From Tepidamorphaceae bacterium (GTDB lineage Bacteria > Pseudomonadota > Alphaproteobacteria > Rhizobiales > JAKSCL01), in assembly GCA_028289445.1 (NCBI GenBank), contig JANQPO010000010.1, forward strand, positions 1-64,000: a stretch of 64,000 nucleotides of DNA, given 5' to 3'. Every line of letters begins with the position of its first letter. The stretch's first letter is position 1. Under the pieces are notes generated by a model. It saw only the letters and a list, made by a program, of their open reading frames with translations. It was not told the origin of the DNA and ran no database searches. The translations under genes were made by a program, and so were the position numbers. Below, one piece after another: positions 1 through 64,000 of the stretch.

Positions 1-1
1 T

Positions 2-77
2 TCCCCGGTAGCTCAGTTGGTAGAGCAAGCGGCTGTTAACCGCTGGGTCGCTGGTTCGAGTCCGGCCCGGGGAGCCA
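2..77 (+). tRNA. tRNA-Asn (anticodon GTT)
   Basis: The sequence folds as a complete cloverleaf. The acceptor stem TCCCCGG pairs with CCGGGGA, the discriminator base is G and CCA is encoded at 75-77. The anticodon GTT sits in the loop context CTGTTAACC. The T-arm contains GGTTCGAGTCC. Confidence 0.97.
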
Positions 78-221
78 TCCTCTCATTGAACCCGCGTTGC
101 GATATCGCGCAGGCCACACGGCATGGGCGCCAACACGGCTTCGTGTGCACATGTCCGATCACAAATCCGGTCTGGCCACCAGCGCGTAAACGGGTTCAGT
201 AAAGAGCAACGGCCACCGACT

Positions 222-1712
222 TTGATCCAGTCCGACCCTCCATTCACGCCGCAACACGCGCCCGGCGCCGCGACGCCGGTACTCGTGTGGTTCCGCGATG
301 ACTTGCGCCTCGCCGACAATCCGGCGCTGACCGCGGCGGTCGCTTCGAAGCGTCCGGTGATCACCTTATTTTGCTTGGACGAGGAGAGTCCGGATCTGCG
401 CCCTTTGGGCGGCGCAACGCGCTGGTGGCTGCACGAAAGTCTGGCAATGCTTGACCGAAGCCTTGAGCAATGTGGCGGCCGGCTGGTTCTACGACGCGGC
501 GTCGCCCATCAGGTCATCGACGACATTGTCGCCGAAACGGGCTGCGGTGCCGTTTATTGGAACCGCCGCTATTGCGCTGGCGGCCGGGCCATGGATGCCG
601 GCATCAAGGCGTCACTGAACGACCGCGGCATTGACGCGCAGTCCTTCAACGCGGCGCTGTTATTCGAACCGTGGGAGGTTGCCAGCAAGGCCGGGACGCC
701 GTTGCGGGTCTTCACTCCGTTCTGGCGCGCGGCTTGCGCGAATGGTGCGCCTGCAACGCCCGGTGCCCCGCCAGAAGCTATCGCGGGCTATGAAGGGTGT
801 ATCGCAAGCGATCGGCTGGCGGATTGGGCGCTCAGGCCGACCGCGCCCGACTGGTCGACAGGGCTAGCTGAGGTTTGGGAGCCAGGGGAGCACGGTGCGC
901 GAACTCGACTAGAGGAGTTTGTGGACTCCGTCCTGCCGGGCTACGCGGAGGCCCGCGACCGACCGGGCACGCGCACCACCTCAATGCTCTCACCGCATCT
1001 GCGGTTCGGCGAAATCTCGCCACGCCAGATCTGGCATACCGCCGAAGCTGCAATGGCAAGGGCTGGTCGGGAGCGGGACCTGGCGAAATTTCAATCCGAA
1101 CTCGGCTGGCGGGAGTTCGCGTATCATCTCTTGTTTCATTGCGACGATCTCAACCAGCACAACATTCAATCGCACTTCGACGCCTTTCCCTGGCGCGAAG
1201 ACGCACATGCACTTAAAGCCTGGCAGGCAGGCCGAACGGGCTATCCGATTGTCGATGCGGGTATGCGCGAATTGTGGGCGACGGGATGGATGCACAACCG
1301 TGTCCGCATGGTGGTCGCGTCCTTCCTCGTCAAACATCTGCTGATTGACTGGCGCGTGGGCGAGGCGTGGTTTTGGGACACGCTTGTCGACGCCGATCCG
1401 GCCAACAATCCGGCAAGCTGGCAGTGGGTTGCCGGGTCCGGCGCCGATGCCGCGCCCTATTTCCGAATCTTCAATCCGGTGCTGCAAGGTCAAAAGTTCG
1501 ACGGCGATGGAACGTATGTTCGCAAGTGGGTGCCTGAAATTGCCGCACTTCCCGATCGCTATATCCACTGTCCGTGGGAGGCCCCCGCCCCTATCCTGGA
1601 TACAGCCGGCGTAACCCTCGGCGGAACCTACCCTGAACCTATCGTCGATCATGGCTTTGCCCGGCGGCGTGCTTTGGACGCTTATGGTACGCTGCGAAAA
1701 GATGCTGCTTAG
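222..1712 (+). CDS. phrB: Deoxyribodipyrimidine photolyase (CPD photolyase / cryptochrome family)
   Basis: This is a light-driven FAD enzyme that repairs cyclobutane pyrimidine dimers. The N-terminal alpha/beta antenna domain opens with VLVWFRDDLRLADNPAL. The C-terminal FAD domain carries WREFAYHLLFH, GYPIVDAGMRELWATGWMHNR and NNPASWQWVAGSGADAAPYF, which are hallmark class I blocks. The protein is about 496 aa from the TTG at 222. An ATG at 123 gives 529 aa, but its extra residues look non-coding. No ATG lies closer to the conserved first strand and no strong ribosome site was found, so the start is uncertain. It heads a cluster with an FAD oxidoreductase, DUF1365, Cfa and an MFS gene, a grouping typical of photo-oxidative stress regulons. 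Confidence 0.93.
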   Translation: MIQSDPPFTPQHAPGAATPVLVWFRDDLRLADNPALTAAVASKRPVITLFCLDEESPDLRPLGGATRWWLHESLAMLDRSLEQCGGRLVLRRGVAHQVIDDIVAETGCGAVYWNRRYCAGGRAMDAGIKASLNDRGIDAQSFNAALLFEPWEVASKAGTPLRVFTPFWRAACANGAPATPGAPPEAIAGYEGCIASDRLADWALRPTAPDWSTGLAEVWEPGEHGARTRLEEFVDSVLPGYAEARDRPGTRTTSMLSPHLRFGEISPRQIWHTAEAAMARAGRERDLAKFQSELGWREFAYHLLFHCDDLNQHNIQSHFDAFPWREDAHALKAWQAGRTGYPIVDAGMRELWATGWMHNRVRMVVASFLVKHLLIDWRVGEAWFWDTLVDADPANNPASWQWVAGSGADAAPYFRIFNPVLQGQKFDGDGTYVRKWVPEIAALPDRYIHCPWEAPAPILDTAGVTLGGTYPEPIVDHGFARRRALDAYGTLRKDAA

Positions 1713-1745
1713 GTCCTCAAAACAATCGCGAAATAGAGGTATTGA

Positions 1746-3050
1746 ATGAAACTCGCTGTCATCGGGACCGGAGTATCCGGGCTATCGGCCGCCTGGGGTC
1801 TGAAGGATGTCGCGGACATCACGTTTTACGACGCACGCACCCGTCCTGGTGGCCACAGCGCAACGGTTGATATCGACTATGACGGCACACCATTGGCGGT
1901 CGATACCGGGTTCATCGTCTACAACACGCTGAACTATCCAAACCTCACCGCGTTCTTCGATGCGCTTGAGATTGCGACCGAGCCAAGCGCGATGAGCTTT
2001 TCAGTCTCGACCGATGGCCGGCGCAGGGAATGGGCGAGCGCATCGCTTCGCTCCGTTTTCGCGTCGAAGCGCAACATGGTTTCTCCGACATTCATATGGA
2101 TGCTTCGCGAAATTCTGCGCTTCAACGAAAAGTCCAGGCACGATCACGCGAACGGCTATGTCGGAGACGTAACGCTCGGCGACTACCTGAGCCGCAATCG
2201 GTTCTCGCGGCGATTTGCGACGGACTACCTTCTCCCCATGGGCGCAGCCATCTGGTCGACGCCGCGCGACGAGGTCCTGGCCTTTCCCGCAGAGACTTTC
2301 ATCTCGTTTTTCGTCAATCACCGTCTTGTGCATTGGACGCAGCCGCAGTGGCGGACGGTTTCCGGCGGCAGCCGCATCTACGTGGAAAAAACCCTTGCGG
2401 CAATTGGCGGCACGCTCCGCCTTGGCGCCAAGGTGATCCGGCTCGTCCGTCACGAGGATGGTGTCACCGTGGTCGACGAACATGGAGATGAAGACCGCTT
2501 CGATAAGGTCATCGTCGCCGCGCATAGCGATCAGGCCCTCGAAATGCTCGATCGCCCGACCGACGATGAACGTCGAATTCTTGGTGCGATCCGCTACAAG
2601 CCAAACGTTGTCTATCTGCATCGGGATTTGGATCTGATGCCCCGGCGAAAGGCCGTGTGGTCGTCTTGGAACTACATCCAGGAAGCGGCAGCCGGGCCAC
2701 AGAGCGCCGTCACCGTGTCCTATTGGATGAACAGGCTCCAAAACCTCGACCCCGCCCGGCCGGTGTTCGTGACGCTCAACCCAGTTCGACCGCCGCGCGA
2801 CGACCTCACGTTTGGACGCTATGTTTTCGATCATCCGCAGTTCGATCAGAATGCACGCGACGCCCAAAACTGCCTGCCTCGCATCCAGGGCGATGGCAGC
2901 ATTTGGTATTGCGGCGCCTATCACGGTAACGGCTTCCACGAAGATGGCTTCAAAGCGGGGATGGCCGTCGCGGAGGCGCTTGGCGGGTCCTATGCGTGGC
3001 GATCGCCGGACGATGGCTCGGCTCAGTGCTTCTTGGAGGCCGCGGAATGA
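1746..3050 (+). CDS. NAD(P)/FAD-dependent amine-oxidase-like oxidoreductase (fatty acid modification, UfaD-like)
   Basis: The 434-aa protein begins with a Rossmann FAD motif (VIGTGVSGLSAAWGL, residues 5-19), followed by GGHS and a flavin amine oxidase fold typical of COG2907. Families of this type sit beside DUF1365 and Cfa genes. In Rhodobacter sphaeroides a homologous set was implicated in furan fatty acid synthesis, with an oxidoreductase desaturating a methylated acyl chain. That substrate assignment is inference from context. AGAGGT lies 5 bases before the ATG. The next gene overlaps its stop (ATGA), which indicates translational coupling. Confidence 0.85.
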   Translation: MKLAVIGTGVSGLSAAWGLKDVADITFYDARTRPGGHSATVDIDYDGTPLAVDTGFIVYNTLNYPNLTAFFDALEIATEPSAMSFSVSTDGRRREWASASLRSVFASKRNMVSPTFIWMLREILRFNEKSRHDHANGYVGDVTLGDYLSRNRFSRRFATDYLLPMGAAIWSTPRDEVLAFPAETFISFFVNHRLVHWTQPQWRTVSGGSRIYVEKTLAAIGGTLRLGAKVIRLVRHEDGVTVVDEHGDEDRFDKVIVAAHSDQALEMLDRPTDDERRILGAIRYKPNVVYLHRDLDLMPRRKAVWSSWNYIQEAAAGPQSAVTVSYWMNRLQNLDPARPVFVTLNPVRPPRDDLTFGRYVFDHPQFDQNARDAQNCLPRIQGDGSIWYCGAYHGNGFHEDGFKAGMAVAEALGGSYAWRSPDDGSAQCFLEAAE

Positions 3051-3868
3051 GGGATGCGTGCAACGCTGAGACCCTGCCTGAAGCTGGTCTTTATGTCGGC
3101 ACGGTTATGCATGCGCGCCTCGTCGCGCCGCTGCATCGTTTTCAATACAAGGTCTTCTCGCTTTTCGTCGATCTTGACCGGTTGGACGCACTCAACGAGA
3201 AGAGCCGACTCTTTTCGGTCGATCGTGCCAATCTTGTTAGCTTTTGCCAGGCGGATCACGGCGACGGCGACGAAACGCCCCTGCGCGCCTTCGTCGACCG
3301 GCACCTGGCCGAGGCGGGCGTGGCGCGTGCGGATCGCGTGATGCTTTTGGCCTTCCCGCGGATCCTTGGCTACGTCTTCAATCCGCTTTCGATCTACTAT
3401 TGCTACGATCGGGCCGGCGCGATCAGCGCGATGATCTACGAGGTCCGCAACACGTTTGGCGAGAGCCACACTTATGTGGCGCCGGTCCGAGACTGCGAAC
3501 GACGGGGCGGCATCATCAAGCAGGAGCGCAACAAGGTTTTCTTCGTTTCGCCTTTCCTCGACATGAACAAACGCTATCGCTTCCGGGTCCATCCGCCTGG
3601 CGAACAACTGCGTTTTCGGATTTTCGAGACCGATCCGTCCGGCCCGGTTCTGTCCGCGACCCAGGCCGCCGACTGGCGTCCTCTGACGACGGGCAACCTC
3701 GTTGCGTCTCTTCTCGCCATGCCGCTGTCCATGGTGAAGGTCATTGGCGGCATTCACTTCGAAGCGATGAAACTCTGGCTGCGCGGTGCCCGTTATCATC
3801 GGCGCGGCACGCCGCCGGCGCCCGTCAGCTATGAGGATAACTCCGCGCACTCGGAGTTAACCCCTTGA
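3047..3868 (+). CDS. DUF1365 family protein (UfaO-like)
   Basis: The 273-aa protein shows the DUF1365 signature: GTVMHARLVAPLHRFQYKVF near the N-terminus, then FPRILGYVFNPLSIYYCYD, YEVRNTFGESHTY and NKVFFVSPFLDM. The family is almost always encoded between an FAD oxidoreductase and a cyclopropane fatty acid synthase-like methyltransferase, exactly as here. A role in the oxygen-dependent step of furan fatty acid formation has been proposed for Rhodobacter homologues; for this copy it is inference. The chosen ATG overlaps the previous stop by four bases and has GGAGG 7 bases upstream, so an in-frame ATG at 2996 inside the upstream gene is rejected. Confidence 0.85.
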   Translation: MRDACNAETLPEAGLYVGTVMHARLVAPLHRFQYKVFSLFVDLDRLDALNEKSRLFSVDRANLVSFCQADHGDGDETPLRAFVDRHLAEAGVARADRVMLLAFPRILGYVFNPLSIYYCYDRAGAISAMIYEVRNTFGESHTYVAPVRDCERRGGIIKQERNKVFFVSPFLDMNKRYRFRVHPPGEQLRFRIFETDPSGPVLSATQAADWRPLTTGNLVASLLAMPLSMVKVIGGIHFEAMKLWLRGARYHRRGTPPAPVSYEDNSAHSELTP

Positions 3869-3930
3869 CAATGCTCGCCAATTCGGCATCATTCTACGGA
3901 CAGCATGACTTTGCGTGCAGGAGATCCGCA

Positions 3931-5163
3931 ATGACGGGCGGGCAAGCAATTCATGTCGGACCAGGCAATGCTGCGGCCGCTGGCAAGGGGCGTCCGCGTG
4001 CGCTCGCTCTGGCTTTACAGTTCCTCGCACAGATTAAGGTCGGCACGCTAACCGTCGCGATGCCCGATGGCGAACACCTAAGGTTCGGCGGCCAAGAAGC
4101 CGGGCCGGAGGCGCATATCTCGCTGCACAGCCATGATCTGGCGCACCGTGCTCTAACGCGTGGTCAGATCGGCGTTGCCGAATCCTATCTCGCGGGACAC
4201 TGGACGACCCCGGACCTCACCGCATTCATCGAGCTATTTTGCCGTAATCCCGACCTGATCGACGAGCTTTTGGAAGACCGGCCGCTGGTACGCCTCGTCT
4301 ACAATCTCTCGCACTGGCTCAATCGCAACACCAAGCGTGGTTCCAGGCGCAACATCGAGGCGCATTACGATCTCGGCAACACGTTCTATGCGCGTTGGCT
4401 CGATCCTTCGATGACGTATTCGTCCGCCCTGTTCGCTGACAAAACGAATGATCTTGATGCCGCACAGGTCGAAAAATACCGCTCACTTTCGGAGAAGATT
4501 ACGCTTACGCCCGACTGCCATGTCCTGGAGGTTGGCTGCGGCTGGGGCGGTTTCGCCGAGTTCGCGGCAAAGAACGTCGGTGCCCGGGTCACCGGCATTA
4601 CGATCTCGAAGGAACAGCACGATTTCGCCAAGGAGCGTATCTTCAAGGCCGGTCTGGCCGACAAGGTCGACATTCGGCTTGAGGACTATCGCGACACCGA
4701 GGGCACCTATGATCGCATTGCGTCGATCGAGATGTTCGAGGCAGTGGGCGAGAAGTATTGGCCGGCCTATTTCGCGATGCTGCGCGATCGGCTTCGGCCG
4801 GACGGCAAGGCTGGGCTGCAGGTGATCACCATCCAAGATGAGATGTTCGACGTTTATCGCCGCGAACCGGATTTCATTCAAAAGTACATCTTCCCAGGCG
4901 GCATGTTACCCAGTCCCAGTGCGCTTGAGGCCGTTGCCGAAAAGGCTGGCCTGTCGCTCGACCGCGAAAAGATTTTCGGTCTCGATTACGCCCGCACGCT
5001 GGCCATCTGGCGCGATCGCTTCACCGCCGCATGGCCCGATATCAAAGGCCTTGGCTTCGACGAGCGGTTTCGCCGGCTGTGGGAGTTCTATCTGTCCTAC
5101 TGCGAAGCCGGCTTCCGGTCGGGCAATATCGACGTGCGCCAGATCGTCTACGTCCGCAGCTAG
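3931..5163 (+). CDS. cfa: Cyclopropane-fatty-acyl-phospholipid synthase-type SAM methyltransferase
   Basis: The protein is 410 aa. The SAM-binding block VLEVGCGWGGFAEFA lies near residue 196, preceded by HYDLGNTFYARWLDPSMTYSSALF, and QVITIQDEMFD and FPGGMLPS follow. These are characteristic of Cfa enzymes that methylate unsaturated acyl chains in membrane phospholipids. In this context it may be the methyltransferase (UfaM-type) of furan fatty acid synthesis instead of a true cyclopropane synthase. The ATG at 3931 has AGGAG 7 bases upstream. An in-frame ATG at 3865 overlapping the previous stop has no such site, so the start is set at 3931. Confidence 0.9.
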   Translation: MTGGQAIHVGPGNAAAAGKGRPRALALALQFLAQIKVGTLTVAMPDGEHLRFGGQEAGPEAHISLHSHDLAHRALTRGQIGVAESYLAGHWTTPDLTAFIELFCRNPDLIDELLEDRPLVRLVYNLSHWLNRNTKRGSRRNIEAHYDLGNTFYARWLDPSMTYSSALFADKTNDLDAAQVEKYRSLSEKITLTPDCHVLEVGCGWGGFAEFAAKNVGARVTGITISKEQHDFAKERIFKAGLADKVDIRLEDYRDTEGTYDRIASIEMFEAVGEKYWPAYFAMLRDRLRPDGKAGLQVITIQDEMFDVYRREPDFIQKYIFPGGMLPSPSALEAVAEKAGLSLDREKIFGLDYARTLAIWRDRFTAAWPDIKGLGFDERFRRLWEFYLSYCEAGFRSGNIDVRQIVYVRS

Positions 5164-5174
5164 TTTCTCATAAA

Positions 5175-6494
5175 GTGAGTCAAGAAACGCGGCTTACGAC
5201 CGGAAAACTGGTCCTTTATGGCCTTCCGGCACTGCCGCTCGCCATGTTGACGCTGCCGGTCTATGTCTATCTGCCAGCGGTCTATGCGGCGGAGTTTGGT
5301 CTGCCGCTTGCCTCGATCGGTCTTGTCCTTCTCGCGGTGCGCCTCTTCGATGCGGCGAGCGATCCAATCATTGGCTATTGCTCCGACCGCCTGCCGATAC
5401 GCGGCGAGCGCCGCCGCCCTTATCTCATCCTCTCCATTCCGCTGATCGGGATTGCCGCCTGGATGGTTATGCGCCCGCCGACCGATGTCGGGCTCGGTTA
5501 TCTTGCGCTGTGGAGCGCCCTCCTCTCAATTGGCTGGACATTGGCCATCATCCCCTACAATGCCTGGGGTGCCGAACTATCGGGCGACTACAATGAACGC
5601 AGCCGCATCACGGGCACCAGAGAGGCGCTCGTCGTCGCCGGCACGGTGATCGCGACGGCACTTCCGGCCGGGCTGGCCGCTGCGGGTGTTACGGGCAACG
5701 CGGCCGTGCTGTCGACAATTGCGATCATCGTGTGCGTCTCACTCCCCATTCTGGCGGTGATTGCCGTTCTCGCGGTGCCGGAACCGGTCAACTATTCGCG
5801 GACCGTGACCGGTTTCCGAGCCGGTCTGGCGATCATGCGGTCAAACCGTCCGTTCCTTCGCCTGATCGCGGCATTCGGGCTGAACGGCATCGCCAACGGC
5901 CTGCCGGCCAGCCTGTTCCTGTTTTTTGCCGCTGAACGGCTTGCAGCCAGCCAGACCGAACAGGGCCTGTTGCTTCTGACCTATTTCTTCTGCGGCGTTG
6001 CGGCGATCCCGTTCTGGGTGTGGCTTTCCAGGCATTGGGGCAAACATCGAACGTGGTGCGTGGCCATGCTCGCGGCGTGCGGCGCCTTCGTCTGGGTGCC
6101 GCTTCTCGACGCCGGTGATATCGTGCCCTTCCTGGCAATCTGCGTCGTCACGGGTGCCGCGCTTGGCGCCGACTTGACCCTTCCTACCTCCATGCAAGCC
6201 GATGTCATCGATGCCGACACAGCGAAAAGCGGCGAGCAACGATCTGCGATCTATTTCGCGATGTGGAGCATGGTGACGAAGCTCACCTTGGCACTGGCCG
6301 TGGGTGTGGCCCTTCCGACGCTGGCGCTGTTTGGGTTTGAACCGGGATCGGGCACCGCGACCGGCCTTCTGGCGCTTGCTGTCCTCTACAGCCTGGTGCC
6401 CACCGGGTTCAAACTGGCGGCTATCGCGCTCATGTGGCGCTATCCGTTGACGGAAACCGCACAAGCCGAGTTGCGGCATCGGATTGAGGCTTAG
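5175..6494 (+). CDS. MFS transporter, glycoside-pentoside-hexuronide (GPH)-like family
   Basis: This is an inner-membrane protein of about 439 aa with roughly 12 hydrophobic segments. The N-terminus KLVLYGLPALPLAML and the loop RLFDAASDPIIGYCSDR, followed by GERRRPY, match the sodium/melibiose-symporter-like branch. The substrate is unknown. The gene starts 11 bases after cfa, probably at GTG 5175; a longer reading frame from 5031 would run inside cfa. Transporters of this branch occur in the same RpoE-controlled cluster in Rhodobacter. It ends directly against the convergent SDR gene, with the two stop codons adjacent. Confidence 0.85.
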   Translation: MSQETRLTTGKLVLYGLPALPLAMLTLPVYVYLPAVYAAEFGLPLASIGLVLLAVRLFDAASDPIIGYCSDRLPIRGERRRPYLILSIPLIGIAAWMVMRPPTDVGLGYLALWSALLSIGWTLAIIPYNAWGAELSGDYNERSRITGTREALVVAGTVIATALPAGLAAAGVTGNAAVLSTIAIIVCVSLPILAVIAVLAVPEPVNYSRTVTGFRAGLAIMRSNRPFLRLIAAFGLNGIANGLPASLFLFFAAERLAASQTEQGLLLLTYFFCGVAAIPFWVWLSRHWGKHRTWCVAMLAACGAFVWVPLLDAGDIVPFLAICVVTGAALGADLTLPTSMQADVIDADTAKSGEQRSAIYFAMWSMVTKLTLALAVGVALPTLALFGFEPGSGTATGLLALAVLYSLVPTGFKLAAIALMWRYPLTETAQAELRHRIEA

Positions 6495-7253
6495 CTAGCC
6501 CTTGCCCGTTCCGCGCTTGATCAGCGGGAAGTAGAGCCAGTAGGGCAAAAGTCGCAAGAGCTTCAGCATATAGGTGAAACGGCGTGGAAAGGTGATTTCG
6601 AACCGCTCGGCCTTAATACCCTCAACGATACGCTCAGCGGCCGCATCGACCTCCATCAAGAAAGGCATGGGAAACGGGTTCTTGTCGGTTGCTGGCGTGC
6701 GGACAAAGCCTGGATTGATGACACCGACGGAGACACCTTGAGGGTCTAGGTCGAATTTCAAGCTCTCCGCCATATTGATGAGACCGGCCTTCGTCGCGCC
6801 ATAGGCGGCCGATGTCGGCAGGCCGCTATAGCCGGCGACAGACGCCATCAGATAAATCCGGCCGGCTTGCCGCGCGACCATCCGATCGATCAGCGGCGCA
6901 AGCCCGTTGATCGCACCGCCGATATTGACGGCAAAGGACTTTTCAAAGGCTGCGCGATCGAAGGGAACGGCCGAGACAGGCAAGTAAATCCCGGCATTGA
7001 GGATCGCCAACTGGATGGGTCCGAGCGTGTCCTCGATGCGCGTAACCAGGGCGTCCATGTCTTCGGCATCGGTCACATCGCCAGGCATCGCAACAATGCA
7101 GCCTGAACCGCCTGTGACTTTGTTTGCTAGCGCTTCAAGCGGCTCAGCGCCGCGTGCCGTCGCCGCGACGATCCAGCCCTCGTGCGCCAGCCGTTCTGCC
7201 ACAGCTCGGCCGATGCCGGCACTGGCACCGGTGATCCATGCGACCTCGGTCAC
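6495..7253 (-). CDS. Short-chain dehydrogenase/reductase
   Basis: The 252-aa classical SDR has the cofactor motif TGASAGIG at residues 8-15, an NAG motif (LAILNAGIY) and the active-site pair in SAAYGATKAG. It starts at GTG 7253, 28 bases after the ChrR-like gene, so the two probably share a transcript. Substrate cannot be told from sequence. SDR genes are regular members of ChrR/RpoE-linked clusters with Cfa and DUF1365, so a role in lipid modification or detoxification of oxidised lipids is plausible but inferred. Confidence 0.88.
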   Translation of the reverse strand: MTEVAWITGASAGIGRAVAERLAHEGWIVAATARGAEPLEALANKVTGGSGCIVAMPGDVTDAEDMDALVTRIEDTLGPIQLAILNAGIYLPVSAVPFDRAAFEKSFAVNIGGAINGLAPLIDRMVARQAGRIYLMASVAGYSGLPTSAAYGATKAGLINMAESLKFDLDPQGVSVGVINPGFVRTPATDKNPFPMPFLMEVDAAAERIVEGIKAERFEITFPRRFTYMLKLLRLLPYWLYFPLIKRGTGKG

Positions 7254-7281
7254 GGATGTTTGGGTCTCTGCCAGCGCCCTA

Positions 7282-7947
7282 CTAGCGCGGCAGGAAGGGT
7301 TGGATGAAGCGGCCGATCGGTCCGGTCAGGCGCACTGGCGCATCGAGAACGGCAAGACAGATGCAGTCTTCGTCCGGATCGGCGACGGGACGGTGATCGA
7401 CGCTCTCATCGGCAATGGCGATATCGCCACACTCGTAGTGGCCTGTGGCGTCCGTAAATCCACCCTGCAAGATCAATGTCGATTCCGTGCCGTCATGAGT
7501 GTGGGTCGGCATCGCCTGGCCAGCACGAATCCAGAGCAGGCTGACATGCGCGCCGTCGCTGGTCTCAATTTCGAATTCCTTGAGACCCGGCAACCGCGAC
7601 TTCCACTCGATCTCGTCGATGTCCTTGCCCAGAAACTGCCTGAGCGGTAGCGGGAAGAACCCGCCAGCGACCTCATCGATCACCTCTTCAGGCTCTTCCA
7701 GTTCGCGCTTATCGTCTAGGATGCTGGTCAAGATCGCGTCGCGATGCGTGACCGCAATACCCTCGCCGTCTTCCAGCAGGGTCCCGCCGAACGCATCCAT
7801 GGACTGAACGAAGTCCAGATTGTCGTCCGACATGGTCAAATGACTTGCCACAAGCATGGTCGACGCCGGCGACAACGTGCCTGCCGAATAACCCGCAAGC
7901 AGCTCGGTCAATCGGTCCATCGAGGGTTTGTCAGCGATCATGGTCAT
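7282..7947 (-). CDS. ChrR-family cupin protein with degenerate anti-sigma zinc site
   Basis: The 221-aa protein aligns by eye with ChrR, the anti-sigma factor that holds RpoE (SigE) until singlet oxygen appears. The C-terminal cupin is conserved: LLWIRAGQAMPTHTHDGTE supplies His, His and Glu, a later ESVDHRPV supplies the fourth ligand, then DCICLAVLDAP and IQPF. In ChrR the N-terminal domain binds zinc through one early His and HxxxCxxC. Here the second motif reads HLTMSDDN and no early His is visible, so three of four ligands are missing. No rpoE adjoins it. It may be a non-zinc anti-sigma paralogue, a sensor only, or a decayed regulator. Its start has AGGTGAG 11 bases upstream. Confidence 0.85.
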   Translation of the reverse strand: MTMIADKPSMDRLTELLAGYSAGTLSPASTMLVASHLTMSDDNLDFVQSMDAFGGTLLEDGEGIAVTHRDAILTSILDDKRELEEPEEVIDEVAGGFFPLPLRQFLGKDIDEIEWKSRLPGLKEFEIETSDGAHVSLLWIRAGQAMPTHTHDGTESTLILQGGFTDATGHYECGDIAIADESVDHRPVADPDEDCICLAVLDAPVRLTGPIGRFIQPFLPR

Positions 7948-8077
7948 GCAATTATGATCTCACCTGCCAAGCAACGTAAATAAGCGTTCTGCGGCTTCCG
8001 AACTTTCATCCAAGCCCATTGAACTTCAAGCGATTCCGGCGATACACCCAACTTGGGACACACCGGCCTTTCTCGGG

Positions 8078-8103
8078 ATACGGCTTATGACTGATTTGGA
8101 TCA
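8078..8103 (-). promoter_or_regulatory. Candidate ECF (RpoE/ECF11-like) promoter for the ChrR-like gene
   Basis: On the minus strand TGATCC (8103-8098) is followed after 15 bases by CGTAT (8082-8078). TGATCC is the known -35 core for RpoE-type sigma factors of this class. The -10 match and spacing are judged from memory and are weaker. It points towards the ChrR-like gene with a leader of about 125 bases. It is the only TGATCC in the 258-base intergenic region. Confidence 0.4.
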
Positions 8104-8205
8104 TTCCAAAGCAAAGTTTTTTCTCACACCGCACACTATGCCAGGCGCCGTTGCTGGAATGGCACACACTCGCTAAGGTCTGGCGAACATCGGATAGGGT
8201 CGCAT

Positions 8206-9246
8206 ATGACAATCAGAAAAGACGTCGTCGAGGCGATCGGCGAGACACCCCTCATTCGGCTCAACGGGCCGAGCGAGCGGACTGGATGCACGATTCTCGG
8301 CAAGGCCGAGTTCATGAATCCCGGCCAGTCCGTGAAAGACCGGCCGGCTCGCCAGATGATTCTCGAAGCCGAGGCGCGCGGCGACTTGAAGCCCGGCGGA
8401 ACCATCGTCGAAGGCACGGCCGGCAACACCGGCATCGGCATCGCGCTGGTCGCCAGAGCGCGCGGCTATAGCACCGTCATCGTCATGCCCGACACTCAAA
8501 GCCAGGAGAAGAAAGACACGCTCCGGCTCGCCGGCGCTGAGCTGGTGGAGGTGCCAGCGAAGCCCTTTAAGGACCCGAACAACTATCAGCACGTCGCCCG
8601 GCGGCTCGCTGAAAAGCTCGCCAAAATGAACCCAAACGGCGTTATCTTCGCCGATCAGTGGAACAATCTCGATAACCGCAAGGCCCACCACCTAACCACC
8701 GGCCCGGAAATCTGGCGTGATACGGATGGCAAGATCGACGCGTTTACCTGTGCGGTCGGCACGGGCGGCACACTGGCGGGCGTCTCAACCTATCTGCGTG
8801 AGCAGAAATCGGACATCGTGATCGGTTGCGGCGATCCGCGCGGTGCTGCGATGTATAATCTCTTTGCCCATGGCGAGGCAAAGGCCAGCGAAGGCGGCTC
8901 CGTGTCGGAGGGCATCGGCCTTGGCCGGGTGACGGCGATCATCGAGGACATCACCGTCGACCACGCCTTTTTGATCCCCGACGAGGAAGCCATCCCTCTC
9001 GTCTTCGACCTGGCCCGCGACGAAGGTCTGCTTTTGGGCGGATCGAGCGCGATCAACGTTGCCGGCGCCATTCGCCTTGCTGAGGAAATGGGCCCCGGCC
9101 ACACCATCGTCACGGTGCTTTGCGACCACGGATCGCGCTATCAGTCAAAACTCTTCAATCCGGCGTTCCTGCGCTCAAAGAACCTGCCGGTTCCAGACTG
9201 GCTTGAGTCCCAAACAACGATTGAACCGGACTTCGAACCAGCATGA
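8206..9246 (+). CDS. cysK: Cysteine synthase A (O-acetylserine sulfhydrylase)
   Basis: This is a PLP enzyme that makes cysteine from O-acetylserine and sulfide. The PLP lysine is in NPGQSVKDR (near residue 45). EGTAGNTGIG is the substrate loop and CAVGTGGTLAG binds the cofactor phosphate. At 346 aa it is somewhat longer than typical CysK because of a C-terminal tail ending in LPVPDWLESQ. It opens a run of genes with alaX, sseA and a GNAT acetyltransferase, each overlapping or nearly touching the next, so they are likely co-transcribed. metC lies a few kilobases downstream, giving a sulfur amino acid neighbourhood. Confidence 0.95.
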   Translation: MTIRKDVVEAIGETPLIRLNGPSERTGCTILGKAEFMNPGQSVKDRPARQMILEAEARGDLKPGGTIVEGTAGNTGIGIALVARARGYSTVIVMPDTQSQEKKDTLRLAGAELVEVPAKPFKDPNNYQHVARRLAEKLAKMNPNGVIFADQWNNLDNRKAHHLTTGPEIWRDTDGKIDAFTCAVGTGGTLAGVSTYLREQKSDIVIGCGDPRGAAMYNLFAHGEAKASEGGSVSEGIGLGRVTAIIEDITVDHAFLIPDEEAIPLVFDLARDEGLLLGGSSAINVAGAIRLAEEMGPGHTIVTVLCDHGSRYQSKLFNPAFLRSKNLPVPDWLESQTTIEPDFEPA

Positions 9247-9968
9247 CGATCCCGCTGTTTCGCGACGACGCGTATCTGAAAACCGCGAACGCCGTTGTCG
9301 ATCACATCAACGATCGCGGCGGAGTCGTGCTCGACCGATCGATCTTTTACGGCACATCGGGCGGACAGCCCGGCGACACCGGCCAGATGATCCGCGCGGA
9401 CGGCGGCGCCATCCCGATTGCCGCCACGGTGCTTGGCGCCGACAAGGCGCAGATCATCCACGTTCCGGCCGAGGGTGCCGCACCGCCTGAGCCGGGCGAA
9501 GCCGTCGACCTTGCGATCGACTGGGCGCGGCGCTACCGCCATATGCGGATGCACACGGCACTCCACCTGCTCTCCGTGATCCTGAAGTATCCCGTCACCG
9601 GTGGCTCGATCGGTGTCGAGGAGAGCCGGCTCGATTTCGACATCCCAGATGCCGGCCTCGACAAGGATGAGATAACTGAGGCCGTCAACGCATTGATTGA
9701 AAAAGATTATCCGGTCACGGATGAGTGGATCACCGATGCCGAATTGGACGCCAATCCGAGTCTGGTCAAAACGATGAGTGTCCAGCCGCCGCGTGGCGCC
9801 GGCAAGGTGCGTCTGGTCCGCATCGGCGATGTCGACCTTCAGCCTTGCGGTGGCACTCATGTGCGTCAGACCAGTGAGATCGGACCGATCCAGGTCTCCA
9901 AGATCGAAAAGAAAGGTCGCCAGAACCGCCGCGTACGCATCCGCCTCGTCGAGGATTTCCAACTATGA
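9243..9968 (+). CDS. alaX: Alanyl-tRNA editing protein AlaX
   Basis: The 241-aa stand-alone homologue of the AlaRS editing domain hydrolyses Ser-tRNA(Ala) in the cytosol. The zinc motif HMRMHTALHLL (near residue 100) and the distal CGGTHVRQTSEIG (near residue 202) supply the metal ligands. The N-terminal FYGTSGGQPGDTG matches the AlaX-M type. Its ATG overlaps the cysK stop (ATGA) and its own stop overlaps the sseA start, indicating coupled translation with two sulfur enzymes. Serine depletion or accumulation linked to cysteine synthesis might explain the pairing, but that is speculation. Confidence 0.92.
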   Translation: MTIPLFRDDAYLKTANAVVDHINDRGGVVLDRSIFYGTSGGQPGDTGQMIRADGGAIPIAATVLGADKAQIIHVPAEGAAPPEPGEAVDLAIDWARRYRHMRMHTALHLLSVILKYPVTGGSIGVEESRLDFDIPDAGLDKDEITEAVNALIEKDYPVTDEWITDAELDANPSLVKTMSVQPPRGAGKVRLVRIGDVDLQPCGGTHVRQTSEIGPIQVSKIEKKGRQNRRVRIRLVEDFQL

Positions 9969-10819
9969 GCGAGGCCGCCCGCGCCGCTAATCTGGTCGAG
10001 ACCGCGTGGCTGGAAGAGCACCTGACCGCACCCGATATCGCCATCGTCGATGCGTCCTGGTACCTGCCGGACGACGAACGGGACCCGCGTGCGGAGTATG
10101 AGGCCGCCCATATCCCCGGCGCCGTCTTCTTCGACATCGACGAGATCGCCGATACGGCATCCGACCTGCCGCATATGCTGCCCGATCCGGTAAAATTCTC
10201 GTCGAAGGTGCGCAAGCTTGGCATCGGCGACGGTCAGAAGATCGTCATCTACGACGGCGCGGGGCTGTTTTCGGCCGCGCGGGTCTGGTGGATGTTCAAG
10301 ACCATGGGCGCGCCGGATGTCGCGGTCTTGAATGGAGGGCTGCCGAAATGGCAGGCCGAAGAGCGCCCGGTGAGCGATCGCGTGGAGCGGCGGATCGAGC
10401 GGCATTTCACCGCCCGTCTGGACCACACGGCCGTGCGCGACAGCGCCGACATTGAAAAAGCGATCAACGCCGGCGATCGATTGATTGTCGACGCCCGCGC
10501 CGCGCCGCGCTTCAAGGGCGATGCGCCCGAACCGCGCCCCGGTGTCCGGCCGGGGCACATTCCAGGTAGCGTCAACCTGCCCTACGGCGATCTTTTGAAC
10601 AGCGATGGAACACTGCGCGCTAACGATGATATCGCGCAGCGTTTTCAAGACGCTGGCTGGCAACCGGGTACGCACATCACGACGACCTGCGGGTCCGGCG
10701 TGACAGCCGCCATCTTGTCGCTTGGCCTTGCCGTGCTCGGAGAACCGAAAGGCGATCTCTACGACGGATCCTGGGCGGATTGGGGCAGCGACCCAAAGCT
10801 GCCCATCGAGGCAGGATAG
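9965..10819 (+). CDS. sseA: 3-mercaptopyruvate sulfurtransferase (tandem rhodanese)
   Basis: The 284-aa protein has two rhodanese domains. The N-terminal one is structural (EAAHIPGAVFFDIDEIAD, VIYDGAGLFSAARVWWMF). The C-terminal one holds the catalytic loop CGSGVTA, which is the mercaptopyruvate-type signature as opposed to the CRKGVTA loop of thiosulfate sulfurtransferases. GHIPGSVNLPY precedes it. It transfers sulfur from 3-mercaptopyruvate to thiol acceptors, fitting the neighbouring cysteine synthase. Confidence 0.93.
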   Translation: MSEAARAANLVETAWLEEHLTAPDIAIVDASWYLPDDERDPRAEYEAAHIPGAVFFDIDEIADTASDLPHMLPDPVKFSSKVRKLGIGDGQKIVIYDGAGLFSAARVWWMFKTMGAPDVAVLNGGLPKWQAEERPVSDRVERRIERHFTARLDHTAVRDSADIEKAINAGDRLIVDARAAPRFKGDAPEPRPGVRPGHIPGSVNLPYGDLLNSDGTLRANDDIAQRFQDAGWQPGTHITTTCGSGVTAAILSLGLAVLGEPKGDLYDGSWADWGSDPKLPIEAG

Positions 10820-10821
10820 CG

Positions 10822-11370
10822 ATGACGATGTCCGGCTCGGACACCGGCCTCACGGCAACGATCACCTTTCTGGAAATGCTGGCGCCGCCCAGCCGCCGCT
10901 ACCCACCACCGGCCAACTTCCCTCTGGCGCTAATGAAGGCGGATGACATTCCGCTCCATTTTTATCGCTATCTCTACGAAACCATCGGCGCCGATCACTA
11001 CTGGATCGATCGGAAGTTTCTGGATGACGAGGCGCTCACGATGCTGATCCACGCCGACACGACGGAAATCATGGTGCTCTACTGCGGCGGCGTTCCGGCG
11101 GGTTACTTCGAACTGGCCGGCGATGCGGAAACGGACATCGAACTCGCCTATCTGGGGATTCTACCGGACTTCGTTGGTCGCGGTCTCGGCCGGTATCTGC
11201 TTACCTGCGCCCTCGATCGCGCCTGGGCCAAGGAGCCGCGCCGCGTCCACATCCAGACCAACACCCTCGACCATCCGGCCGCTCTTCAGCTCTACCAGAA
11301 GGTCGGCTTCGTGCCGTTTGCACAAGAGACGCGGACGTTCTCCGCCGAGGACATCACCGGGAAAGCATAA
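10822..11370 (+). CDS. GNAT family N-acetyltransferase
   Basis: The 182-aa protein has the acetyl-CoA-binding motif ILPDFVGRGLGRYLL (around residue 113) and a C-terminal NTLDHPAALQLYQKVGFVPF block, both typical of GNAT enzymes. The acceptor substrate is unknown. The ATG at 10822 lies two bases after the sseA stop, and an in-frame ATG at 10780 inside sseA is less likely. It is the last gene of the cysK run, followed by a stem-loop. Confidence 0.88.
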   Translation: MTMSGSDTGLTATITFLEMLAPPSRRYPPPANFPLALMKADDIPLHFYRYLYETIGADHYWIDRKFLDDEALTMLIHADTTEIMVLYCGGVPAGYFELAGDAETDIELAYLGILPDFVGRGLGRYLLTCALDRAWAKEPRRVHIQTNTLDHPAALQLYQKVGFVPFAQETRTFSAEDITGKA

Positions 11371-11398
11371 GACCCGCCACCGGGCGGTGACGGGTCTT
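11369..11398. terminator. Stem-loop terminator between convergent genes
   Basis: AAGACCCG (11369-11376) pairs with CGGGTCTT (11391-11398), and an inner CACCG/CGGTG pairs around GG. It lies between the GNAT gene and aapP, which converge, and could serve both. The flanking T-run is short, so strength is uncertain. Confidence 0.6.
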
Positions 11399-11418
11399 GA
11401 ACGCGCGATTTTGTCGGA

Positions 11419-12213
11419 TCAGTGCAGGATCTGCGACAGGAACAGCTTGGTCCGCTCATGTTGCGGATTGTCGAAGAATTCCGCCGGCTCGTTCTGCTCG
11501 ACGATCTGGCCCTCGTCCATGAAGATCACTCGGTTGGCAACCTTGCGGGCAAATCCCATCTCGTGGGTCACGCACAACATTGTCATACCCTCCTCGGCAA
11601 GGGCGACCATGGTGTCGAGCACTTCCTTGATCATTTCCGGGTCGAGCGCCGAGGTCGGCTCGTCGAACAGCATGATACGCGGGTTCATGCATAGGGAGCG
11701 CGCTATGGCGACGCGCTGCTGTTGGCCGCCTGAAAGCTGGCCGGGATACTTTAGCGCCTGTTCAGGAATCTTGACGCGCTCCAGGAAGTGCATCGCCACG
11801 TCCTCGGCTTCCTTCTTCGGCATTTTGCGGACCCAAATCGGCGCCAGCGTGCAGTTCTCCAGGATCGTCAAATGGGGAAACAGGTTGAAGTGCTGGAAGA
11901 CCATGCCGACTTCGCGCCGGATTTCGTCGATCTTCTTCAAGTCGTCGGTCAGTTCGATGCCATCGACGACGATCTTACCCTTTTGATGCTCCTCCAACCG
12001 GTTGATGCATCGGATCATGGTCGACTTGCCGGAACCGGACGGTCCGCAGATGACGATGCGCTCGCCTTGCATGACCTTGAGATTGATGTCGCGCAGAACG
12101 TGGAACTCGCCATACCACTTGTGCATGTCGATGATCTCGATCGCGACCTCGTCGGCGCTGATCGTCATTTGCGACGCGGTCGGCGCGTCCTGAACGGTGG
12201 CTGCGTCAGTCAT
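11419..12213 (-). CDS. aapP: General L-amino acid ABC transporter, ATP-binding protein
   Basis: The 264-aa ATPase has Walker [10 protein letters not shown], signature [15 protein letters not shown] and Walker [15 protein letters not shown], followed by the switch His in VTHEMGFA. It powers uptake of polar and other L-amino acids with AapQ and AapM from the periplasmic AapJ. It is the last gene of the aapJQMP operon, 15 bases after aapM. Confidence 0.95.
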
Positions 12214-12228
12214 GGGAATTAAGCCCCC

Positions 12229-13542
12229 TTACCGTTTATGCCCGGTGTGCAAACGCTCTTCCATGTAGATGGAGTAGCGCGACATACCGAAGCAGAAGAT
12301 GAAATAGAAGATGGCCGCAAAGAGATAGCCCGTGTGGCTCGTGACCGGTGTTGACCATTTGGCGTCGGTGAACGAAAGCTGGATCATACCCAGCAAATCG
12401 AACAGGCCAATGATCAGGACGAGCGTGGTGTCCTTGAAGAGGCCGATGAAGGTGTTGACGATGCCGGGGATCACCAGTTTGAGCGCCTGCGGCAGGACGA
12501 TGAGCCCCATCATCTCCCAAAAACGCAACCCTAGGGCCATGGCACCCTCGTACTGGCCCTTGGGGATCGCCTGAAGACCGCCGCGAACCACCTCGGCCAT
12601 ATAGGCCGACGCGAACAGCGCCACGCCAATCAGCGCGCGTAGCAGTTTGTCGAAGGTCACGCCCTCGGGCAGGAACAGCGGCAACACAACCGACGACATG
12701 AAGAGCACGGTGACGAGCGGAACACCGCGCCAGAACTCGATGAAGATGATCGAGATCATCTTGACCACCGGCATGTCGGACCGGCGACCGAGCGCCAGCA
12801 TAATGCCGATCGGCAGCGAGGCCACGATACCCGTCACGGCGATGACGAGGGTTAGCATGATGCCGCCCCATAATGGCGTCTCGACCGCAATCAGCCCGAA
12901 ATCGTAGCTCAAAACGCCATAGATCAGGGCAACGATGATAAAGGCACCCGCAATCGCCAGAAGCGCACCTTTGCTGTCCGAGACCGTTCCTTGGCCCGCG
13001 AAGACGGGCATCAGAGCCAAGCCAACGACACCCGCGAAAATGATGACGGTCAGCGCCCAAAGCCAGACGGGAATGACGAACGCGCCACCCGTCAACAGGA
13101 TGATCGCCGCGAGCGGAAAGGCGCCCAAAAGCAGGATCACGTTGATGTTCTTGAACGGTGCATTCGGGATAAGTGCGGGCACCAAAAGGATCAGGAACAA
13201 GAAGCCAGTGAGGTCGATCCGCCAGCGCTCTTCGAGGGGATACCGGCCGTAGATGTATTGGCCAAGCTTAGCCTCAACGAACGGCCAACACGCGCCGACA
13301 TGCCCGCCGCCTTCGGCGAGACACGCCTCGCGGTCGACGCCCTCGTAGATCGCGCTGAAGAACGCGAAATCGAGGATCGGCGGCACAAGCAGATAGATCA
13401 GGTAAGCGCCGAAGAGGGTCAGTATCGCATTCGGTATGCTGGAGAAGAGATTTTCTCTGATCCAGCCGACGAGACCCGTGGTTGCGGCCGGTGGCGCCTC
13501 GTGTGGCACTTCCTGGGTACGGACGTAGGAGAGATCGGTCAT
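12229..13542 (-). CDS. aapM: General L-amino acid ABC transporter permease
   Basis: The 437-aa inner-membrane protein has multiple hydrophobic segments and the permease EAA-type loop EVVRGGLQAIPKGQYEGAMALGL seen as AEVVRGGLQAIPKG then EGAMALGL. The long N-terminal half, with a periplasmic loop rich in charged residues, is typical of AapM as opposed to shorter polar amino acid permeases. It lies between aapQ and aapP with short spacers. Confidence 0.94.
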   Translation of the reverse strand: MTDLSYVRTQEVPHEAPPAATTGLVGWIRENLFSSIPNAILTLFGAYLIYLLVPPILDFAFFSAIYEGVDREACLAEGGGHVGACWPFVEAKLGQYIYGRYPLEERWRIDLTGFLFLILLVPALIPNAPFKNINVILLLGAFPLAAIILLTGGAFVIPVWLWALTVIIFAGVVGLALMPVFAGQGTVSDSKGALLAIAGAFIIVALIYGVLSYDFGLIAVETPLWGGIMLTLVIAVTGIVASLPIGIMLALGRRSDMPVVKMISIIFIEFWRGVPLVTVLFMSSVVLPLFLPEGVTFDKLLRALIGVALFASAYMAEVVRGGLQAIPKGQYEGAMALGLRFWEMMGLIVLPQALKLVIPGIVNTFIGLFKDTTLVLIIGLFDLLGMIQLSFTDAKWSTPVTSHTGYLFAAIFYFIFCFGMSRYSIYMEERLHTGHKR

Positions 13543-13555
13543 GGTTCTGTCTCCC

Positions 13556-14746
13556 CTAACGCTCGACCAAGGCCATCTTGGCGTTGAACCAGTTCATGAA
13601 GAACGACGTCAAAAGGCTGATCGTCAGATAGACCGCCATGGTCATGGCAAGGATCTCGACCGCCTGACCCGTCTGGTTGAGCGTCGTTCCGGCGAAGACG
13701 GAGACGAGGTCCGGATAGGCGATGGCGACCGCCAGAGACGAGTTCTTCGTCAAATTGAGATACTGGCTGGTCAACGGCGGTATGATCACCCGCATCGCCT
13801 GCGGAATGATGACCAGACGCAATGTCGGCCCGTGCCGCAAGCCCAGCGCATGAGCGGCCTCCGACTGACCATGACTGACGGCCAGAATGCCGGCCCGCAC
13901 GATCTCCGCGATGAATGCGGCCGTATAGAGCGACAACGCCAGAAGCAGCGCCACGAACTCCGGAATGACGCTCATGCCACCCTGGTAGTTGAAGCCCTTA
14001 AGTTCTGGATTATCGAACGAAACCGGAAGGCCCGAAACGAAATAGGCAATCAGCGGGAGCCCAACGATCAGGCCCAATGACCACAAAAAGACCGGGAACT
14101 GCTGGCCGGTGGCGGCCTGCCGCTGCTTGGCCCAGCGGGCAATACCGAAGGAAACGACGAGCGCAGCCAGGAAGGCCCAAAAGATCAGTGATGACCCTTC
14201 CTCGAAGACCGGGCGCGGCATGATCAGGCCGCGATTGTTGAGGAAGACGAGGTCGAATATCGAGGCGGAGTTACGCGGATTGGGCAGTGCTCTGAGCACC
14301 GCGAAGTACCAGAAGAAAATCTGGAGGAGCAGCGGAATGTTGCGCAGGACCTCGACATAGACCGTCGCCAGCTTGGCGATGACCCAGTTATGGGACAAGC
14401 GCGCGATACCGACGATGAAGCCCACGATCGTCGCCAGGAAAATGCCGACGATCGCGATCAGGACCGTATTCAGCAATCCGACGATAAACGTAACGCCGTA
14501 GTTCGATTCCTCGGTGTATTCGATCAGCGACTGATTGATGCCGAAGCCGGCGGTCGTGCTCAAAAAGCCGAAACCGGAGGCAATGTTCTGCCGCTCCAGA
14601 TTGGCCGCGGTATTTTGAACGATGGAATACCCGACATAGACGAGAAGTGCGGCCAGCGCGATCTGCGCGGCGATCGACCGCACCTTAGGATCGTAGATAA
14701 ACGATGCCTTGCCCGGCGCTTCGCCGGCGGTGTCTTGAACTGCCAT
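13556..14746 (-). CDS. aapQ: General L-amino acid ABC transporter permease
   Basis: The 396-aa permease has the motif AEIVRAGILAVSHGQSEAA then HALGL near the C-terminus and an extended middle loop around ASGFGFLSTTAGFGINQSL, characteristic of AapQ. AGGAG with GAGGGG stands just before its ATG. A strong stem-loop separates it from aapJ upstream, so it is probably made at lower level than the binding protein. Confidence 0.94.
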   Translation of the reverse strand: MAVQDTAGEAPGKASFIYDPKVRSIAAQIALAALLVYVGYSIVQNTAANLERQNIASGFGFLSTTAGFGINQSLIEYTEESNYGVTFIVGLLNTVLIAIVGIFLATIVGFIVGIARLSHNWVIAKLATVYVEVLRNIPLLLQIFFWYFAVLRALPNPRNSASIFDLVFLNNRGLIMPRPVFEEGSSLIFWAFLAALVVSFGIARWAKQRQAATGQQFPVFLWSLGLIVGLPLIAYFVSGLPVSFDNPELKGFNYQGGMSVIPEFVALLLALSLYTAAFIAEIVRAGILAVSHGQSEAAHALGLRHGPTLRLVIIPQAMRVIIPPLTSQYLNLTKNSSLAVAIAYPDLVSVFAGTTLNQTGQAVEILAMTMAVYLTISLLTSFFMNWFNAKMALVER

Positions 14747-14855
14747 GCCCCTCTCCTGACCGCCACCGGCACGTTGTCGTGTCTTCTGGCGTGGTCGGAC
14801 CGTTACTCACGACCGGTTTGGGCTTTGATGGCGAGCCCGCCCGGCTCTTAAAAGG

Positions 14856-14885
14856 GCAATCCCCGGCGCGAAGGCCGGGGATTGC
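14856..14885 (-). terminator. Stem-loop downstream of aapJ (attenuating terminator)
   Basis: A perfect 12-bp stem, GCAATCCCCGGC (14856-14867) with GCCGGGGATTGC (14874-14885), has a 6-base loop. On the minus strand it is followed by CCTTTTAAG. Its position between the binding-protein gene and the permease genes fits partial termination that raises AapJ relative to AapQMP. Confidence 0.8.
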
Positions 14886-14894
14886 GTTTTCGGT

Positions 14895-15914
14895 TTAGCG
14901 AACCGGCGGCGCGTACATGATGCCGCCGTTCGACCAAAGCGCGTTCAAGCCGCGCGAGATGCCGAGCGGTGTGTCGGGACCGACGTTACGGTCGAAGATT
15001 TCGCCGTAGTTGCCCGTGGCAGCGATCGCCTGAACGGCGAAGTCGTTGCCGAGACCAATCGCCTCGCCATAGGCACCTTCGGTACCGAGCAGACGCTTGA
15101 TCGCCGGGTTGTCTGAGCCCTTCATCTCTTCAGCATTGGCACTCGTGACTCCGAGTTCCTCAGCGTTGATCAGCGCGTTCAGCACCCATTTGTTGATGTT
15201 GAACCACTGGTCGTCGCCCTGTCGAACCACCGGGCCGAGCGGCTCTTTGGAGATGATTTCCGGCAGGACCATGTGGTCATCCGGATTGGTCAGCTTCAGA
15301 CGCTGGGCATAAAGGCCCGAGGCATCCGTCGTGTAGACGTCGCAACGACCCGCGTCATAAGCCTGGACAACCTCGTCGGCTTTTTCGAACGCGACGATTT
15401 CGTAGTCCATGTTGTTGGCGCGGAAGTAGTCGGCAACGTTCAGCTCGGTCGTCGTGCCGGTGTTGGTGCACACCGAGGCGCCCGACAGTTCAAGTGCTGA
15501 CGCAACGCCCAGATCCTTGCGGACCATGAAGCCCTGGCCATCGTAGTAGGTGACGCCCGTGAAGTTCAGACCAAGCGATGTGTCGCGGGTCATCGTCCAT
15601 GTCGTGTTACGCGACAAGAGATCGATTTCGCCCGACTGCAGCGCGGTGAAGCGCTCTTTCGCCGACAACGGCGTGAATTTCACGGCTTTGGGATCGTTGA
15701 ACACCGCCGCGGCAACGGCCCGGCAGTAGTCGACGTCCAAACCTGTCCATTCACCGGCATCATCAGCGGTCGAGAATCCGGGGAGCCCCTGGCTCACGCC
15801 GCATTGGATGAAGCCTTTGGCTTTAATGTCGTCAAGCGTGGCAGCCGATACGCCTGTCGCGACGAGACCAAGGGTCGCGCCGGCCAAGACGGCGCCAATA
15901 GTACGAACATTCAT
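14895..15914 (-). CDS. aapJ: General L-amino acid ABC transporter, periplasmic binding protein
   Basis: The 339-aa protein begins with a cleavable signal peptide ending near VATGVSAATLDD. The solute-binding fold follows, with KAKGFIQCGVSQGLPGFS, LDVDYCRAVAAAVF and NTTWTMTRDTSLGLNF, diagnostic for AapJ. It captures L-amino acids in the periplasm for AapQMP. The first gene of the operon, it is followed by a stem-loop that likely limits read-through. Confidence 0.95.
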   Translation of the reverse strand: MNVRTIGAVLAGATLGLVATGVSAATLDDIKAKGFIQCGVSQGLPGFSTADDAGEWTGLDVDYCRAVAAAVFNDPKAVKFTPLSAKERFTALQSGEIDLLSRNTTWTMTRDTSLGLNFTGVTYYDGQGFMVRKDLGVASALELSGASVCTNTGTTTELNVADYFRANNMDYEIVAFEKADEVVQAYDAGRCDVYTTDASGLYAQRLKLTNPDDHMVLPEIISKEPLGPVVRQGDDQWFNINKWVLNALINAEELGVTSANAEEMKGSDNPAIKRLLGTEGAYGEAIGLGNDFAVQAIAATGNYGEIFDRNVGPDTPLGISRGLNALWSNGGIMYAPPVR

Positions 15915-16187
15915 AAGTGCAGCCTTTTCTCTGTTACCCTGTGTTTCTTTTTGTTCCGCTCACGGGTCAACGGACGGTTCTCGCTCTTGATCGCCCCTTG
16001 CCCACGGCAGAACCATTGTTTAACGCAGACATCCAGTGTTACCCAAATGTCGCATGGCCGATATCTGATGGCATTCTCCCGCACAGGTCAAGGCGGGAGA
16101 AGGCGAATTGATGGCAAAATTCCAACTAGTATGAACGGCGCTTTCGCCGTACTGAAATCTAAGCGAAACCCTTACGTTCAGTAATCC
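15915..16187. other. Intergenic region between divergent aapJ and metC
   Basis: These 273 bases separate two divergently transcribed genes and must hold both promoters. AAAAGG precedes aapJ at a suitable distance. No clear operator or further gene was recognised. Confidence 0.5.
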
Positions 16188-17396
16188 ATGGCGAAATCGA
16201 AGACCCCGTCACACCGCATCCGCACCAAGCTTGCGACGTTAGGCCGCGATACCGAAGGTCAACATGGTTTCGTCAACCCGGCGGTCTATCACGGCGCAAC
16301 GGTGCTTTATCCCACCATCGAAAAGCTTCTGGAGCGTAAGAGCTACGGCGGCTTTCGGGACAAGGGGAAGGGCTACAGCTACGGTCTGCGCGGCACGCCG
16401 ACGATGGATGCGCTGGAGGAAGTGCTGACAGAGTTGGATGGCGGCGAAGGCACGGTTTTGCTGCCGTCGGGCCTGGCGGCGGTCACCTTGTCGCTTCTCA
16501 CCGTCGCCGGCGCCGGCGACCATATCCTGGTGACCGACAGCGTCTATCAGCCGACGCGTATCTTTTGCCAAGGGACGCTCGCCCGGCTCGGCGTTGAAAC
16601 AACCTACTACGACCCGCATATCGGCGGCGGGATTGCCGATCTGTTCCGCGATAATACCAAGGCCGTCTTCACCGAAAGCCCCGGTTCGCAAACTTTCGAA
16701 GTTCAGGATATCGCGGCGATCGCGACTGCCGCCAAATCCATCGGAGCCGCAGTCGTCAACGACAACACCTGGGCGACGCCCCTAAATTTCCGGCCACTCG
16801 AACATGGCGTGGACCTGGCACTTTACGCCGGCACGAAATACTTCACCGGTCATGCCGATGTTTTGATGGGTTCAATCACCGCGAATGAAGCCTGGTGGAA
16901 ACGTTTGCGCCGCACGCATGACGAGATCGGCATGGGTTTAGCGCCGAACGATGTGTTCCTTGCGCTGCGCGGCCTTCGAACCATGGCCCAGCGCCTCGCC
17001 CAGCATGAATCGTCCGCTCTGGATATCGCCGCTTGGCTCGAATCCAGGCCGGAGGTCTCCCGCGTCCTTCATCCGGGCCTCGCCAGTCATCCCGACCACG
17101 CCCTTTTCAAGCGACAGTTCGATGGATCGACCGGGCTATTCAGCCTCATCTTGAATCCCGCTCCGAAGGACGCCTTTCACGCGTTCATGAACGCCCTGAC
17201 ACTGTTCGGCATGGGATATTCCTGGGGCGGCTATGAAAGCCTCGCCATTCCCTTCAACCCAGCGCCCTATCGCACGGTGACGACGTTCGAGGCCGAAGGC
17301 CCATGCGTTCGCCTTCATATCGGGCTGGAGGACCCGGAGGACCTGAAAGAAGACCTCGACCGGGCCTTCGCTGTCATGGCGCAAGCCTCGAAGTGA
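16188..17396 (+). CDS. metC: Cystathionine beta-lyase
   Basis: The 402-aa Cys/Met metabolism PLP enzyme has the cofactor lysine in YAGTKYFTGHADV (near residue 212), preceded by VVNDNTWATP. The N-terminal VNPAVYHGATVLYPT and the C-terminal WGGYESLAIPF match alphaproteobacterial MetC. It splits cystathionine to homocysteine, pyruvate and ammonia in methionine synthesis. The gene diverges from aapJ and is followed by a CTAGAGC repeat. Confidence 0.93.
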   Translation: MAKSKTPSHRIRTKLATLGRDTEGQHGFVNPAVYHGATVLYPTIEKLLERKSYGGFRDKGKGYSYGLRGTPTMDALEEVLTELDGGEGTVLLPSGLAAVTLSLLTVAGAGDHILVTDSVYQPTRIFCQGTLARLGVETTYYDPHIGGGIADLFRDNTKAVFTESPGSQTFEVQDIAAIATAAKSIGAAVVNDNTWATPLNFRPLEHGVDLALYAGTKYFTGHADVLMGSITANEAWWKRLRRTHDEIGMGLAPNDVFLALRGLRTMAQRLAQHESSALDIAAWLESRPEVSRVLHPGLASHPDHALFKRQFDGSTGLFSLILNPAPKDAFHAFMNALTLFGMGYSWGGYESLAIPFNPAPYRTVTTFEAEGPCVRLHIGLEDPEDLKEDLDRAFAVMAQASK

Positions 17397-17400
17397 TCGG

Positions 17401-17506
17401 CTAGAGCGCTTTTTCTTTTCGTTGAATCACTCAAGCGCTCTAGGTGTTTGTTTTTCCGCAAATCCGGACGCGAAACCGGTTCCCACTTTCGCTGGCATTG
17501 CTCTAG
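17401..17506. repeat. CTAGAGC...GCTCTAG intergenic repeat (rhizobial type)
   Basis: The 106-bp segment begins CTAGAGC and ends GCTCTAG as terminal inverted repeats. An inner hairpin pairs AGAGCGCT (17403-17410) with AGCGCTCT (17434-17441), and a second part runs through CCGGACGCGAAACCGG. Elements of this form are common between genes in Hyphomicrobiales. It lies between the convergent metC and PNPOx-like genes. No second copy was found in this window. Confidence 0.7.
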
Positions 17507-18111
17507 GGAACGAGCCAAGTCGTTTCCAGCGACCCATTGCGCCAGTCGAACACAAGCCGCCGATTGCCCTGGTGCGCCAGGAAGAGCCATTCGATCGCGT
17601 CGACGGAAAAAACAACGGCGCAAAACATGTCACGACCGCCGTCATCGTCCTCGCCCCCATCCTGGAACTCGAGATCGCTCGGTGTTTCGATTTTTACCCC
17701 TGGCCCCGGTCGCACGCGATAGCAGATGCGACTGAAGGATCGCGTGTTCGACCACGCCGCAGACGAAACGGCGTCGTCATGGTGGACCGTTGCCGCGCCA
17801 AGGACCCGCAACTGGACCTTCGCGACGGGATCGAAGAACAGCATGGTCGCGCGCGCATCGCGATTGATTTCCGCGACCTTTTGACTGCGACGATCGGTAT
17901 GGAAGCGCAAGGTTCGCGCGTCCCGATCGCCGTCGCGTAACACGACGATCCGGGACTGCGGACATCCATCGAGACCACACGTCGCGACAACCGGCGTGTG
18001 AAAAGGCGACCGTCGGTTCCGGACACCTTCTTCAATCAGCCGCCAGGCTTCTGCGAGCGACTTTTCCGCGTCCTCGTAAAAATCTGGGAGCCGGTCAGTC
18101 TCAGAGTCCAT
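17503..18111 (-). CDS. Pyridoxamine 5'-phosphate oxidase-related FMN-binding protein
   Basis: The 202-aa split-barrel protein has motifs FHTPVVATCGLDGCPQSRIVVLR and RFHTDRRSQKVAEINRD, seen here as FHTPVVATCGLDG and RFHTDRRSQKV. These match the PNPOx-like general stress or flavin-binding branch, not the true PdxH. A biochemical role cannot be assigned. Its C-terminus NRRLVFDWRNG is typical of a subgroup in alphaproteobacteria. Confidence 0.8.
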   Translation of the reverse strand: MDSETDRLPDFYEDAEKSLAEAWRLIEEGVRNRRSPFHTPVVATCGLDGCPQSRIVVLRDGDRDARTLRFHTDRRSQKVAEINRDARATMLFFDPVAKVQLRVLGAATVHHDDAVSSAAWSNTRSFSRICYRVRPGPGVKIETPSDLEFQDGGEDDDGGRDMFCAVVFSVDAIEWLFLAHQGNRRLVFDWRNGSLETTWLVP

Positions 18112-18230
18112 TGGATCTCGGTAAAAGATTCAACGCGCGCGTCCAAAGGCTTTGACAGATAAGCATAATCTCATTTTCTCGAAACTTGGATCAACCACCC
18201 GTCGGCTGTCCCGCGAGACGTGAGAAGGGC

Positions 18231-18307
18231 TGGCGACCCCGGCAGGATTCGAACCTGCGACCATCGGCTTAGAAGGCCGGTGCTCTATCCAACTGAGCTA
18301 CGGGGCC
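18231..18307 (-). tRNA. tRNA-Arg (anticodon TCT)
   Basis: On the minus strand GGCCCCG pairs with CGGGGTC, the discriminator is G and CCA is encoded (TGG at 18231-18233 on the plus strand). The anticodon TCT lies in CCTTCTAAG. All arms are intact. Confidence 0.96.
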
Positions 18308-18327
18308 GAGTGCCGTTCGCGACGACC

Positions 18328-18633
18328 TCAATGGGTCCACTGGCCTACCCTGTCATGACGGAAATTGTCCGAATAGGACATGCCGCGCCGGTTGGGCTCC
18401 TTAGGCTCGATGACGCGATAGGCAATGCCCTTGTTTTCGGCGTAGGCGACGGCGGCGTCCCGTGACGGAAACAGCAAACGGACCTGCTGGCGCATGTCGC
18501 CAGAGGAGGTCCACCCCATGAGCGGTTCAACGAAGCGCGGGCTTTCCAACTCGTATTCGAGCACCCAATTCGCCGTCTTCGCGGTGCCGGATTGCATGGC
18601 CGTCTTTGCCGGTCGAAAGATACGCGCGGTCAT
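18328..18633 (-). CDS. ETC complex I accessory subunit (NDUFS4-like)
   Basis: The 101-aa protein matches the ETC complex I conserved region family: MTARIFRPAKTAMQSG at the start, WVLEYE, PLMGWTSSGDM, and the terminal block with NFRHDRVGQWTH. The family is the bacterial counterpart of mitochondrial NDUFS4/AQDQ and is found in alphaproteobacteria outside the nuo operon, commonly beside tRNA genes. The ATG at 18633 has GGAG 8 bases upstream, preferred over an upstream TTG. Confidence 0.9.
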   Translation of the reverse strand: MTARIFRPAKTAMQSGTAKTANWVLEYELESPRFVEPLMGWTSSGDMRQQVRLLFPSRDAAVAYAENKGIAYRVIEPKEPNRRGMSYSDNFRHDRVGQWTH

Positions 18634-18696
18634 CGGTATCGTCTCCAAATCGCCATGCCGACGAGACTACCTTCTCATCGTTTGCGTCGGCTTAAC

Positions 18697-18773
18697 TGGT
18701 CGGGGCAGCAAGATTCGAACTTGCGACCCCCTGCTCCCAAAGCAGGTGCGCTACCAGGCTGCGCTATGCCCCG
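18697..18773 (-). tRNA. tRNA-Pro (anticodon TGG)
   Basis: On the minus strand the acceptor CGGGGCA pairs with TGCCCCG, the discriminator is A and CCA is encoded. The anticodon TGG lies in CTTTGGGAG. Confidence 0.96.
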
Positions 18774-18810
18774 AACCGTTTTGTCCCATAGGCCAAAACC
18801 GCAACGCCGG

Positions 18811-19317
18811 TCAATCACCCGACACCCCGATTGCCGGATGCCGGGCCGTGTCACCGACTGCGATACCCCGCGCCGCGGCGATCCCGGAGTTCAACTCCAG
18901 CACATAGCGAACGGGTTCACCGGAAGAGATCACCTCCTCCGACAAAGGGACTGTATCCGCAGCGATCGTCGCGATCGTTCCGTCTTCGGCCATGAACAAC
19001 ATGTCGAGCGGCAAATAGGTATTGCGCATCCACATGACAACCATCCGGGCCTCGCCAAAGTCGAACAGCATGCCGACATCTTCCGGCATGGACTTTCGAT
19101 ACATGAGGCCGAGCGTGCGCTGCTCCGGCGTCATGGCCAGTTCGACACGAAAGGAAACTGGCCCGGCAACGGTTTCGATAACGATCGGATCGGATTCGTA
19201 GACGACGGGTGCCGGCGCATCTTGTGCCTGCGCGTTGCCGGCGATCAGCAAAAGGCCGGTCAGCGCGACCAACGCCTGCTTACCGGCCTTTGATGAGAGG
19301 GTGCGCCGCGCCGTCAA
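18811..19317 (-). CDS. DUF192 family exported protein
   Basis: The 168-aa protein has a signal peptide (ALVALTGLLLIAGNAQAQ, then the mature domain). The DUF192 core shows TPEQRTLGLMYRKSMPEDVGMLFDF, cited here as TLGLMYRKSMPEDVGMLF, followed by MWMRNTYLPLDMLF. Function of the family is not established. It follows the cold-shock gene by about 20 bases on the same strand, a linkage often seen in alphaproteobacteria. Confidence 0.88.
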   Translation of the reverse strand: MTARRTLSSKAGKQALVALTGLLLIAGNAQAQDAPAPVVYESDPIVIETVAGPVSFRVELAMTPEQRTLGLMYRKSMPEDVGMLFDFGEARMVVMWMRNTYLPLDMLFMAEDGTIATIAADTVPLSEEVISSGEPVRYVLELNSGIAAARGIAVGDTARHPAIGVSGD

Positions 19318-19336
19318 TCGACCGCGCCTTGCCGCA

Positions 19337-19912
19337 TCAGTGGGAAACCGGACCGCGGGCCCAATCGATCGGCCTGATCTCGGCCGCCATCATTCCCTTC
19401 GGCCCCGGACCATAGGCGACCAGAACTTCTTGTCCCGGCCGCAACTCGGTCATGCCGTAGCGCCGCAGCGTTTCCATATGGACGAAGATGTCTTCGTCGA
19501 TCCCGGCCCGCTGCAGGAACCCATAGCCCTTGGTGCGGTTGAACCATTTGACCACGGCGACAACCAGACCGGACACCGGCTCGACGACAACGTGCGTGCT
19601 GGGCTCAACGGTTGAGGGATGGACAGCGGTTGAGTCGTCCATGGACAAGATGCGAAACGCCTGCAGCCCTTTGGCGCGCTGAACGACCTCGCACACGACC
19701 CGGGCGCCTTCGAACGCCGTCTGAAACCCATCGCGCCGCAAACACGTTACGTGCAACAGGATGTCTTCAGAGCCTTCGTCGGGGACGATGAAACCATAAC
19801 CCTTTGACGCGTCGTACCATTTGATGGTGCCGGCCACCTCGACGACATCGACGGGGGTTTCCTCCCGGGTTGCTTCCTGCCGTTCAGGATCAACCGAAAA
19901 ATCGTCCCCCAT
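19337..19912 (-). CDS. Double cold-shock-domain protein
   Basis: The 191-aa protein has two cold-shock domains: residues about 26-92 ([28 protein letters not shown]) and about 115-182 ([30 protein letters not shown]). The first RNP-type motif KGYGF is intact in both. The first domain has LLHV instead of the usual FVH, so its RNA-binding face differs. It probably binds single-stranded RNA or DNA. The two-domain form is typical of alphaproteobacteria and longer than the usual 70-aa Csp. Confidence 0.9.
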
Positions 19913-20221
19913 ACCCCGACCCTATTACGTTTTCAGGCGAACGCCGCATGATTCTTCCCGTTAACCATACCATTGACGGCCCGGGGGCAAAGCCCAAAAA
20001 CCTGAACTAACCGGCCGAATATCGGATTTACGTTGGCGTGTTGCTCTCTTGCAATTGCCTTTCCTGGTTGAGCGCGTGTTTCAGATGAGCCAGCGCGCCC
20101 TGCGAGCATTTTAAAATGCCGCTCAACTTCCGCTTTTCTGCGATATGTCCTATGAAAATGTAGAATCCGGCACCAAAACGGCGCTCGGTCTCCTTTCTCC
20201 CCAACAGCTGGAGTTTTCCAC
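19913..20221. other. Divergent intergenic region upstream of csp and gloA
   Basis: The 309 bases between the cold-shock gene and gloA contain a perfect 14-bp palindrome GCATTTTAAAATGC (20106-20119). No gene was found. The part next to the cold-shock gene would be its 5' leader. Confidence 0.5.
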
Positions 20222-20662
20222 ATGAAGTATCTTCATACGATGGTCCGTGTCAGCGATATGGATGAATCGCTCGACTTCTACTGCAACAAATTGGGCATGG
20301 AAGAAGTCCGGCGGGTGGAAAACGAAGCCGGACGGTTCACGCTTGTCTTTCTCGCCGCGCCGAAAGACAAGGAGAGCGGCATCGCCGAACGGGCGCCGCT
20401 GTTGGAGCTTACCTACAATTGGGATCCTGAGAATTACGGCGAGGGTCGCAACTTCGGCCACCTCGCCTTCAGCGTCGACAACATCTATGACACCTGCCAA
20501 GCGCTCATGGACGCCGGCATCACCATCAATCGACCGCCGCGCGACGGCCATATGGCGTTCATCCGCTCGCCCGACAACATCTCGATCGAGCTTCTACAGG
20601 CCGGCGACTCGCTGACAGCGGCGGAGCCATGGGCGTCTATGGAAAACACGGGAAAATGGTGA
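20222..20662 (+). CDS. gloA: Lactoylglutathione lyase (glyoxalase I)
   Basis: The 146-aa protein starts [20 protein letters not shown], then [24 protein letters not shown] (cited as [13 protein letters not shown] and NFGHLAFSV) and ISIELLQ. The metal-binding His and Glu positions of the GloA family are present. It isomerises the methylglyoxal-glutathione adduct to lactoylglutathione. GGAG lies 8 bases before the ATG. Confidence 0.94.
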
Positions 20663-20710
20663 GCCCGTCGCTGAAGCGCGATGAAGTAAATCAAGGCACG
20701 GGATCGAGGC

Positions 20711-20786
20711 TGGTACGCCCTACGGGACTCGAACCCGTGTTTTCGCCGTGAGAGGGCGATGTCCTAGACCGCTAGACGAAGGGCGC
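20711..20786 (-). tRNA. tRNA-Glu (anticodon CTC)
   Basis: On the minus strand acceptor GCGCCCT pairs with AGGGCGT (a G-U pair at position 1:72), the discriminator is A and CCA is encoded. The anticodon CTC lies in CCCTCTCAC. A near-identical isoacceptor follows at 20832. Confidence 0.95.
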
Positions 20787-20831
20787 GTGTGTCGGGATAT
20801 ATGAGATATCCGCAGTGCCGGCAAGCATAGG

Positions 20832-20907
20832 TGGTACGCCCTACGGGACTCGAACCCGTGTTTCCGCCGTGAAAGGGCGGCGTCCTAGACCACTAGACGA
20901 AGGGCGC
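20832..20907 (-). tRNA. tRNA-Glu (anticodon TTC)
   Basis: This gene is nearly identical to the tRNA-Glu at 20711 but has anticodon TTC in CCCTTTCAC and matching changes in the anticodon stem. CCA is encoded. The pair looks like a tandem duplication with anticodon divergence. Confidence 0.96.
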
Positions 20908-20973
20908 AACGCGACGCGGATATAAAAGGCTTTCCGGATTCCCGCAAGCGCAAAGGACATGATCCGCGGTGGC

Positions 20974-22776
20974 TTAGTGTTTCGCCGCATCCGGTCGGGC
21001 GGCATCTTTAATGTGAACCTGGATGCGTGCGCCCCCGCCCCACCGGTCGATCCGGGCAAACCCGGCCACATGGAGTGGGCCGCCACCGCCCATCAGCGCC
21101 TTCCCGAGAGCAGTGTCGGCTGCGCGAAACGCGATGGCCTTGACCCGTCCGCCTCCACCGTCCGCTAGCGTGCAGCGAACATGTCCGTGACCAACGACGC
21201 CAGCATTCGAGACGCGGTGCGCCGGCAGGGCGAAACAGGGATCGGGATTACCGGCGCCGAACGGTCCGGCCTTCTCGATCATGTGAACGAGTTCGGGCGC
21301 CAGTCCGGACGCCGTAAGGGCTCCGTCGATGGCCATGTTCTGACGTATTGTTGGATCGACTTGGCCTACCAAGGCGGCTTCAAGATATTGGCGAAGCGCT
21401 CCGCCCCCCCCAGTCGCGACCGTGAACCCGGCGGCCATCGCGTGTCCGCCCCCTTTAAGAAGAAGACCCTCCTCAACGGCACCGCGCACCACAGCGCCAA
21501 TGTCGACGCCGGCGATGGAACGTGCCGATCCCGTACCGATCCCCTTGGCGTCGAGTGAAACGGCGAAAGCCGGCCGATGAAACCGGTCTTTCAGGCGCGA
21601 CGCAATCAATCCCACCACACCGGGGTGCCAGTCTTCATGAGCGCTGAGCAAGAACGGTGCTGACCGCGACTCGCCAAGCGCGGCATCGGCCTCGGCCGTC
21701 GCCGCCTCCAGCATGACGGCTTCCAAAGCCTGGCGTTCGGCGTTCAAGCGCTCCAACTCACCGGCAATCCGCTCGGCCTCCATCTCGTCGTCTAGCGCCA
21801 AAAGTCTGGCGCCGAGATCGGCTTGGCCGATGCGCCCACCGGCATTGATCCGCGGCCCAAGCATGAATCCGAGATGATAGGTTCCAGGCGGTCCTGAAAC
21901 ACGGGCGGTATCGGTCAAAGCCCTGAGACCGGCGATCCGGCGCTCGGCCATCAGTTCCAAGCCGCGCCGCACGAAGGCACGATTCAGTGAGCGAAGCGGC
22001 ACGACGTCGCAAACCGTGCCGAGAGCGACCAGCGGCAACCACGCGAGCAGTTGCGCCATGGGGACATGTGCCCGCCCGCCTTCGCGCAGTACGCGGTTCG
22101 TCGCGACGATCGCCATGAAGACGACACCGACGGCGGCCAAATGACCCAGGCCGCTCAAATCATCCTGACGGTTCGGATTGACAACGGCGACGGCCTTCGG
22201 AAGCTCGGCGCCGGTCTGATGATGGTCGAGAACGATGACGTCTAAGTCGATTTCGGCGGCATGGGCCAGCGGTTCGAAACTGCTGACGCCGCAATCGACC
22301 GTGACAAGCAGCGAGGCGCCGCGTGCGCGGATGGCGTCGAGTGCTGCAACATTGGGTCCATATCCCTCAAAAATCCGATCGGGGACATAGATCTCCGCAT
22401 CGCTTCCAACTGCGCGCAAAAATCTGAACAAGAGCGCTGCCGAACTGGCGCCATCGACGTCATAGTCGGCGAAGATCGCGATTTTCTCGCCATCGATGAC
22501 AGCCCGGGCCAACCGATCCGCGGCCACGTCCATATCGACCAGGGTCGACGGGTCCGGCATCAGCGATTTCAGCTTCGGATCGAGGAAGTCCGATGGATCG
22601 TCTTCGTCGCCAATCCGGCCGGCGAGAATGCGGGCGACGATTTCGGTGATATCGTGGGTCTGCGCAAGTGCCAGCGCACGTCTTTGTCCGGCGGCATCCA
22701 GGCGATCCGTCCAAATCCGATCGAGAACGGAGGCGGCAACGCCCAAAAATGGCTTGGCGCGATCAGTCGTCTTCAT
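20974..22776 (-). CDS. recJ: Single-stranded-DNA-specific exonuclease
   Basis: This is a 5'-3' ssDNA exonuclease for recombination and mismatch repair, about 600 aa. The DHH phosphoesterase motifs are visible: FADYDVDGASSAAL (around residue 100), VTVDCGVSSFEP, LDHHQTG and the DHHA1 domain with GGGHAMAAGF. An OB-fold follows. The ATG at 22776 overlaps the end of glpX by 14 bases. A more upstream start at 22806 is possible. Confidence 0.94.
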   Translation of the reverse strand: MKTTDRAKPFLGVAASVLDRIWTDRLDAAGQRRALALAQTHDITEIVARILAGRIGDEDDPSDFLDPKLKSLMPDPSTLVDMDVAADRLARAVIDGEKIAIFADYDVDGASSAALLFRFLRAVGSDAEIYVPDRIFEGYGPNVAALDAIRARGASLLVTVDCGVSSFEPLAHAAEIDLDVIVLDHHQTGAELPKAVAVVNPNRQDDLSGLGHLAAVGVVFMAIVATNRVLREGGRAHVPMAQLLAWLPLVALGTVCDVVPLRSLNRAFVRRGLELMAERRIAGLRALTDTARVSGPPGTYHLGFMLGPRINAGGRIGQADLGARLLALDDEMEAERIAGELERLNAERQALEAVMLEAATAEADAALGESRSAPFLLSAHEDWHPGVVGLIASRLKDRFHRPAFAVSLDAKGIGTGSARSIAGVDIGAVVRGAVEEGLLLKGGGHAMAAGFTVATGGGGALRQYLEAALVGQVDPTIRQNMAIDGALTASGLAPELVHMIEKAGPFGAGNPDPCFALPAHRVSNAGVVGHGHVRCTLADGGGGRVKAIAFRAADTALGKALMGGGGPLHVAGFARIDRWGGGARIQVHIKDAARPDAAKH

Positions 22777-23770
22777 CCGCGTCCAGCGCGCCGAACTTTT
22801 CGGCATCGGCGTGGTGTGCGCTCTTCAGGCGGCGAATGGTCTGGCTGGCAGAGCGCATGACCAGGGTTTCGGTGTGGATCGTCGACCGCCGAAAGCGCAC
22901 GCCCGAAAGAAGGGACCCGTCGGTGACCCCGGTCGCGGCAAAGATGACATCGCCTGCCGCCATTTCTTCTATGGAATAGGCCCGGTTGAGATCGGTTATG
23001 CCGATCGTCTTGGCGCGGCCGCGTTCTTCGTCGTTGCGAAACAGCAGCCTGCCCTGCATTTGGCCGCCCATGCAGCGCAACGCCGCTGCGGCAAGCACAC
23101 CTTCCCGCGCGCCGCCAATGCCGACATAAAGGTCGATTCCAGTTTCGTCGGGATCGGTCGTGTGAATGACGCCGGCAACATCGCCGTCGCCGATGAGGCG
23201 GATCGAAGCGCCGGTCTTGCGGATGGATTCGATCAGCGCCGTGTGACGCGGCCGATCCATGACGCAGGTCGCAATCTCGCGAGGCCTGACGCCCTTTTCC
23301 CGCGCCAGGTCGGCAATCACATCTTCAACGGGCCGATCGAGATCGACGATGCCGTCCGGATAACCGGGACCGACGGCGATCTTGTCCATATAGACATCCG
23401 GCGTTTTGAGCAGACTGCCCTTCTCCGCGACAGCGATCACCGCCAGCGAGTTCGGCAGGTCCTTGGCGCAGATCGTCGTGCCTTCCAGCGGATCGAGAGC
23501 GATGTCGACGTTCGGCCCTTTACCGGTTCCGACTCGCTCACCGATGTAAAGCATCGGTACGTCATCGCGCTCGCCCTCGCCGACAACCAGCGTCCCGCTG
23601 ATCTGCAATGTATTGAGTTCCTGACGCATCGCGTCGGCGGCGGCTTGATCGGCTCTGACCTCATCGCCGCGACCACGAAAGCGGGCCGCCGCCACGGCCG
23701 CGCGCTCGGTCGCCCGCACGATTTCAATCGTCAAAACGCGATCAAGACTGTCTTCGACGCGCGCCGGCAT
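22763..23770 (-). CDS. glpX: Class II fructose-1,6-bisphosphatase
   Basis: The 335-aa GlpX-type enzyme dephosphorylates fructose-1,6-bisphosphate in gluconeogenesis. Metal-site motifs VVGEGERDDVPML and DIALDPLEGTTICA are intact, and GIGGAREGVLAAAALR binds substrate. The ATG at 23770 has GGAGAG upstream. It sits between hom and recJ, the standard alphaproteobacterial order. Confidence 0.94.
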   Translation of the reverse strand: MPARVEDSLDRVLTIEIVRATERAAVAAARFRGRGDEVRADQAAADAMRQELNTLQISGTLVVGEGERDDVPMLYIGERVGTGKGPNVDIALDPLEGTTICAKDLPNSLAVIAVAEKGSLLKTPDVYMDKIAVGPGYPDGIVDLDRPVEDVIADLAREKGVRPREIATCVMDRPRHTALIESIRKTGASIRLIGDGDVAGVIHTTDPDETGIDLYVGIGGAREGVLAAAALRCMGGQMQGRLLFRNDEERGRAKTIGITDLNRAYSIEEMAAGDVIFAATGVTDGSLLSGVRFRRSTIHTETLVMRSASQTIRRLKSAHHADAEKFGALDADEDD

Positions 23771-23807
23771 CTTCTCTCCAATCAATGCGGCTCGCGGCGA
23801 GCCGGTG

Positions 23808-25112
23808 TCACAGCGACTCGATGCGGATCACCTGTGCGGGCCCGGTGACATAGCCGTCGGATTCGATCTTTTCGACCGCCGCGCGAACCGCAGCCTCCAT
23901 AACCTTGTGCGTGATCAAGATCACCGGCACCGGTGTTTCGGGGTCGGCCGTCTTCGGATCGCGTTTTTGCACAATGCTTTGCAGCGAAATGTGTTGCTCG
24001 GCCATGCGCTCGGCGATGTGCGCGAAGGCGCCGGGGCGATCTTCGACATTGAGCCGGATGTAGTAGCCGCCCTCGTGCGCCCGCATCTGGGCGCGGACAT
24101 AAGGCTCGAGTGCTTTGGCGGGACGGGCCAGCGTTGGAAGCATCGCTCCGCGCGCGATATCGCAGATATCGGAGACCACCGACGATGCCGTCGCGTCGCC
24201 GCCGGCGCCCGGCCCGATCAACATGGCCTGGCCGAGGGCATCGGATTCGATCGCCACCGCGTTGGTGACGCCGGACACCCGCGCGATCGGCGAATTTTTC
24301 GGCACCATGGTCGGATGGACCCGTTGCTCGATCCCGGATTCGGTCCGCTGTGCGACGCCTAAGAGCTTGATTCTAAATCCTAAATCACCGGCGGCATGAA
24401 TATCTTCCAGTGTGATCTGCTCGATCCCCTCCAGATAGATATCGTCGGCGGTAATCTCCGTGCCAAAGGCGAGGCTCGTCATGATGGCCAGTTTGTGGGC
24501 CGTGTCGTGGCCGCCAATGTCAAAGGTCGGATCGGCCTCCGCGTAACCCAAATCCTGCGCATCCTTGAGGATCACATCGAAGGGCTTTTCCTCATCCTCC
24601 ATCCTTGTGAGGATGTAGTTGCAGGTGCCGTTCAAGATGCCGATGACATGCGAAATCCGGTTGCCGGCCAGGCTCTCGCGCAGCGCCTTGATGATCGGGA
24701 TGCCGCCGGCAACGGCAGCTTCGAAGAACAGCCCAACGCCGGCATCCTCTGCCAGTCCGGCAAGACGATTGCCATGCTCGGCGATCATTGCCTTGTTGGC
24801 CGTCACCACCGGCCGGCCGGCCGCGATTGCCGCCGTCGTCGCGTCTAGCGCCGGACCATCGGCACCGCCGATGAGTTCCACTACGGCGTCGACATCAGGA
24901 GACTGCGCCAGCGCGACAGGATCCTGCAGGAAGGCCATGCCGTTAAGCGAAAAGCCGCGATCCTTGTTGCGGTCGCGCGCGCTTACCGTCGTGACGACGA
25001 TCTCGCGGCCGCATCGTTCCGCGATCTGTCCGCGGTTCGCATTCAGCATTTTCACGACGGCCGCACCGACCGTCCCCAGGCCGGCGATACCGAGCCTTAG
25101 AGGTTCCGCCAT
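23808..25112 (-). CDS. hom: Homoserine dehydrogenase
   Basis: The 434-aa enzyme reduces aspartate semialdehyde to homoserine. It has an N-terminal NAD(P) site LGIAGLGTVGAAVV, the catalytic region GILNGTCNYILTRM and FDIGGHDTAHKLAIM, and a C-terminal ACT domain (YYIRLNVEDRPGAFAHIAER), which probably senses threonine. It feeds methionine and threonine synthesis. It follows alaC by 38 bases. Confidence 0.95.
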   Translation of the reverse strand: MAEPLRLGIAGLGTVGAAVVKMLNANRGQIAERCGREIVVTTVSARDRNKDRGFSLNGMAFLQDPVALAQSPDVDAVVELIGGADGPALDATTAAIAAGRPVVTANKAMIAEHGNRLAGLAEDAGVGLFFEAAVAGGIPIIKALRESLAGNRISHVIGILNGTCNYILTRMEDEEKPFDVILKDAQDLGYAEADPTFDIGGHDTAHKLAIMTSLAFGTEITADDIYLEGIEQITLEDIHAAGDLGFRIKLLGVAQRTESGIEQRVHPTMVPKNSPIARVSGVTNAVAIESDALGQAMLIGPGAGGDATASSVVSDICDIARGAMLPTLARPAKALEPYVRAQMRAHEGGYYIRLNVEDRPGAFAHIAERMAEQHISLQSIVQKRDPKTADPETPVPVILITHKVMEAAVRAAVEKIESDGYVTGPAQVIRIESL

Positions 25113-25150
25113 GGCTTTCGAAGTCCCCGCCTCGGACAGTTTACGGCGTC

Positions 25151-26368
25151 CTAGCCGGACGCGTTCAAAGGGACGACGTTGTGCATCGTTTTGTCAGCCG
25201 TTGCAAGAAACCGACGAAGGTTTCGCGCCGCTTGGCGGATGCGTTGTTCATTCTCGACAAGCGCGATGCGCACGAAGCCTTCGCCGTGTTCGCCAAAGCC
25301 GACACCCGGCGCGACGGCGAGATCGGCTTTCTCGATCAAGATCTTGGCGAACTCGACCGAACCCAGATCGTGGAATCGGCCGGGCAAGGGCGCCCAGGCA
25401 AACATCGTTGCCGGTGGTGCCGGAATATCCCAGCCGGCCTTGCCGAAGCTCTCCACCAAGACGTCGCGCCGTTTCTTGTAGACATCGCGGATGGCGTCGA
25501 TCTCGGATTCCGGCCCGTTCAGCGCTGCCGCGGCCGCCACCTGTATAGGCGTAAAAGCGCCGTAGTCGAGATAGGACTTAACCCGCGCCAGCGCAGCGAT
25601 GAGACGCTCGTTGCCGACCGCAAAACCCATGCGCCAGCCGGGCATGGAGAAGGTCTTGGAGAGCGAGGTGAACTCGACGGCGACCTCCATGGCACCCGGG
25701 ATTTCAAGAATCGAGGGTGGCGGCGCGCCGTCGAAATAGAGTTCGGCATAGGCCAGGTCCGACAAGACGAATAGGTCGTGTTTACGGCAGTAGTCGACGA
25801 CGTCTCGATAGAAATCGAGACCGGCGATGTAGGCCGTTGGGTTGGAAGGATAATTGAGGATGACCGCAATCGGCTTGGGGATCGAATGGCGCACCGCGCG
25901 GTCGAGGGCCGTCATGAAATGATCGTCCGGGAAGGACGGTAATTGGCGAATGACCCCGCCCGACATGATGAAGCCGAACTGATGGATCGGGTAGGTCGGG
26001 TTGGGTACGAGCACGACATCGCCGGGCGCCGTGATCGCCTGGGCCATGTTGGCAAAGCCCTCCTTCGACCCGAGCGTTGCGACGACCTGGGTGTCGGGAT
26101 CGAGTTTGACCCCGAAACGGCGCTCATAATAGCCGGCCTGCGCGCGCCGCAATCCGGGAATGCCGCGCGACGCGGAATAGCGGTTGGTGCGCGGTTTCTT
26201 GACCGTTTCAATCAGCTTATCGACGATGAAGTCGGGGGTCGGCAGGTCGGGATTGCCCATGCCCAGATCGATGATGTCTTCTCCGGCAGCCCGCGCCTTT
26301 GCCTTGATCGTGTTGACTTGTTCAAACACATAGGGCGGCAATCGGCGGGTCGGATGAAAGTCTTCCAT
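25151..26368 (-). CDS. alaC: Class I/II PLP aminotransferase (AlaC-like)
   Basis: The 405-aa aminotransferase has IDLGMGNPDLPTP, YPSNPTAYIAG and the PLP lysine in SLSKTFSMPGWRMGFAVG. This set and its place before hom match the family annotated as alanine transaminase AlaC or LL-diaminopimelate aminotransferase-like. The exact substrate is uncertain. It heads the run alaC-hom-glpX-recJ. Confidence 0.88.
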   Translation of the reverse strand: MEDFHPTRRLPPYVFEQVNTIKAKARAAGEDIIDLGMGNPDLPTPDFIVDKLIETVKKPRTNRYSASRGIPGLRRAQAGYYERRFGVKLDPDTQVVATLGSKEGFANMAQAITAPGDVVLVPNPTYPIHQFGFIMSGGVIRQLPSFPDDHFMTALDRAVRHSIPKPIAVILNYPSNPTAYIAGLDFYRDVVDYCRKHDLFVLSDLAYAELYFDGAPPPSILEIPGAMEVAVEFTSLSKTFSMPGWRMGFAVGNERLIAALARVKSYLDYGAFTPIQVAAAAALNGPESEIDAIRDVYKKRRDVLVESFGKAGWDIPAPPATMFAWAPLPGRFHDLGSVEFAKILIEKADLAVAPGVGFGEHGEGFVRIALVENEQRIRQAARNLRRFLATADKTMHNVVPLNASG

Positions 26369-26430
26369 GGTGTGTCGGTCTTTCCTGTTCGCGCGGGCGT
26401 GCTGCGGCGTCTGTCGGAGCGGCTTTGAGG

Positions 26431-26730
26431 CTATTGCGCCTCGATTTCGGCCGCCGCCTGTTCGGCATGGGTGTCGCGGACTTGCACCATATCTGCAATC
26501 ACGGACTCCCGGTCTGTCGGTGCCATGGGCGTATCCTCTCGTGTCACGGTTGTGAAGACGTTCGGATAAGTTCTCGGCACATCAATCGTCTGCTCTGGAA
26601 CGTCGTAGCGGCCGACGGTCTCGTAGACCTCGGACGATGCCGCGCAGCCGGCAAGCAAGATAGCCAGGCCCATGGCCGAGCCGACCCATCTGACGCTGCC
26701 ACCGGCCCTCAATGTGCGTCTACAAGCCAT
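26431..26730 (-). CDS. Small predicted lipoprotein, unknown function
   Basis: The 99-aa protein has a positively charged start, a hydrophobic stretch and the lipobox LLAGCAAS with Cys29. The mature part is short, polar and ends in an acidic alanine-rich tail. GGAG lies 5 bases before the ATG at 26730. It diverges from phaC and precedes alaC by about 60 bases. The minus strand has TATAAT at 26787-26782 upstream. No family was recognised. Confidence 0.7.
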
Positions 26731-26834
26731 TGAAACTCCAAAACACGAAATCGATCCTGCGGTGGTCACTGTCAGCGGCATATTATACTATTGTGTTCAA
26801 ATCCGGAAAAAACCGGACGCCGGGATGGAACCGC

Positions 26835-28664
26835 ATGGGCAAACAGAAAACAGACATCAAACTCGACGAAAAGCCGTCGCTGGACACCATTTCCTCGCAG
26901 GTCGACCCGGAAGTGTTGACCCGAAACATTGTGAGAATGCTGGAGGAAGGCGGCAAGGCGCTGGCTGCCTACGCCGAGCCACGCGACAACGGCGCCGCGT
27001 CCGGCGAACTGCCGGACGGTGTCGCCGACGTCACCAAAACACTCGGCCGGGTCGCGGAGACCTGGCTGCGCGATCCCGAGAAGGCCGTCGCCGCCCAAAG
27101 CGAACTCTGGCGCAACTACACCGAAGTCTGGAACAGCTCCGTCCGTCGCTTTATGGGCGAAACACCCGAGGCGGCAGCCGAGCCAGAACCCGGCGACAAG
27201 CGCTTCCAGGACCCGGACTGGTCCGACAATCCGTTCTTCGACTTTTGCAAGCAGACCTATCTGGTGACATCGCGCTGGGCACAGCACCTTGTCGACGACG
27301 CCGACGACCTCGACGAACACACGCGCCACAAGGCGGACTTTTATATGCACCAGCTCACCAACGCGCTGGCGCCGTCGAACTTTTTCCTCACCAATCCGGC
27401 GATCCTGCGCGAGACGCTCTCAAGCAATGGCGAGAACCTGGTGCGCGGCATGAAGATGCTGGCCGAGGACATCGCGCGTGGCGAAGGCAAGCTGAAGATT
27501 CGCCAGTCCGATCCAGACGCGTTCGAGGTCGGCAAAAATCTGGCGACAACGCCGGGCAAGGTGATCTTCCAGAACGACCTTATCCAGCTCATCCAATATG
27601 CGCCGACGACGGAAGACGTCGGCAAGCGGCCGCTCCTGATCGTGCCGCCCTGGATCAATAAATTCTATGTCCTCGATCTCACTCCCGGAAAGTCCTTCAT
27701 TGAATGGTGTATCGGCGAGGGCCTGACCGTCTTCACGATCTCCTGGGTCAACCCCGATGAGACCCTCGCTGCCAAGTCGTTCGAGGACTACATGAAGGAC
27801 GGTGTGCTGACGGCGATCGAAAAGACGCTCGAAGCGACCGGCGAGAAAGACGTCAACATCATCGGCTATTGCGTCGGCGGAACGCTGTTGGCCTGCACGC
27901 TTGCTTACATGGCCGCAAAGCGCGACCGGCGCGTGAAGACCGCGACCTTCCTGACCACGCAGGTCGACTTCACCTACGCCGGCGACTTAAAGGTTTTCGT
28001 CGACGAGGAGCAGGTCGCTGCCGTCGAGGAAAAGATGAAGAAGCGCGGCTTCCTGGAAGGCAAAAACATGGCCGATGCCTTCAATCTTTTGCGATCGAAC
28101 GATCTGATTTGGCCTTACATCGTCAATAACTACATGCTGGGTAAGGCGCCCTTCCCGTTCGACCTGCTCTACTGGAACTCCGATTCCACGCGCATGCCGG
28201 CCGCCAACCACTCGTTCTATTTGCGCAATTGCTACCTGGAGAACCGCCTATCGAATGGCGAACTGGAAATCGGCGGCGTCAAGCTGGACCTGAAAAAGGT
28301 GAAGGTGCCGATCTTCAACCTGGCGACCCGCGAAGATCACATCGCGCCGGCGAAGTCCGTCTTCATCGGATCGGGCAGCTTCGGCGGTCCGGTAAAATTC
28401 GTTCTGGCGGGGTCCGGCCATATCGCCGGTGTCATCAATCCACCGGCGAAGAACAAATATCAGTTCTGGACCGGCGACGACCCGACCGGCGATTATGAGG
28501 ATTGGCTGGACGCGGCGGAGGAGACCGAGGGCTCCTGGTGGCCGTCCTGGCGGGACTGGATCGAGAGCTTCGACGGAAAGACGGTCAAGGCTCGCAAGCC
28601 AGGTGGCGGCAAGCTTAAGCCCATCGAAAACGCACCGGGCAGCTACGTCAAAGTGGCGTCCTGA
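26835..28664 (+). CDS. phaC: Class I poly(3-hydroxyalkanoate) synthase
   Basis: The 609-aa synthase polymerises hydroxyacyl-CoA on the granule surface. The lipase-like box [13 protein letters not shown] holds the catalytic Cys. The Asp is in [11 protein letters not shown] and the His in [12 protein letters not shown]. The N-terminal domain ([17 protein letters not shown]) and [12 protein letters not shown] are typical of class I. The ATG at 26835 is chosen because residues from an upstream in-frame ATG at 26712 are not synthase-like. No phasin or phaAB genes are adjacent. Confidence 0.95.
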
Positions 28665-28686
28665 AGGGTCTCAAGCCCAGCGCGCG

Positions 28687-29205
28687 TCAAGCCGTCTCGG
28701 TTGCCGAGGCCTGCTCGGCCTGACCGATCTCCTTCAGGCGGTTTTGCAGTGCCAGACGGTCGAGCGACGTGATGGGCAGGTTGACGAAGATCGAAATCCG
28801 GTTGCTAAGCATGCGGTAGGAGTCTGCGAACGCCAGCCGCTTTTCCGCTTCATTACCCTCGGCTGCTGCGGGGTCCGGCAAGCCCCAATGAGCGGTCATC
28901 GGCTGGCCGGGCCAGGCCGGACAAGTTTCCGCAGCGGCGGAATCGCAAACCGTGAAGACGAAGTCCATTTGCGGCGCGTCGGGCGTGGCGAACTCGTCCC
29001 AGCTTTTCGAGCGGGCGAAATCGGTCTTGTAGTTGAGCTTTTGGAGCAGTTCCAACGCGTAAGGGTTGGGCTCACCCTTGGGCTGAGATCCCGCCGAGAA
29101 CCCTTTGAATTTCCCGATACCTTCGCGGTTCAGAATCGCTTCTGCCAAGATCGAGCGTGCGGAGTTTCCTGTGCACAGGAATAGAACGTTGAATGGCTTA
29201 TCGGA
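28687..29205 (-). CDS. arsC: Arsenate reductase / low-molecular-weight phosphatase family protein
   Basis: The 172-aa protein has the phosphatase loop FLCTGNSARSILAEA with the nucleophilic Cys at about residue 12. Two further cysteines lie in TVCDSAAAETCPAWPG, and HWGLPDPAAAEG supplies the general acid. This matches thioredoxin- or glutaredoxin-coupled ArsC enzymes that reduce arsenate to arsenite. No other ars genes are nearby, so the symbol rests on similarity only. Confidence 0.82.
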   Translation of the reverse strand, partial: SDKPFNVLFLCTGNSARSILAEAILNREGIGKFKGFSAGSQPKGEPNPYALELLQKLNYKTDFARSKSWDEFATPDAPQMDFVFTVCDSAAAETCPAWPGQPMTAHWGLPDPAAAEGNEAEKRLAFADSYRMLSNRISIFVNLPITSLDRLALQNRLKEIGQAEQASATETA

Positions 29206-29350
29206 CATTGCTGCGCCTTTCGGGACCCGTTGGCTCACGCTCTAAACACGGCGGCCACACTTGGAGTGGCGGCTAGCACGCACAGTTGAAACATTTGTGA
29301 CAGCCGCGCGACCTGTGGGCGAACGAATTCCGCTGGGCGGAGCAATAGGC

Positions 29351-30406
29351 TTATGGAAACAGCGGCGCCTGCTCCAATCCGGTCGTCTCCGGCAAGCCCA
29401 TCATCACGTTGAGGTTCTGGATTGCCTGGCCGGCTGAGCCTTTGACCAGGTTGTCCAGCGTCGCAACGACGATCGCCCGTCCGGCGATGCGGTCGTCGAA
29501 GGCGTTGAGCAGGCAGTGATTGGAGCCGCGTACCATCTGGGTGGACGGCGCCACGCCTTCCGGCAGAACGTGAACGAAGGGCTCGTCAGCATAGACCGCC
29601 TGCCATGCCGAGCGGATGTCGCCGGCCGTCTTGCCTTGGGGGAGGCGCACATAGATCGTCAACAGCTCGCCCCGGCTCATCGGAACGAGATGCGGCGTGA
29701 AGCTGATCGTCGTATCGGTGGCCGACGCGGCCGACAATTCCTGTTCGATCTCCGGCATATGCCGATGCGTGGTTACCGCATAGGGCGACAGGCCCTCCCC
29801 GGCCTCGCAAAACAGCGTGTTTTCCTTCAGGCCCCGCCCGGCGCCGGACACACCCGATTTGGCGTCAATCACGATATCATCCATATCGACCACCCCTCCG
29901 CGCGCAAGGGGAAGGAGGGCCAGGAGAACGGCGGTTGGGTAGCAGCCAGGACAGGCAACGAGGCGCGCGTCGGCAATAGCCGCGCGATTGTGCTCCGTCA
30001 GTCCGTAGACGGCCTCCGGTTGCACATCCATCGCCGTATGGGGGCGGCCGTACCAGGTTTCGTAGACATCTGGATCCCGCAACCTAAAGTCCGCGGACAT
30101 GTCCACGAACCGAACATGCTTGTGCGCATCGAGCACGCCTTTCGCGATCTCCTGCGTCGTTCCATGCGGCAGTCCGCACATGACGACATCGACGGCGGAC
30201 CAATCCGCTTCGTCGATCCGGGTCAGATCCGGCAGGTGCGCGATCGCCAGATGCGGAAAGACCGTCGCCATCGGCTTTCCGGCATGGGTGTTGGCGGTGA
30301 GCGCGGCGATCTCCAGGTTGGGATGCGTAAGCGCCAGGCGCACGGCGTCCGCGCCCGTATAGCCGGATGCCCCCAAAACGCCGATCTTGATTTTCGCGTC
30401 AACCAT
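29351..30406 (-). CDS. argC: N-acetyl-gamma-glutamyl-phosphate reductase
   Basis: The 351-aa enzyme performs the NADPH step of arginine synthesis. It has KIGVLGASGYTGADAVRLA at the N-terminus and the catalytic Cys in ARLVACPGCYPTAVLLAL. SGVSGAGRGLKENTLF follows. The ATG at 30406 has GGAG 8 bases upstream. It lies downstream of rplM-rpsI, a conserved alphaproteobacterial order, with a terminator between. Confidence 0.95.
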   Translation of the reverse strand: MVDAKIKIGVLGASGYTGADAVRLALTHPNLEIAALTANTHAGKPMATVFPHLAIAHLPDLTRIDEADWSAVDVVMCGLPHGTTQEIAKGVLDAHKHVRFVDMSADFRLRDPDVYETWYGRPHTAMDVQPEAVYGLTEHNRAAIADARLVACPGCYPTAVLLALLPLARGGVVDMDDIVIDAKSGVSGAGRGLKENTLFCEAGEGLSPYAVTTHRHMPEIEQELSAASATDTTISFTPHLVPMSRGELLTIYVRLPQGKTAGDIRSAWQAVYADEPFVHVLPEGVAPSTQMVRGSNHCLLNAFDDRIAGRAIVVATLDNLVKGSAGQAIQNLNVMMGLPETTGLEQAPLFP

Positions 30407-30439
30407 CTCGCTTCTCCCGTGGCCGGTATCGGCCAATTC

Positions 30440-30475
30440 CAGTCAAAAGAAAAGGGCGGGCCCGAAGGCCCGCCC
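30440..30475 (-). terminator. Intrinsic terminator after rpsI
   Basis: On the minus strand GGGCGGGCC-TTCG-GGCCCGCCC forms a 9-bp stem with a stable tetraloop, followed directly by TTTTCTTTTGACT. This is the clearest intrinsic terminator in the window and separates rpsI from argC. Confidence 0.92.
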
Positions 30476-30498
30476 TGCGTGTTCCGTCCGTTGGCGCT

Positions 30499-30990
30499 TT
30501 AGCGCTTGGAGAACTGGAAGCTGCGGCGTGCCTTCGCCTTGCCGTATTTCTTTCGCTCCACGACGCGCGCGTCGCGGGTCAAGAAACCGCCCTTCTTAAG
30601 GGTGCCGCGCAGTTCGGGCTCGTAGTGGGTGAGCGCTTTGGAGATGCCGTGGCGCACCGCGCCGGCCTGACCGGAGAGACCGCCGCCGGACACTGTGCAC
30701 ATGACGTCATATTGGTCCTTGCGGCCGGCTGCCTCGAAGGGCTGCTGCAACAGCATCTGCAGGACCGGGCGACCGAAATACTCGTTCACGTCTTTCTTGT
30801 TGACGACGATGCGCCCGGCACCGGGCTTGAGCCAGACGCGAGCGACCGCATCCTTACGCTTGCCGGTGGCATAGGCGCGGCCGTGTTCATCAAGCTTTTG
30901 CTCGTAGACCGGCGCGTCGTCGACGGCAGCCGGGGCTTGGCCCATGGCCTCGCCGAGGTCTTCAAGCGACTGGACTTCTTGTTCGGCCAT
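30499..30990 (-). CDS. rpsI: 30S ribosomal protein S9
   Basis: The 163-aa protein has the S9 core: [37 protein letters not shown] and the C-terminal tail [20 protein letters not shown]. An acidic N-terminal extension of about 30 aa is usual in alphaproteobacteria. It follows rplM after 2 bases. Confidence 0.97.
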
Positions 30991-30992
30991 CG

Positions 30993-31454
30993 TCAGGCCC
31001 TCACATTCTTAGAGTTGAGCGAAGCGATATCGAGCGCTTCGGGATTCTGCGCCGCGTGCGGATGCTCGGCGCCGGCATAGACCCGCATGTTCTTGAACTG
31101 GCGGCGGCCCAGCGGTCCGCGCGGCAACATGCGTTCAACCGCCTTTTCGATAATCCGCTCGGGGAACCGGCCGTTTATGATCTGCCCGGCCGTCTGCTGC
31201 TTGATGCCGCCAGGGTAGCCGGTGTGACGGTAATAAATCTTGTCGCTCAGCTTGTTGCCGGTGAAGACCGCTTTTTCCGCGTTCACCACGATGACGTTGT
31301 CGCCGCAATCCATGTGCGGCGTGAAGGTCGGCAGATGCTTGCCGCGCAGGCGCATCGCGATCAATGAGGCCAACCGACCGACGACCAATCCTTCGGCGTC
31401 GATCAAGACCCATTTCTTTTCGATGTCGCCGGCTTTCGCCGAATAGGTCGACAT
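30993..31454 (-). CDS. rplM: 50S ribosomal protein L13
   Basis: The 153-aa protein has [41 protein letters not shown] and [20 protein letters not shown], which are diagnostic for L13. The ATG at 31454 has AAGGA 8 bases upstream; an in-frame start at 31484 is less likely. It forms the rplM-rpsI pair. Confidence 0.97.
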
Positions 31455-31602
31455 GGGTAAAATCCTTGAAACTTTGGATCGCAAAAGACCGGCGCGTGGC
31501 GGCGCCGGCCCTCGTTGCGTGCGATTTATGGGAGCCGCCCAAGCCTGTCAAGCGCAATCTTAAAGCGCTTATTTATCATAGACTTGCGATTGAGGTATTA
31601 TT

Positions 31603-32046
31603 TTACCGCATTTCGCGTGGCGGAATGGAATAGGTGCCGGTGGCGTGCGCGACCGGGTCGTTCTCGCCGTCGGAGTAAATGGCCACCTCCCCGACCGCGA
31701 GTCGAGCGCCGAGCTTCAAGAGCCGGCACTTGGCGACCAGGTCGCGCTGGCTCGGCTTGCGCAGGAAATTGATCGTGAGCGACGTGGTCACCGCCAGTCC
31801 CTTCTTACCGATCTGTCCGAGCACGGCGACATAAAGCGCCAGATCCGACAGCGTGAACATGGTGGGCCCGGAGATCGTACCGCCAGGGCGCAAATGGCGG
31901 TCGGAGACGACCAGGCGCAGGCGCGCGGTCATTGGACCAACGGCCTCGACGATCCAGGTATCGCCGTTCTCGTAGACCTGCGGGAAGACCTCGCGGAGAT
32001 AGTCCTCGATTTCGGACACGGTCAACGCCGTTGCCGATTCCGTCAT
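31603..32046 (-). CDS. PaaI-family thioesterase (hotdog fold)
   Basis: The 147-aa protein has RPGGTISGPTMFTLSDLALYVAV, cited as PGGTISGPTMFTLSD, the catalytic helix of PaaI/YbgC-like acyl-CoA thioesterases, then SLTINFLRKPSQRDL. The acyl substrate is unknown. The ATG at 32046 fits the family start, while the upstream open frame is antisense to the enoyl-CoA hydratase gene. The two genes diverge. Confidence 0.88.
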   Translation of the reverse strand: MTESATALTVSEIEDYLREVFPQVYENGDTWIVEAVGPMTARLRLVVSDRHLRPGGTISGPTMFTLSDLALYVAVLGQIGKKGLAVTTSLTINFLRKPSQRDLVAKCRLLKLGARLAVGEVAIYSDGENDPVAHATGTYSIPPREMR

Positions 32047-32119
32047 TTGCGCCGCCCTGCTCCATGTATAGAGTGCGGGTCCTAACAAGGAACGAGCGAT
32101 CCTGAAAGTGTGACGATCG

Positions 32120-32935
32120 ATGAGCAGTCTTCCTGAAGCGGCCGCGCCATTGGTCTTGTCCGAGCGGACAGGCCGAATTGCGCGGCTGACATTGAACAAC
32201 CCGCGCGCGCTCAATGCGCTCTCGACGGCAATGTTGGATGCGCTCCATGACGCTCTTGCCGAGGCGACCAGCGATCCAGCCGTCAAGGTCGTCGTCATCG
32301 ATGCGCAGGGGCGCGGGTTCTGCGCCGGCCATGATTTGAAGGAAATGACGCGGCATCGCGGCGATCCCGATCAAGGTCGCGCGTTCTATGAGGCGCTGTT
32401 TGCGCGCTGCACCAAGGTGATGCTTGCGATCACCCGTGCACCCGTACCGGTGATCGCGGCTGTCCACGGCATCGCGACAGCCGCCGGCTGCCAGTTGGTT
32501 GCCGCGTGCGACATGGTCGTTGCCTCGAGCGAAGCGCGGTTTGGCGTCAACGGCGTCGATGCCGGGCTCTTCTGCTCGACGCCCCTGGTGGCGTTGTCGC
32601 GGGCCATTCCGGCCAAGGCAGCGATGGAGATGCTGGTGCTGGGCGAGATCATCGATGCGGAGCGCGCCGAACGGCTAGGGCTCGTCAACCGGGTCACCTC
32701 GCCCGATGCCCTGCATGAGACTGCCATGGCGATGGCCGAGCGCGCAGCCCAGAAGTCGCGTGCCGTCGTGTCGCTCGGAAAAACCGCGTTCTACGAACAA
32801 ATCGATATGGACCTCGACGCGGCCTATGCCCACACCTGCAAGGTGATCGTCGACAATATGATGATGGATTCGGCCAAAGAGGGCATCGCCGCGTTCATCG
32901 ACAAGCGCCCGCCGCAATGGCCGGACGACGTATGA
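32120..32935 (+). CDS. Enoyl-CoA hydratase/isomerase family protein
   Basis: The 271-aa crotonase has LNNPRALNALSTAMLDAL, the oxyanion-hole block GRGFCAGHDLKEM and VIAAVHGIATAAGCQLVAACDMVVAS, cited in parts. It is close to the group encoded beside a CoA-binding protein in alphaproteobacteria. Substrate cannot be fixed. Its stop overlaps the next gene's start. Confidence 0.88.
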   Translation: MSSLPEAAAPLVLSERTGRIARLTLNNPRALNALSTAMLDALHDALAEATSDPAVKVVVIDAQGRGFCAGHDLKEMTRHRGDPDQGRAFYEALFARCTKVMLAITRAPVPVIAAVHGIATAAGCQLVAACDMVVASSEARFGVNGVDAGLFCSTPLVALSRAIPAKAAMEMLVLGEIIDAERAERLGLVNRVTSPDALHETAMAMAERAAQKSRAVVSLGKTAFYEQIDMDLDAAYAHTCKVIVDNMMMDSAKEGIAAFIDKRPPQWPDDV

Positions 32936-33453
32936 ACCACGACCATTACTCAGACACCTATGTTCGAGGCATTCTGCGCGACGTGAAGACGGTGGCGGTG
33001 GTCGGCGCATCGATGAATTCGATCCGGCCCAGCTACTTCGTTGTCAAATACCTGATCGACAAGGGCTTCACGGTGTTTCCCGTTAATCCGGGCCATGCCG
33101 GCAAGGCGCTTCTGGGACAGACGGTCTATGCATCGCTTCAAGACGTCCCAGAGCCAATCGACATGGTGGATATCTTCCGCAACTCGGAGGCCGCCGGTCC
33201 GGTCGTCGACGAGTCGATGGCGCTACGGCCGATACCGAAGGTTATCTGGATGCAGCTCACCGTCCGCAATGACGAGGCGGCGGCCAAAGCGGAAGCCGCA
33301 GGGATCAAGGTCGTGATGGACCGTTGTCCGAAGATCGAATACGGCCGGCTGTCCGGAGAGATCGGCTGGATGGGCGTCAACAGCGGCGTCGTATCGGCCA
33401 AACGCCCGGTGCGGCGGTCAACGGGATTTCAGCATCTGGGTTTGCGGAAGTAA
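32932..33453 (+). CDS. CoA-binding domain protein
   Basis: The 173-aa protein is a single Rossmann CoA-binding domain (YccU-like): KTVAVVGASMNSIRPSYFV, GFTVFPVNPGHAG, PIDMVDIFRNSEAAGPVVDE and the MDRCPKIEYGRL block with a conserved Cys. The ATG overlaps the hydratase stop (ATGA). Function of such stand-alone domains is unknown. CoA or nucleotide binding is expected. Confidence 0.86.
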   Translation: MNHDHYSDTYVRGILRDVKTVAVVGASMNSIRPSYFVVKYLIDKGFTVFPVNPGHAGKALLGQTVYASLQDVPEPIDMVDIFRNSEAAGPVVDESMALRPIPKVIWMQLTVRNDEAAAKAEAAGIKVVMDRCPKIEYGRLSGEIGWMGVNSGVVSAKRPVRRSTGFQHLGLRK

Positions 33454-33512
33454 TCGCGGGTTTGATCGACAGCAATGCGAAAACGGCGTTGCGGAGACAG
33501 ACTCCTGACATT

Positions 33513-34067
33513 GTGAAAATTCTCATCGTCTATGGCACGACCGAGGGCCAGACGCGCAAGATCGCGCGGTTCCTGACCGATCGGTTCACCGATGCCGGCC
33601 ACACCGTTGAACTCTCCGACGCGACCGAACCGGGTGACATCGATCCTTCGCGCTTCGACAAGGCGATCCTCGCGGCCTCCGTTCATGTCGGAGAGTATCA
33701 ATCCGGCATCGTCCATTTTGCCACCGCACACTGCGCGGCGCTTTCGGCGATGCCATCGGCCTTTCTATCCGTCTCGCTGGCTGCCGCCAGCGACGATCCA
33801 GACGAACTGCAAGACATTGAGCGCATTGCGCGAGATTTCACCGAAAAGACCGGCTGGGCTCCGGGCAAGATCGTTCATGTCGTCGGTGCCTTTCGGTTCA
33901 CCCGCTACGATTTCTTCAAGGCTTGGACGATGCGTTACATCGCGTCGCGCAAAGGCGTGACCGTCGATCCAAAGGAGGATCTGGAACTGACGGACTGGGA
34001 TGCGCTTTCCCAATTCGCGGCCGAATTTGCGCCCCACGGGGCCACGGGAACCTTCGCGACCGATTGA
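33513..34067 (+). CDS. hemG: Flavodoxin-domain protein, HemG-like protoporphyrinogen oxidase
   Basis: The 184-aa protein aligns by eye along its length with E. coli HemG: ILIVYGTTEGQTRKIARFL (FMN phosphate loop), ASVHVGEYQSGIVHF, MPSAFLSVSLAAAS, the RFTRYDFFKAWTMRYIA insert unique to HemG, and ELTDWDALSQFAAEF. HemG oxidises protoporphyrinogen IX with quinone as acceptor. The start is set at GTG 33513, because longer in-frame starts overlap the previous gene. No strong ribosome site was seen. Confidence 0.75.
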   Translation: MKILIVYGTTEGQTRKIARFLTDRFTDAGHTVELSDATEPGDIDPSRFDKAILAASVHVGEYQSGIVHFATAHCAALSAMPSAFLSVSLAAASDDPDELQDIERIARDFTEKTGWAPGKIVHVVGAFRFTRYDFFKAWTMRYIASRKGVTVDPKEDLELTDWDALSQFAAEFAPHGATGTFATD

Positions 34068-34137
34068 CTGATTGATTGAGCACAAAGGGCTGGGATCCTG
34101 GCGCGGTAGTCTGACGTCCTCTGATCGGAGGCTCGGC

Positions 34138-34869
34138 ATGATCGACGCACCTACACCGGAACACTCTCACGATCCCCAGGCGATTGCCGCCCGACTCCGC
34201 CACGGACACCGCCCCAGTTACTTGTCGGATTGGATCTATGGCGGCATCGACGGTGCGATCACAACGTTCGCAATCGTCGCCGGAAGCCTCGGCGCCGACT
34301 TGTCGCATCGCGTGATCTTGATCCTCGGCTTCGCCAACCTCCTGGCCGACGGATTTTCCATGGCCGCGGCCAATTTCGCCAGCACACGAGCCGACAATGA
34401 TGCCGCGACGCAATTGCGAGCGGTCGAGGAACGTCATATCCGCGTCGCCCCGACCGGCGAAACGGAGGAGATCCGTCAGATTTTCGCGGCCAAGGGATTT
34501 TCCGGCGCCCTTTTGGAGGACATCGTCTCGATCATCACGGCGGACAAGACGAGGTGGATCGAAACGATGATGACGGAGGAATATGGGATCGCGCCTGTTC
34601 GACGGCACCCGCTGACGGCGGCCCTCGCGACGTTTTTGGGATTTATGGCGTGCGGCATCGTTCCCCTTATTCCCTTCATCTCCGGATTGTCGCAGGCACC
34701 GGACTTCGCCGTTGGGCTGACCGCGGCCGTTTTTTTCGCGATCGGGATCGCCAAATCAAAATGGTCCTCGATGTCTTGGTGGTTGTCGGGCGTGGAAACA
34801 CTCGCCATCGGCGTCGGCGCCGCCGGTCTGGCCTACTCGATCGGAGACTTTTTGAACGGTTTCCTATAG
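34138..34869 (+). CDS. VIT1/CCC1 family transmembrane protein
   Basis: The 243-aa membrane protein has the CCC1 signature GGIDGAITTFAIVAGSLGAD and GFANLLADGFSMAAANF with paired Asp and Gly. A cytosolic helical segment (TGETEEIRQIFAAKGF) and C-terminal membrane helices follow. Relatives move iron or manganese. The substrate here is not known. GGAGG stands 6 bases before the ATG at 34138. Confidence 0.88.
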   Translation: MIDAPTPEHSHDPQAIAARLRHGHRPSYLSDWIYGGIDGAITTFAIVAGSLGADLSHRVILILGFANLLADGFSMAAANFASTRADNDAATQLRAVEERHIRVAPTGETEEIRQIFAAKGFSGALLEDIVSIITADKTRWIETMMTEEYGIAPVRRHPLTAALATFLGFMACGIVPLIPFISGLSQAPDFAVGLTAAVFFAIGIAKSKWSSMSWWLSGVETLAIGVGAAGLAYSIGDFLNGFL

Positions 34870-34874
34870 ACTGC

Positions 34875-35360
34875 ATGGCAGTTGCGTTCGGAGAGACCCC
34901 TGTGTCGCGTATTCTGGGACTGTTCGACTTCCCGCCGGTGTGGCTGGCGCTTGGCCTTGTGCTGATGTGGGCCATCGATCGCTATGTGCCCATCGCCGAT
35001 TGGCCCTATCAATACACACGGACGCCTGGCTGGATCATCATCGCCGCCGCGATCGCGCTGACGGCCTGGGCGGCCTTTCCGTTCGCACGGTCGGGAACGT
35101 CGATCGTGCCGCGCCGACGCCCGGTAATCATGATCACCCACGGTCCCTATCGCATCAGCCGCAATCCCATCTACCTTGCCGATGTGCTTGCCATGGCGGG
35201 CTTCGGGCTTGTGCTCGCTTCGACGCTTTCATTCCTCGTCATCCCCCTCTTCATTGCCGTGATCGAACGACGGTTCATCGCCGATGAAGAGTCGACGCTG
35301 CATCTGGCTTTTGGGCGGGACTACGAGATTTATGCCGGCCGGACGCGACGCTGGATTTGA
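34875..35360 (+). CDS. Isoprenylcysteine carboxyl methyltransferase-like membrane protein
   Basis: The 161-aa protein has four to five hydrophobic segments and the family block GPYRISRNPIYLADVLAMAG, followed by ERRFIADEESTLHLAFG and YEIYAGRTRRWI. This is the SAM-dependent ICMT/PEMT fold found in many bacterial membrane methyltransferases. The acceptor is unknown. It starts 5 bases after the VIT1-like gene, so they are probably co-transcribed. Confidence 0.85.
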   Translation: MAVAFGETPVSRILGLFDFPPVWLALGLVLMWAIDRYVPIADWPYQYTRTPGWIIIAAAIALTAWAAFPFARSGTSIVPRRRPVIMITHGPYRISRNPIYLADVLAMAGFGLVLASTLSFLVIPLFIAVIERRFIADEESTLHLAFGRDYEIYAGRTRRWI

Positions 35361-35544
35361 TCGCCAGACACAGCGCGTCGGGACCCGGAAAACGAGCCCT
35401 TCGATTGTTTCACAACTGTTAGCTCGCTAACGGCGAGATCGTCTCCGCGTTCCTATGGCCAATGGGGAGGGATTTCGGGCCCGCCTGCACAGACTCGCGG
35501 CCGTCATCGTCTTGCGCATCGGGCCAGCCGATAAGGGATAGTGA
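35361..35544. other. Intergenic stretch, nothing recognised
   Basis: These 184 bases upstream of the small-protein pair hold no recognisable gene. A short imperfect repeat TTAGCTCGCTAACGGCGAG is present near 35419. A promoter for the small genes is expected here but no motif stands out. Confidence 0.3.
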
Positions 35545-35754
35545 ATGATAAGAGCAATCGACGGGGGGTTTGATCGACGAATGCGGCCCAGCGAAAGCGA
35601 TAGGCCGATGCTCGGCGACGGCATCGCCGACGCATCGATACGACCGACGCGCCCCGCGCCGGAGATCGCGATGCTGCGCCGCAAGTTTCGTTCGAAGTTC
35701 GGGCGAGATCCGCGAGACTACAAGGAACTCCAGGAGTGGTGGAACTCGATCTGA
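35545..35754 (+). CDS. Small protein with C-terminal FR-K-x-x-R-x-P-R...WW motif, copy 1
   Basis: The 69-aa protein is preceded by AAGGGA 6 bases before the ATG. Its C-terminal third reads RRKFRSKFGRDPRDYKELQE then WWNSI. The following small gene ends with a matching segment, which supports both as real coding sequences. The N-terminal half is arginine-rich and not conserved between them. No known family was recognised. Confidence 0.6.
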   Translation: MIRAIDGGFDRRMRPSESDRPMLGDGIADASIRPTRPAPEIAMLRRKFRSKFGRDPRDYKELQEWWNSI

Positions 35755-35778
35755 GACGGATCGAGGACCGGCCGAGTC

Positions 35779-35982
35779 ATGGGATTGGGGTTATCAAAGG
35801 ACTATTGCGCGCTGCTGGAAACTTGGGGGTACGCCACCGACGGTACCGGCGCCAATCCCGCTGGCGTGAGCGGCAATCCGGTCTCAAAGGAATGGGAAAA
35901 GATCTACATGCGATTTCGCGAAAGCAAGAAACGCAATCCGCGCAGCTTTCTCGAATTGCGGGTCTGGTGGGATCGATACTGA
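35779..35982 (+). CDS. Small protein with C-terminal FR-x-x-K-x-R-x-P-R...WW motif, copy 2
   Basis: The 67-aa protein starts 24 bases after copy 1. Its C-terminus MRFRESKKRNPRSFLELRV then WWDRY matches copy 1 at F-R, K, R-[DN]-P-R, aromatic, E-L and W-W. The N-terminal halves are unrelated. The shared tail suggests a small binding or structural domain. Function is unknown. Confidence 0.55.
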   Translation: MGLGLSKDYCALLETWGYATDGTGANPAGVSGNPVSKEWEKIYMRFRESKKRNPRSFLELRVWWDRY

Positions 35983-36050
35983 CTCCGGCCGGCTGAGCCT
36001 CTTCGACAACCGACTTGTGTCGATCGCCCGGACCGGTGTTAGATTGACAT

Positions 36051-37181
36051 ATGAACGATCCGTCTTTCACGCTTGGCGTTGAAGAGGAATATCTCCTCAT
36101 CGACAAGAAAACCCGTGGGCTTGCCGCGAATCCGCCGGGCGAGTTCATGGAAGAATGCGAGAAGCGGCTCGGCTCCGCCGTCTCGCCAGAGTTCCTCCGC
36201 TGCCAGGTCGAGATCGGCACGCACGTATGCGAAACCGTTAGCGAGGCGCGCGAGGCGCTTGCCCATTTGCGCGGCACAATCGGCGAAGTGGCGGCCGACT
36301 ACGCATTGGCGCCGCTTGCCGTCTCGACCCACCCGTTCGCCGACTGGAGCGACCTGCTTCACACCGACAAGCAGCGCTACAATGAGCTTGCCGCCGACCT
36401 GCAGGTCGTCGTTCGCCGGCTGATGATCTGTGGCATGCATGTCCACATCGCTATTGAGGACGAAGCGGCGCGGGTCGATATCTTCAACCAACTCAGCTAC
36501 TTCATCCCGCACCTTTTGGCACTATCGACATCCTCGCCGTTTTGGCGCGGCAACCAGACCGGCCTGAAGTCGTATCGCCTTTCCGTCTTCAACGAATTGC
36601 CGCGCACCGGCCTGCCGGAGAATTTCGATTCACCTGGCGAGTACCACCGCACCGTCGAGACCCTGGTAAAAGCAGGCGTCATCGAGGACGCGACCAAGGT
36701 GTGGTGGGACCTGCGGCTGTCGGCGCGGTTTCCGACGCTGGAATTGCGCATTCCCGATGTCTGCACGCGGCTCGACGATGCCATTGCGATTGCCGCGATG
36801 ATGCGTTGCATCGCCCGCATGCTCTATCGCCTGCGTCGCAACAATCAGCGGTGGCGTCGGTACTCGCGGTTCCTGGTGGATGAAAACCGCTGGCTTGCAC
36901 AGCGCCACGGCGTGAAGGGCCATATGATCGATTTCGGCAAAGGCGCCTGCGTGCCCTACGCCGATCTTGTCGGCGAACTGATCGAGTTGGTCGAGGAAGA
37001 TGCCGCGTTCTTTGGGTGCCAGGCGGCGGTCGAGCATACCCGCGCCATCGTCGCCGAGGGCACCAGCGCCGACCGGCAATTGGAGCGCTATGCGGCCGAG
37101 AAGGAAAAAGGCGCGGACGATGATGCGGCCCTGAAAGCCGTTGTCGACGATATCGCTGAGGAGACGTTGCGGGGCGTCTGA
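36051..37181 (+). CDS. Carboxylate-amine ligase, GCS2 / YbdK family
   Basis: The 376-aa ATP-grasp-like ligase has FTLGVEEEYLLIDKKTRGL at the N-terminus, RCQVEIGTHVCETVSEA, GMHVHIAIED and TLELRIPDVCTRLDDAIAI, the GCS2 hallmarks. Members ligate glutamate to cysteine or make other gamma-glutamyl-like amides. The physiological product here is not known. It lies beside glutathione reductase (convergent), which keeps a thiol role possible. Confidence 0.9.
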   Translation: MNDPSFTLGVEEEYLLIDKKTRGLAANPPGEFMEECEKRLGSAVSPEFLRCQVEIGTHVCETVSEAREALAHLRGTIGEVAADYALAPLAVSTHPFADWSDLLHTDKQRYNELAADLQVVVRRLMICGMHVHIAIEDEAARVDIFNQLSYFIPHLLALSTSSPFWRGNQTGLKSYRLSVFNELPRTGLPENFDSPGEYHRTVETLVKAGVIEDATKVWWDLRLSARFPTLELRIPDVCTRLDDAIAIAAMMRCIARMLYRLRRNNQRWRRYSRFLVDENRWLAQRHGVKGHMIDFGKGACVPYADLVGELIELVEEDAAFFGCQAAVEHTRAIVAEGTSADRQLERYAAEKEKGADDDAALKAVVDDIAEETLRGV

Positions 37182-37310
37182 TCAAACACGTCACGAACCG
37201 GAGAGATTGAATCCGGTTCTTTCGCTAAGCCCCTGAAACAGAGTCGAATTCCGCGTTCAGGATCAAGCGCCAGGACGGGATGGGTTCATATTAGATCGTT
37301 CCCGTACTTC

Positions 37311-37447
37311 GTCATGCCGGGCGCGGTGCAGCACCTTGGTAATGCAACGCAGAACCGGGATCGCATTGTCAACAACGCAGGTGCCATACATCGAACGATC
37401 CCGGATCAGCGCAGCAGCAATTCATGCCGCAGCGCGTCCGGGACGAC
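37311..37447 (+). repeat. Dispersed 135-bp inverted-end repeat, copy 1
   Basis: The element runs from GTCATGCCGGGCGCGGTGCA to CGCAGCGCGTCCGGGACGAC. Its ends are inverted complements (about 22 bp), and inside ACCGGGATCG faces CGATCCCGGAT. Copies 2 (44104), 3 (50005, reversed) and 4 (53497) share the same layout. This copy sits between the convergent GCS2 and gor genes. Confidence 0.8.
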
Positions 37448-37450
37448 ACT

Positions 37451-38824
37451 CTAGGGCCTCACGCGTTCGGCGGGCTCCCGCATCGTGACCAGCTCTTCGC
37501 CGGCCGTCGGGTGAACGGCCATCGTGCTGTCAAAGTCGGCCTTGGTCGCGCCCATCTTGATGGCGACGCCGAGCGTTTGGATCATCTCGCCGGCCGCCTC
37601 GCCGACGATGTGGGCGCCGACGACGCGATCCGTCTCGGCATCGACGATGAGCTTCATGAACACGCGGTCGCTTGCGCCCGAGAGCGTCGCCTTCATCGCC
37701 CGGAAATCGGTCTTATACATATCGAGCGAGGGGTACTCGCCGCGCGCGGCCGCCTCGCTGAGCCCGATCGTACCGATTTCGGGCGTCGAGAACACCGCGG
37801 TTGGAATGAGGTCGTGATCGGCCTTGCGATCCAATCCGCCAAAGACATTGTCGGCGAAGGCATGGCCTTCTCTGATGGCCACCGGCGTCAGGTTGACCCG
37901 GTTGGTGACATCGCCGACAGCGTAGATATTCTCGGCCGTTGAACGCGAATAGGGCGTCACAATCACCGCACCCTTGTCGTCGACATCGACGCCGGCGTTT
38001 TCCAGCCCGAGACCATCGGTATTCGGCGATCGTCCAATCGCCATAAGTGCTTGGTCAACCTCCAGCGTGCGGCCATTTGCCAGCGTCACCGCAAGGCCGC
38101 CCGCTGTCCGCTCGACTTTCTCGAACACCGTGTTGGTGACGATATCGACGCCTCTTTCGGCCATCTGCGCGTGGACATGGTGGCGCACGTCATCGTCGAA
38201 CCCGCGCAGGATTTCCGGACCGCGATAGACCTGCGTCGTCTCGGCCCCAAGGCCGTTGAAGATGCCGGCGAATTCAACCGCAATGTAGCCGCCGCCAGCG
38301 ACCACGACGCGCTGAGGCATCTCGTCCAAATGAAAGACCTCGTTGGAGGTGATCGTCAGATCGCCGCCCGGCAATCCCATATGGCCATTGGGCGTACCGC
38401 CCGTGGCGACGAGGATCGTCTCAGCGGTGATCGTCCGACCGGCATTGACGAGACGAAGCGTATGCGGGTCCTCGAAAACCGCGCGATCGTCGAACAGGGT
38501 GACGCCGGCGCGGTCGAGATTGGCGCGGTAGACACCTTCGAGGCGCGCAATCTCCCGATCCTTGTTGGCAATCAGGGCGGACCAATCGAACACCCGGTCG
38601 CCCAGCGACCAACCAAAGCCAGCCGCCTCGTCGAACTCGTGGGCAAAGCGGCTGGCGTAGACCAAAAGCTTCTTCGGCACGCAGCCGCGAATGACGCACG
38701 TTCCGCCGTAGCGATATTCCTCGGCGATCCCCACGCGCGCGCCGTAGCCGGCAGCGATCCGGGCCGCGCGAACGCCACCCGACCCGCCGCCGATGACGAA
38801 GAGATCGAAGTCAAATGTGCTCAT
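37451..38824 (-). CDS. gor: Glutathione reductase (NADPH)
   Basis: The 457-aa flavoenzyme has the FAD motif FVIGGGSGGVRAARIA, redox disulfide GGTCVIRGCVPKKLL (near residue 42-47), NADPH site VVAGGGYIAVEFAGIF, and the C-terminal catalytic HPTAGEELV. It keeps glutathione reduced. The ATG overlaps the stop of the secreted protein gene upstream (ATGA). Confidence 0.96.
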   Translation of the reverse strand: MSTFDFDLFVIGGGSGGVRAARIAAGYGARVGIAEEYRYGGTCVIRGCVPKKLLVYASRFAHEFDEAAGFGWSLGDRVFDWSALIANKDREIARLEGVYRANLDRAGVTLFDDRAVFEDPHTLRLVNAGRTITAETILVATGGTPNGHMGLPGGDLTITSNEVFHLDEMPQRVVVAGGGYIAVEFAGIFNGLGAETTQVYRGPEILRGFDDDVRHHVHAQMAERGVDIVTNTVFEKVERTAGGLAVTLANGRTLEVDQALMAIGRSPNTDGLGLENAGVDVDDKGAVIVTPYSRSTAENIYAVGDVTNRVNLTPVAIREGHAFADNVFGGLDRKADHDLIPTAVFSTPEIGTIGLSEAAARGEYPSLDMYKTDFRAMKATLSGASDRVFMKLIVDAETDRVVGAHIVGEAAGEMIQTLGVAIKMGATKADFDSTMAVHPTAGEELVTMREPAERVRP

Positions 38825-40344
38825 TGGGAACCGCTGATCACCAACTTGATGTTTTTGAGCGCCTGCATGGCTTTCGCCGCGCCCTCCGGTCCCGATGCCA
38901 GGTCCTCGAACGGCGCCATCGGGACTTCGGACCCGTCCTGTAGTCGCACCTCGATCGTTCCGCCGTTTTGAATGAACCCGGCGACGACCTCGGCGACGCT
39001 GCCGCTGATCTCGATCCCCAACTGCATGGCCTGAACCACGCCGATGCCCGCGAACTGTGCGGCCTGTGCGGCAATCTGACTGCGATCGATGCCCGGCGGC
39101 GCCAGCGAAAAGCCGATATCGAGAGCACCGAGATCGATGAGCCGGATGCCAAGCTGACTGATGATGGACTCCGTCATAACGTTCTCCATCGTCAGATCAT
39201 CGTTGGGATCCATCAATGCTTTGACGAAATCGGACGGATCGTAGTTCTTCATGGTCAGATCGAAGCCGATCCGCGCCAGCCGCTCGAACTCGATATACGA
39301 ATCCGTCGTGGTGATCGTGCGCTCGCTAGCCGACCATATGGATTGTCCGCTACCGCTAAACGCGACAGTCGGCTGGCCATAAAGGGCGACAAACGCCTGG
39401 AGTCCCAACTGCGCCTGCGGGTTGTCGGTCGAGAGGCTCTGGGCCGTGTTCAGATTGACCTGGCCGCTGAAGTCCGACGTCCCCGCGACTGGAAACTGTC
39501 CCGAATAGTCCGTTGCCTTCGACTCATAAGACGCCAGGGAGAGGATTTCCGCACCATTGGTCGCAATGGTCAGACCTTCGATCTCGATCCCTTGAAACCG
39601 CAGATGATGGAGGTAATCGGACAGCTTGAACGCATCCATGAACGCCGCATCGTCATCGGCCAGCGCCTCGAGATTCTTCTCGCCGGCGGCGTCTTGTTCG
39701 CGCATCGCGGCGCGCACCATCAACATCCAGCCGGCGCCGAAACCGCGAATGGACATACGGTCGAGGTCGATCTTGAACGGCCGGCCGTCCTCGTCGATGC
39801 CGTCCATCTCGAGACCGCTGAGGCGAACGCCGGAGAAATAGCCGTCGACGACGTTTTCCGCCGCGAAGGTCTTGATGCGCATGTTGACGTTTTCTTCCGG
39901 ATCGACGAGCACAAGCCCTTCGATGGCCAGTCGGTCGGCGTCCAGATTAAGCAGCCACTCGAACGACTCTTCCGGCTTGTCGTCGTCGAAATCGAGAGGA
40001 ATCGCGCTGTTTTCGATGACGACACGCTCAATCGTGCCGTGGGCCTCGTCGCCGTCTTCCGGCACGGTGACATTTTCCAGGAGGAGGTCGGTCAGCCGGT
40101 TTCCATCGACGCTCACCGTCAGCCGTTCGGCCAGGACTTGATCGTCCGGCTTGCCAATCTTGACGGATTCGTAGACGCCATTGCCGGCCGGGGTTCCGGT
40201 GACTTCGACCCCTTCCTCCAGGAAGGGTTCAAGTTCGGAAACAGGTTCGGCAAGCACCGGCGGTGCGAGGAGGAGGACGCCGAGGGTAACGGATCGAAGG
40301 AGACCGGGAATCATAGTGGACCAAGTCCTTTTGTTTCGTGTCAT
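38821..40344 (-). CDS. Large secreted protein of unknown function
   Basis: The 507-aa protein has an N-terminal signal peptide ([20 protein letters not shown]). The mature part is acidic, with many short beta-like stretches ([30 protein letters not shown]) that recall repeated periplasmic or lipid-handling folds, and it ends in IKLVISGSQ. It overlaps both rpiA and gor by four bases, so it belongs to the same transcript. The corresponding position in several rhizobia holds a smaller unrelated exported protein. No family was recognised with confidence. AAGGA lies 9 bases before the ATG. Confidence 0.75.
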
Positions 40345-41045
40345 CGTTCGACATCCTTTTGCCTGATATCCACGCCGGCATCCGTGCCGAGGATCACACA
40401 ATTCGCCATCTCGACGAAGAGACCGTGTTCAACCACGCCAGGCACGGCTGCCAACGCCGCGGCCAACGAACCGGGATCGGCAATGTCGCGAAAGGCGGCA
40501 TCGAAAATCCAGTTGCCGTTGTCGGTCACATAGGGCGCCCCGCCCTTAAGCCGCTGCGCGATGGCGCCATTGACGCCAACGGCACCGGCCGCCTTTTCGA
40601 TCGCGCGGACCGTCGCCTTCGCGCCGAACGGCAGGACTTCGATGGGTAGATCGAAGCTGCCCAGTCTTTCAGAGGTCTTCGATCCGTCGGCGATGACGAT
40701 GAGCCGCGCCGCCGCATGGGCGACGATCTTCTCGCGCAGCAACGCTCCGCCACCGCCTTTGATGAGGTTGAAGTCTGGGTCGATCTCATCGGCCCCGTCG
40801 ACGCACAGGTCGAGTTCAGGGGTCTCGTCCAGGGTCGTCAGCGGCACGCCGGTTTGCTCCGCCAGATCGCGGGTCGCCTCGGAGGTCGGCACGCCGACGA
40901 CGGACAGTCCGCCGGAAACGCGCTCCGCCAGCCCGATAACGAAGTGCGCGGCCGTGGACCCCGTGCCAAGCCCCAGCCGCATTCCGTCTTCGACGAAATC
41001 GAGCGCGGCCAGGGCGGCCACGCGCTTCTGTTCGTCGGCGGTCAT
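40341..41045 (-). CDS. rpiA: Ribose-5-phosphate isomerase A
   Basis: The 234-aa enzyme has [13 protein letters not shown] (phosphate loop), [31 protein letters not shown] with the catalytic Asp and Glu, and [11 protein letters not shown]. It interconverts ribose- and ribulose-5-phosphate. It starts the overlapping rpiA-secreted protein-gor group and follows gabD after 4 bases. Confidence 0.96.
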
Positions 41046-41049
41046 CCGG

Positions 41050-42498
41050 TTATTTGTCGATGCCGGACATCAAGATGTATTTGATCTCGACGAACTCATC
41101 GATGCCGTAATGCGAACCTTCGCGGCCCAGCCCCGATTCCTTGACGCCGCCGAAGGGGATTTCCGCCGTGCTCAACAGCGCCGCGTTGACACCGACCATG
41201 CCGTATTCCAGCGCCTCGGCAACCCGCCAGACGCGACCCAGATCGCGGGCATAGAAATAGGAGGCCAGACCGAACTCGGTATCGTTCGCCATCTGGATGA
41301 CGTCGTCCTCGTCCTTGAACCGGAAGAGCGCGGCCAGGGGGCCAAACGTTTCCTCGCGGCTGACCAGCATCTTCGTGGTCACGTTCTTCAAGACCGTCGG
41401 CTGGAAGAACGTGCCGCCTAAGTCATGGCGATTGCCGCCCATAAGGAGTTCGGCGCCCTGCCCGACCGCGTCCTGGATGTGCGACTCGACCTTGTTGACC
41501 GCGTCCTCGGAGATCAGCGGCCCCTGGGTGACGCCGACTTCTAAGCCGTTACCGACCTTCAGCTTGGCCACCTCGCCCGCGAACTTCTCCGCGAAGGCGT
41601 CGTAGATGCCGTCCTGGACATAGATGCGATTGGCGCAGATGCAGGTCTGGCCCATGTTGCGGAACTTGGAGATCATAGCGCCCTCGACGGCATCGTCGAG
41701 ATTGGCGTCGTCGAAGACGATAAACGGCGCGTTGCCGCCCAGTTCCAGGCCGACCCGCTTCACCGTCGACGCACATTGGCGCATCAAGAGTTTGCCGATC
41801 TCCGTCGACCCGGTGAAGCCGACGACCCGCACGGTCGGGTTCGAGGTCATTTCCTCGCCGATGGCCGACGATTTGCCGGTGATGATGTTGATCACGCCTT
41901 TCGGGAAGCCTGCCCGGTCCGCGAGTTCGGCCAGCGCCAAGGCGGTCAAAGGCGTCTCGCCGGCGGGCTTGATGACGACGCTACAACCGGCCGCCACCGC
42001 CGGCGCCACCTTTCGGGTGATCATGCCAGCCGGGAAGTTCCACGGCGTAATCGCTGCCGCGACACCAATCGGCTGTTTGATCACAACGATACGGCTATCG
42101 GTCCGGTGGCTGGGAATGGTCTCGCCGTTTATCCGGCGCGCCTCTTCCGCGTAGTACTCAAGGAAGGACGCCGCATAGAGCGCCTCGCCCTTGGCCTCGG
42201 CCAGGGGCTTGCCTTGTTCGGAGGTCATGATGGTCGCGATGTCATCGGCGTGCTCGACCAGAAGGTCGTACCAGCGACGCAGGCACTTGGCGCGCGTCGA
42301 TGCCAGCTCCGCGCGCCAGCTCTTGAAGGCGACATCCGCCTTGGCAATGGCATCGCGAGTCTCGTCGGCACCAAAATAGGGAACCTTGGCCAGTTCCTCG
42401 CCGGTCGCCGGATTGAGCACCGGGGTCACCGGATCGCCGACCCATTCGCCATTGACGTAATTCTTTGATTTCAGCAGGGACGGATCGTTGAGCTGCAT
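41050..42498 (-). CDS. gabD: NAD(P)-dependent succinate-semialdehyde dehydrogenase
   Basis: The 482-aa aldehyde dehydrogenase has [31 protein letters not shown], the catalytic Glu in [12 protein letters not shown] and the Cys in [10 protein letters not shown]. The CIC variant and [26 protein letters not shown] tail match GabD. It oxidises succinate semialdehyde to succinate. No gabT is adjacent. Confidence 0.92.
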
Positions 42499-42575
42499 GA
42501 CGGGCTCCGCTTATGCGTTCGGGAATTGGCGAGCGGTCTAGCACGCCTTTCACAGAGAAAGAAGGGCGGTTTGGA

Positions 42576-43286
42576 TCACGCGGACGGGAGTGCCGTTACC
42601 TCGCGTTCAATCGTGTCCTGCAGGGCCGGATCGAGGTTCAAACGTCCAGCCAAACGGTCGAGATAGCGCCGTTCCTCGCGCTCCGGCTCGCCGATGACGA
42701 CCACCGAAGCGACGTAGAGTTCGGCCGCCATTTCCGGGCTGGTTGCCAGCGCACCAATGGCATCCGGGTCGAGCGGCTTGTTCAACTCCTCAAACAGAAA
42801 GGCCTTGTCGTCCGCCTCCAAGTCACCGGAGCGGATCGCGTCGAAAATCTGTGCCTGCTCATTGGAATCGATATGGCCATCGGCCTTCGCCGCGCCGATC
42901 ATTGCCTGAAGCAATGCCATGCTCAGATCGGCCTGTCCGGCCGCATCCGGCAGAAAGCGCTCATCCTCAGGCGGCGCGAACGCATCCGACGCCGGCGACG
43001 GCGGCAGGTCCGGCCCGGACTGTCCGGCCTGATGTTGTTGCCAGGCGCGATAGGCCAGACCGCCCAGAACCGCGACGCCGCCATATTTGGCCGCCTTGCC
43101 GATCGTCTTGCGCCCCTTTTTCGAGCCAAGCAGCAAACCGGCAATGCCCGCGGCAGCCGCCGCGCCGCCAACACCGCCTGGAAAGGAAAGGCCAGAACCC
43201 GCGCCATCCTTCCGGCCGTCGGACCCGCCGGGCGCCCCGCCGCCGAGGCCGGAGAGAATTTGATCGATCAGACCATTTGGATTCAT
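42576..43286 (-). CDS. DUF533 / TerB-like protein
   Basis: The 236-aa protein has a glycine- and alanine-rich N-terminus with a possible membrane segment (GGVGGAAAAAGIAGLLLGS), then YGGVAVLGGLAYRAWQQHQ. An all-helical domain follows with ALLQAMIGAAKADGHIDSNEQ, the DUF533 (YebE) signature related to TerB. Family function is unknown. Confidence 0.87.
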   Translation of the reverse strand: MNPNGLIDQILSGLGGGAPGGSDGRKDGAGSGLSFPGGVGGAAAAAGIAGLLLGSKKGRKTIGKAAKYGGVAVLGGLAYRAWQQHQAGQSGPDLPPSPASDAFAPPEDERFLPDAAGQADLSMALLQAMIGAAKADGHIDSNEQAQIFDAIRSGDLEADDKAFLFEELNKPLDPDAIGALATSPEMAAELYVASVVVIGEPEREERRYLDRLAGRLNLDPALQDTIEREVTALPSA

Positions 43287-43403
43287 TGTGTCCTTGCCCT
43301 TCTAAACCTTGCCGGTGTGGCATGCATTGCGCCCGGTACCTTCGGCCATGTATGAAGCGGCCGAACCCGCCGCAAGAGCGGCCCCAAGCGCAATTGAGAC
43401 GAT

Positions 43404-44066
43404 ATGACGCTGACGGTCCTTTTCGACCTCGACGGAACACTGGTCGATACCGCGCCCGACCTGTGGACGGCCCTCAACGCCGTGCTGTCGGAGAACGGAT
43501 ATGGCCCCATTCCCTATGACCGCATGGCAAGTCTTGTGGGCCAGGGCGCATTGGCAATGATCGAGCGCGGACTGGCCGAACACGGCGTCAGCGCCGAGCG
43601 CGACGACATGAAAGCGATGTACGCCAGCTTCCTGGAGCACTATTCGGCCAATATCGCCACCGACAGTCGCCCGTTTCCAGGCGTTGAGGCGGCGCTCACC
43701 CGTCTCTCCGTCAATGGCAATGTGTTGGCGGTGTGCACCAACAAGCTGGAATCGCTCTCGGTCCTGCTGCTTGAAACCCTCGATATGGCGGATCGGTTCG
43801 CCGCGATCTGCGGGCCGGACACGTTCGGGGTGCGCAAGCCAGACCCCGAGCATATCCTAAAGACGATCGTCAAAGCGGGCGGCGCGACCGACCGGGCCAT
43901 CATGATCGGCGACAGCGCCACCGATATCGATGCGGCCAAGGCCGCCGGCGTCCCGGTGATCGCCGTGCCGTTCGGCTATACGGACACGCCGGTCTCGGAA
44001 CTGGGCCCCGACCGTATCATCGATCATTTCGATGAGTTGGATGCCGCGATCGCGGCTTTGGTTTAG
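43404..44066 (+). CDS. gph: Phosphoglycolate phosphatase (HAD family)
   Basis: The 220-aa HAD hydrolase has motif I LFDLDGTLVDTAPDL, motif II AVCTNK, the motif III lysine in GVRKPDPEHIL and motif IV MIGDSATDIDAAKAAG. It removes phosphate from 2-phosphoglycolate. It is followed by repeat copy 2 and tRNA-Val. Confidence 0.92.
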   Translation: MTLTVLFDLDGTLVDTAPDLWTALNAVLSENGYGPIPYDRMASLVGQGALAMIERGLAEHGVSAERDDMKAMYASFLEHYSANIATDSRPFPGVEAALTRLSVNGNVLAVCTNKLESLSVLLLETLDMADRFAAICGPDTFGVRKPDPEHILKTIVKAGGATDRAIMIGDSATDIDAAKAAGVPVIAVPFGYTDTPVSELGPDRIIDHFDELDAAIAALV

Positions 44067-44103
44067 GTCGGAATGCGCCCAAGTCGAGTCATTCCCCTTC
44101 TTC

Positions 44104-44240
44104 GTCATCCTGTGCGCGGTGCAGCACCTTGGTGATGCGCCGCAGAACCGGGACTGCGTTGTCAACGACGCAGGTGCCCGACCTCGAACGATCCCGGATC
44201 GGCACAGCGGCATGTCATGCCGCAGCGCGTCCGGGATGAC
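44104..44240 (+). repeat. Dispersed 135-bp inverted-end repeat, copy 2
   Basis: The element starts GTCATCCTGTGCGCGGTGCA and ends CGCAGCGCGTCCGGGATGAC, aligning with copy 1 throughout (GCAGCACCTTGGTGATGC, CGCAGAACCGGGA, GAACGATCCCGGATC). It is located after gph and before tRNA-Val. Confidence 0.8.
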
Positions 44241-44316
44241 GCGCGAGGTAAGGTGAGCAGACGGGCGATGCTTGACGGCCCGCCGCCAGGCTTCCTATAA
44301 GCGCGATAGCCGAGAT

Positions 44317-44391
44317 GGGCGGTTAGCTCAGCGGGAGAGCACTCGCCTCACACGCGAGGGGTCACTGGTTCAATCCCAGTACCGCCCACCA
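44317..44391 (+). tRNA. tRNA-Val (anticodon CAC)
   Basis: Acceptor GGGCGGT pairs with ACCGCCC, the discriminator is A and CCA is encoded at 44389-44391. The anticodon CAC lies in CCTCACACG. It borders the accessory patch that runs to about 48.9 kb. No second copy of its 3' end was seen downstream. Confidence 0.96.
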
Positions 44392-44525
44392 TTTCTTCGA
44401 TGTCTGCACATAGATGCTTGGCGCTGTGTAGCGGCGGCGGACAGTATGTCTGCTTTGAGCCCAAACGGTCCGATGCTGCACCTCGCGCAGAAAATCGCTA
44501 AGCATTGGAAGCGGACATTGCTGGA

Positions 44526-45590
44526 TTAGTCTTCAAAGAGGTCCAAATCGACTTTGGACAGTAGCCACCCAAGCGGAAAATGCTGATTTGTTAAGCATTG
44601 GTCGCAGTCTAGTCGCTCTCCGATGAATAGGCGCGGAGCATCGACTTTCTTGATTCGAAGCCGAGTTTCGCACACTGGACACTGCATAAATTCGGCAAAG
44701 CTCGAATTAACAAAATTCGTCATCCGAGAGCGGCCCTTCGTAAAGAGAGCTTCATATGCTCCAAGGGACGTGAATAGCATCCAATTCTGATATTTCTTGC
44801 TGGGTTCTCTCATTCGCCCATACAATTCGATCTGCATAATATGGAGAAAGAGGATTAGCATTGCGAGTTGAGCATATGTCCCCCCAGCATAGATGTCGTC
44901 ATCCATTGGGTTCTTGAAGATGAAATTCAGATTGTAGTCTTCAGTCTGGTTTCTCCGAAACTCCGTCACTAGATGCGTCGCCTTATCGAAAAGACCTGCG
45001 AAACCCAATTCGTTCTGAAAATTGAAAACTGCATCATACACCGCATCAGGATTTGTGAAGCTGCATCCCCGGCTCGCTTTCATCGCTGCTTCGAGTAGAG
45101 ACTTTATCCCTGCTTCGTCCAAGTCTCTCCGGTTGAGCAGGTTCTTTGCGTCAGATTTCATCTTGTCGAAGAATGCCACTTCGTTCGCGCACATCTGAGC
45201 GACGATCAACATGCCTTCTTTCAGGGGCTTACGAAGGAGCGAAAAGGCAACGGTGAGTTTTCGCTTTTCCAGCGCGCGAAGAGCTTCATAGATGAAGTGC
45301 AGCATGTCGGAAAAGAGCGCATTACAGACGTGATTTACCACTGCTCGTCTTTCTAGGTCTCCGCGTCCTGACTTATCCAGAAAATCAAGTATGTGAATGC
45401 CGCTTGCCAGCAGGCGGCGATCTTCTTCGGACTCGATCTCAAACTGAATATGCCCAGCCTTTTGAATTTCCATTTGCACAAGCAATGCCACCATGAGGTC
45501 ATGCAGGTGAAAGCAAAACTCATGCTGCGCCCGGTGCTTTTCCGGGATGTTTTGCAGTCTGTCCGGCTCGATCAGTCCGATGGTCTTCAA
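44526..45590 (-). CDS. Unknown protein with C-terminal zinc ribbon, atypical base composition
   Basis: The predicted protein is about 354 aa, mostly helical and charged. It ends in a four-cysteine zinc ribbon (CPVC near the C-terminus, then CDQC about 28 residues later). The start is a TTG at 45590 with a strong GGAGGGG 6 bases upstream; no ATG occurs near. Its G+C is visibly lower, around half, than the roughly 60 percent of neighbours. With the nearby tRNA-Val and degraded genes this suggests horizontal acquisition. No family or function was recognised. Confidence 0.75.
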   Translation of the reverse strand: MKTIGLIEPDRLQNIPEKHRAQHEFCFHLHDLMVALLVQMEIQKAGHIQFEIESEEDRRLLASGIHILDFLDKSGRGDLERRAVVNHVCNALFSDMLHFIYEALRALEKRKLTVAFSLLRKPLKEGMLIVAQMCANEVAFFDKMKSDAKNLLNRRDLDEAGIKSLLEAAMKASRGCSFTNPDAVYDAVFNFQNELGFAGLFDKATHLVTEFRRNQTEDYNLNFIFKNPMDDDIYAGGTYAQLAMLILFLHIMQIELYGRMREPSKKYQNWMLFTSLGAYEALFTKGRSRMTNFVNSSFAEFMQCPVCETRLRIKKVDAPRLFIGERLDCDQCLTNQHFPLGWLLSKVDLDLFED

Positions 45591-45918
45591 ATCAGTCCCC
45601 TCCAAGCCAGCGCGACTTAATGACGTTAGGTCTATTCGGAGTCGCTGCCTTGGTCGAGACTTCCCCTTCCCGCCCGACGTGCTTTGCGCCGCGGTCGCGA
45701 AGCGCGCAGACCGGACCTTGGGTGCTGGAAAACGAACGGCAGCTCAGTCCGCATAGCCACCATTCGCCCTTCACCCCAAAGCCACCCAACCTGCTGATCC
45801 ACCCCAGCCAAACCGCCCACTTTCGCCATAGCCCACAGAAACCGGCGCCATATATCCGCAGTTGCTTTGCAAATCAGTTTCGCGCCCACCGCGGCCGGTT
45901 GCCCTTGCGCGGCCAATG
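45591..45918. other. Intergenic region carrying the first copy of a 29-bp repeat
   Basis: These 328 bases hold no convincing gene. TTTCGCCATAG, two variable bases and CACAGAAACCGGCGCC (45821-45849) recur at 48760-48788. The rest looks like anonymous spacer between accessory genes. Confidence 0.5.
45821..45849 (+). repeat. 29-bp direct repeat, left copy
   Basis: TTTCGCCATAG-CC-CACAGAAACCGGCGCC matches the right copy at 48760-48788 in 27 of 29 positions, in the same orientation. Together they flank about 2.9 kb containing the WYL and SRPBCC remnants, a membrane protein, an SDR and a TetR gene. Confidence 0.6.
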
Positions 45919-46404
45919 TCAACTTTGGCTGGGCCCTGCGGTCGCCGCTTCCCAGCCTTTCAACAGCGCGGCCCTGCGGCCTGGATACTTCTCCGCCAGA
46001 ACCTTTAGCTCTTGCACCCGTTCGGTTTTGAAGTGCCGGTAGCCTTCCTTCGTCTCGCACCACCCAACGAGATATCGCGTTCGATCGAGAAAGGCGATCA
46101 ATAGCGGCCAAACGATCCGGTCGGTCGTGTTCCCGTCGCGATCCGTATAGACGAGTTGCAGCCGATAACGCTCTCGAATGGCGTGACGCAGCAGGGCGCT
46201 GTCGAAGCGTTCGGACACTTTGACACGCGTCTGTATCGGCTTCGAGCTGGCATCCAACACAACAGGGCGAAGCTCCTTGGGTATCGCGCTAGAGAGCTTT
46301 GACACTAGATCGCGCGCGGCACGCGCCAGCGAAGGGTCAGCCTCCGACGCCACCCAGGCCGCGCCTAATGCGGCCGCCTCCAACTCATCGGCCGTCAGCA
46401 TCAC
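45919..46404 (-). pseudogene. WYL-domain (YafY-type) regulator, 5' truncated
   Basis: The 161-aa remnant begins at MLTADELEAAALGAAWV, which in intact WYL regulators follows an N-terminal helix-turn-helix of about 60 aa that is absent here. The WYL core is present: LRHAIRERYRLQLVYTDRDG, VWPLLIAFLDRTRYLVGWCE, HFKTERVQEL. Without DNA-binding domain it is unlikely to work as a repressor. The break lies exactly where an SRPBCC fragment begins on the opposite strand. Confidence 0.75.
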
Positions 46405-46601
46405 GCGAAGCGAGCCCAGACATTCGCATTGCCGCGACCGGCGAGCGCACCCGCGTCACCTAGACTTTCGACTATCGCGTCAAATACGGCCCGTTTGGAT
46501 GGCTCGTGGGGCAAACGCTGATGAAGATGATGATGGGCAAGATCATCGATGGGACCTTGAAGGGCTTGGCCGACAAGGTGCTGGCTCGTCAGCCCTCCTG
46601 A
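46404..46601 (+). pseudogene. SRPBCC-family protein, C-terminal fragment with in-frame stop
   Basis: The plus strand reads ATGERTRVT, a TAG (46461-46463) and then TFDYRVKYGPFGWLVGQTLM and KGLADKVLARQPS before the stop. Intact relatives have Trp where the TAG stands, so TGG probably mutated to TAG. The N-terminal two thirds are missing. It is head to head with the truncated WYL gene, so one deletion can explain both losses. Confidence 0.65.
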
Positions 46602-47029
46602 AGGTTCGCGACCGTGATCCTGCCGAAATGGTCTTGCATTCGCTTCGAACGAAAGAGGTAGATGGAGATGATGACGTAATAGGCGCATTCGCGCGCGAAA
46701 TCCGAGTAACGGCTTGCGTTCTCCATGAAGTCGAATGTCTGCACGGAGCAAAGCGTGGCAAGCGACGCGAACAGCGCGACCATGGCCACGGGCGTATAGC
46801 TCCAGCGTGAAAAGTATCCAATCAGGAAGGCTCCGCCTGACAGCGTGATCACCAACCAGTGGACGAACTGCGTACCGGAGGGAAATGTGGCGTTCTGCAA
46901 GGGCATGAGCGGCGCCAAACCGGTGAAATACTCCAAAAAGCCCAGGAGGCCCCAGCCGAGCATCACCGTTGAAGCGATGATGATCAGGTAGCTAAATCCT
47001 TGCGATGCGCGTTCCCAAAATCTAGACAT
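46589..47029 (-). CDS. Small integral membrane protein, unknown function
   Basis: The 146-aa protein has four hydrophobic segments (YLIIIASTVMLGWGLLGFL, WLVITLSGGAFLIGYF, VAMVALFASLATLCSV, CAYYVIISIYLF). GGAGG lies 5 bases before the ATG. It follows the SDR gene by 13 bases and overlaps the SRPBCC remnant at its 3' end. It resembles small DoxX-like or DUF417-like membrane proteins only in general form. Confidence 0.7.
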   Translation of the reverse strand: MSRFWERASQGFSYLIIIASTVMLGWGLLGFLEYFTGLAPLMPLQNATFPSGTQFVHWLVITLSGGAFLIGYFSRWSYTPVAMVALFASLATLCSVQTFDFMENASRYSDFARECAYYVIISIYLFRSKRMQDHFGRITVANLQEG

Positions 47030-47042
47030 CTGGTCCTCCGGG

Positions 47043-47948
47043 CTACGCTGGGTTCGTAACCGGCGTTTCCAGCGAGAACGCCTGACCGGTGAGTTGTTCT
47101 GAAAGCTGCCAAAGCTGCTTGGCTGATTCCGAATCCACGGTGGACGGGTCGCGATAAGCCTTGCCGACCCTGCCACGAAACTCTCGATATCCTTGAGGTC
47201 CGTAGTAGATGCCGCCTTCAGCTGCCGGATCCAGGGCCGCAAACAATGACGGTCTGGCGGCGGAGGCGTTGGAGTGCAGGATGAACGGCGACAACACTTT
47301 GAAGAAATAGTACTGCCCCCGGCTCATCTCATCGAACAAACCGGAATCGGACCCGCCGGGGTGAACGGGCACTGAGCGCGTCTTGAGACCGGATGCCTGC
47401 AGACGTCGATGGAGTTCTTCGCCAAACATCAAGCAGGCGAGTTTCGACTGGCCATAGGCCCGACCGCCATTGCCGCCACAGGTCAGATCGTCGAAGTGGA
47501 TTCTGGCGGCCTTGTGGGCGATGCTCGATAGCGAAACGATCCGCGATGCTGGGTCATCGGGCATGAGATCAAACACCAACGCGGTCAGCAAGAAATGCCC
47601 GAGATGATTGGTCGCGAACTGCTGCTCGATGCCGTCGCCGTTGGTCTGGGCGGAGTAGAGCAGAACTCCGGCATTGTTGATCAGCACATCGAGACGCGTG
47701 TAGGTCGCGCGGAATTCGCGCGCGAAGCCCCTGACGGAAGCAAAGTCGCCAAGGTCGATCGCCATGACGTCGAGCGATGCCGAAGGCAAACGTTTGATGA
47801 TCGAGGCCTTGGCACTCTCGGCTTTTTCTTGGTTCCGGCACGCCATGACGACGCGATAACCGGCCCCAGCCATGCCGACGGCGGTCTCGTATCCGATGCC
47901 GTGATTGGCGCCGGTGACAATCGCGATTTTTTGAGGTTTAGAGCTCAA
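47043..47948 (-). CDS. Short-chain dehydrogenase (retinol-dehydrogenase-like)
   Basis: The protein has about 301 aa from TTG 47948, which has GGAG 7 bases upstream; an ATG at 47972 lies within the putative operator region. The cofactor motif TGANHGIGYETA, NNAG in LDVLINNAGVLLYS, Ser in VSLSSIAHKAA and the active-site pair in AYGQSKLACL are intact. Relatives include WW-domain oxidoreductase and retinol dehydrogenase-like SDRs. It diverges from a TetR gene that probably controls it. Confidence 0.87.
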   Translation of the reverse strand: MSSKPQKIAIVTGANHGIGYETAVGMAGAGYRVVMACRNQEKAESAKASIIKRLPSASLDVMAIDLGDFASVRGFAREFRATYTRLDVLINNAGVLLYSAQTNGDGIEQQFATNHLGHFLLTALVFDLMPDDPASRIVSLSSIAHKAARIHFDDLTCGGNGGRAYGQSKLACLMFGEELHRRLQASGLKTRSVPVHPGGSDSGLFDEMSRGQYYFFKVLSPFILHSNASAARPSLFAALDPAAEGGIYYGPQGYREFRGRVGKAYRDPSTVDSESAKQLWQLSEQLTGQAFSLETPVTNPA

Positions 47949-47967
47949 TTCCCATCTCCGACATATG

Positions 47968-48020
47968 GACATGTCACGTATGTTTGTCTATATTGACATA
48001 TAGCGTATGATTGTCAATAT
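47968..48020. promoter_or_regulatory. Putative TetR operator between SDR and tetR
   Basis: The direct repeats CGTATGTTTGTCTATAT (47977-47993) and CGTATGATTGTCAATAT (48004-48020) differ at two positions and are 27 bases apart, nearly three helical turns. TGTC-N6-GACA and the palindrome GACATGTC lie in the same stretch. The region is AT-rich and contains the start-proximal DNA of both divergent genes. Confidence 0.55.
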
Positions 48021-48026
48021 GTAAAA

Positions 48027-48590
48027 ATGAAAGAGCGGGAAGAAAACATCATCGAGGCCGCGATCAGGCTGTTCATGCGCTATGGCGTGAAACGCACAAG
48101 CATGAACGATATCGCGGCAGAGGCGGGCATTGCGCGCCAAACGCTGTACAACGCCTTCTCGAACAAGGACGCAGTGCTCCAGGCGACAATACGGCTGTTG
48201 GCCGACAGGGCCATGGTCGGTATCGAAGCCGGTCTTCAGAAGACAGATAACCTAGGCGATCAGTTGGATGTGGTCTTCAAGCACATCGCGATCGATCCCT
48301 TCGATCTACTCGATGCCTCGCCGAACTCGGAAGATATCGTCGCCGGGTTCAACGCATCCAGCCAGAGCGAGCTAGCTGCGGCGGCGGCGCGCAACAAGGC
48401 CGTCATTTCACGGATCATGAAGCCATTCGAGAGCGAGATCGAAAAGAACGGCCTGACGCTCGACCAATTCGCGGACTTCTTGGAGCGCTCAGCGTCGGCC
48501 GCCAAGTACAATGCCGGTAGTCGGAAACACCTCTTGAGCCTCCTGGCGGTGCTTAAAGTCGCAGCGTTGAAAGTAGCTGCTGGCGCATGA
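48027..48590 (+). CDS. TetR/AcrR family transcriptional regulator
   Basis: The 187-aa protein has an N-terminal TetR helix-turn-helix: IIEAAIRLFMRYGVKRTSMN, DIAAEAGIARQTLYNAFSNK. The C-terminal ligand domain is not classified. It is divergent from the SDR gene with 78 bases between, which contain repeated motifs, so it probably represses both itself and the SDR-membrane protein pair. Confidence 0.92.
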   Translation: MKEREENIIEAAIRLFMRYGVKRTSMNDIAAEAGIARQTLYNAFSNKDAVLQATIRLLADRAMVGIEAGLQKTDNLGDQLDVVFKHIAIDPFDLLDASPNSEDIVAGFNASSQSELAAAAARNKAVISRIMKPFESEIEKNGLTLDQFADFLERSASAAKYNAGSRKHLLSLLAVLKVAALKVAAGA

Positions 48591-48898
48591 ACCCGAATTC
48601 ATAGGTCGACCGCCGACTCTCGAACTTGTCATCCGCCTTCGCACACATTGCGGACGATTGGCGCCAACGTTTGTGGGTCGCTTTGTCCGCGCAGCCGCCA
48701 GGCTCCTAAGCCCCTGCCCCAACCCATAATTGCAACTCCATCACAGCCAGGTGTCTCATTTTCGCCATAGTTCACAGAAACCGGCGCCGAAGGGCCACGA
48801 CCCGTCTGGTGTCGGAACGAGAGCTTGTTTACGAAACGTTGCAGGTCTTGACGTAGATCAATTTCCGGCTGGAAGCATTGTTAGAAGGGGCACGATCA
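48591..48898. other. Intergenic region carrying the second copy of the 29-bp repeat
   Basis: These 308 bases between tetR and the L,D-transpeptidase gene hold no convincing gene. The repeat at 48760-48788 marks a possible right boundary of the accessory patch. AGAAGGGG at 48883-48890 is the ribosome site of the next gene. Confidence 0.5.
48760..48788 (+). repeat. 29-bp direct repeat, right copy
   Basis: TTTCGCCATAG-TT-CACAGAAACCGGCGCC differs from the left copy (45821) only at the two central bases. Confidence 0.6.
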
Positions 48899-49489
48899 AT
48901 GCGATTGACTATTGTGGCTGTTGTGTGTGCGTTCATGGCGGCGTTGGCCGCAGCGCCGGCTGAAGCGCGTCGCTACATTGACGAACACGGCAATTGGACG
49001 AACAAGAAGCCGGCATCGTTCACGGCGTATGGCAAGTCCATTCCGCGCAAGAAGATCAAATACGACGGGACGGAAAAGCCGGGCACGATCGTCGTCAACA
49101 CCGCCGAACGGCGGCTCTATCTGATTCTCGATAACGGCTATGCGATGAGATACGGCGTCGGCGTCGGCCGCGCCGGCTTCGAATGGTCGGGCACCCATCG
49201 CATCACGCGCAAGGCCGAGTGGCCGGGCTGGACGCCGCCGGCGCGCATGCGGGCTCGCGAGGCCGCCAAGGGCCGTATCCTGCCGGCTTATATGCCGGGC
49301 GGTATCAACAACCCGCTGGGCGCACGGGCGCTCTATATCGGGTCGACGATTTATCGCATTCACGGCACGAACAATCCGAAGTCGATCGGCCACGCGATGT
49401 CGTCGGGCTGCATTCGGATGATGAATGACGATGTCATCGATCTTTCCGAGCGCACCGATATCGGCGCCAAGGTCATCGTCAAACACTGA
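48899..49489 (+). CDS. L,D-transpeptidase (YkuD domain)
   Basis: The 196-aa exported enzyme has a signal peptide (VAVVCAFMAALAAAPAEA). The YkuD domain has the catalytic block IHGTNNPKSIGHAMSSGCIRM with His, Ser-x-Gly-Cys and Arg, seen around residues 155-175. It forms 3-3 peptidoglycan cross-links or attaches proteins to the wall in the periplasm. AGAAGGGG lies 8 bases before the ATG at 48899. Confidence 0.93.
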   Translation: MRLTIVAVVCAFMAALAAAPAEARRYIDEHGNWTNKKPASFTAYGKSIPRKKIKYDGTEKPGTIVVNTAERRLYLILDNGYAMRYGVGVGRAGFEWSGTHRITRKAEWPGWTPPARMRAREAAKGRILPAYMPGGINNPLGARALYIGSTIYRIHGTNNPKSIGHAMSSGCIRMMNDDVIDLSERTDIGAKVIVKH

Positions 49490-49513
49490 CGCTGGGGCAT
49501 CTGGACGACCAAG

Positions 49514-49542
49514 AACCGGCGCCCTCGGGCGCCGGTTTTCTT
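49514..49542 (+). terminator. Intrinsic terminator after the L,D-transpeptidase gene
   Basis: AACCGGCGCC (49514-49523) pairs with GGCGCCGGTT (49528-49537) around a CTCG loop, followed by TTCTT. Confidence 0.85.
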
Positions 49543-49570
49543 ATGCGCGTCCTCGGTTTACTCTCTGCAC

Positions 49571-49939
49571 ATGTGGCAAAGAGGAGCGGTCGCACTAATC
49601 GCGTTTATTGCTCTGGCGCCCGACGCCGACGCCGGACAAGTCGAGATCGGTCATCAGCTTGCGCGCGACCATTGCTCGCGTTGCCATGTGGTCGAGGCCG
49701 ATAATCGGTTCTCGGGCATTTCGTCGACCCCCTCCTTCATGATGATGGTCGACCATCTGGACGACTGGCAGGATCGCTTCGCGACGTTTTACGCCCGCCT
49801 GCCCCACCCATCCGTGATCTTCGTCGACGGCATCGACCCGCCGACGGACCAGCCGCCAAGCGTTGTGCCGATCGAATTGTCACTCGATGACGTCGAGGCC
49901 ATCCTCGCCTACGCCAAAACTCTCCAGACGGCGGAGTGA
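49571..49939 (+). CDS. Small periplasmic cytochrome c-like protein
   Basis: The 122-aa protein has a signal peptide (VALIAFIALAPDADA) and one heme c motif CSRCH near residue 35. A Met-containing stretch FMMMVDHL could supply the axial ligand. The C-terminal helix DDVEAILAYAKTL is cytochrome-like. The partner is unknown. Repeat copy 3 follows. Confidence 0.82.
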   Translation: MWQRGAVALIAFIALAPDADAGQVEIGHQLARDHCSRCHVVEADNRFSGISSTPSFMMMVDHLDDWQDRFATFYARLPHPSVIFVDGIDPPTDQPPSVVPIELSLDDVEAILAYAKTLQTAE

Positions 49940-50004
49940 TGGTAAAGGCGGCATGGTCTAGAGAGACCGAAGCCGAATGAGGCTACGGCCTTCACCTCAC
50001 GCGC

Positions 50005-50138
50005 CTTCCCGGACGCGCTGCAGCATAACATGCTGCTGTGCTGATCCGGGATCGCTCGAAGTGTGGAGGTACGCCCGCGGCAAAGGGATCCCGGTTCTGC
50101 GGCGCATCACCAAGGCGCTGCACCGCGCCCGGGATGAC
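50005..50138 (-). repeat. Dispersed 135-bp inverted-end repeat, copy 3 (reversed)
   Basis: This copy reads in the opposite direction: CTTCCCGGACGCGCTGCAGC at the left and GCACCGCGCCCGGGATGAC at the right, with GGGATCCCGGTTCTGCGGCG inside. It lies between the convergent cytochrome and DUF971 genes. Confidence 0.78.
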
Positions 50139-50181
50139 AAAGGAGGGGTGATTTCATTTGGACTCATCCCGCACACTGGCC

Positions 50182-50556
50182 CTAGGTGACCGGATCGCGG
50201 CTTAGGCCCTTTGCTTCTAGCTCGGACTCATATTCAGCGAAGAGCGAGTCCCCCTCACGTCCGAGCTTGAGAAGATAGTCCCAGGAGAAAATGCCGGTGT
50301 TGTGCATGTCGTCAAAGGTTAGCCGTACGGCGTAGTTGCCGACAGGCTCGACCTGCAGGACTTCGACATTGCGCTTGCCAGGCACGGTCTGGCGCTGCTC
50401 GGGGCTGTGGCCCTGGACCTCGGCGCTTGGCGACAAAACGCGCAGACGCTCCGCCGGCAAGTCGAACGTTTCGCCGCTGTCGAAGGCGACGGTCAGGGTC
50501 CTCCGATCCTTGGCAAGGCGGATCTCGGTCGGCCAGGCTTTGTTGACGTCGCTCAT
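50182..50556 (-). CDS. DUF971 (gamma-butyrobetaine hydroxylase-like N-terminal) domain protein
   Basis: The 124-aa protein has WPTEIRLAKDRRTLTVAFDSG, LPAERLRVLSPSAEVQGH and VGNYAVRLTFDDMHNTGIFSWDYL, the DUF971 signature. Such stand-alone domains are linked to iron-sulfur or Mrp-related functions in other bacteria. The role here is not known. Confidence 0.88.
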   Translation of the reverse strand: MSDVNKAWPTEIRLAKDRRTLTVAFDSGETFDLPAERLRVLSPSAEVQGHSPEQRQTVPGKRNVEVLQVEPVGNYAVRLTFDDMHNTGIFSWDYLLKLGREGDSLFAEYESELEAKGLSRDPVT

Positions 50557-50590
50557 TTTACGGTCTGTCCCTTCTTTGATAGGGCTTAGC

Positions 50591-50860
50591 TAGGGTCAGG
50601 ACTCAATAATGTCATCCATTCTGCGCGCGCGAGTTTGGCCGCTGAACAGGAGCGAAGGTGAAGGAAATGTGGTTCATTTTCAAGGCTTTGCGACGTATAC
50701 AGCGGCCAAAGGCGCCGCGCCCTTCGGGTTTGGCGGCAGATACCGGCCCAGGCCCGCTCAATGCTCGAAAAGGCAACCAGCCTTTCCTTGCGCTTGAGCG
50801 AACCTGCTCCAACACCTGTCGCCAAACAGAATGGCATGAGATTAATGGGTCCTGACCCTA
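50591..50860. mobile_element. MITE-like element with 36-37 bp terminal inverted repeats
   Basis: The left end TAGGGTCAGGACTCAATAAT and the right end, read inverted, TAGGGTCAGGACCCATTAAT match in 18 of 20 bases. The match continues with one gap to CCATTCTG, about 36-37 bp in all. CTAG borders both ends, consistent with a 4-bp CTAG or 2-bp TA target duplication (IS5- or IS630-like). The 270-bp interior has no transposase. It is inserted just upstream of tupB. Confidence 0.75.
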
Positions 50861-50933
50861 GACCCACCACTGGCGGTATCAAGATGACCTTCGTGCGGTG
50901 GCGGTTGTGTGAGCGTGGAGTCGAACGTCTAGA

Positions 50934-51635
50934 ATGAACGGCCTGTCCGATGGATTTCGCGAGGCCTTTCGGCTCGTCGTCACGCTCGATCCGGCGCTTG
51001 TCGAGATCGCCGGCCTATCGTTGTTCGTCAGCTTGTCGGCGGTGGCCGCCGCATCGCTGATCGGTCTGCCGCTCGGCGCACTGATCTCCGTGCGGTCTTT
51101 TCCCGGTCGCGGCGTGATCGTTGTCCTTTTAAACGCTTTCATGGGCCTGCCCCCGGTCGTGGTCGGGCTGGTTGTCTATCTGATGTTGTCGCGGTCGGGA
51201 CCCTTCGGGGTGCTCGGACTGCTGTTCACGCCGACGGCGATGATCATCGCCCAGACAATCCTCATCCTGCCGATCATCGCTTCGCTGACCCGCCAATCTA
51301 TCTCGGACCTTTGGGACCACTATCGCGAATTGCTGCAATCGCTCGACGCGACGCCGGCGCAGATCACCGCGACGCTTCTTTGGGATGCACGGCGCTCGCT
51401 CCTGACCGCCGTTCTCGCCGGTTTCGGGCGCGCGATCGCCGAGGTCGGTGCCGTCATGATCGTCGGGGGCAATATCGAGCATGCGACGCGGGTACTGACG
51501 ACGGCGATCGCGCTGGAGACCTCAAAGGGCAATCTCGCCCTGGCGCTTGGGCTTGGGTTGGTCCTGTTGATCTTGGCACTGGTCGTCAACGCCGCCACGC
51601 ACGCTCTGGCGAGCCGGACGATGGGGCGGCGGTGA
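50934..51635 (+). CDS. tupB: Tungstate ABC transporter permease
   Basis: The 233-aa inner-membrane permease has about five to six hydrophobic segments. LNAFMGLPPVVVGLVVYLML and the conserved loop VLAGFGRAIAEVGAVMIVGGN, cited as GFGRAIAEVGAVMIVGGN, are characteristic of TupB/ModB-type oxyanion transporters. It is first in tupBCA, and its stop overlaps the tupC start by one base. Confidence 0.9.
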   Translation: MNGLSDGFREAFRLVVTLDPALVEIAGLSLFVSLSAVAAASLIGLPLGALISVRSFPGRGVIVVLLNAFMGLPPVVVGLVVYLMLSRSGPFGVLGLLFTPTAMIIAQTILILPIIASLTRQSISDLWDHYRELLQSLDATPAQITATLLWDARRSLLTAVLAGFGRAIAEVGAVMIVGGNIEHATRVLTTAIALETSKGNLALALGLGLVLLILALVVNAATHALASRTMGRR

Positions 51636-52348
51636 TGCGCATTTTGCCGCTCTCCCTCACCAAGGTTCTCGTCGAGCGCGAAGGCGACCGATTGGTCGGC
51701 CCGCTTGAGATGACCGTCGGCGCAGGCGGCATTTCGGTCGTCATGGGGCCGAACGGCTCCGGCAAGTCGACCCTTTTGAAAGTCTGCCATGGACTGGTCA
51801 CACCGACCTCCGGCACCGTTGCATGGGCCGGCGACCAGGCGGCGAACGCACGCAGGCACCAAGCGATTGTCTTCCAGAAACCGGCCGTACTGCGCCGAAG
51901 CGTTCGCGAAAATGTCGCCTATCCGCTCAAGCTGCGCGGTGTCCCGCGCGCAGAGCGTTTGGAGAAAGCCGATCAATTAATCGCACGCGCTCGCCTCAAC
52001 GCGCTGGCCGATCGCGATGCGACCGTACTCTCTGGCGGCGAACAACAGAAGCTGGCGATCGTTCGGGCCTGGATCACCGAGCCGGAAGTCCTTTTCCTGG
52101 ACGAACCGACAGCGAGCCTCGACCCAGGCGCGACCCGCGATATCGAGGCTCTGATTGGGTCCATCGACGCAGCGGGCACGAAAATCGTCATGACCAGCCA
52201 CGATCTCGGCCAGATCAAACGGCTTGCCACCGATGTCCTGTTTCTCCTCGACGGTCTGATCAAGGAGCGAGGAACCGTCGAGCAAATCTTCGACAGTCCG
52301 CAAAGCGAAACGCTAGCGGCCTTCCTACGCGGGGACATTGTCGGGTGA
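51635..52348 (+). CDS. tupC: Tungstate ABC transporter ATP-binding protein
   Basis: The 237-aa ATPase has Walker A MGPNGSGKSTLLK, signature LSGGEQQKLAIVRAW, Walker B VLFLDEPTASLDPGA and the switch His in MTSHDLGQIKR. The ATG at 51635 shares a base with the tupB stop; a longer frame from 51311 lies inside tupB and is rejected. The stop overlaps the tupA GTG. Confidence 0.92.
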   Translation: MRILPLSLTKVLVEREGDRLVGPLEMTVGAGGISVVMGPNGSGKSTLLKVCHGLVTPTSGTVAWAGDQAANARRHQAIVFQKPAVLRRSVRENVAYPLKLRGVPRAERLEKADQLIARARLNALADRDATVLSGGEQQKLAIVRAWITEPEVLFLDEPTASLDPGATRDIEALIGSIDAAGTKIVMTSHDLGQIKRLATDVLFLLDGLIKERGTVEQIFDSPQSETLAAFLRGDIVG

Positions 52349-53169
52349 CCGGGATCACACGGCGCGGTGTCTTGGTTGCCACGGTCGGTCTTGCCACGCC
52401 GGCCGTTGCGACAGAACGCTTGCGCATGGCGGTCACGACGACGTTCGAGAACTCGGGGCTCGCCGGCCACCTCCTCCCAAAGCTCGAAGCCGCGACGGGG
52501 ATCGTCGTCCAACCCATTGTCGTCGGGACCGGCCAGGCCCATACGCTTGCCCGCCAGGGCGATATCGATCTCTTGGTCACCCACGCGCCGCAACAAGAAG
52601 CCGCGCTGGCTGCCTCCGGCGCCGTCGTCGACCATCGTCCGTTGATGGTCAATGACTTCATTCTGGTTGGGCCGCGCGACGATCCGGCCGGCGTTGCCGG
52701 TCTGACAGATGTATCCACTTCTCTTCGCGCTATTGCCGACTCTAGAGCACCGTTTGTCTCGCGTGGCGACCGGTCCGGCACTCATGTCCGCGAGCGCGCC
52801 CTATGGCACGATGCCGGGATCGATCCCGATACGCTGTCGGGCTGGTATCGCGAAGCGGGCGCAGGCATGGGTGCTGCCCTCAACATGGCCGCCGGCCTTG
52901 GCGCCTATGTTTTGACCGATCGCGGCACTTGGTTGGCGTTTCGAAATCGCGGGCCGCTGACCGTCTTGGTCGTTGGCGATCCGCCGGTCGACAACCCTTA
53001 CGCTATCATGATCGTCAATCCGGACCGTCATCCGCATGTGCCCATCGCCGCGGCGAGACGCGCTGTCGACTGGCTGACGGGACCTAAAGGACAGGCCGCG
53101 ATCGGTACATTTGCAATCGACGGCGCGCCGGCGTTTTATCCTGTTTTGGACAGCGAGGACCCATCGTGA
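52345..53169 (+). CDS. tupA: Tungstate-binding periplasmic protein
   Basis: The 274-aa binding protein is exported by a short signal (GVLVATVGLATPAVATERLR). Its anion-binding elements are MAVTTTFENSGLAGHLLPKL (usually TTTS-D-GL in TupA), FVSRGDRSGTHVRE and GMGAALNMAAGLGAYVLTDR. The fold and order identify a tungstate, possibly molybdate, importer. It starts at GTG 52345 in a 4-base overlap. Tungstate supply fits the formate dehydrogenase cluster starting 500 bases downstream. Confidence 0.9.
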   Translation: MTGITRRGVLVATVGLATPAVATERLRMAVTTTFENSGLAGHLLPKLEAATGIVVQPIVVGTGQAHTLARQGDIDLLVTHAPQQEAALAASGAVVDHRPLMVNDFILVGPRDDPAGVAGLTDVSTSLRAIADSRAPFVSRGDRSGTHVRERALWHDAGIDPDTLSGWYREAGAGMGAALNMAAGLGAYVLTDRGTWLAFRNRGPLTVLVVGDPPVDNPYAIMIVNPDRHPHVPIAAARRAVDWLTGPKGQAAIGTFAIDGAPAFYPVLDSEDPS

Positions 53170-53477
53170 CCGACACTCCCCCAGCCAATCGCAAGGAACG
53201 GCGCGCCGCCGGCTCTGATGCATCCTTCGACGATGGTAGCTTCCTGCGCGTCGCCGACAAGTTCATCTCGCTTGCCAACCGCGAGAACCGAACGGTCAAG
53301 GCCACAGATCTGCACATGGCGTTTCTGTTCGCGGCAGCGCGCTACAACGCCTATGTCGCCAAGACCGTCATCGGCGTCGACAAGCACGAGGATTTCGTTG
53401 GATCGATGACAAAGACCTATCAGGAGATGCTACGTCAGCACCTGGCCGACGAGACGCTCGAACCGCCAAAGGGCTAG
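53166..53477 (+). CDS. DUF3144 family protein
   Basis: The 103-aa protein has FLRVADKFISLANRENR and LHMAFLFAAARYNAYVA, then MTKTYQEMLRQHLADE, matching DUF3144. It starts at GTG 53166 overlapping the tupA stop, so it is translated with the transporter. Family function is unknown. Confidence 0.8.
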   Translation: MTDTPPANRKERRAAGSDASFDDGSFLRVADKFISLANRENRTVKATDLHMAFLFAAARYNAYVAKTVIGVDKHEDFVGSMTKTYQEMLRQHLADETLEPPKG

Positions 53478-53496
53478 GGCATCATTCCCGTCCTTC

Positions 53497-53631
53497 GTCA
53501 TCCCGGGCGCGGCGCCGCACCTTGGTGGTGCACCGCAGAACCGGGATCGTATTGTCGGCAACGCGGGTGCCATATCGAACGATCCCGGATCAGCGCTGCA
53601 GCATTTCATGCTGCAACGCGTCCGGGAAGAC
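53497..53631 (+). repeat. Dispersed 135-bp inverted-end repeat, copy 4
   Basis: The element starts GTCATCCCGGGCGCGGCGCC and ends TGCAACGCGTCCGGGAAGAC. It aligns with copies 1-3 through CACCTTGGTGGTGC, CGCAGAACCGGGATCG and GAACGATCCCGGATCAGCGC. It lies between the convergent DUF3144 and DUF3306 genes. Confidence 0.8.
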
Positions 53632-53663
53632 GCATGAGTTGAACAGACGAACCTCCTTCGGCT

Positions 53664-54176
53664 CTACGCAAGCCCCTCGCCTTCGCCGCCGAGATCATCG
53701 TCCTCATCCTGCGTGTCGGCGTCAGCGCTCTCCGTTTCCGCCTCGTCTTCCTCAGGCGGCAGTTCCCCACGGCTCTTTGCCCATTCCGCGTCCGTCAAAT
53801 GGCCCTTGCCGATGGTGTAGGCGGAGGCGAACTTTTCCAGGATCGTGTGGGCGACGCGAAAGTTTTCGTCGTAGTCGTTAAGCCCATCGACATTGGCGAG
53901 CACGGGATTGGATCGCCAAAGCTGGCGCAGCGCGCGCTGTCTTAGCGCATCCGGCACACCCTTCTTCATGAACACCGAGAAGTCCGCCGAATAATCGAGC
54001 TTCTCAATGTCGATTGCCTCCAGCGCCTCGATGTCGACCTCCGCTTCCTCCGGCTCAGTCGGTGTTTCGGCCGGAAGCTCGGGTTCGGTTTCCTCACGCG
54101 CCTCAACCTTGCGCCGGGACCAACGGCTAAGAAACGCCTCGTCGTCGGGCTTGGTGGGTTTATCGTCGGCACTCAT
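53664..54176 (-). CDS. DUF3306 family protein (formate dehydrogenase cluster)
   Basis: The 170-aa protein has an N-terminal DEAFLSRWSRRKVEAR motif, an acidic linker, and a conserved middle DYSADFSVFMKKGVPDALRQ, RALRQLWRSNPVLANVDGLN, DYDEN. This is DUF3306, found almost only beside formate dehydrogenase genes. A scaffold or assembly role is possible; none is proven. It overlaps DUF3305 by four bases. Confidence 0.88.
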   Translation of the reverse strand: MSADDKPTKPDDEAFLSRWSRRKVEAREETEPELPAETPTEPEEAEVDIEALEAIDIEKLDYSADFSVFMKKGVPDALRQRALRQLWRSNPVLANVDGLNDYDENFRVAHTILEKFASAYTIGKGHLTDAEWAKSRGELPPEEDEAETESADADTQDEDDDLGGEGEGLA

Positions 54177-54733
54177 GACCGATGCCTGGATTTGAAGATC
54201 GGCTCCTGGCCGAACTTTTCTTCCTCGACCGCGAACCGCTCGCGCTTGCGCTTCTTGAATTCCACCTCGACGTGGTGCTGTTCGACGAAATCGACGATCA
54301 GCGCGGCCAAGCTATCTGGAACAGCCACCGCCTCAACGATGTCCTCCCCGGCGTCGAGATGGTCCTGCATTTCATAAGGCGAAACGGTGACGTGGCGCAC
54401 CTCGTAAGGACACGGACCGATCGCGTCGTCGGCCGGAGACAAAACGACATAGACGGCCATTTTGTCGCTCGCGATGTTCTCGCGATAGGCTTCCGTGTCG
54501 GAGCGATACAGGGTCAGCGGATAGGTGCCCGCGTGATACCGGGTAAAGCCCTCGCCGCGCATCAGTTCGCTCCACGCCGGGCGGTCCGTCTCGCCGGGGA
54601 ACACCGAGACCGGCTTCCAGCGCCAGTCGGCCCAGGGATGATCGACCGCCTGCCGTTCGACCACCACGCCGAGCGGTATGGTGACCTGGTTCGGCAGGTT
54701 CGGCTTTGCCTCCGGTCGGCTATGCTCGTTCAA
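54173..54733 (-). CDS. DUF3305 family protein (formate dehydrogenase cluster)
   Basis: The 186-aa protein has IPLGVVVERQAVDHPWADWR, WKPVSVFPG, HAGTYPLTLYRSDTEAYREN and the block VTVSPYEMQDHLDAGEDIVE. This is DUF3305, the constant partner of DUF3306. Both diverge from the large iron-sulfur protein gene, with 157 bases between. Confidence 0.88.
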   Translation of the reverse strand: MNEHSRPEAKPNLPNQVTIPLGVVVERQAVDHPWADWRWKPVSVFPGETDRPAWSELMRGEGFTRYHAGTYPLTLYRSDTEAYRENIASDKMAVYVVLSPADDAIGPCPYEVRHVTVSPYEMQDHLDAGEDIVEAVAVPDSLAALIVDFVEQHHVEVEFKKRKRERFAVEEEKFGQEPIFKSRHRS

Positions 54734-54890
54734 CGCAGGCTCTCCTCCCCAGCGTTCAAGGCATCATATAGCGCGACAGACCGCAGATGTCCCCTTTCGC
54801 CGCAGTGTCGAAAGGCTGACACTATAGACATGAGGATAGCTTGGCGATTTCCCCGGACATGGTATAGCCAAGCATGAGCGGGATGCGTGA

Positions 54891-56939
54891 ATGTCGGACA
54901 AAGCCAAGACCAAACCAACCTGTCTGATTTGCAACTGCGAGCGGACGATGGCGCTGGACGGCGCCACGATTTCGGCTGCGCTCGGCCGAGAGGCACCGCT
55001 CAAAGTTCATTCCCATTTGTGCCGGACCGAAGTCGCCTCATTCGAAGCTTCGCTTGAGGGATCGGACAATCTCCTAGTGGCGTGCACCCAAGAGGCCCCG
55101 CTTTTCTCCGAGATTGCAGAGGATGCCGCGTTCGCCGGATCGCTTTCCACCGTCAACATCCGCGAAACGGCGGGATGGGCATCCGATGGCGATGCCAATC
55201 CGAAAGTCGCCGCCCTTTTGGCCGCGGCTAGCGTCCCCATAACGCCAACCGGGCAAAAGACGATTACTTCCAATGGCGTGTGTCTCGTTTACGGCGCGGG
55301 GCAAGCGGCGCTTGAGGCGGCGAAGAAGCTTGCCGGTCGGCTCTCCGTCACGCTGCTCCTGACGGATGCCGAAGACCTGATCCCGCCGGACTTTGCAGAC
55401 ATCCCCATCGCGCTCGGTCGCATTTCCGCCGCGTCGGGTCATCTCGGCGCGTTCCGGATCACGGTCGATGGCTATGCGCCGCTCAGCCCGTCCTCGCGGG
55501 CCACGCCGGACTTCGTCATGGCACGCGATGGCGCCACATCGGAGTGCGACATCATTGTCGACCTTTCCGGCGGTGCCCCGCTCTTTGTTGGCGCGGACAA
55601 GCGCGATGGCTATCTGCGCGCCGATCCAGGCTATCCGACGGGTATCGCAGAAGCGCTATGGCAGGCCAGCGATCTCGTCGGCGAGTTCGAAAAACCGATC
55701 TATGTCGCCTATGACCCCGACATCTGCGCGCATTCCCGCAGCGAGCAAGTCGGTTGTTCGAAGTGCCTCGACACCTGCCCCGCCGGCGCGATCGCGCCCG
55801 AGGGCGATATCGTCGTCTACGATACAGGCATCTGCGGCGGATGCGGCGGCTGCGTGGCTGTCTGTCCCTCCGGCGCCGTTTCCTATGCTTTTCCCCGCGC
55901 CGGCGATCTCATCGCACGCGTCCAAACGACGCTTGAGGTCTACACACGGGCCGGCGGCGAGACACCGATGGTGTTGTTTCACGACGATCGTCACGGGACG
56001 CCGCTGATCGGCGCGATGGCCCGCTTCGGGCGCGGGCTGCCTGTGAATGTCATTCCATTCGCCGTACATTCGGTCACCGCGCTCGGCCACGATGTCTTGG
56101 CATCGGTCTTTGCGGCCGGCGCAAGCCGGATTGCCGTGCTGGCGCCGCCGGACCGCGCCGAGGAGATGGCGGCGCTACAGGCGGAAACGGTTCTAACCAG
56201 TGCGATCCTCGACGGACTCGGCCTGCACGGCAGCCGTTTCGACATAATCGACGACCCCGACCCCGACGCCGTTGAGGCGCGCCTTCACGATCTAGCAGAC
56301 GCACCGCCCCTGCCGGCGTCCGCCTTCGTTCCGACCGGTCCGAAACGCGAGATCGCGCGCGCTGCCATCCAGAAATTACGCGATGCCGCCGAGGCGCCCC
56401 CGGATGTTATCGCGCTGCCGGAAGCAGCGCCCTATGGCCGCATCTCCATCGACACCGACGGGTGCACGCTGTGCCTTGCCTGCGTGTCGTCTTGTCCGGT
56501 CGACGCTCTGCTCGACATGGCCGATAAGCCGGGCGTGCGTTTTGTCGAGGCGGCGTGCGTGCAGTGTGGCCTGTGTCGGACGACCTGCCCGGAGAGTGTG
56601 ATTTCGCTCGAACCGCGGCTGAACATGGCACCATCCGCCCTTTCGCCGGTGACATTGAATGAGGATGAGCCGTTTCACTGTGTCGAATGCGGCAAGCCAT
56701 TTGGAACAAAGGCGACCATCGAGCGAATTTCTGCGCAGCTCGCCGGCCGCCATTCGATGTTTCAAAAAGAGGGCGCGGAACGGGTCATCCAAATGTGCGA
56801 CGACTGCCGCATCGCCTGGCAAGCCAACCAGGCCGACAATCCCTTCGCGGCAGGTCCGCGACCGCGTGTGCGGACTACGGCGGATTATCTGGCCGCCCGC
56901 GACGGCTCGTTGTCGGCAGACGATTTTCTAGACGATTGA
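54891..56939 (+). CDS. Multi-cluster 4Fe-4S ferredoxin-type protein (formate dehydrogenase cluster)
   Basis: The 682-aa protein has four ferredoxin-type CxxCxxxCP motifs. GCSKCLDTCPAGAI and CGGCGGCVAVCPSGAV lie near residues 285-330, CTLCLACVSSCPVDAL and ACVQCGLCRTTCPESV near residues 525-570. A zinc-ribbon-like set follows (CVECGKPF then CDDCR). An N-terminal extra Cys set (CLICNCERTM) is also present. It is the large FeS protein that accompanies DUF3305/3306 and FDH3 genes and probably moves electrons during maturation or turnover. It converges on the minus-strand operon. Confidence 0.88.
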   Translation: MSDKAKTKPTCLICNCERTMALDGATISAALGREAPLKVHSHLCRTEVASFEASLEGSDNLLVACTQEAPLFSEIAEDAAFAGSLSTVNIRETAGWASDGDANPKVAALLAAASVPITPTGQKTITSNGVCLVYGAGQAALEAAKKLAGRLSVTLLLTDAEDLIPPDFADIPIALGRISAASGHLGAFRITVDGYAPLSPSSRATPDFVMARDGATSECDIIVDLSGGAPLFVGADKRDGYLRADPGYPTGIAEALWQASDLVGEFEKPIYVAYDPDICAHSRSEQVGCSKCLDTCPAGAIAPEGDIVVYDTGICGGCGGCVAVCPSGAVSYAFPRAGDLIARVQTTLEVYTRAGGETPMVLFHDDRHGTPLIGAMARFGRGLPVNVIPFAVHSVTALGHDVLASVFAAGASRIAVLAPPDRAEEMAALQAETVLTSAILDGLGLHGSRFDIIDDPDPDAVEARLHDLADAPPLPASAFVPTGPKREIARAAIQKLRDAAEAPPDVIALPEAAPYGRISIDTDGCTLCLACVSSCPVDALLDMADKPGVRFVEAACVQCGLCRTTCPESVISLEPRLNMAPSALSPVTLNEDEPFHCVECGKPFGTKATIERISAQLAGRHSMFQKEGAERVIQMCDDCRIAWQANQADNPFAAGPRPRVRTTADYLAARDGSLSADDFLDD

Positions 56940-56947
56940 CGTGCAGC

Positions 56948-57232
56948 TCAACCGCCGAACTGGCCCTCGCAGAACTGGATCGCGCGGGTCTTGAACGAGT
57001 CGTATTGCCGCTCGTCGATCACGCCGTTCGATCGCATCGTGTCGACGGCACCGACTCGCTCGGCGATGCAGTCGTCGAGCGCCGGGATCCCGGTCGATTG
57101 CGGAACAGCTTCGGTCTCGATGCGGGATTGGTGAACCAGATAGATTCCCGCACCGCAGGCGACGGCGACGATCAGCGCAATCATCCGCGTGATCCAGCTA
57201 TCGACGAATGTCGCTTCGCCGGGCGAACTCAT
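56948..57232 (-). CDS. Small single-pass membrane protein (formate dehydrogenase cluster)
   Basis: The 94-aa protein has one transmembrane helix (MIALIVAVACGAGIYLVHQS) near the N-terminus. The soluble tail contains two cysteines (DDCIAERV, QFCEGQF). The ATG overlaps the DUF6352 stop. It is the last gene of the eleven-gene minus-strand run. Unknown function. Confidence 0.75.
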   Translation of the reverse strand: MSSPGEATFVDSWITRMIALIVAVACGAGIYLVHQSRIETEAVPQSTGIPALDDCIAERVGAVDTMRSNGVIDERQYDSFKTRAIQFCEGQFGG

Positions 57233-58257
57233 GATGTCCCGACGAGCGGCAGATTGGTGAGGAGGTTCTGCGGCTTCATCTTGACCTTGTTCGCCCGCGA
57301 CATCGCCAGCCCCAAGTAAACCGGCTTGCCGCGCACCGCCGGGATCACCCTGTCCTGATCCATGATCTCCATGACGAACAATGCGAGGATTTGTTGAAGT
57401 TGGTCAACGCCGACGGGCTCGCCATCATAAAGGCCGTTCAAGATGGCGGTGGCGTCGGCGTCGAGCCCGATATGCCAAGCCCAACGCTCGTCGGTGATCT
57501 TGCGAACCGGCTGCACGCGCACTTTCAGGCGATGGAAATGATCGAGCCAGACCTCGACAACGCGTGCAAACGCGTCGACCGCCGGCTGGGTGAACCGAAA
57601 GTCGACGACCGTATCGAACCGGTCGGCGCGTGCCCAGTACATGGACTTGTTGTCCTCGTCGAGAACATCGAGGCTGACTTCGCGCATTGGCGTGTCAGCG
57701 GTCTTCAGCAACTGGCCGAGCGCACCAAGGCCGCCGGTCTCGGCGAACGTCTCGACGATCTCGTCGTCGGCCAGCATGATCCGGCCCTCGTCCAGATTGA
57801 CGTTCTGATCGCGGAAGAAGATCTCCGCCGCCCGCACCCGCATCGGATCGTCGGTGTCCCGCAGCGCGTTGCGCAGGATCAGATGCACCATCTGATCCAA
57901 AAAGACGGGCGGCAGCACCACCGGCTCGGCGCCGAAAAGCGCCAGGTAAGCTGCTTCGATTGTACCGGCGCGGGCGAGATGGTCGCGGAATCGGACGACG
58001 ATGCGATAAGTCTCGACCGCATCCGCATCGGCGATCGCCACGATCTCACGGTCTTCGACTGGTCGCAACGGATCGGCCATCAGCGCCTCGAATAGCGCGA
58101 TTTCGGCGGGGCAAGACTCCTCCACGGGATGTACTTCCGGGCGGGTCAGATAGGCGCGCAGATAGTCCGGTGTCACTTGCAGCCAGCCATCGGCGTTCCG
58201 CTCGACGAGATGAATGCCGGCCGACTTCCAAAAATCGTGCTTGCCCGCGTCATCCAT
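57229..58257 (-). CDS. DUF6352 family protein (formate dehydrogenase cluster)
   Basis: The 342-aa protein begins with HDFWKSAGIHLVERNADGWL and continues with TPDYLRAYLTRPEVHPVEES, and has RADRFDTVVDFRFTQPA and RWAWHIGLDADATAILN. By memory this is DUF6352, restricted to such clusters. The ATG at 58257 overlaps the DUF6505 stop by eight bases; the longer upstream frame is antisense-like and rejected. Function unknown. Confidence 0.85.
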   Translation of the reverse strand: MDDAGKHDFWKSAGIHLVERNADGWLQVTPDYLRAYLTRPEVHPVEESCPAEIALFEALMADPLRPVEDREIVAIADADAVETYRIVVRFRDHLARAGTIEAAYLALFGAEPVVLPPVFLDQMVHLILRNALRDTDDPMRVRAAEIFFRDQNVNLDEGRIMLADDEIVETFAETGGLGALGQLLKTADTPMREVSLDVLDEDNKSMYWARADRFDTVVDFRFTQPAVDAFARVVEVWLDHFHRLKVRVQPVRKITDERWAWHIGLDADATAILNGLYDGEPVGVDQLQQILALFVMEIMDQDRVIPAVRGKPVYLGLAMSRANKVKMKPQNLLTNLPLVGTS

Positions 58258-58732
58258 CGTCGACGACATCCCAAATGCGCGTATGCAACTCTCCGTCAGG
58301 CATAACGACCGTTCGATAGGTTTCGCGAACATCGCCGGTGTCATCGACTTCGCGGGACACCGCCAGAAGCGTGTTGACCGGTTGCTCGGCTGCAAGTCCG
58401 GCGGCGAACGCCATTTCATCGGCCGCGACCTTGAGCGCCGCTGCCCGATCCGGCGCGCCGAACGCGGCAACGAGGGCATCGGCGAACCGCGCATGCGTTT
58501 CGGTCCACGCAGTGTCGTCGGCTTCCCCGACCGCCACGAAGGTCGAGCGGCCGTAGCTCGCAAGCCCAAGGAACCCGTTGGCGAAGGCCTGTTTGTCCTT
58601 GCCCGTCAGCGCGTCAGGCGCGCGGTCCCAGAACGCAAAGGCGCCGGACACAGCCCACTCATCCGGTCCGGCGGCCTGCTCAAAGACATGCTCGTCGGAC
58701 GCATCGAAGCGGATCGTGCGCAGCACTTTCAC
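58250..58732 (-). CDS. DUF6505 family protein (formate dehydrogenase cluster)
   Basis: The 160-aa protein reads MKVLRTIRFDASDEHVFEQA, WAVSGAFAFWD and FANGFLGLASYGRSTFV. It is encoded between the ligase-like gene and DUF6352 with overlaps on both sides, as in other alphaproteobacterial FDH clusters. Function unknown. Confidence 0.83.
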   Translation of the reverse strand: MKVLRTIRFDASDEHVFEQAAGPDEWAVSGAFAFWDRAPDALTGKDKQAFANGFLGLASYGRSTFVAVGEADDTAWTETHARFADALVAAFGAPDRAAALKVAADEMAFAAGLAAEQPVNTLLAVSREVDDTGDVRETYRTVVMPDGELHTRIWDVVDDG

Positions 58733-59484
58733 GATACGCCTGCCATGTCCGTCTCAGCGGGCATTGCGTCAAGCGTCATGATGCTCTCAACGCCGGTCTC
58801 GGTCCGCAGCAGCAGATTGCCGCGATCATCCAAACCAACAAAGGTTCCTGTCACAACACCCTGCTTGGTTTCGACGGTGACTGTTTCTCCGACATCGCGG
58901 CATCGTCCCAGCCAGGTCTCGTGAACCGAGGCAAACCCCTCCGTCTCCCATGTGTCGACCCAAGCGAGAAAATGGCGCGAGACGGACTCCAGAAGCTGGG
59001 TCCGATCGATCTCGGCGCAGCCCTCCTCATAGAGCGTGGTCCGGTCGGCTATTTGGCCCGGTTCCGTTCGGCGGTCCGTTGAGCGGATCGCCAAAGTCAG
59101 GCCGACAACCATCCACGGCGGCGGGGCGTTCGATGCCTGCGACGGCGCAATCGCGATGCGCGCCCGCCCGGCATTGGCGCCATTGACGTCGATCCCGCCC
59201 GGCCAGCGATAGTAGACCCCCACCTCGGGCGGTGCCAACGCGCCGACGGCATCGCCGAGCGCGACCATTGTGAGGAAGAGCATCTCTGCCGCCTGATCGC
59301 CAACCACATCCGGCTCAAGCACGATGGCGTAGTCGAGCCGATCCGTGTCGCGCGCCCAGACAAGATCGCCGGCGGTCAGCCGACCCTCATCGGCCTGACG
59401 CACGGCGACATCGAACGGGCGATTGGGCGCGCTGACGCCGTGACCAGTCAAGAGCGGCGGAAACGTCGGGTCCGGCAGATGCAT
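58729..59484 (-). CDS. Biotin/lipoate-protein ligase-like protein with DUF4444-type C-terminus
   Basis: The 251-aa protein has the ligase fold, but the key residues are changed. The GRGRxGR loop is not visible (DLVWARDTDRLDYAIVLEPD stands there), and KWPND with its following lysine is replaced by RWPGGIDVNGANAGRARI. It may bind a cofactor or peptide without adenylating biotin or lipoate. The C-terminal domain (GTFVGLDDRGNLLLRTETG) is like the SH3-type tail of ligases. It overlaps DUF6505 by four bases. Confidence 0.82.
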   Translation of the reverse strand: MHLPDPTFPPLLTGHGVSAPNRPFDVAVRQADEGRLTAGDLVWARDTDRLDYAIVLEPDVVGDQAAEMLFLTMVALGDAVGALAPPEVGVYYRWPGGIDVNGANAGRARIAIAPSQASNAPPPWMVVGLTLAIRSTDRRTEPGQIADRTTLYEEGCAEIDRTQLLESVSRHFLAWVDTWETEGFASVHETWLGRCRDVGETVTVETKQGVVTGTFVGLDDRGNLLLRTETGVESIMTLDAMPAETDMAGVS

Positions 59485-59485
59485 C

Positions 59486-59674
59486 TCAGTCGAGGTCGAT
59501 TTCGCCTTCGACGACGTGGTTCAAGTCGGCGTTTTCGGCCGTCAGGACCATTTTCACCTTCATGGTGCCGCCGGACGCACCGGCGGCGGCGTCCTCGATG
59601 GCGCGCTGCGAGGTCACACCAACCTGTTTGAGGAATTTGCGCATCGACATGTTAAAGACATCCGGTTCGGTCAT
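59486..59674 (-). CDS. DUF6494 family small protein (formate dehydrogenase cluster)
   Basis: The 62-aa protein has NMSMRKFLKQVGVTSQRAIE then an alanine-glycine turn and KVKMVLTAENADLNHVVEGE. This conserved small family sits beside the ligase-like gene, one base away. Function unknown. Confidence 0.83.
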   Translation of the reverse strand: MTEPDVFNMSMRKFLKQVGVTSQRAIEDAAAGASGGTMKVKMVLTAENADLNHVVEGEIDLD

Positions 59675-59695
59675 CCGGCTCTCCTTGGCTTGAAC

Positions 59696-60646
59696 TTATG
59701 GGGTCGGAAACTCTAGCGCGATTGTCAGCGTTTCGGCGTTGCGGATCAATTCGACTTCTATCGAAGCCGGCGCGCGGTGACGCGCAAGCGCCGCGACAAG
59801 ATCCGCCTCGCGACGGATGGCGCGTCCGCCAGCCCGCGTCAGGATATCGTCGCGCTGGAGTCCGGCTTCGACGCCAACTCCACCCTCGACGACACCGACG
59901 ATCCGGGCGCCGGCCGGTCCGATCTGCTTGGGCGGCGGATGTGGCATCAAACGCAGCCCAGGGTCGAGCCATGCGACGCGTCCATCATCGCGCAAGTCCT
60001 CAAAGACCCGCAGTGCGAGCGGCAGGGTCACAGCGAAATTCATGCCGATATTGGCGTCCGATTGTTTGGTGAAGATCGCGGATATCACGCCGACAAGTGC
60101 ACCGTCGGGATCGACCAGCGCGCCACCTGACGCGCCTGGATTGATCGCCGCATCCGTCTGGATGAAATCTTCGACTTGGTTGAAGCCGATCCCGGCCCGA
60201 TGGACGGCGGAGACAGTCCCGCAGGTCGCCGAGAGGCCCAGCCCGAAGGCATTGCCGATCGCGCAAACCTCGTCGCCGGGCGCAACCTCGCCTGCCAGTT
60301 CGATTGCCCGAAGCGGCTCAGCCAGACGCAACAGAGCCAGATCGCTGGCCCGGTCGAACGCCACCAGACCGGCGCTTTGGATCGTCCCCTCGTGGTCTCG
60401 GACACCGATCTCGTCGGCCGGACCGACGACATGTGCGGCCGTCAGCACATAGCGGCCATCGTCTAGCACCACGCCCGAGCCTTCCGGTTCATCGGGATCG
60501 GGCGGGCGGCCGGGCCAGACCGGGAGTACGCTGACGACGCTTTGCCGCGCCCGCTCGATTGCGTCCGACATGTCGTGAGCAGAAGCGGCCGCCGCCGAAC
60601 CGATCAGTAGCGGGACCGCAAGGCTAACCGTTCGCCAGACCCTCAA
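59696..60646 (-). CDS. Secreted HtrA/DegP-like trypsin protease with PDZ domain
   Basis: The 316-aa protein from TTG 60646 has a signal peptide (TVSLAVPLLIGSAAAASAHD). The catalytic His is in YVLTAAHVVG, the Asp in RASDLALLRL and the Ser in NPGASGGALVD. A C-terminal PDZ domain shows GVGVEAGLQRDDILTRAGG. No ATG fits the signal peptide, and the TTG overlaps the preceding microprotein stop by four bases. In this cluster it may process or check periplasmic FDH partners. Confidence 0.88.
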   Translation of the reverse strand: MRVWRTVSLAVPLLIGSAAAASAHDMSDAIERARQSVVSVLPVWPGRPPDPDEPEGSGVVLDDGRYVLTAAHVVGPADEIGVRDHEGTIQSAGLVAFDRASDLALLRLAEPLRAIELAGEVAPGDEVCAIGNAFGLGLSATCGTVSAVHRAGIGFNQVEDFIQTDAAINPGASGGALVDPDGALVGVISAIFTKQSDANIGMNFAVTLPLALRVFEDLRDDGRVAWLDPGLRLMPHPPPKQIGPAGARIVGVVEGGVGVEAGLQRDDILTRAGGRAIRREADLVAALARHRAPASIEVELIRNAETLTIALEFPTP

Positions 60647-60765
60647 AGGCGCACATTCGGCGAGATGAAGATCTCCTCTGCCGATGACGGCAGCTGGTCG
60701 AGCACCGCCCATGCCCCAATGCTGATGACAACGATTAAGAGGATACTGATCTGGAACGCTTTCAT
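60643..60765 (-). CDS. 40-aa membrane microprotein in the formate dehydrogenase operon
   Basis: The reading frame encodes MKAFQISILLIVVISIGAWA followed by VLDQLPSSAEEIFISPNVRL and a stop. It has one transmembrane helix and a short tail. The stop overlaps the protease TTG in a coupled arrangement, and only 15 bases separate it from the WD40 gene. Position and coupling support it as a real gene. No named family is known to me. Confidence 0.7.
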   Translation of the reverse strand: MKAFQISILLIVVISIGAWAVLDQLPSSAEEIFISPNVRL

Positions 60766-60780
60766 GCTCAAACCCGTCTC

Positions 60781-62100
60781 TTAGTTCTCTTGTGGGGCGG
60801 TGGCTCGCTTCAAGAAGGCGACCAGCGCCTGCAATTCGCTCGGCGATTTGATCCGCTGGATCGGCATCTTGGTGCCAGGGGTCACGATGTCCGGCCCGGC
60901 ATCGAAAAGGTGTCCGATCGTTTCGTCCGACCATACGATTGTACTCTCGCGGAGCGCCTTGGAATAGGGGTAGCCAGGCAGCGTGCCGGCTTCGCGGCCA
61001 AAGACGCCGTAAAGCGTCGGTCCGGCGCGATTGGCGTCGTCTGGCGTCAACGTATGGCAGACGGAACATTTGCGGGCGAATTGCCGCTCGCCCGGATCGG
61101 TGATGTCGGTGACCTGAAAGCGGCGCGGAAACTCGGTCTGCACGGCCTCAAAGGCTTTGCGCGGCCGCACCTGCCATCCAATCACATAGTCGTCGAGACC
61201 GGCGTGATAGAGCCGCCGGCCATCGTCGGCAAAGGCAAGCCCCCAGGCCGGACCGAAGCCGCTCTCGTGCTCCTCGGCCAGCGTCCAGCCGGCGGTCTCA
61301 TAGACCCGGATCATGCCTTGAGCGTCGCCGATGGCGACCAGACCGGCGTCGATGACGCTCGATAAAATCGGGCTTTCGTGGCTTGGGAGCGCCAGAAGCG
61401 TTTCGCCCGTTTCGATAAAGACGATCTGCGCCGTGCCGTCGATGGCGCCGAAGAGGACGTGCGCATCGCCCGGAAGCGCCCGAACGATGTTGATGCCCCA
61501 GCCGTGATCGTGAACGACCCGCACCGGCCGGCGCTCCGCGACGTCCCACAGCCGCACGGTTCCATCATAGGCGCCGGAAAACAGCCATTGCCCGTTGCCT
61601 GAAAACGTCACCGTGTTGACATTGCCGCGATGCCCTTCGAACACCGCGACCTCGGTGCGTTTGGTCAAGTCGAATAGCCGGACGCGTCCGTCCCAGCCGG
61701 CACTGGCGGCATGGCGTCCATCGGCCGAAACAGCGACATCAAGGATTTTCTCGCCGCCGGCGTCGAACCGCTTCGATACTTCGCCGGTCGTCAGATCCCA
61801 CAGAATGACGGTGCCGTCATCCGAGGCCGAGACCGCCAAATCGCTTCCGGGAACGAAGACCGCGTCGTTGACCGCTGCGTCATGCCCGACAAGGCGCTGA
61901 CCGACGCGCCCCTCCTCGCTGTCGAGGTCCCACTCGATGATCGTGTAGTCGAATGAGCCGGACAAAGCCCGGCGGCCGTCATCGACGATGGCAATAGATT
62001 TGACCGGACCGCCATGGCCCGAAAGTCGCTCCGGCCAGCCGTCGGCGCCCGCGGGCGCGATGCTCAAGGCCAGACCTGCGGCGAGTATTAGCGCTCGCAT
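60781..62100 (-). CDS. Secreted WD40-repeat beta-propeller fused to cytochrome c
   Basis: The 439-aa protein has a signal peptide (LILAAGLALSIAPAGA). About seven WD40-like blades run over residues 25-310 (SASDDGTVILWDLTTG, SGAYDGTVRLWDVAER). A C-terminal class I cytochrome c follows with CSVCH (near residue 346) and the Met ligand in GTKMPIQRI. It is probably periplasmic, with the propeller as a docking surface for FDH or its electron acceptor. It lies 17 bases after the gamma subunit gene. Confidence 0.88.
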   Translation of the reverse strand: MRALILAAGLALSIAPAGADGWPERLSGHGGPVKSIAIVDDGRRALSGSFDYTIIEWDLDSEEGRVGQRLVGHDAAVNDAVFVPGSDLAVSASDDGTVILWDLTTGEVSKRFDAGGEKILDVAVSADGRHAASAGWDGRVRLFDLTKRTEVAVFEGHRGNVNTVTFSGNGQWLFSGAYDGTVRLWDVAERRPVRVVHDHGWGINIVRALPGDAHVLFGAIDGTAQIVFIETGETLLALPSHESPILSSVIDAGLVAIGDAQGMIRVYETAGWTLAEEHESGFGPAWGLAFADDGRRLYHAGLDDYVIGWQVRPRKAFEAVQTEFPRRFQVTDITDPGERQFARKCSVCHTLTPDDANRAGPTLYGVFGREAGTLPGYPYSKALRESTIVWSDETIGHLFDAGPDIVTPGTKMPIQRIKSPSELQALVAFLKRATAPQEN

Positions 62101-62117
62101 TCAAACGAAGACCGCGA

Positions 62118-63260
62118 TCACTCGGCCGGCGCCGTGGCACCGGAACCGCCGGCCGGCGGTGGAGTGTCGGCGTCGTGGATCCAATCGCGATGCTGGTCGA
62201 CCCACAGCGAGTGGTGCTCCTTGGCCCAGTTTAAATCGACCTCGCCGGAGCCCATGGCATCGAACGCACCCTCCATCCCGATCGAACCGATATAGATGTG
62301 GGCCAGGATCACGCAGATCAGAAACACGCTCATGGCGGTGTGCCAGAGCTGTGCGAGTTGCTGCTCCTGCATGCCTGTGAGCACTGTCGGCAGCTCCGTC
62401 CCGAAAATGCCGTTCACCAGAACGAAGGTGTCGGCAAAGAACGTCGTGGAGAAGGGAAAGAGCAAGGCCCATCCCGACAACGAGACGGAGAACCCGCCCA
62501 GGATCGTTAGCCAGAAGATGATCTTCTGCCCGGCATTGAACTTTTTGGCTGGCGGATGGGAGTGCTTCGACAGCAGGCCGCCGGCCCGGACCAGCCAGTT
62601 CAAGTCGCGCCAATGGGGCAGATTGAACCAGATCCACGCCAGGAAAACCCACACGAGGCCAGCCATGAAGGCGAAGGCGACGTAGTTATGCGCGAACTTG
62701 CCCCAAAGCGAGATGGCGCCAAAGGCTTCCGCGCCGATGAGATCGGGTAGGAAGTAACGTCCAAACATCAGGTTCAGGCCGGTCAGACCCAAGACGATGA
62801 ACGACACGGCAATCAGCCAGTGTCCAGTGCGCTCCCAACCCTTGAACCGGGTGATCTGCGTGTCGGAGCGACCCGCCTCGATCCGGATGCGTCCGCGTAG
62901 GAGAAAGAACAGGGCCAGAAAGCCGATGGTTCCCAAAATGGCGTAGGCGCTGTAGGTCGAAACCGGGCCGTTTCGGATGGCGCGCCACAACTCACCTTCG
63001 GACTGAATCAAGGTGCCGGCATTTTTGTCGGGGATCGAAACATTGCCTGTTACGCCCTGACGCACCGCACGCCACAGGTCGGAATCGGACGTCAGTCCAC
63101 GTGTATTTCCCGGAACGGCCCCGGCAACCGGACTTTCGGTCAAGGCCTCGGGGACCTCCGTTTGCGACCAGGATTCACGCTCGAACGCGACAAAGGCCAA
63201 ACAAACAATCGCCAATGTCAAAATAAACTTACGAAACGGATGGTGCTTTATCCGCGACAT
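62118..63260 (-). CDS. Formate dehydrogenase gamma subunit (cytochrome b556)
   Basis: The 380-aa membrane subunit carries electrons from the beta subunit to quinone. A signal-like N-terminus and a periplasmic stretch with two similar units (DLWRAVRQG and ELWRAIRNG) come first. Four transmembrane helices then include WERTGHWLIAVSFIVLGLTG and LWHTAMSVFLICVILAHIYI with heme-ligand histidines. GGGAG precedes the ATG. The unusually long N-terminal region is shared by alphaproteobacterial FDH3-type subunits. Confidence 0.92.
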   Translation of the reverse strand: MSRIKHHPFRKFILTLAIVCLAFVAFERESWSQTEVPEALTESPVAGAVPGNTRGLTSDSDLWRAVRQGVTGNVSIPDKNAGTLIQSEGELWRAIRNGPVSTYSAYAILGTIGFLALFFLLRGRIRIEAGRSDTQITRFKGWERTGHWLIAVSFIVLGLTGLNLMFGRYFLPDLIGAEAFGAISLWGKFAHNYVAFAFMAGLVWVFLAWIWFNLPHWRDLNWLVRAGGLLSKHSHPPAKKFNAGQKIIFWLTILGGFSVSLSGWALLFPFSTTFFADTFVLVNGIFGTELPTVLTGMQEQQLAQLWHTAMSVFLICVILAHIYIGSIGMEGAFDAMGSGEVDLNWAKEHHSLWVDQHRDWIHDADTPPPAGGSGATAPAE

Positions 63261-63274
63261 TGGTCAGCTCCCAC

Positions 63275-63484
63275 TTACATTCTTTGGCCGTCGCCACGTC
63301 GATTGAGGGCGCGCAGGGTCTCTTCGTCCAAAGGCTCGTCAGCCGGTCCGCTGTAGACGCCCTTCTCAAGGATAAGCGCCCGGTCTTGCTCGCTCTCGCG
63401 GCAACCGCCGAGCGCGACCATTGTCGCCGCACAGGTCCCAATCAGGGCCAGTCGCGATATGCGTCTGCTGCGCACTTCATCCAT
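63275..63484 (-). CDS. Small lipoprotein of the formate dehydrogenase cluster
   Basis: The 69-aa protein has a hydrophobic signal and lipobox (MVALGGCRES), then ILEKGVYSGPADEPLDEETL and ALNRRGDGQRM. The start at ATG 63484 is preferred over a TTG 15 bases upstream. It sits between the beta and gamma subunit genes, 14 bases before the latter. The segment KGVYSGPxDExL is familiar from FDH-cluster small proteins. Function unknown. Confidence 0.78.
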   Translation of the reverse strand: MDEVRSRRISRLALIGTCAATMVALGGCRESEQDRALILEKGVYSGPADEPLDEETLRALNRRGDGQRM

Positions 63485-63574
63485 TGTGACCGGCCCCAAC
63501 CTTTGAACCGCACTCCGTTCCGCCGCGCAACTGCGTTGGACTAAGAGCTCCGGCTCCCACTGTTTCAGACGAAA

Positions 63575-63602
63575 GCGGATCGGAACACTTGCTCCGATCC
63601 GC
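63575..63602 (-). terminator. Stem-loop between the beta subunit gene and the lipoprotein gene
   Basis: GCGGATCGGA (63575-63584) pairs with TCCGATCCGC (63593-63602) around an 8-base loop. On the minus strand TTTCGTCTG follows. With no strong T-run it may be a partial terminator or an mRNA end that protects the upstream part. Confidence 0.6.
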
Positions 63603-63646
63603 CATTCACGCGGGGCGCGAGGGAAACTCCCGCCCTAACTCGCGTC

Positions 63647-64000
63647 CTAACCGCCCGGATTGCCGTAGGCTGAGCCCCAGCCCCAGGCACCGGAACCGAA
63701 GCCGCGGGCAATCACCCGCTCGCGGTAAATGTTCGACACAACGTCGCCATCACCGGCAAGCAGAGCCTTGGTCGAGCACATTTCCGCGCACAGCGGCAAT
63801 TTGCCCTCGGCCAGGCGGTTGCGGCCGTACTTGATGAACTCGGCGGAGGAGTTGTTGGGCTCCGGCCCGCCGGCGCAGAACGTGCACTTGTCCATCTTGC
63901 CTCTGGACCCAAAGTTGGACGCTTGCGGGAACTGCGGCGCGCCGAACGGGCACGCGTAGAAGCAGTATCCGCAACCAATACACAGGTCCTTGGAGTGCAG
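63647..64000 (-). CDS. fdh3B: Formate dehydrogenase (FDH3-type) beta subunit, C-terminal part
   Basis: The last 117 codons are in the window; the gene continues beyond base 64000. The visible part has the 4Fe-4S motif CIGCGYCFYACPFGAPQFP, then DKCTFCAGGPEPNNSSAEF, KLPLCAEMCSTKALLAGD and a C-terminal glycine-tryptophan-rich tail (RGFGSGAWGWGSAYGNPGG). This is an electron-transfer subunit between the molybdenum/tungsten catalytic subunit and cytochrome b. The catalytic subunit gene is expected just outside. Confidence 0.9.
   Translation of the reverse strand: MHSKDLCIGCGYCFYACPFGAPQFPQASNFGSRGKMDKCTFCAGGPEPNNSSAEFIKYGRNRLAEGKLPLCAEMCSTKALLAGDGDVVSNIYRERVIARGFGSGAWGWGSAYGNPGG

Follow-up and report, generated by a model that had tools for sequence, protein, structure and literature searches.

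The window, a stretch of 64,000 nucleotides from the start of a Tepidamorphaceae contig, carries a chrR-like gene together with the genes and features listed in Table 1. The open reading frame at 7282–7947 of the minus strand is intact, begins with ATG, ends exactly at these coordinates and encodes 221 amino acids. Its product matched TIGR02451, the curated NCBIfam ChrR model, over residues 15–218 with 172.9 bits (E 7.7e-51; curated cut-off, 124.5 bits). Among solved structures, the nearest was that of R. sphaeroides ChrR in complex with sigma-E (2z2s chain B, E 2e-39), and since this alignment starts at residue 15, it covers both the anti-sigma domain (ASD) and the cupin domain. The N-terminal part aligned with the ChrR ASD and is predicted to form four helices, as would a class I anti-sigma domain (ASDI). 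The best Foldseek matches of the predicted structure were 2z2s and 2q1z; the model was built from two sequences with a mean pLDDT of 54, and the fold search agrees with ChrR and adds little beyond sequence. ChrR ranked first in NCBIfam, PDB and Foldseek, and the stronger match to a cupin family without an ASD, which the earlier note had named as a possible objection, was not found. A genome search revealed no other ChrR family member in this genome. We also observed a second ChrR-cupin-like protein at G000:C8:210095-210700, a 250-aa frame with two tandem Cupin_7 domains that the anti-sigma part of TIGR02451 does not match.

Table 1. Genes and sequence features around chrR in the window
Feature	Position	Strand	Basis
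DNA photolyase (phr); true start probably after 123	123..1712	+	PF03441, PF00875
FAD-dependent amine oxidase-like, probable ufaD (RSP1091 type)	1746..3050	+	PF01593; name from domain and gene order, PMC7380195
DUF1365 protein, probable ufaO (RSP1090 type); true start probably after 2996	2996..3868	+	PF07103; PMC7380195
Cyclopropane-fatty-acid-synthase-like methyltransferase, possible ufaM (RSP2144 type)	3865..5163	+	PF02353
MFS transporter; true start probably after 5031	5031..6494	+	PF13347
Short-chain dehydrogenase (SDR), probably in one operon with chrR, which ends 28 nt upstream	6495..7253	-	PF00106
chrR-like gene, zinc-less ChrR-family anti-sigma factor, 221 aa	7282..7947	-	ORF; TIGR02451, 172.9 bits; 2z2s, E 2e-39
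N-terminal ASD, four predicted helices (residues 7-22, 27-37, 44-59, 67-77)	7717..7947	-	Alignment to ChrR; low-confidence model
HLTMSDDN, residues 36-43, in place of HxxxCxxC; His kept, both Cys lost	7819..7842	-	Sequence alignment
Cupin domain, approximately residues 96-200	7348..7662	-	PF12973, 50.6 bits, residues 109-199
Cupin metal ligands H149, H151, E155, H185 (R. sphaeroides ChrR H141, H143, E147, H177)	7393..7503	-	Invariant in 68/68 aligned
Predicted ECF11 (RpoE) promoter TGATCC-N15-CGTA, 131 nt upstream of the chrR ATG	8079..8103	-	Motif match

The zinc ligands of R. sphaeroides ChrR are His6, His31, Cys35 and Cys38 in the ASD and H141, H143, E147 and H177 in the cupin domain (numbering of PMC6852236). 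Alignment to this protein revealed that three of the four ASD ligands (His6, Cys35 and Cys38) are lost here, with Ser at position 35 and Asn at position 38, and that the equivalent of His31 is kept as His36. The ZAS signature, an N-terminal His plus HxxxCxxC, was not found: the site reads HLTMSDDN, the ASD contains no Cys, and no His lies near the N-terminus, which confirms the absence of the early His reported previously. The accompanying claim that HLTMSDDN replaces HxxxCxxC is correct for both Cys residues and slightly too strong as worded, because the His of the motif is still there. The first Cys of the protein does not occur before residue 173, and the only His residues before residue 134 are those at 36 and 68; therefore, no replacement zinc site is visible. 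The cupin His-His-Glu-His set is intact, as the earlier note had stated; all four ligands were found by alignment and are shared by every one of the 68 aligned sequences.

The same zinc loss extends beyond one genome, so that chance or a sequencing slip does not explain it. Our sample of the order comprised 61 genomes, mostly one per family, and full-length ChrR relatives were present in 37 of them. Fourteen genomes, including the present one, have a chrR that lacks both zinc Cys residues and the N-terminal His and has no rpoE beside it, while the copies directly after rpoE were 22 of the zinc type and one zinc-less (L105). A protein-pattern scan of genome contigs returned one relative only, L017, a zinc-less ChrR encoded directly after rpoE in a publicly available alphaproteobacterial genome bin. 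A class-wide sample added L160 to the zinc-less unlinked copies and L167, L170, L174 and L177 to the zinc-less copies after rpoE; L178 and L186 had lost one Cys, and L163 and L166 were zinc-type and unlinked. Altogether, six zinc-less chrR genes lie directly downstream of rpoE. Among the copies next to rpoE, L178 and L186 have Cys35 and a Ser at position 38, possibly half-way states of zinc loss, and in the zinc-less L174 and L177 even His31 is gone (Met, Gln).

In a ChrR tree from which the zinc columns had been left out, the order's zinc-less unlinked proteins formed one clade (14 proteins, support 100/97), which with L160 added comprised 15 proteins from 14 families (98/86). Besides the present genome, 14 others (13 further families and the same family) share the loss in this clade. 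Parsimony required seven changes for full or partial zinc loss, that is, several further losses, and L105 and L177 each paired with a zinc-type sister (100/97); branch support in the wider-class tree was poor. Relocation and zinc loss are separable, since L163 and L166 are zinc-type yet unlinked. An order of events in which zinc was lost first and the genes were split afterwards is suggested by L017 and was not kept, in view of L163 and L166 and of the poor resolution of the trees around them. L163 and L166 belong to other orders of the class; their chrR stands apart from rpoE with its own ECF11 promoter motif, and their rpoE adjoins an ialB-like gene and has no ECF11 motif. Genome G060 possesses, in addition to its zinc-less unlinked chrR (L039), a second, zinc-type chrR (L099, G060:C11:77000-81500) with no rpoE of its own type beside it; an ECF11 promoter precedes this second copy by 194 nt, and SDR and cfa genes are in its vicinity.

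The neighbors of chrR are the SDR gene and a cysteine-synthase-like gene, so the reported absence of an adjacent rpoE was borne out, and the usual, non-defining ChrR trait of a gene directly after an ECF11 sigma gene is missing here. The gene is an orphan by position, and not by genome content: the whole-genome search that had been proposed for an rpoE-chrR pair recovered a single ECF11-type RpoE, unlinked, at C1:13103-13666 on a different contig. Its best solved relative was R. sphaeroides sigma-E (2q1z_A, E 7.8e-49). One such RpoE, with 45–64% identity to that of the present genome, occurs in every genome of the order with a zinc-less unlinked ChrR. Across the 61 genomes, ChrR and RpoE were both present in 37 and both missing from 24; at the thresholds used, no genome had full-length ChrR alone or RpoE alone. 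The 14 unlinked RpoEs formed one clade (support 100/99); their genes have a divergent ialB-like gene beside them in all 14 cases, and no anti-sigma gene was seen next to them. The only other ECF sigma gene of the present genome, on contig C14, is directly followed by an anti-sigma-like gene. With one ChrR, one ECF11 RpoE and a second ECF sigma factor that has its own anti-sigma-like neighbor, we infer by elimination that ChrR and RpoE are each other's partner. Evolutionary distances of the ChrR ASD and RpoE correlated at 0.47–0.49, compared with 0.11–0.72 for RpoE and control genes, some of which performed as well. The RpoE of the zinc-less clade has Leu for Ile83, Arg for Thr85 and Phe at 176 (R. 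sphaeroides numbering) in 14/14 unlinked proteins; these may represent shifts of the interface or of DNA contacts.

The SDR gene adjoins chrR in 12 of the 14 genomes of the order with the zinc-less unlinked form (the exceptions are L024 and L039), the SDR/cysK neighborhood is common to 14 of the 15 clade members, and cysK, alaX and sseA occupy the other flank in most of the 14 genomes. Beyond the SDR gene, most genomes have ufaD-like, DUF1365 (ufaO) and cfa/ufaM-like genes and a photolyase gene; the ufa names in the window were assigned by domain and gene order. In R. sphaeroides, UfaM, UfaD and UfaO carry out furan fatty acid synthesis (PMC7380195), and ChrR turnover under singlet oxygen needs furan-fatty-acid genes (PMC6852236). 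The earlier placement of chrR near RpoE target genes is supported by the photolyase gene and probable ufaD, ufaO and ufaM homologues next door and by an ECF11 promoter upstream of the photolyase gene, the first of this cluster, in five relatives. Since an ialB-like gene flanks the joined rpoE-chrR operon in many outgroup genomes and the unlinked rpoE as well, gene order suggests that rpoE stayed in place and that chrR probably relocated; relocation of rpoE itself was rejected on the same ground. By eye, positions 1-76 of the window appear to be a tRNA-Asn gene directly before the photolyase gene at the contig start.

Promoter motifs were searched as TGATCC-N15/16-CGTA, a pattern first derived from upstream regions and later matched to the published ECF11 consensus of P. 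syringae, TGATCC-N16-CGTA (PMC5507510); the spacer before the present chrR is 15 nt rather than 16. The motif lies within 200 nt upstream of the zinc-less unlinked chrR in 12 of 14 genomes of the order, and farther upstream in a thirteenth, against a mean of 0.007 expected from shuffled sequences. In contrast, it precedes none of the 14 unlinked rpoE genes, as opposed to 17 of the 24 rpoE genes of joined operons (unlinked vs linked, Fisher p 1.7e-5). This swap of promoter motifs likely creates negative feedback without self-amplification of rpoE, as far as the motifs reflect promoter use. The present genome contains 20 sites in all, compared with five for a reversed control pattern, which means that several of them are chance; one lies 31 nt before the start of an rpoH (sigma-32, PRK07500 type), probably the counterpart of RpoHII, and another precedes a DUF3833 gene. 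Between the tRNA-like stretch and the photolyase gene of the window, where the contig has only just begun, no strict ECF11 motif was found. The pattern TGATCC-N14-20-TAAGA, which we take to be that of R. sphaeroides promoters, was dropped after giving four matches, none of them at chrR, vs one control match.

Our analysis further revealed that the ASD remains as constrained without the zinc ligands as with them. Mean pairwise ASD identity was 0.39 in both the zinc-less and the zinc-type group, and the only stretch relaxed in the former was the zinc loop, positions 35-39. Position 41 (Phe46 in the present protein), which lies roughly one turn of the helix beyond the lost Cys38, has a bulky hydrophobic residue in 14/14 zinc-less proteins of the order vs 1/23 of the zinc type, as does position 11 in 14/14 vs 8/23; these counts ignore shared ancestry, the zinc-less clade being one event. 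This pattern fits hydrophobic packing instead of zinc, comparable to the protein contacts that take the place of zinc in RseA (PMC6852236). The hydrophobic residue at position 41 is absent from L160, L017 and the other linked zinc-less proteins; therefore, position 41 is not a general zinc substitute, and other solutions must exist.

We consider it likely that the gene encodes a working, zinc-independent ChrR-type anti-sigma factor that acts in trans on RpoE in a split circuit, with the cupin domain as its sensor. The ASD would fold without zinc, and ChrR would most likely sequester the single ECF11 RpoE encoded on another contig; this predicted binding and inhibition is backed indirectly by co-occurrence and the promoter. 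RpoE may be freed when the cupin metal site, or proteolysis depending on this site, responds to singlet oxygen or related oxidants. The released RpoE would then transcribe chrR from its own ECF11 promoter, together with rpoHII and other targets, and apparently no longer rpoE. As RpoE would drive chrR and apparently not rpoE, the old self-amplifying rpoE-chrR operon would have given way to a split circuit in which the feedback is purely negative. Whether the widespread ChrR clade at large has exchanged the zinc clamp for hydrophobic packing while retaining full anti-sigma function, with sensing by the cupin domain alone and an RpoE that induces its inhibitor and not itself, appears to us evenly balanced.

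Earlier, two outcomes had been offered: zinc-free binding of the sigma factor, or conversion of the protein to a pure sensor. The constraint on the ASD, the co-inheritance with an ECF11 RpoE and the zinc-less ChrRs in rpoE-chrR operons favor the former over the latter. A free cupin sensor or enzyme that carries an ASD-shaped relic and binds no sigma factor would account for the loss of three of the four zinc ligands and for the separation of chrR from rpoE. It would also agree with R. sphaeroides, in which zinc binding by the ASD is required for sigma-E inhibition (PMC6852236), so that zinc-free binding runs against the one well-studied case. However, a relic would not be expected to match zinc-type ChrR in ASD conservation, to co-occur without exception with an RpoE that has no other candidate anti-sigma beside its gene, or to stand under an RpoE promoter motif, and zinc has also been lost from chrR genes that overlap or abut rpoE; we regard this explanation as unlikely. 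We assign a slightly lower probability still to an ASD that continues to bind metal by means of His36 together with Asp, Asn or Ser as non-standard ligands, in which case zinc control would be altered rather than lost. The His is indeed kept in 13 of the 15 clade members, and SDDN stands beside it in the present protein, but it is Tyr in L039 and L160 and Met or Gln in the linked zinc-less L174 and L177, no Cys precedes residue 173, and the zinc-site region of the clade showed neither another conserved His nor a new acidic ligand.

A target other than RpoE, or several targets, might be proposed because chrR is encoded without any sigma factor gene. Co-inheritance specifically with RpoE and the anti-sigma-like neighbor of the other ECF sigma factor make this highly improbable. 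Finally, a joined rpoE-chrR pair could merely look split through contig breakage or misassembly, given an assembly of 26 contigs. This possibility is practically negligible. The chrR gene is located 7 kb into its contig between two syntenic flanks and rpoE 13 kb into another contig, and 13 more genomes of the order, among them G040 with its single contig, show the same split with synteny, which refutes the idea.

The zinc-independent anti-sigma factor favored here bears on the question of whether the zinc of the ChrR ASD acts as a singlet-oxygen sensor or serves only to hold the domain together. A 2019 review described the role of this zinc in the response as unknown (PMC6852236), and work on peptides argued for oxidation of the zinc Cys residues as a possible key event (PMC6432622). 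The sensing and structural ideas come apart in a natural ChrR that lacks these Cys residues and has an invariant cupin site. The split also offers a natural comparison between an autoregulated sigma operon and a circuit in which only negative feedback is left. A relocated ChrR would be overlooked by surveys that search for anti-sigma factors close to sigma genes, for example within 10 genes (PMC7406223). A chrR homologue without a neighboring rpoE was mentioned once, in Rhizobium etli (PMC3818230, section 8), and our literature search, which covered mostly freely accessible papers, found neither a zinc-less ChrR clade nor the split circuit described before. Zinc-free anti-sigma factors as such are not new, since class I groups with both zinc and non-zinc members have been described (PMC7406223).

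Among known systems, R. sphaeroides ChrR (PDB 2q1z, 2z2s) shares with the present protein the ASD and cupin layout, the four cupin ligands, an ECF11 sigma factor in the genome, an RpoE-type promoter motif and neighbors from the singlet-oxygen regulon. It differs in possessing His6, Cys35 and Cys38 and in forming an operon with rpoE, whereas the chrR described here lies near a photolyase/ufa-like cluster with its own promoter motif, and its rpoE has none. E. coli RseA and M. tuberculosis RskA hold their sigma factors through an ASD without zinc, as the present protein would, and B. subtilis RsiW binds independently of zinc (PMC7406223, PMC6852236). These three are membrane proteins of other groups, unlike the present protein, a predicted soluble member of the ChrR family with a cupin sensor. 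Streptomyces RsrA, of the CHCC-type ZAS, is likewise a soluble class I anti-sigma factor and binds its sigma factor through hydrophobic residues of helices III and IV (PMC4960319); in contrast to the present protein, which has no zinc Cys residues, RsrA senses via its own.
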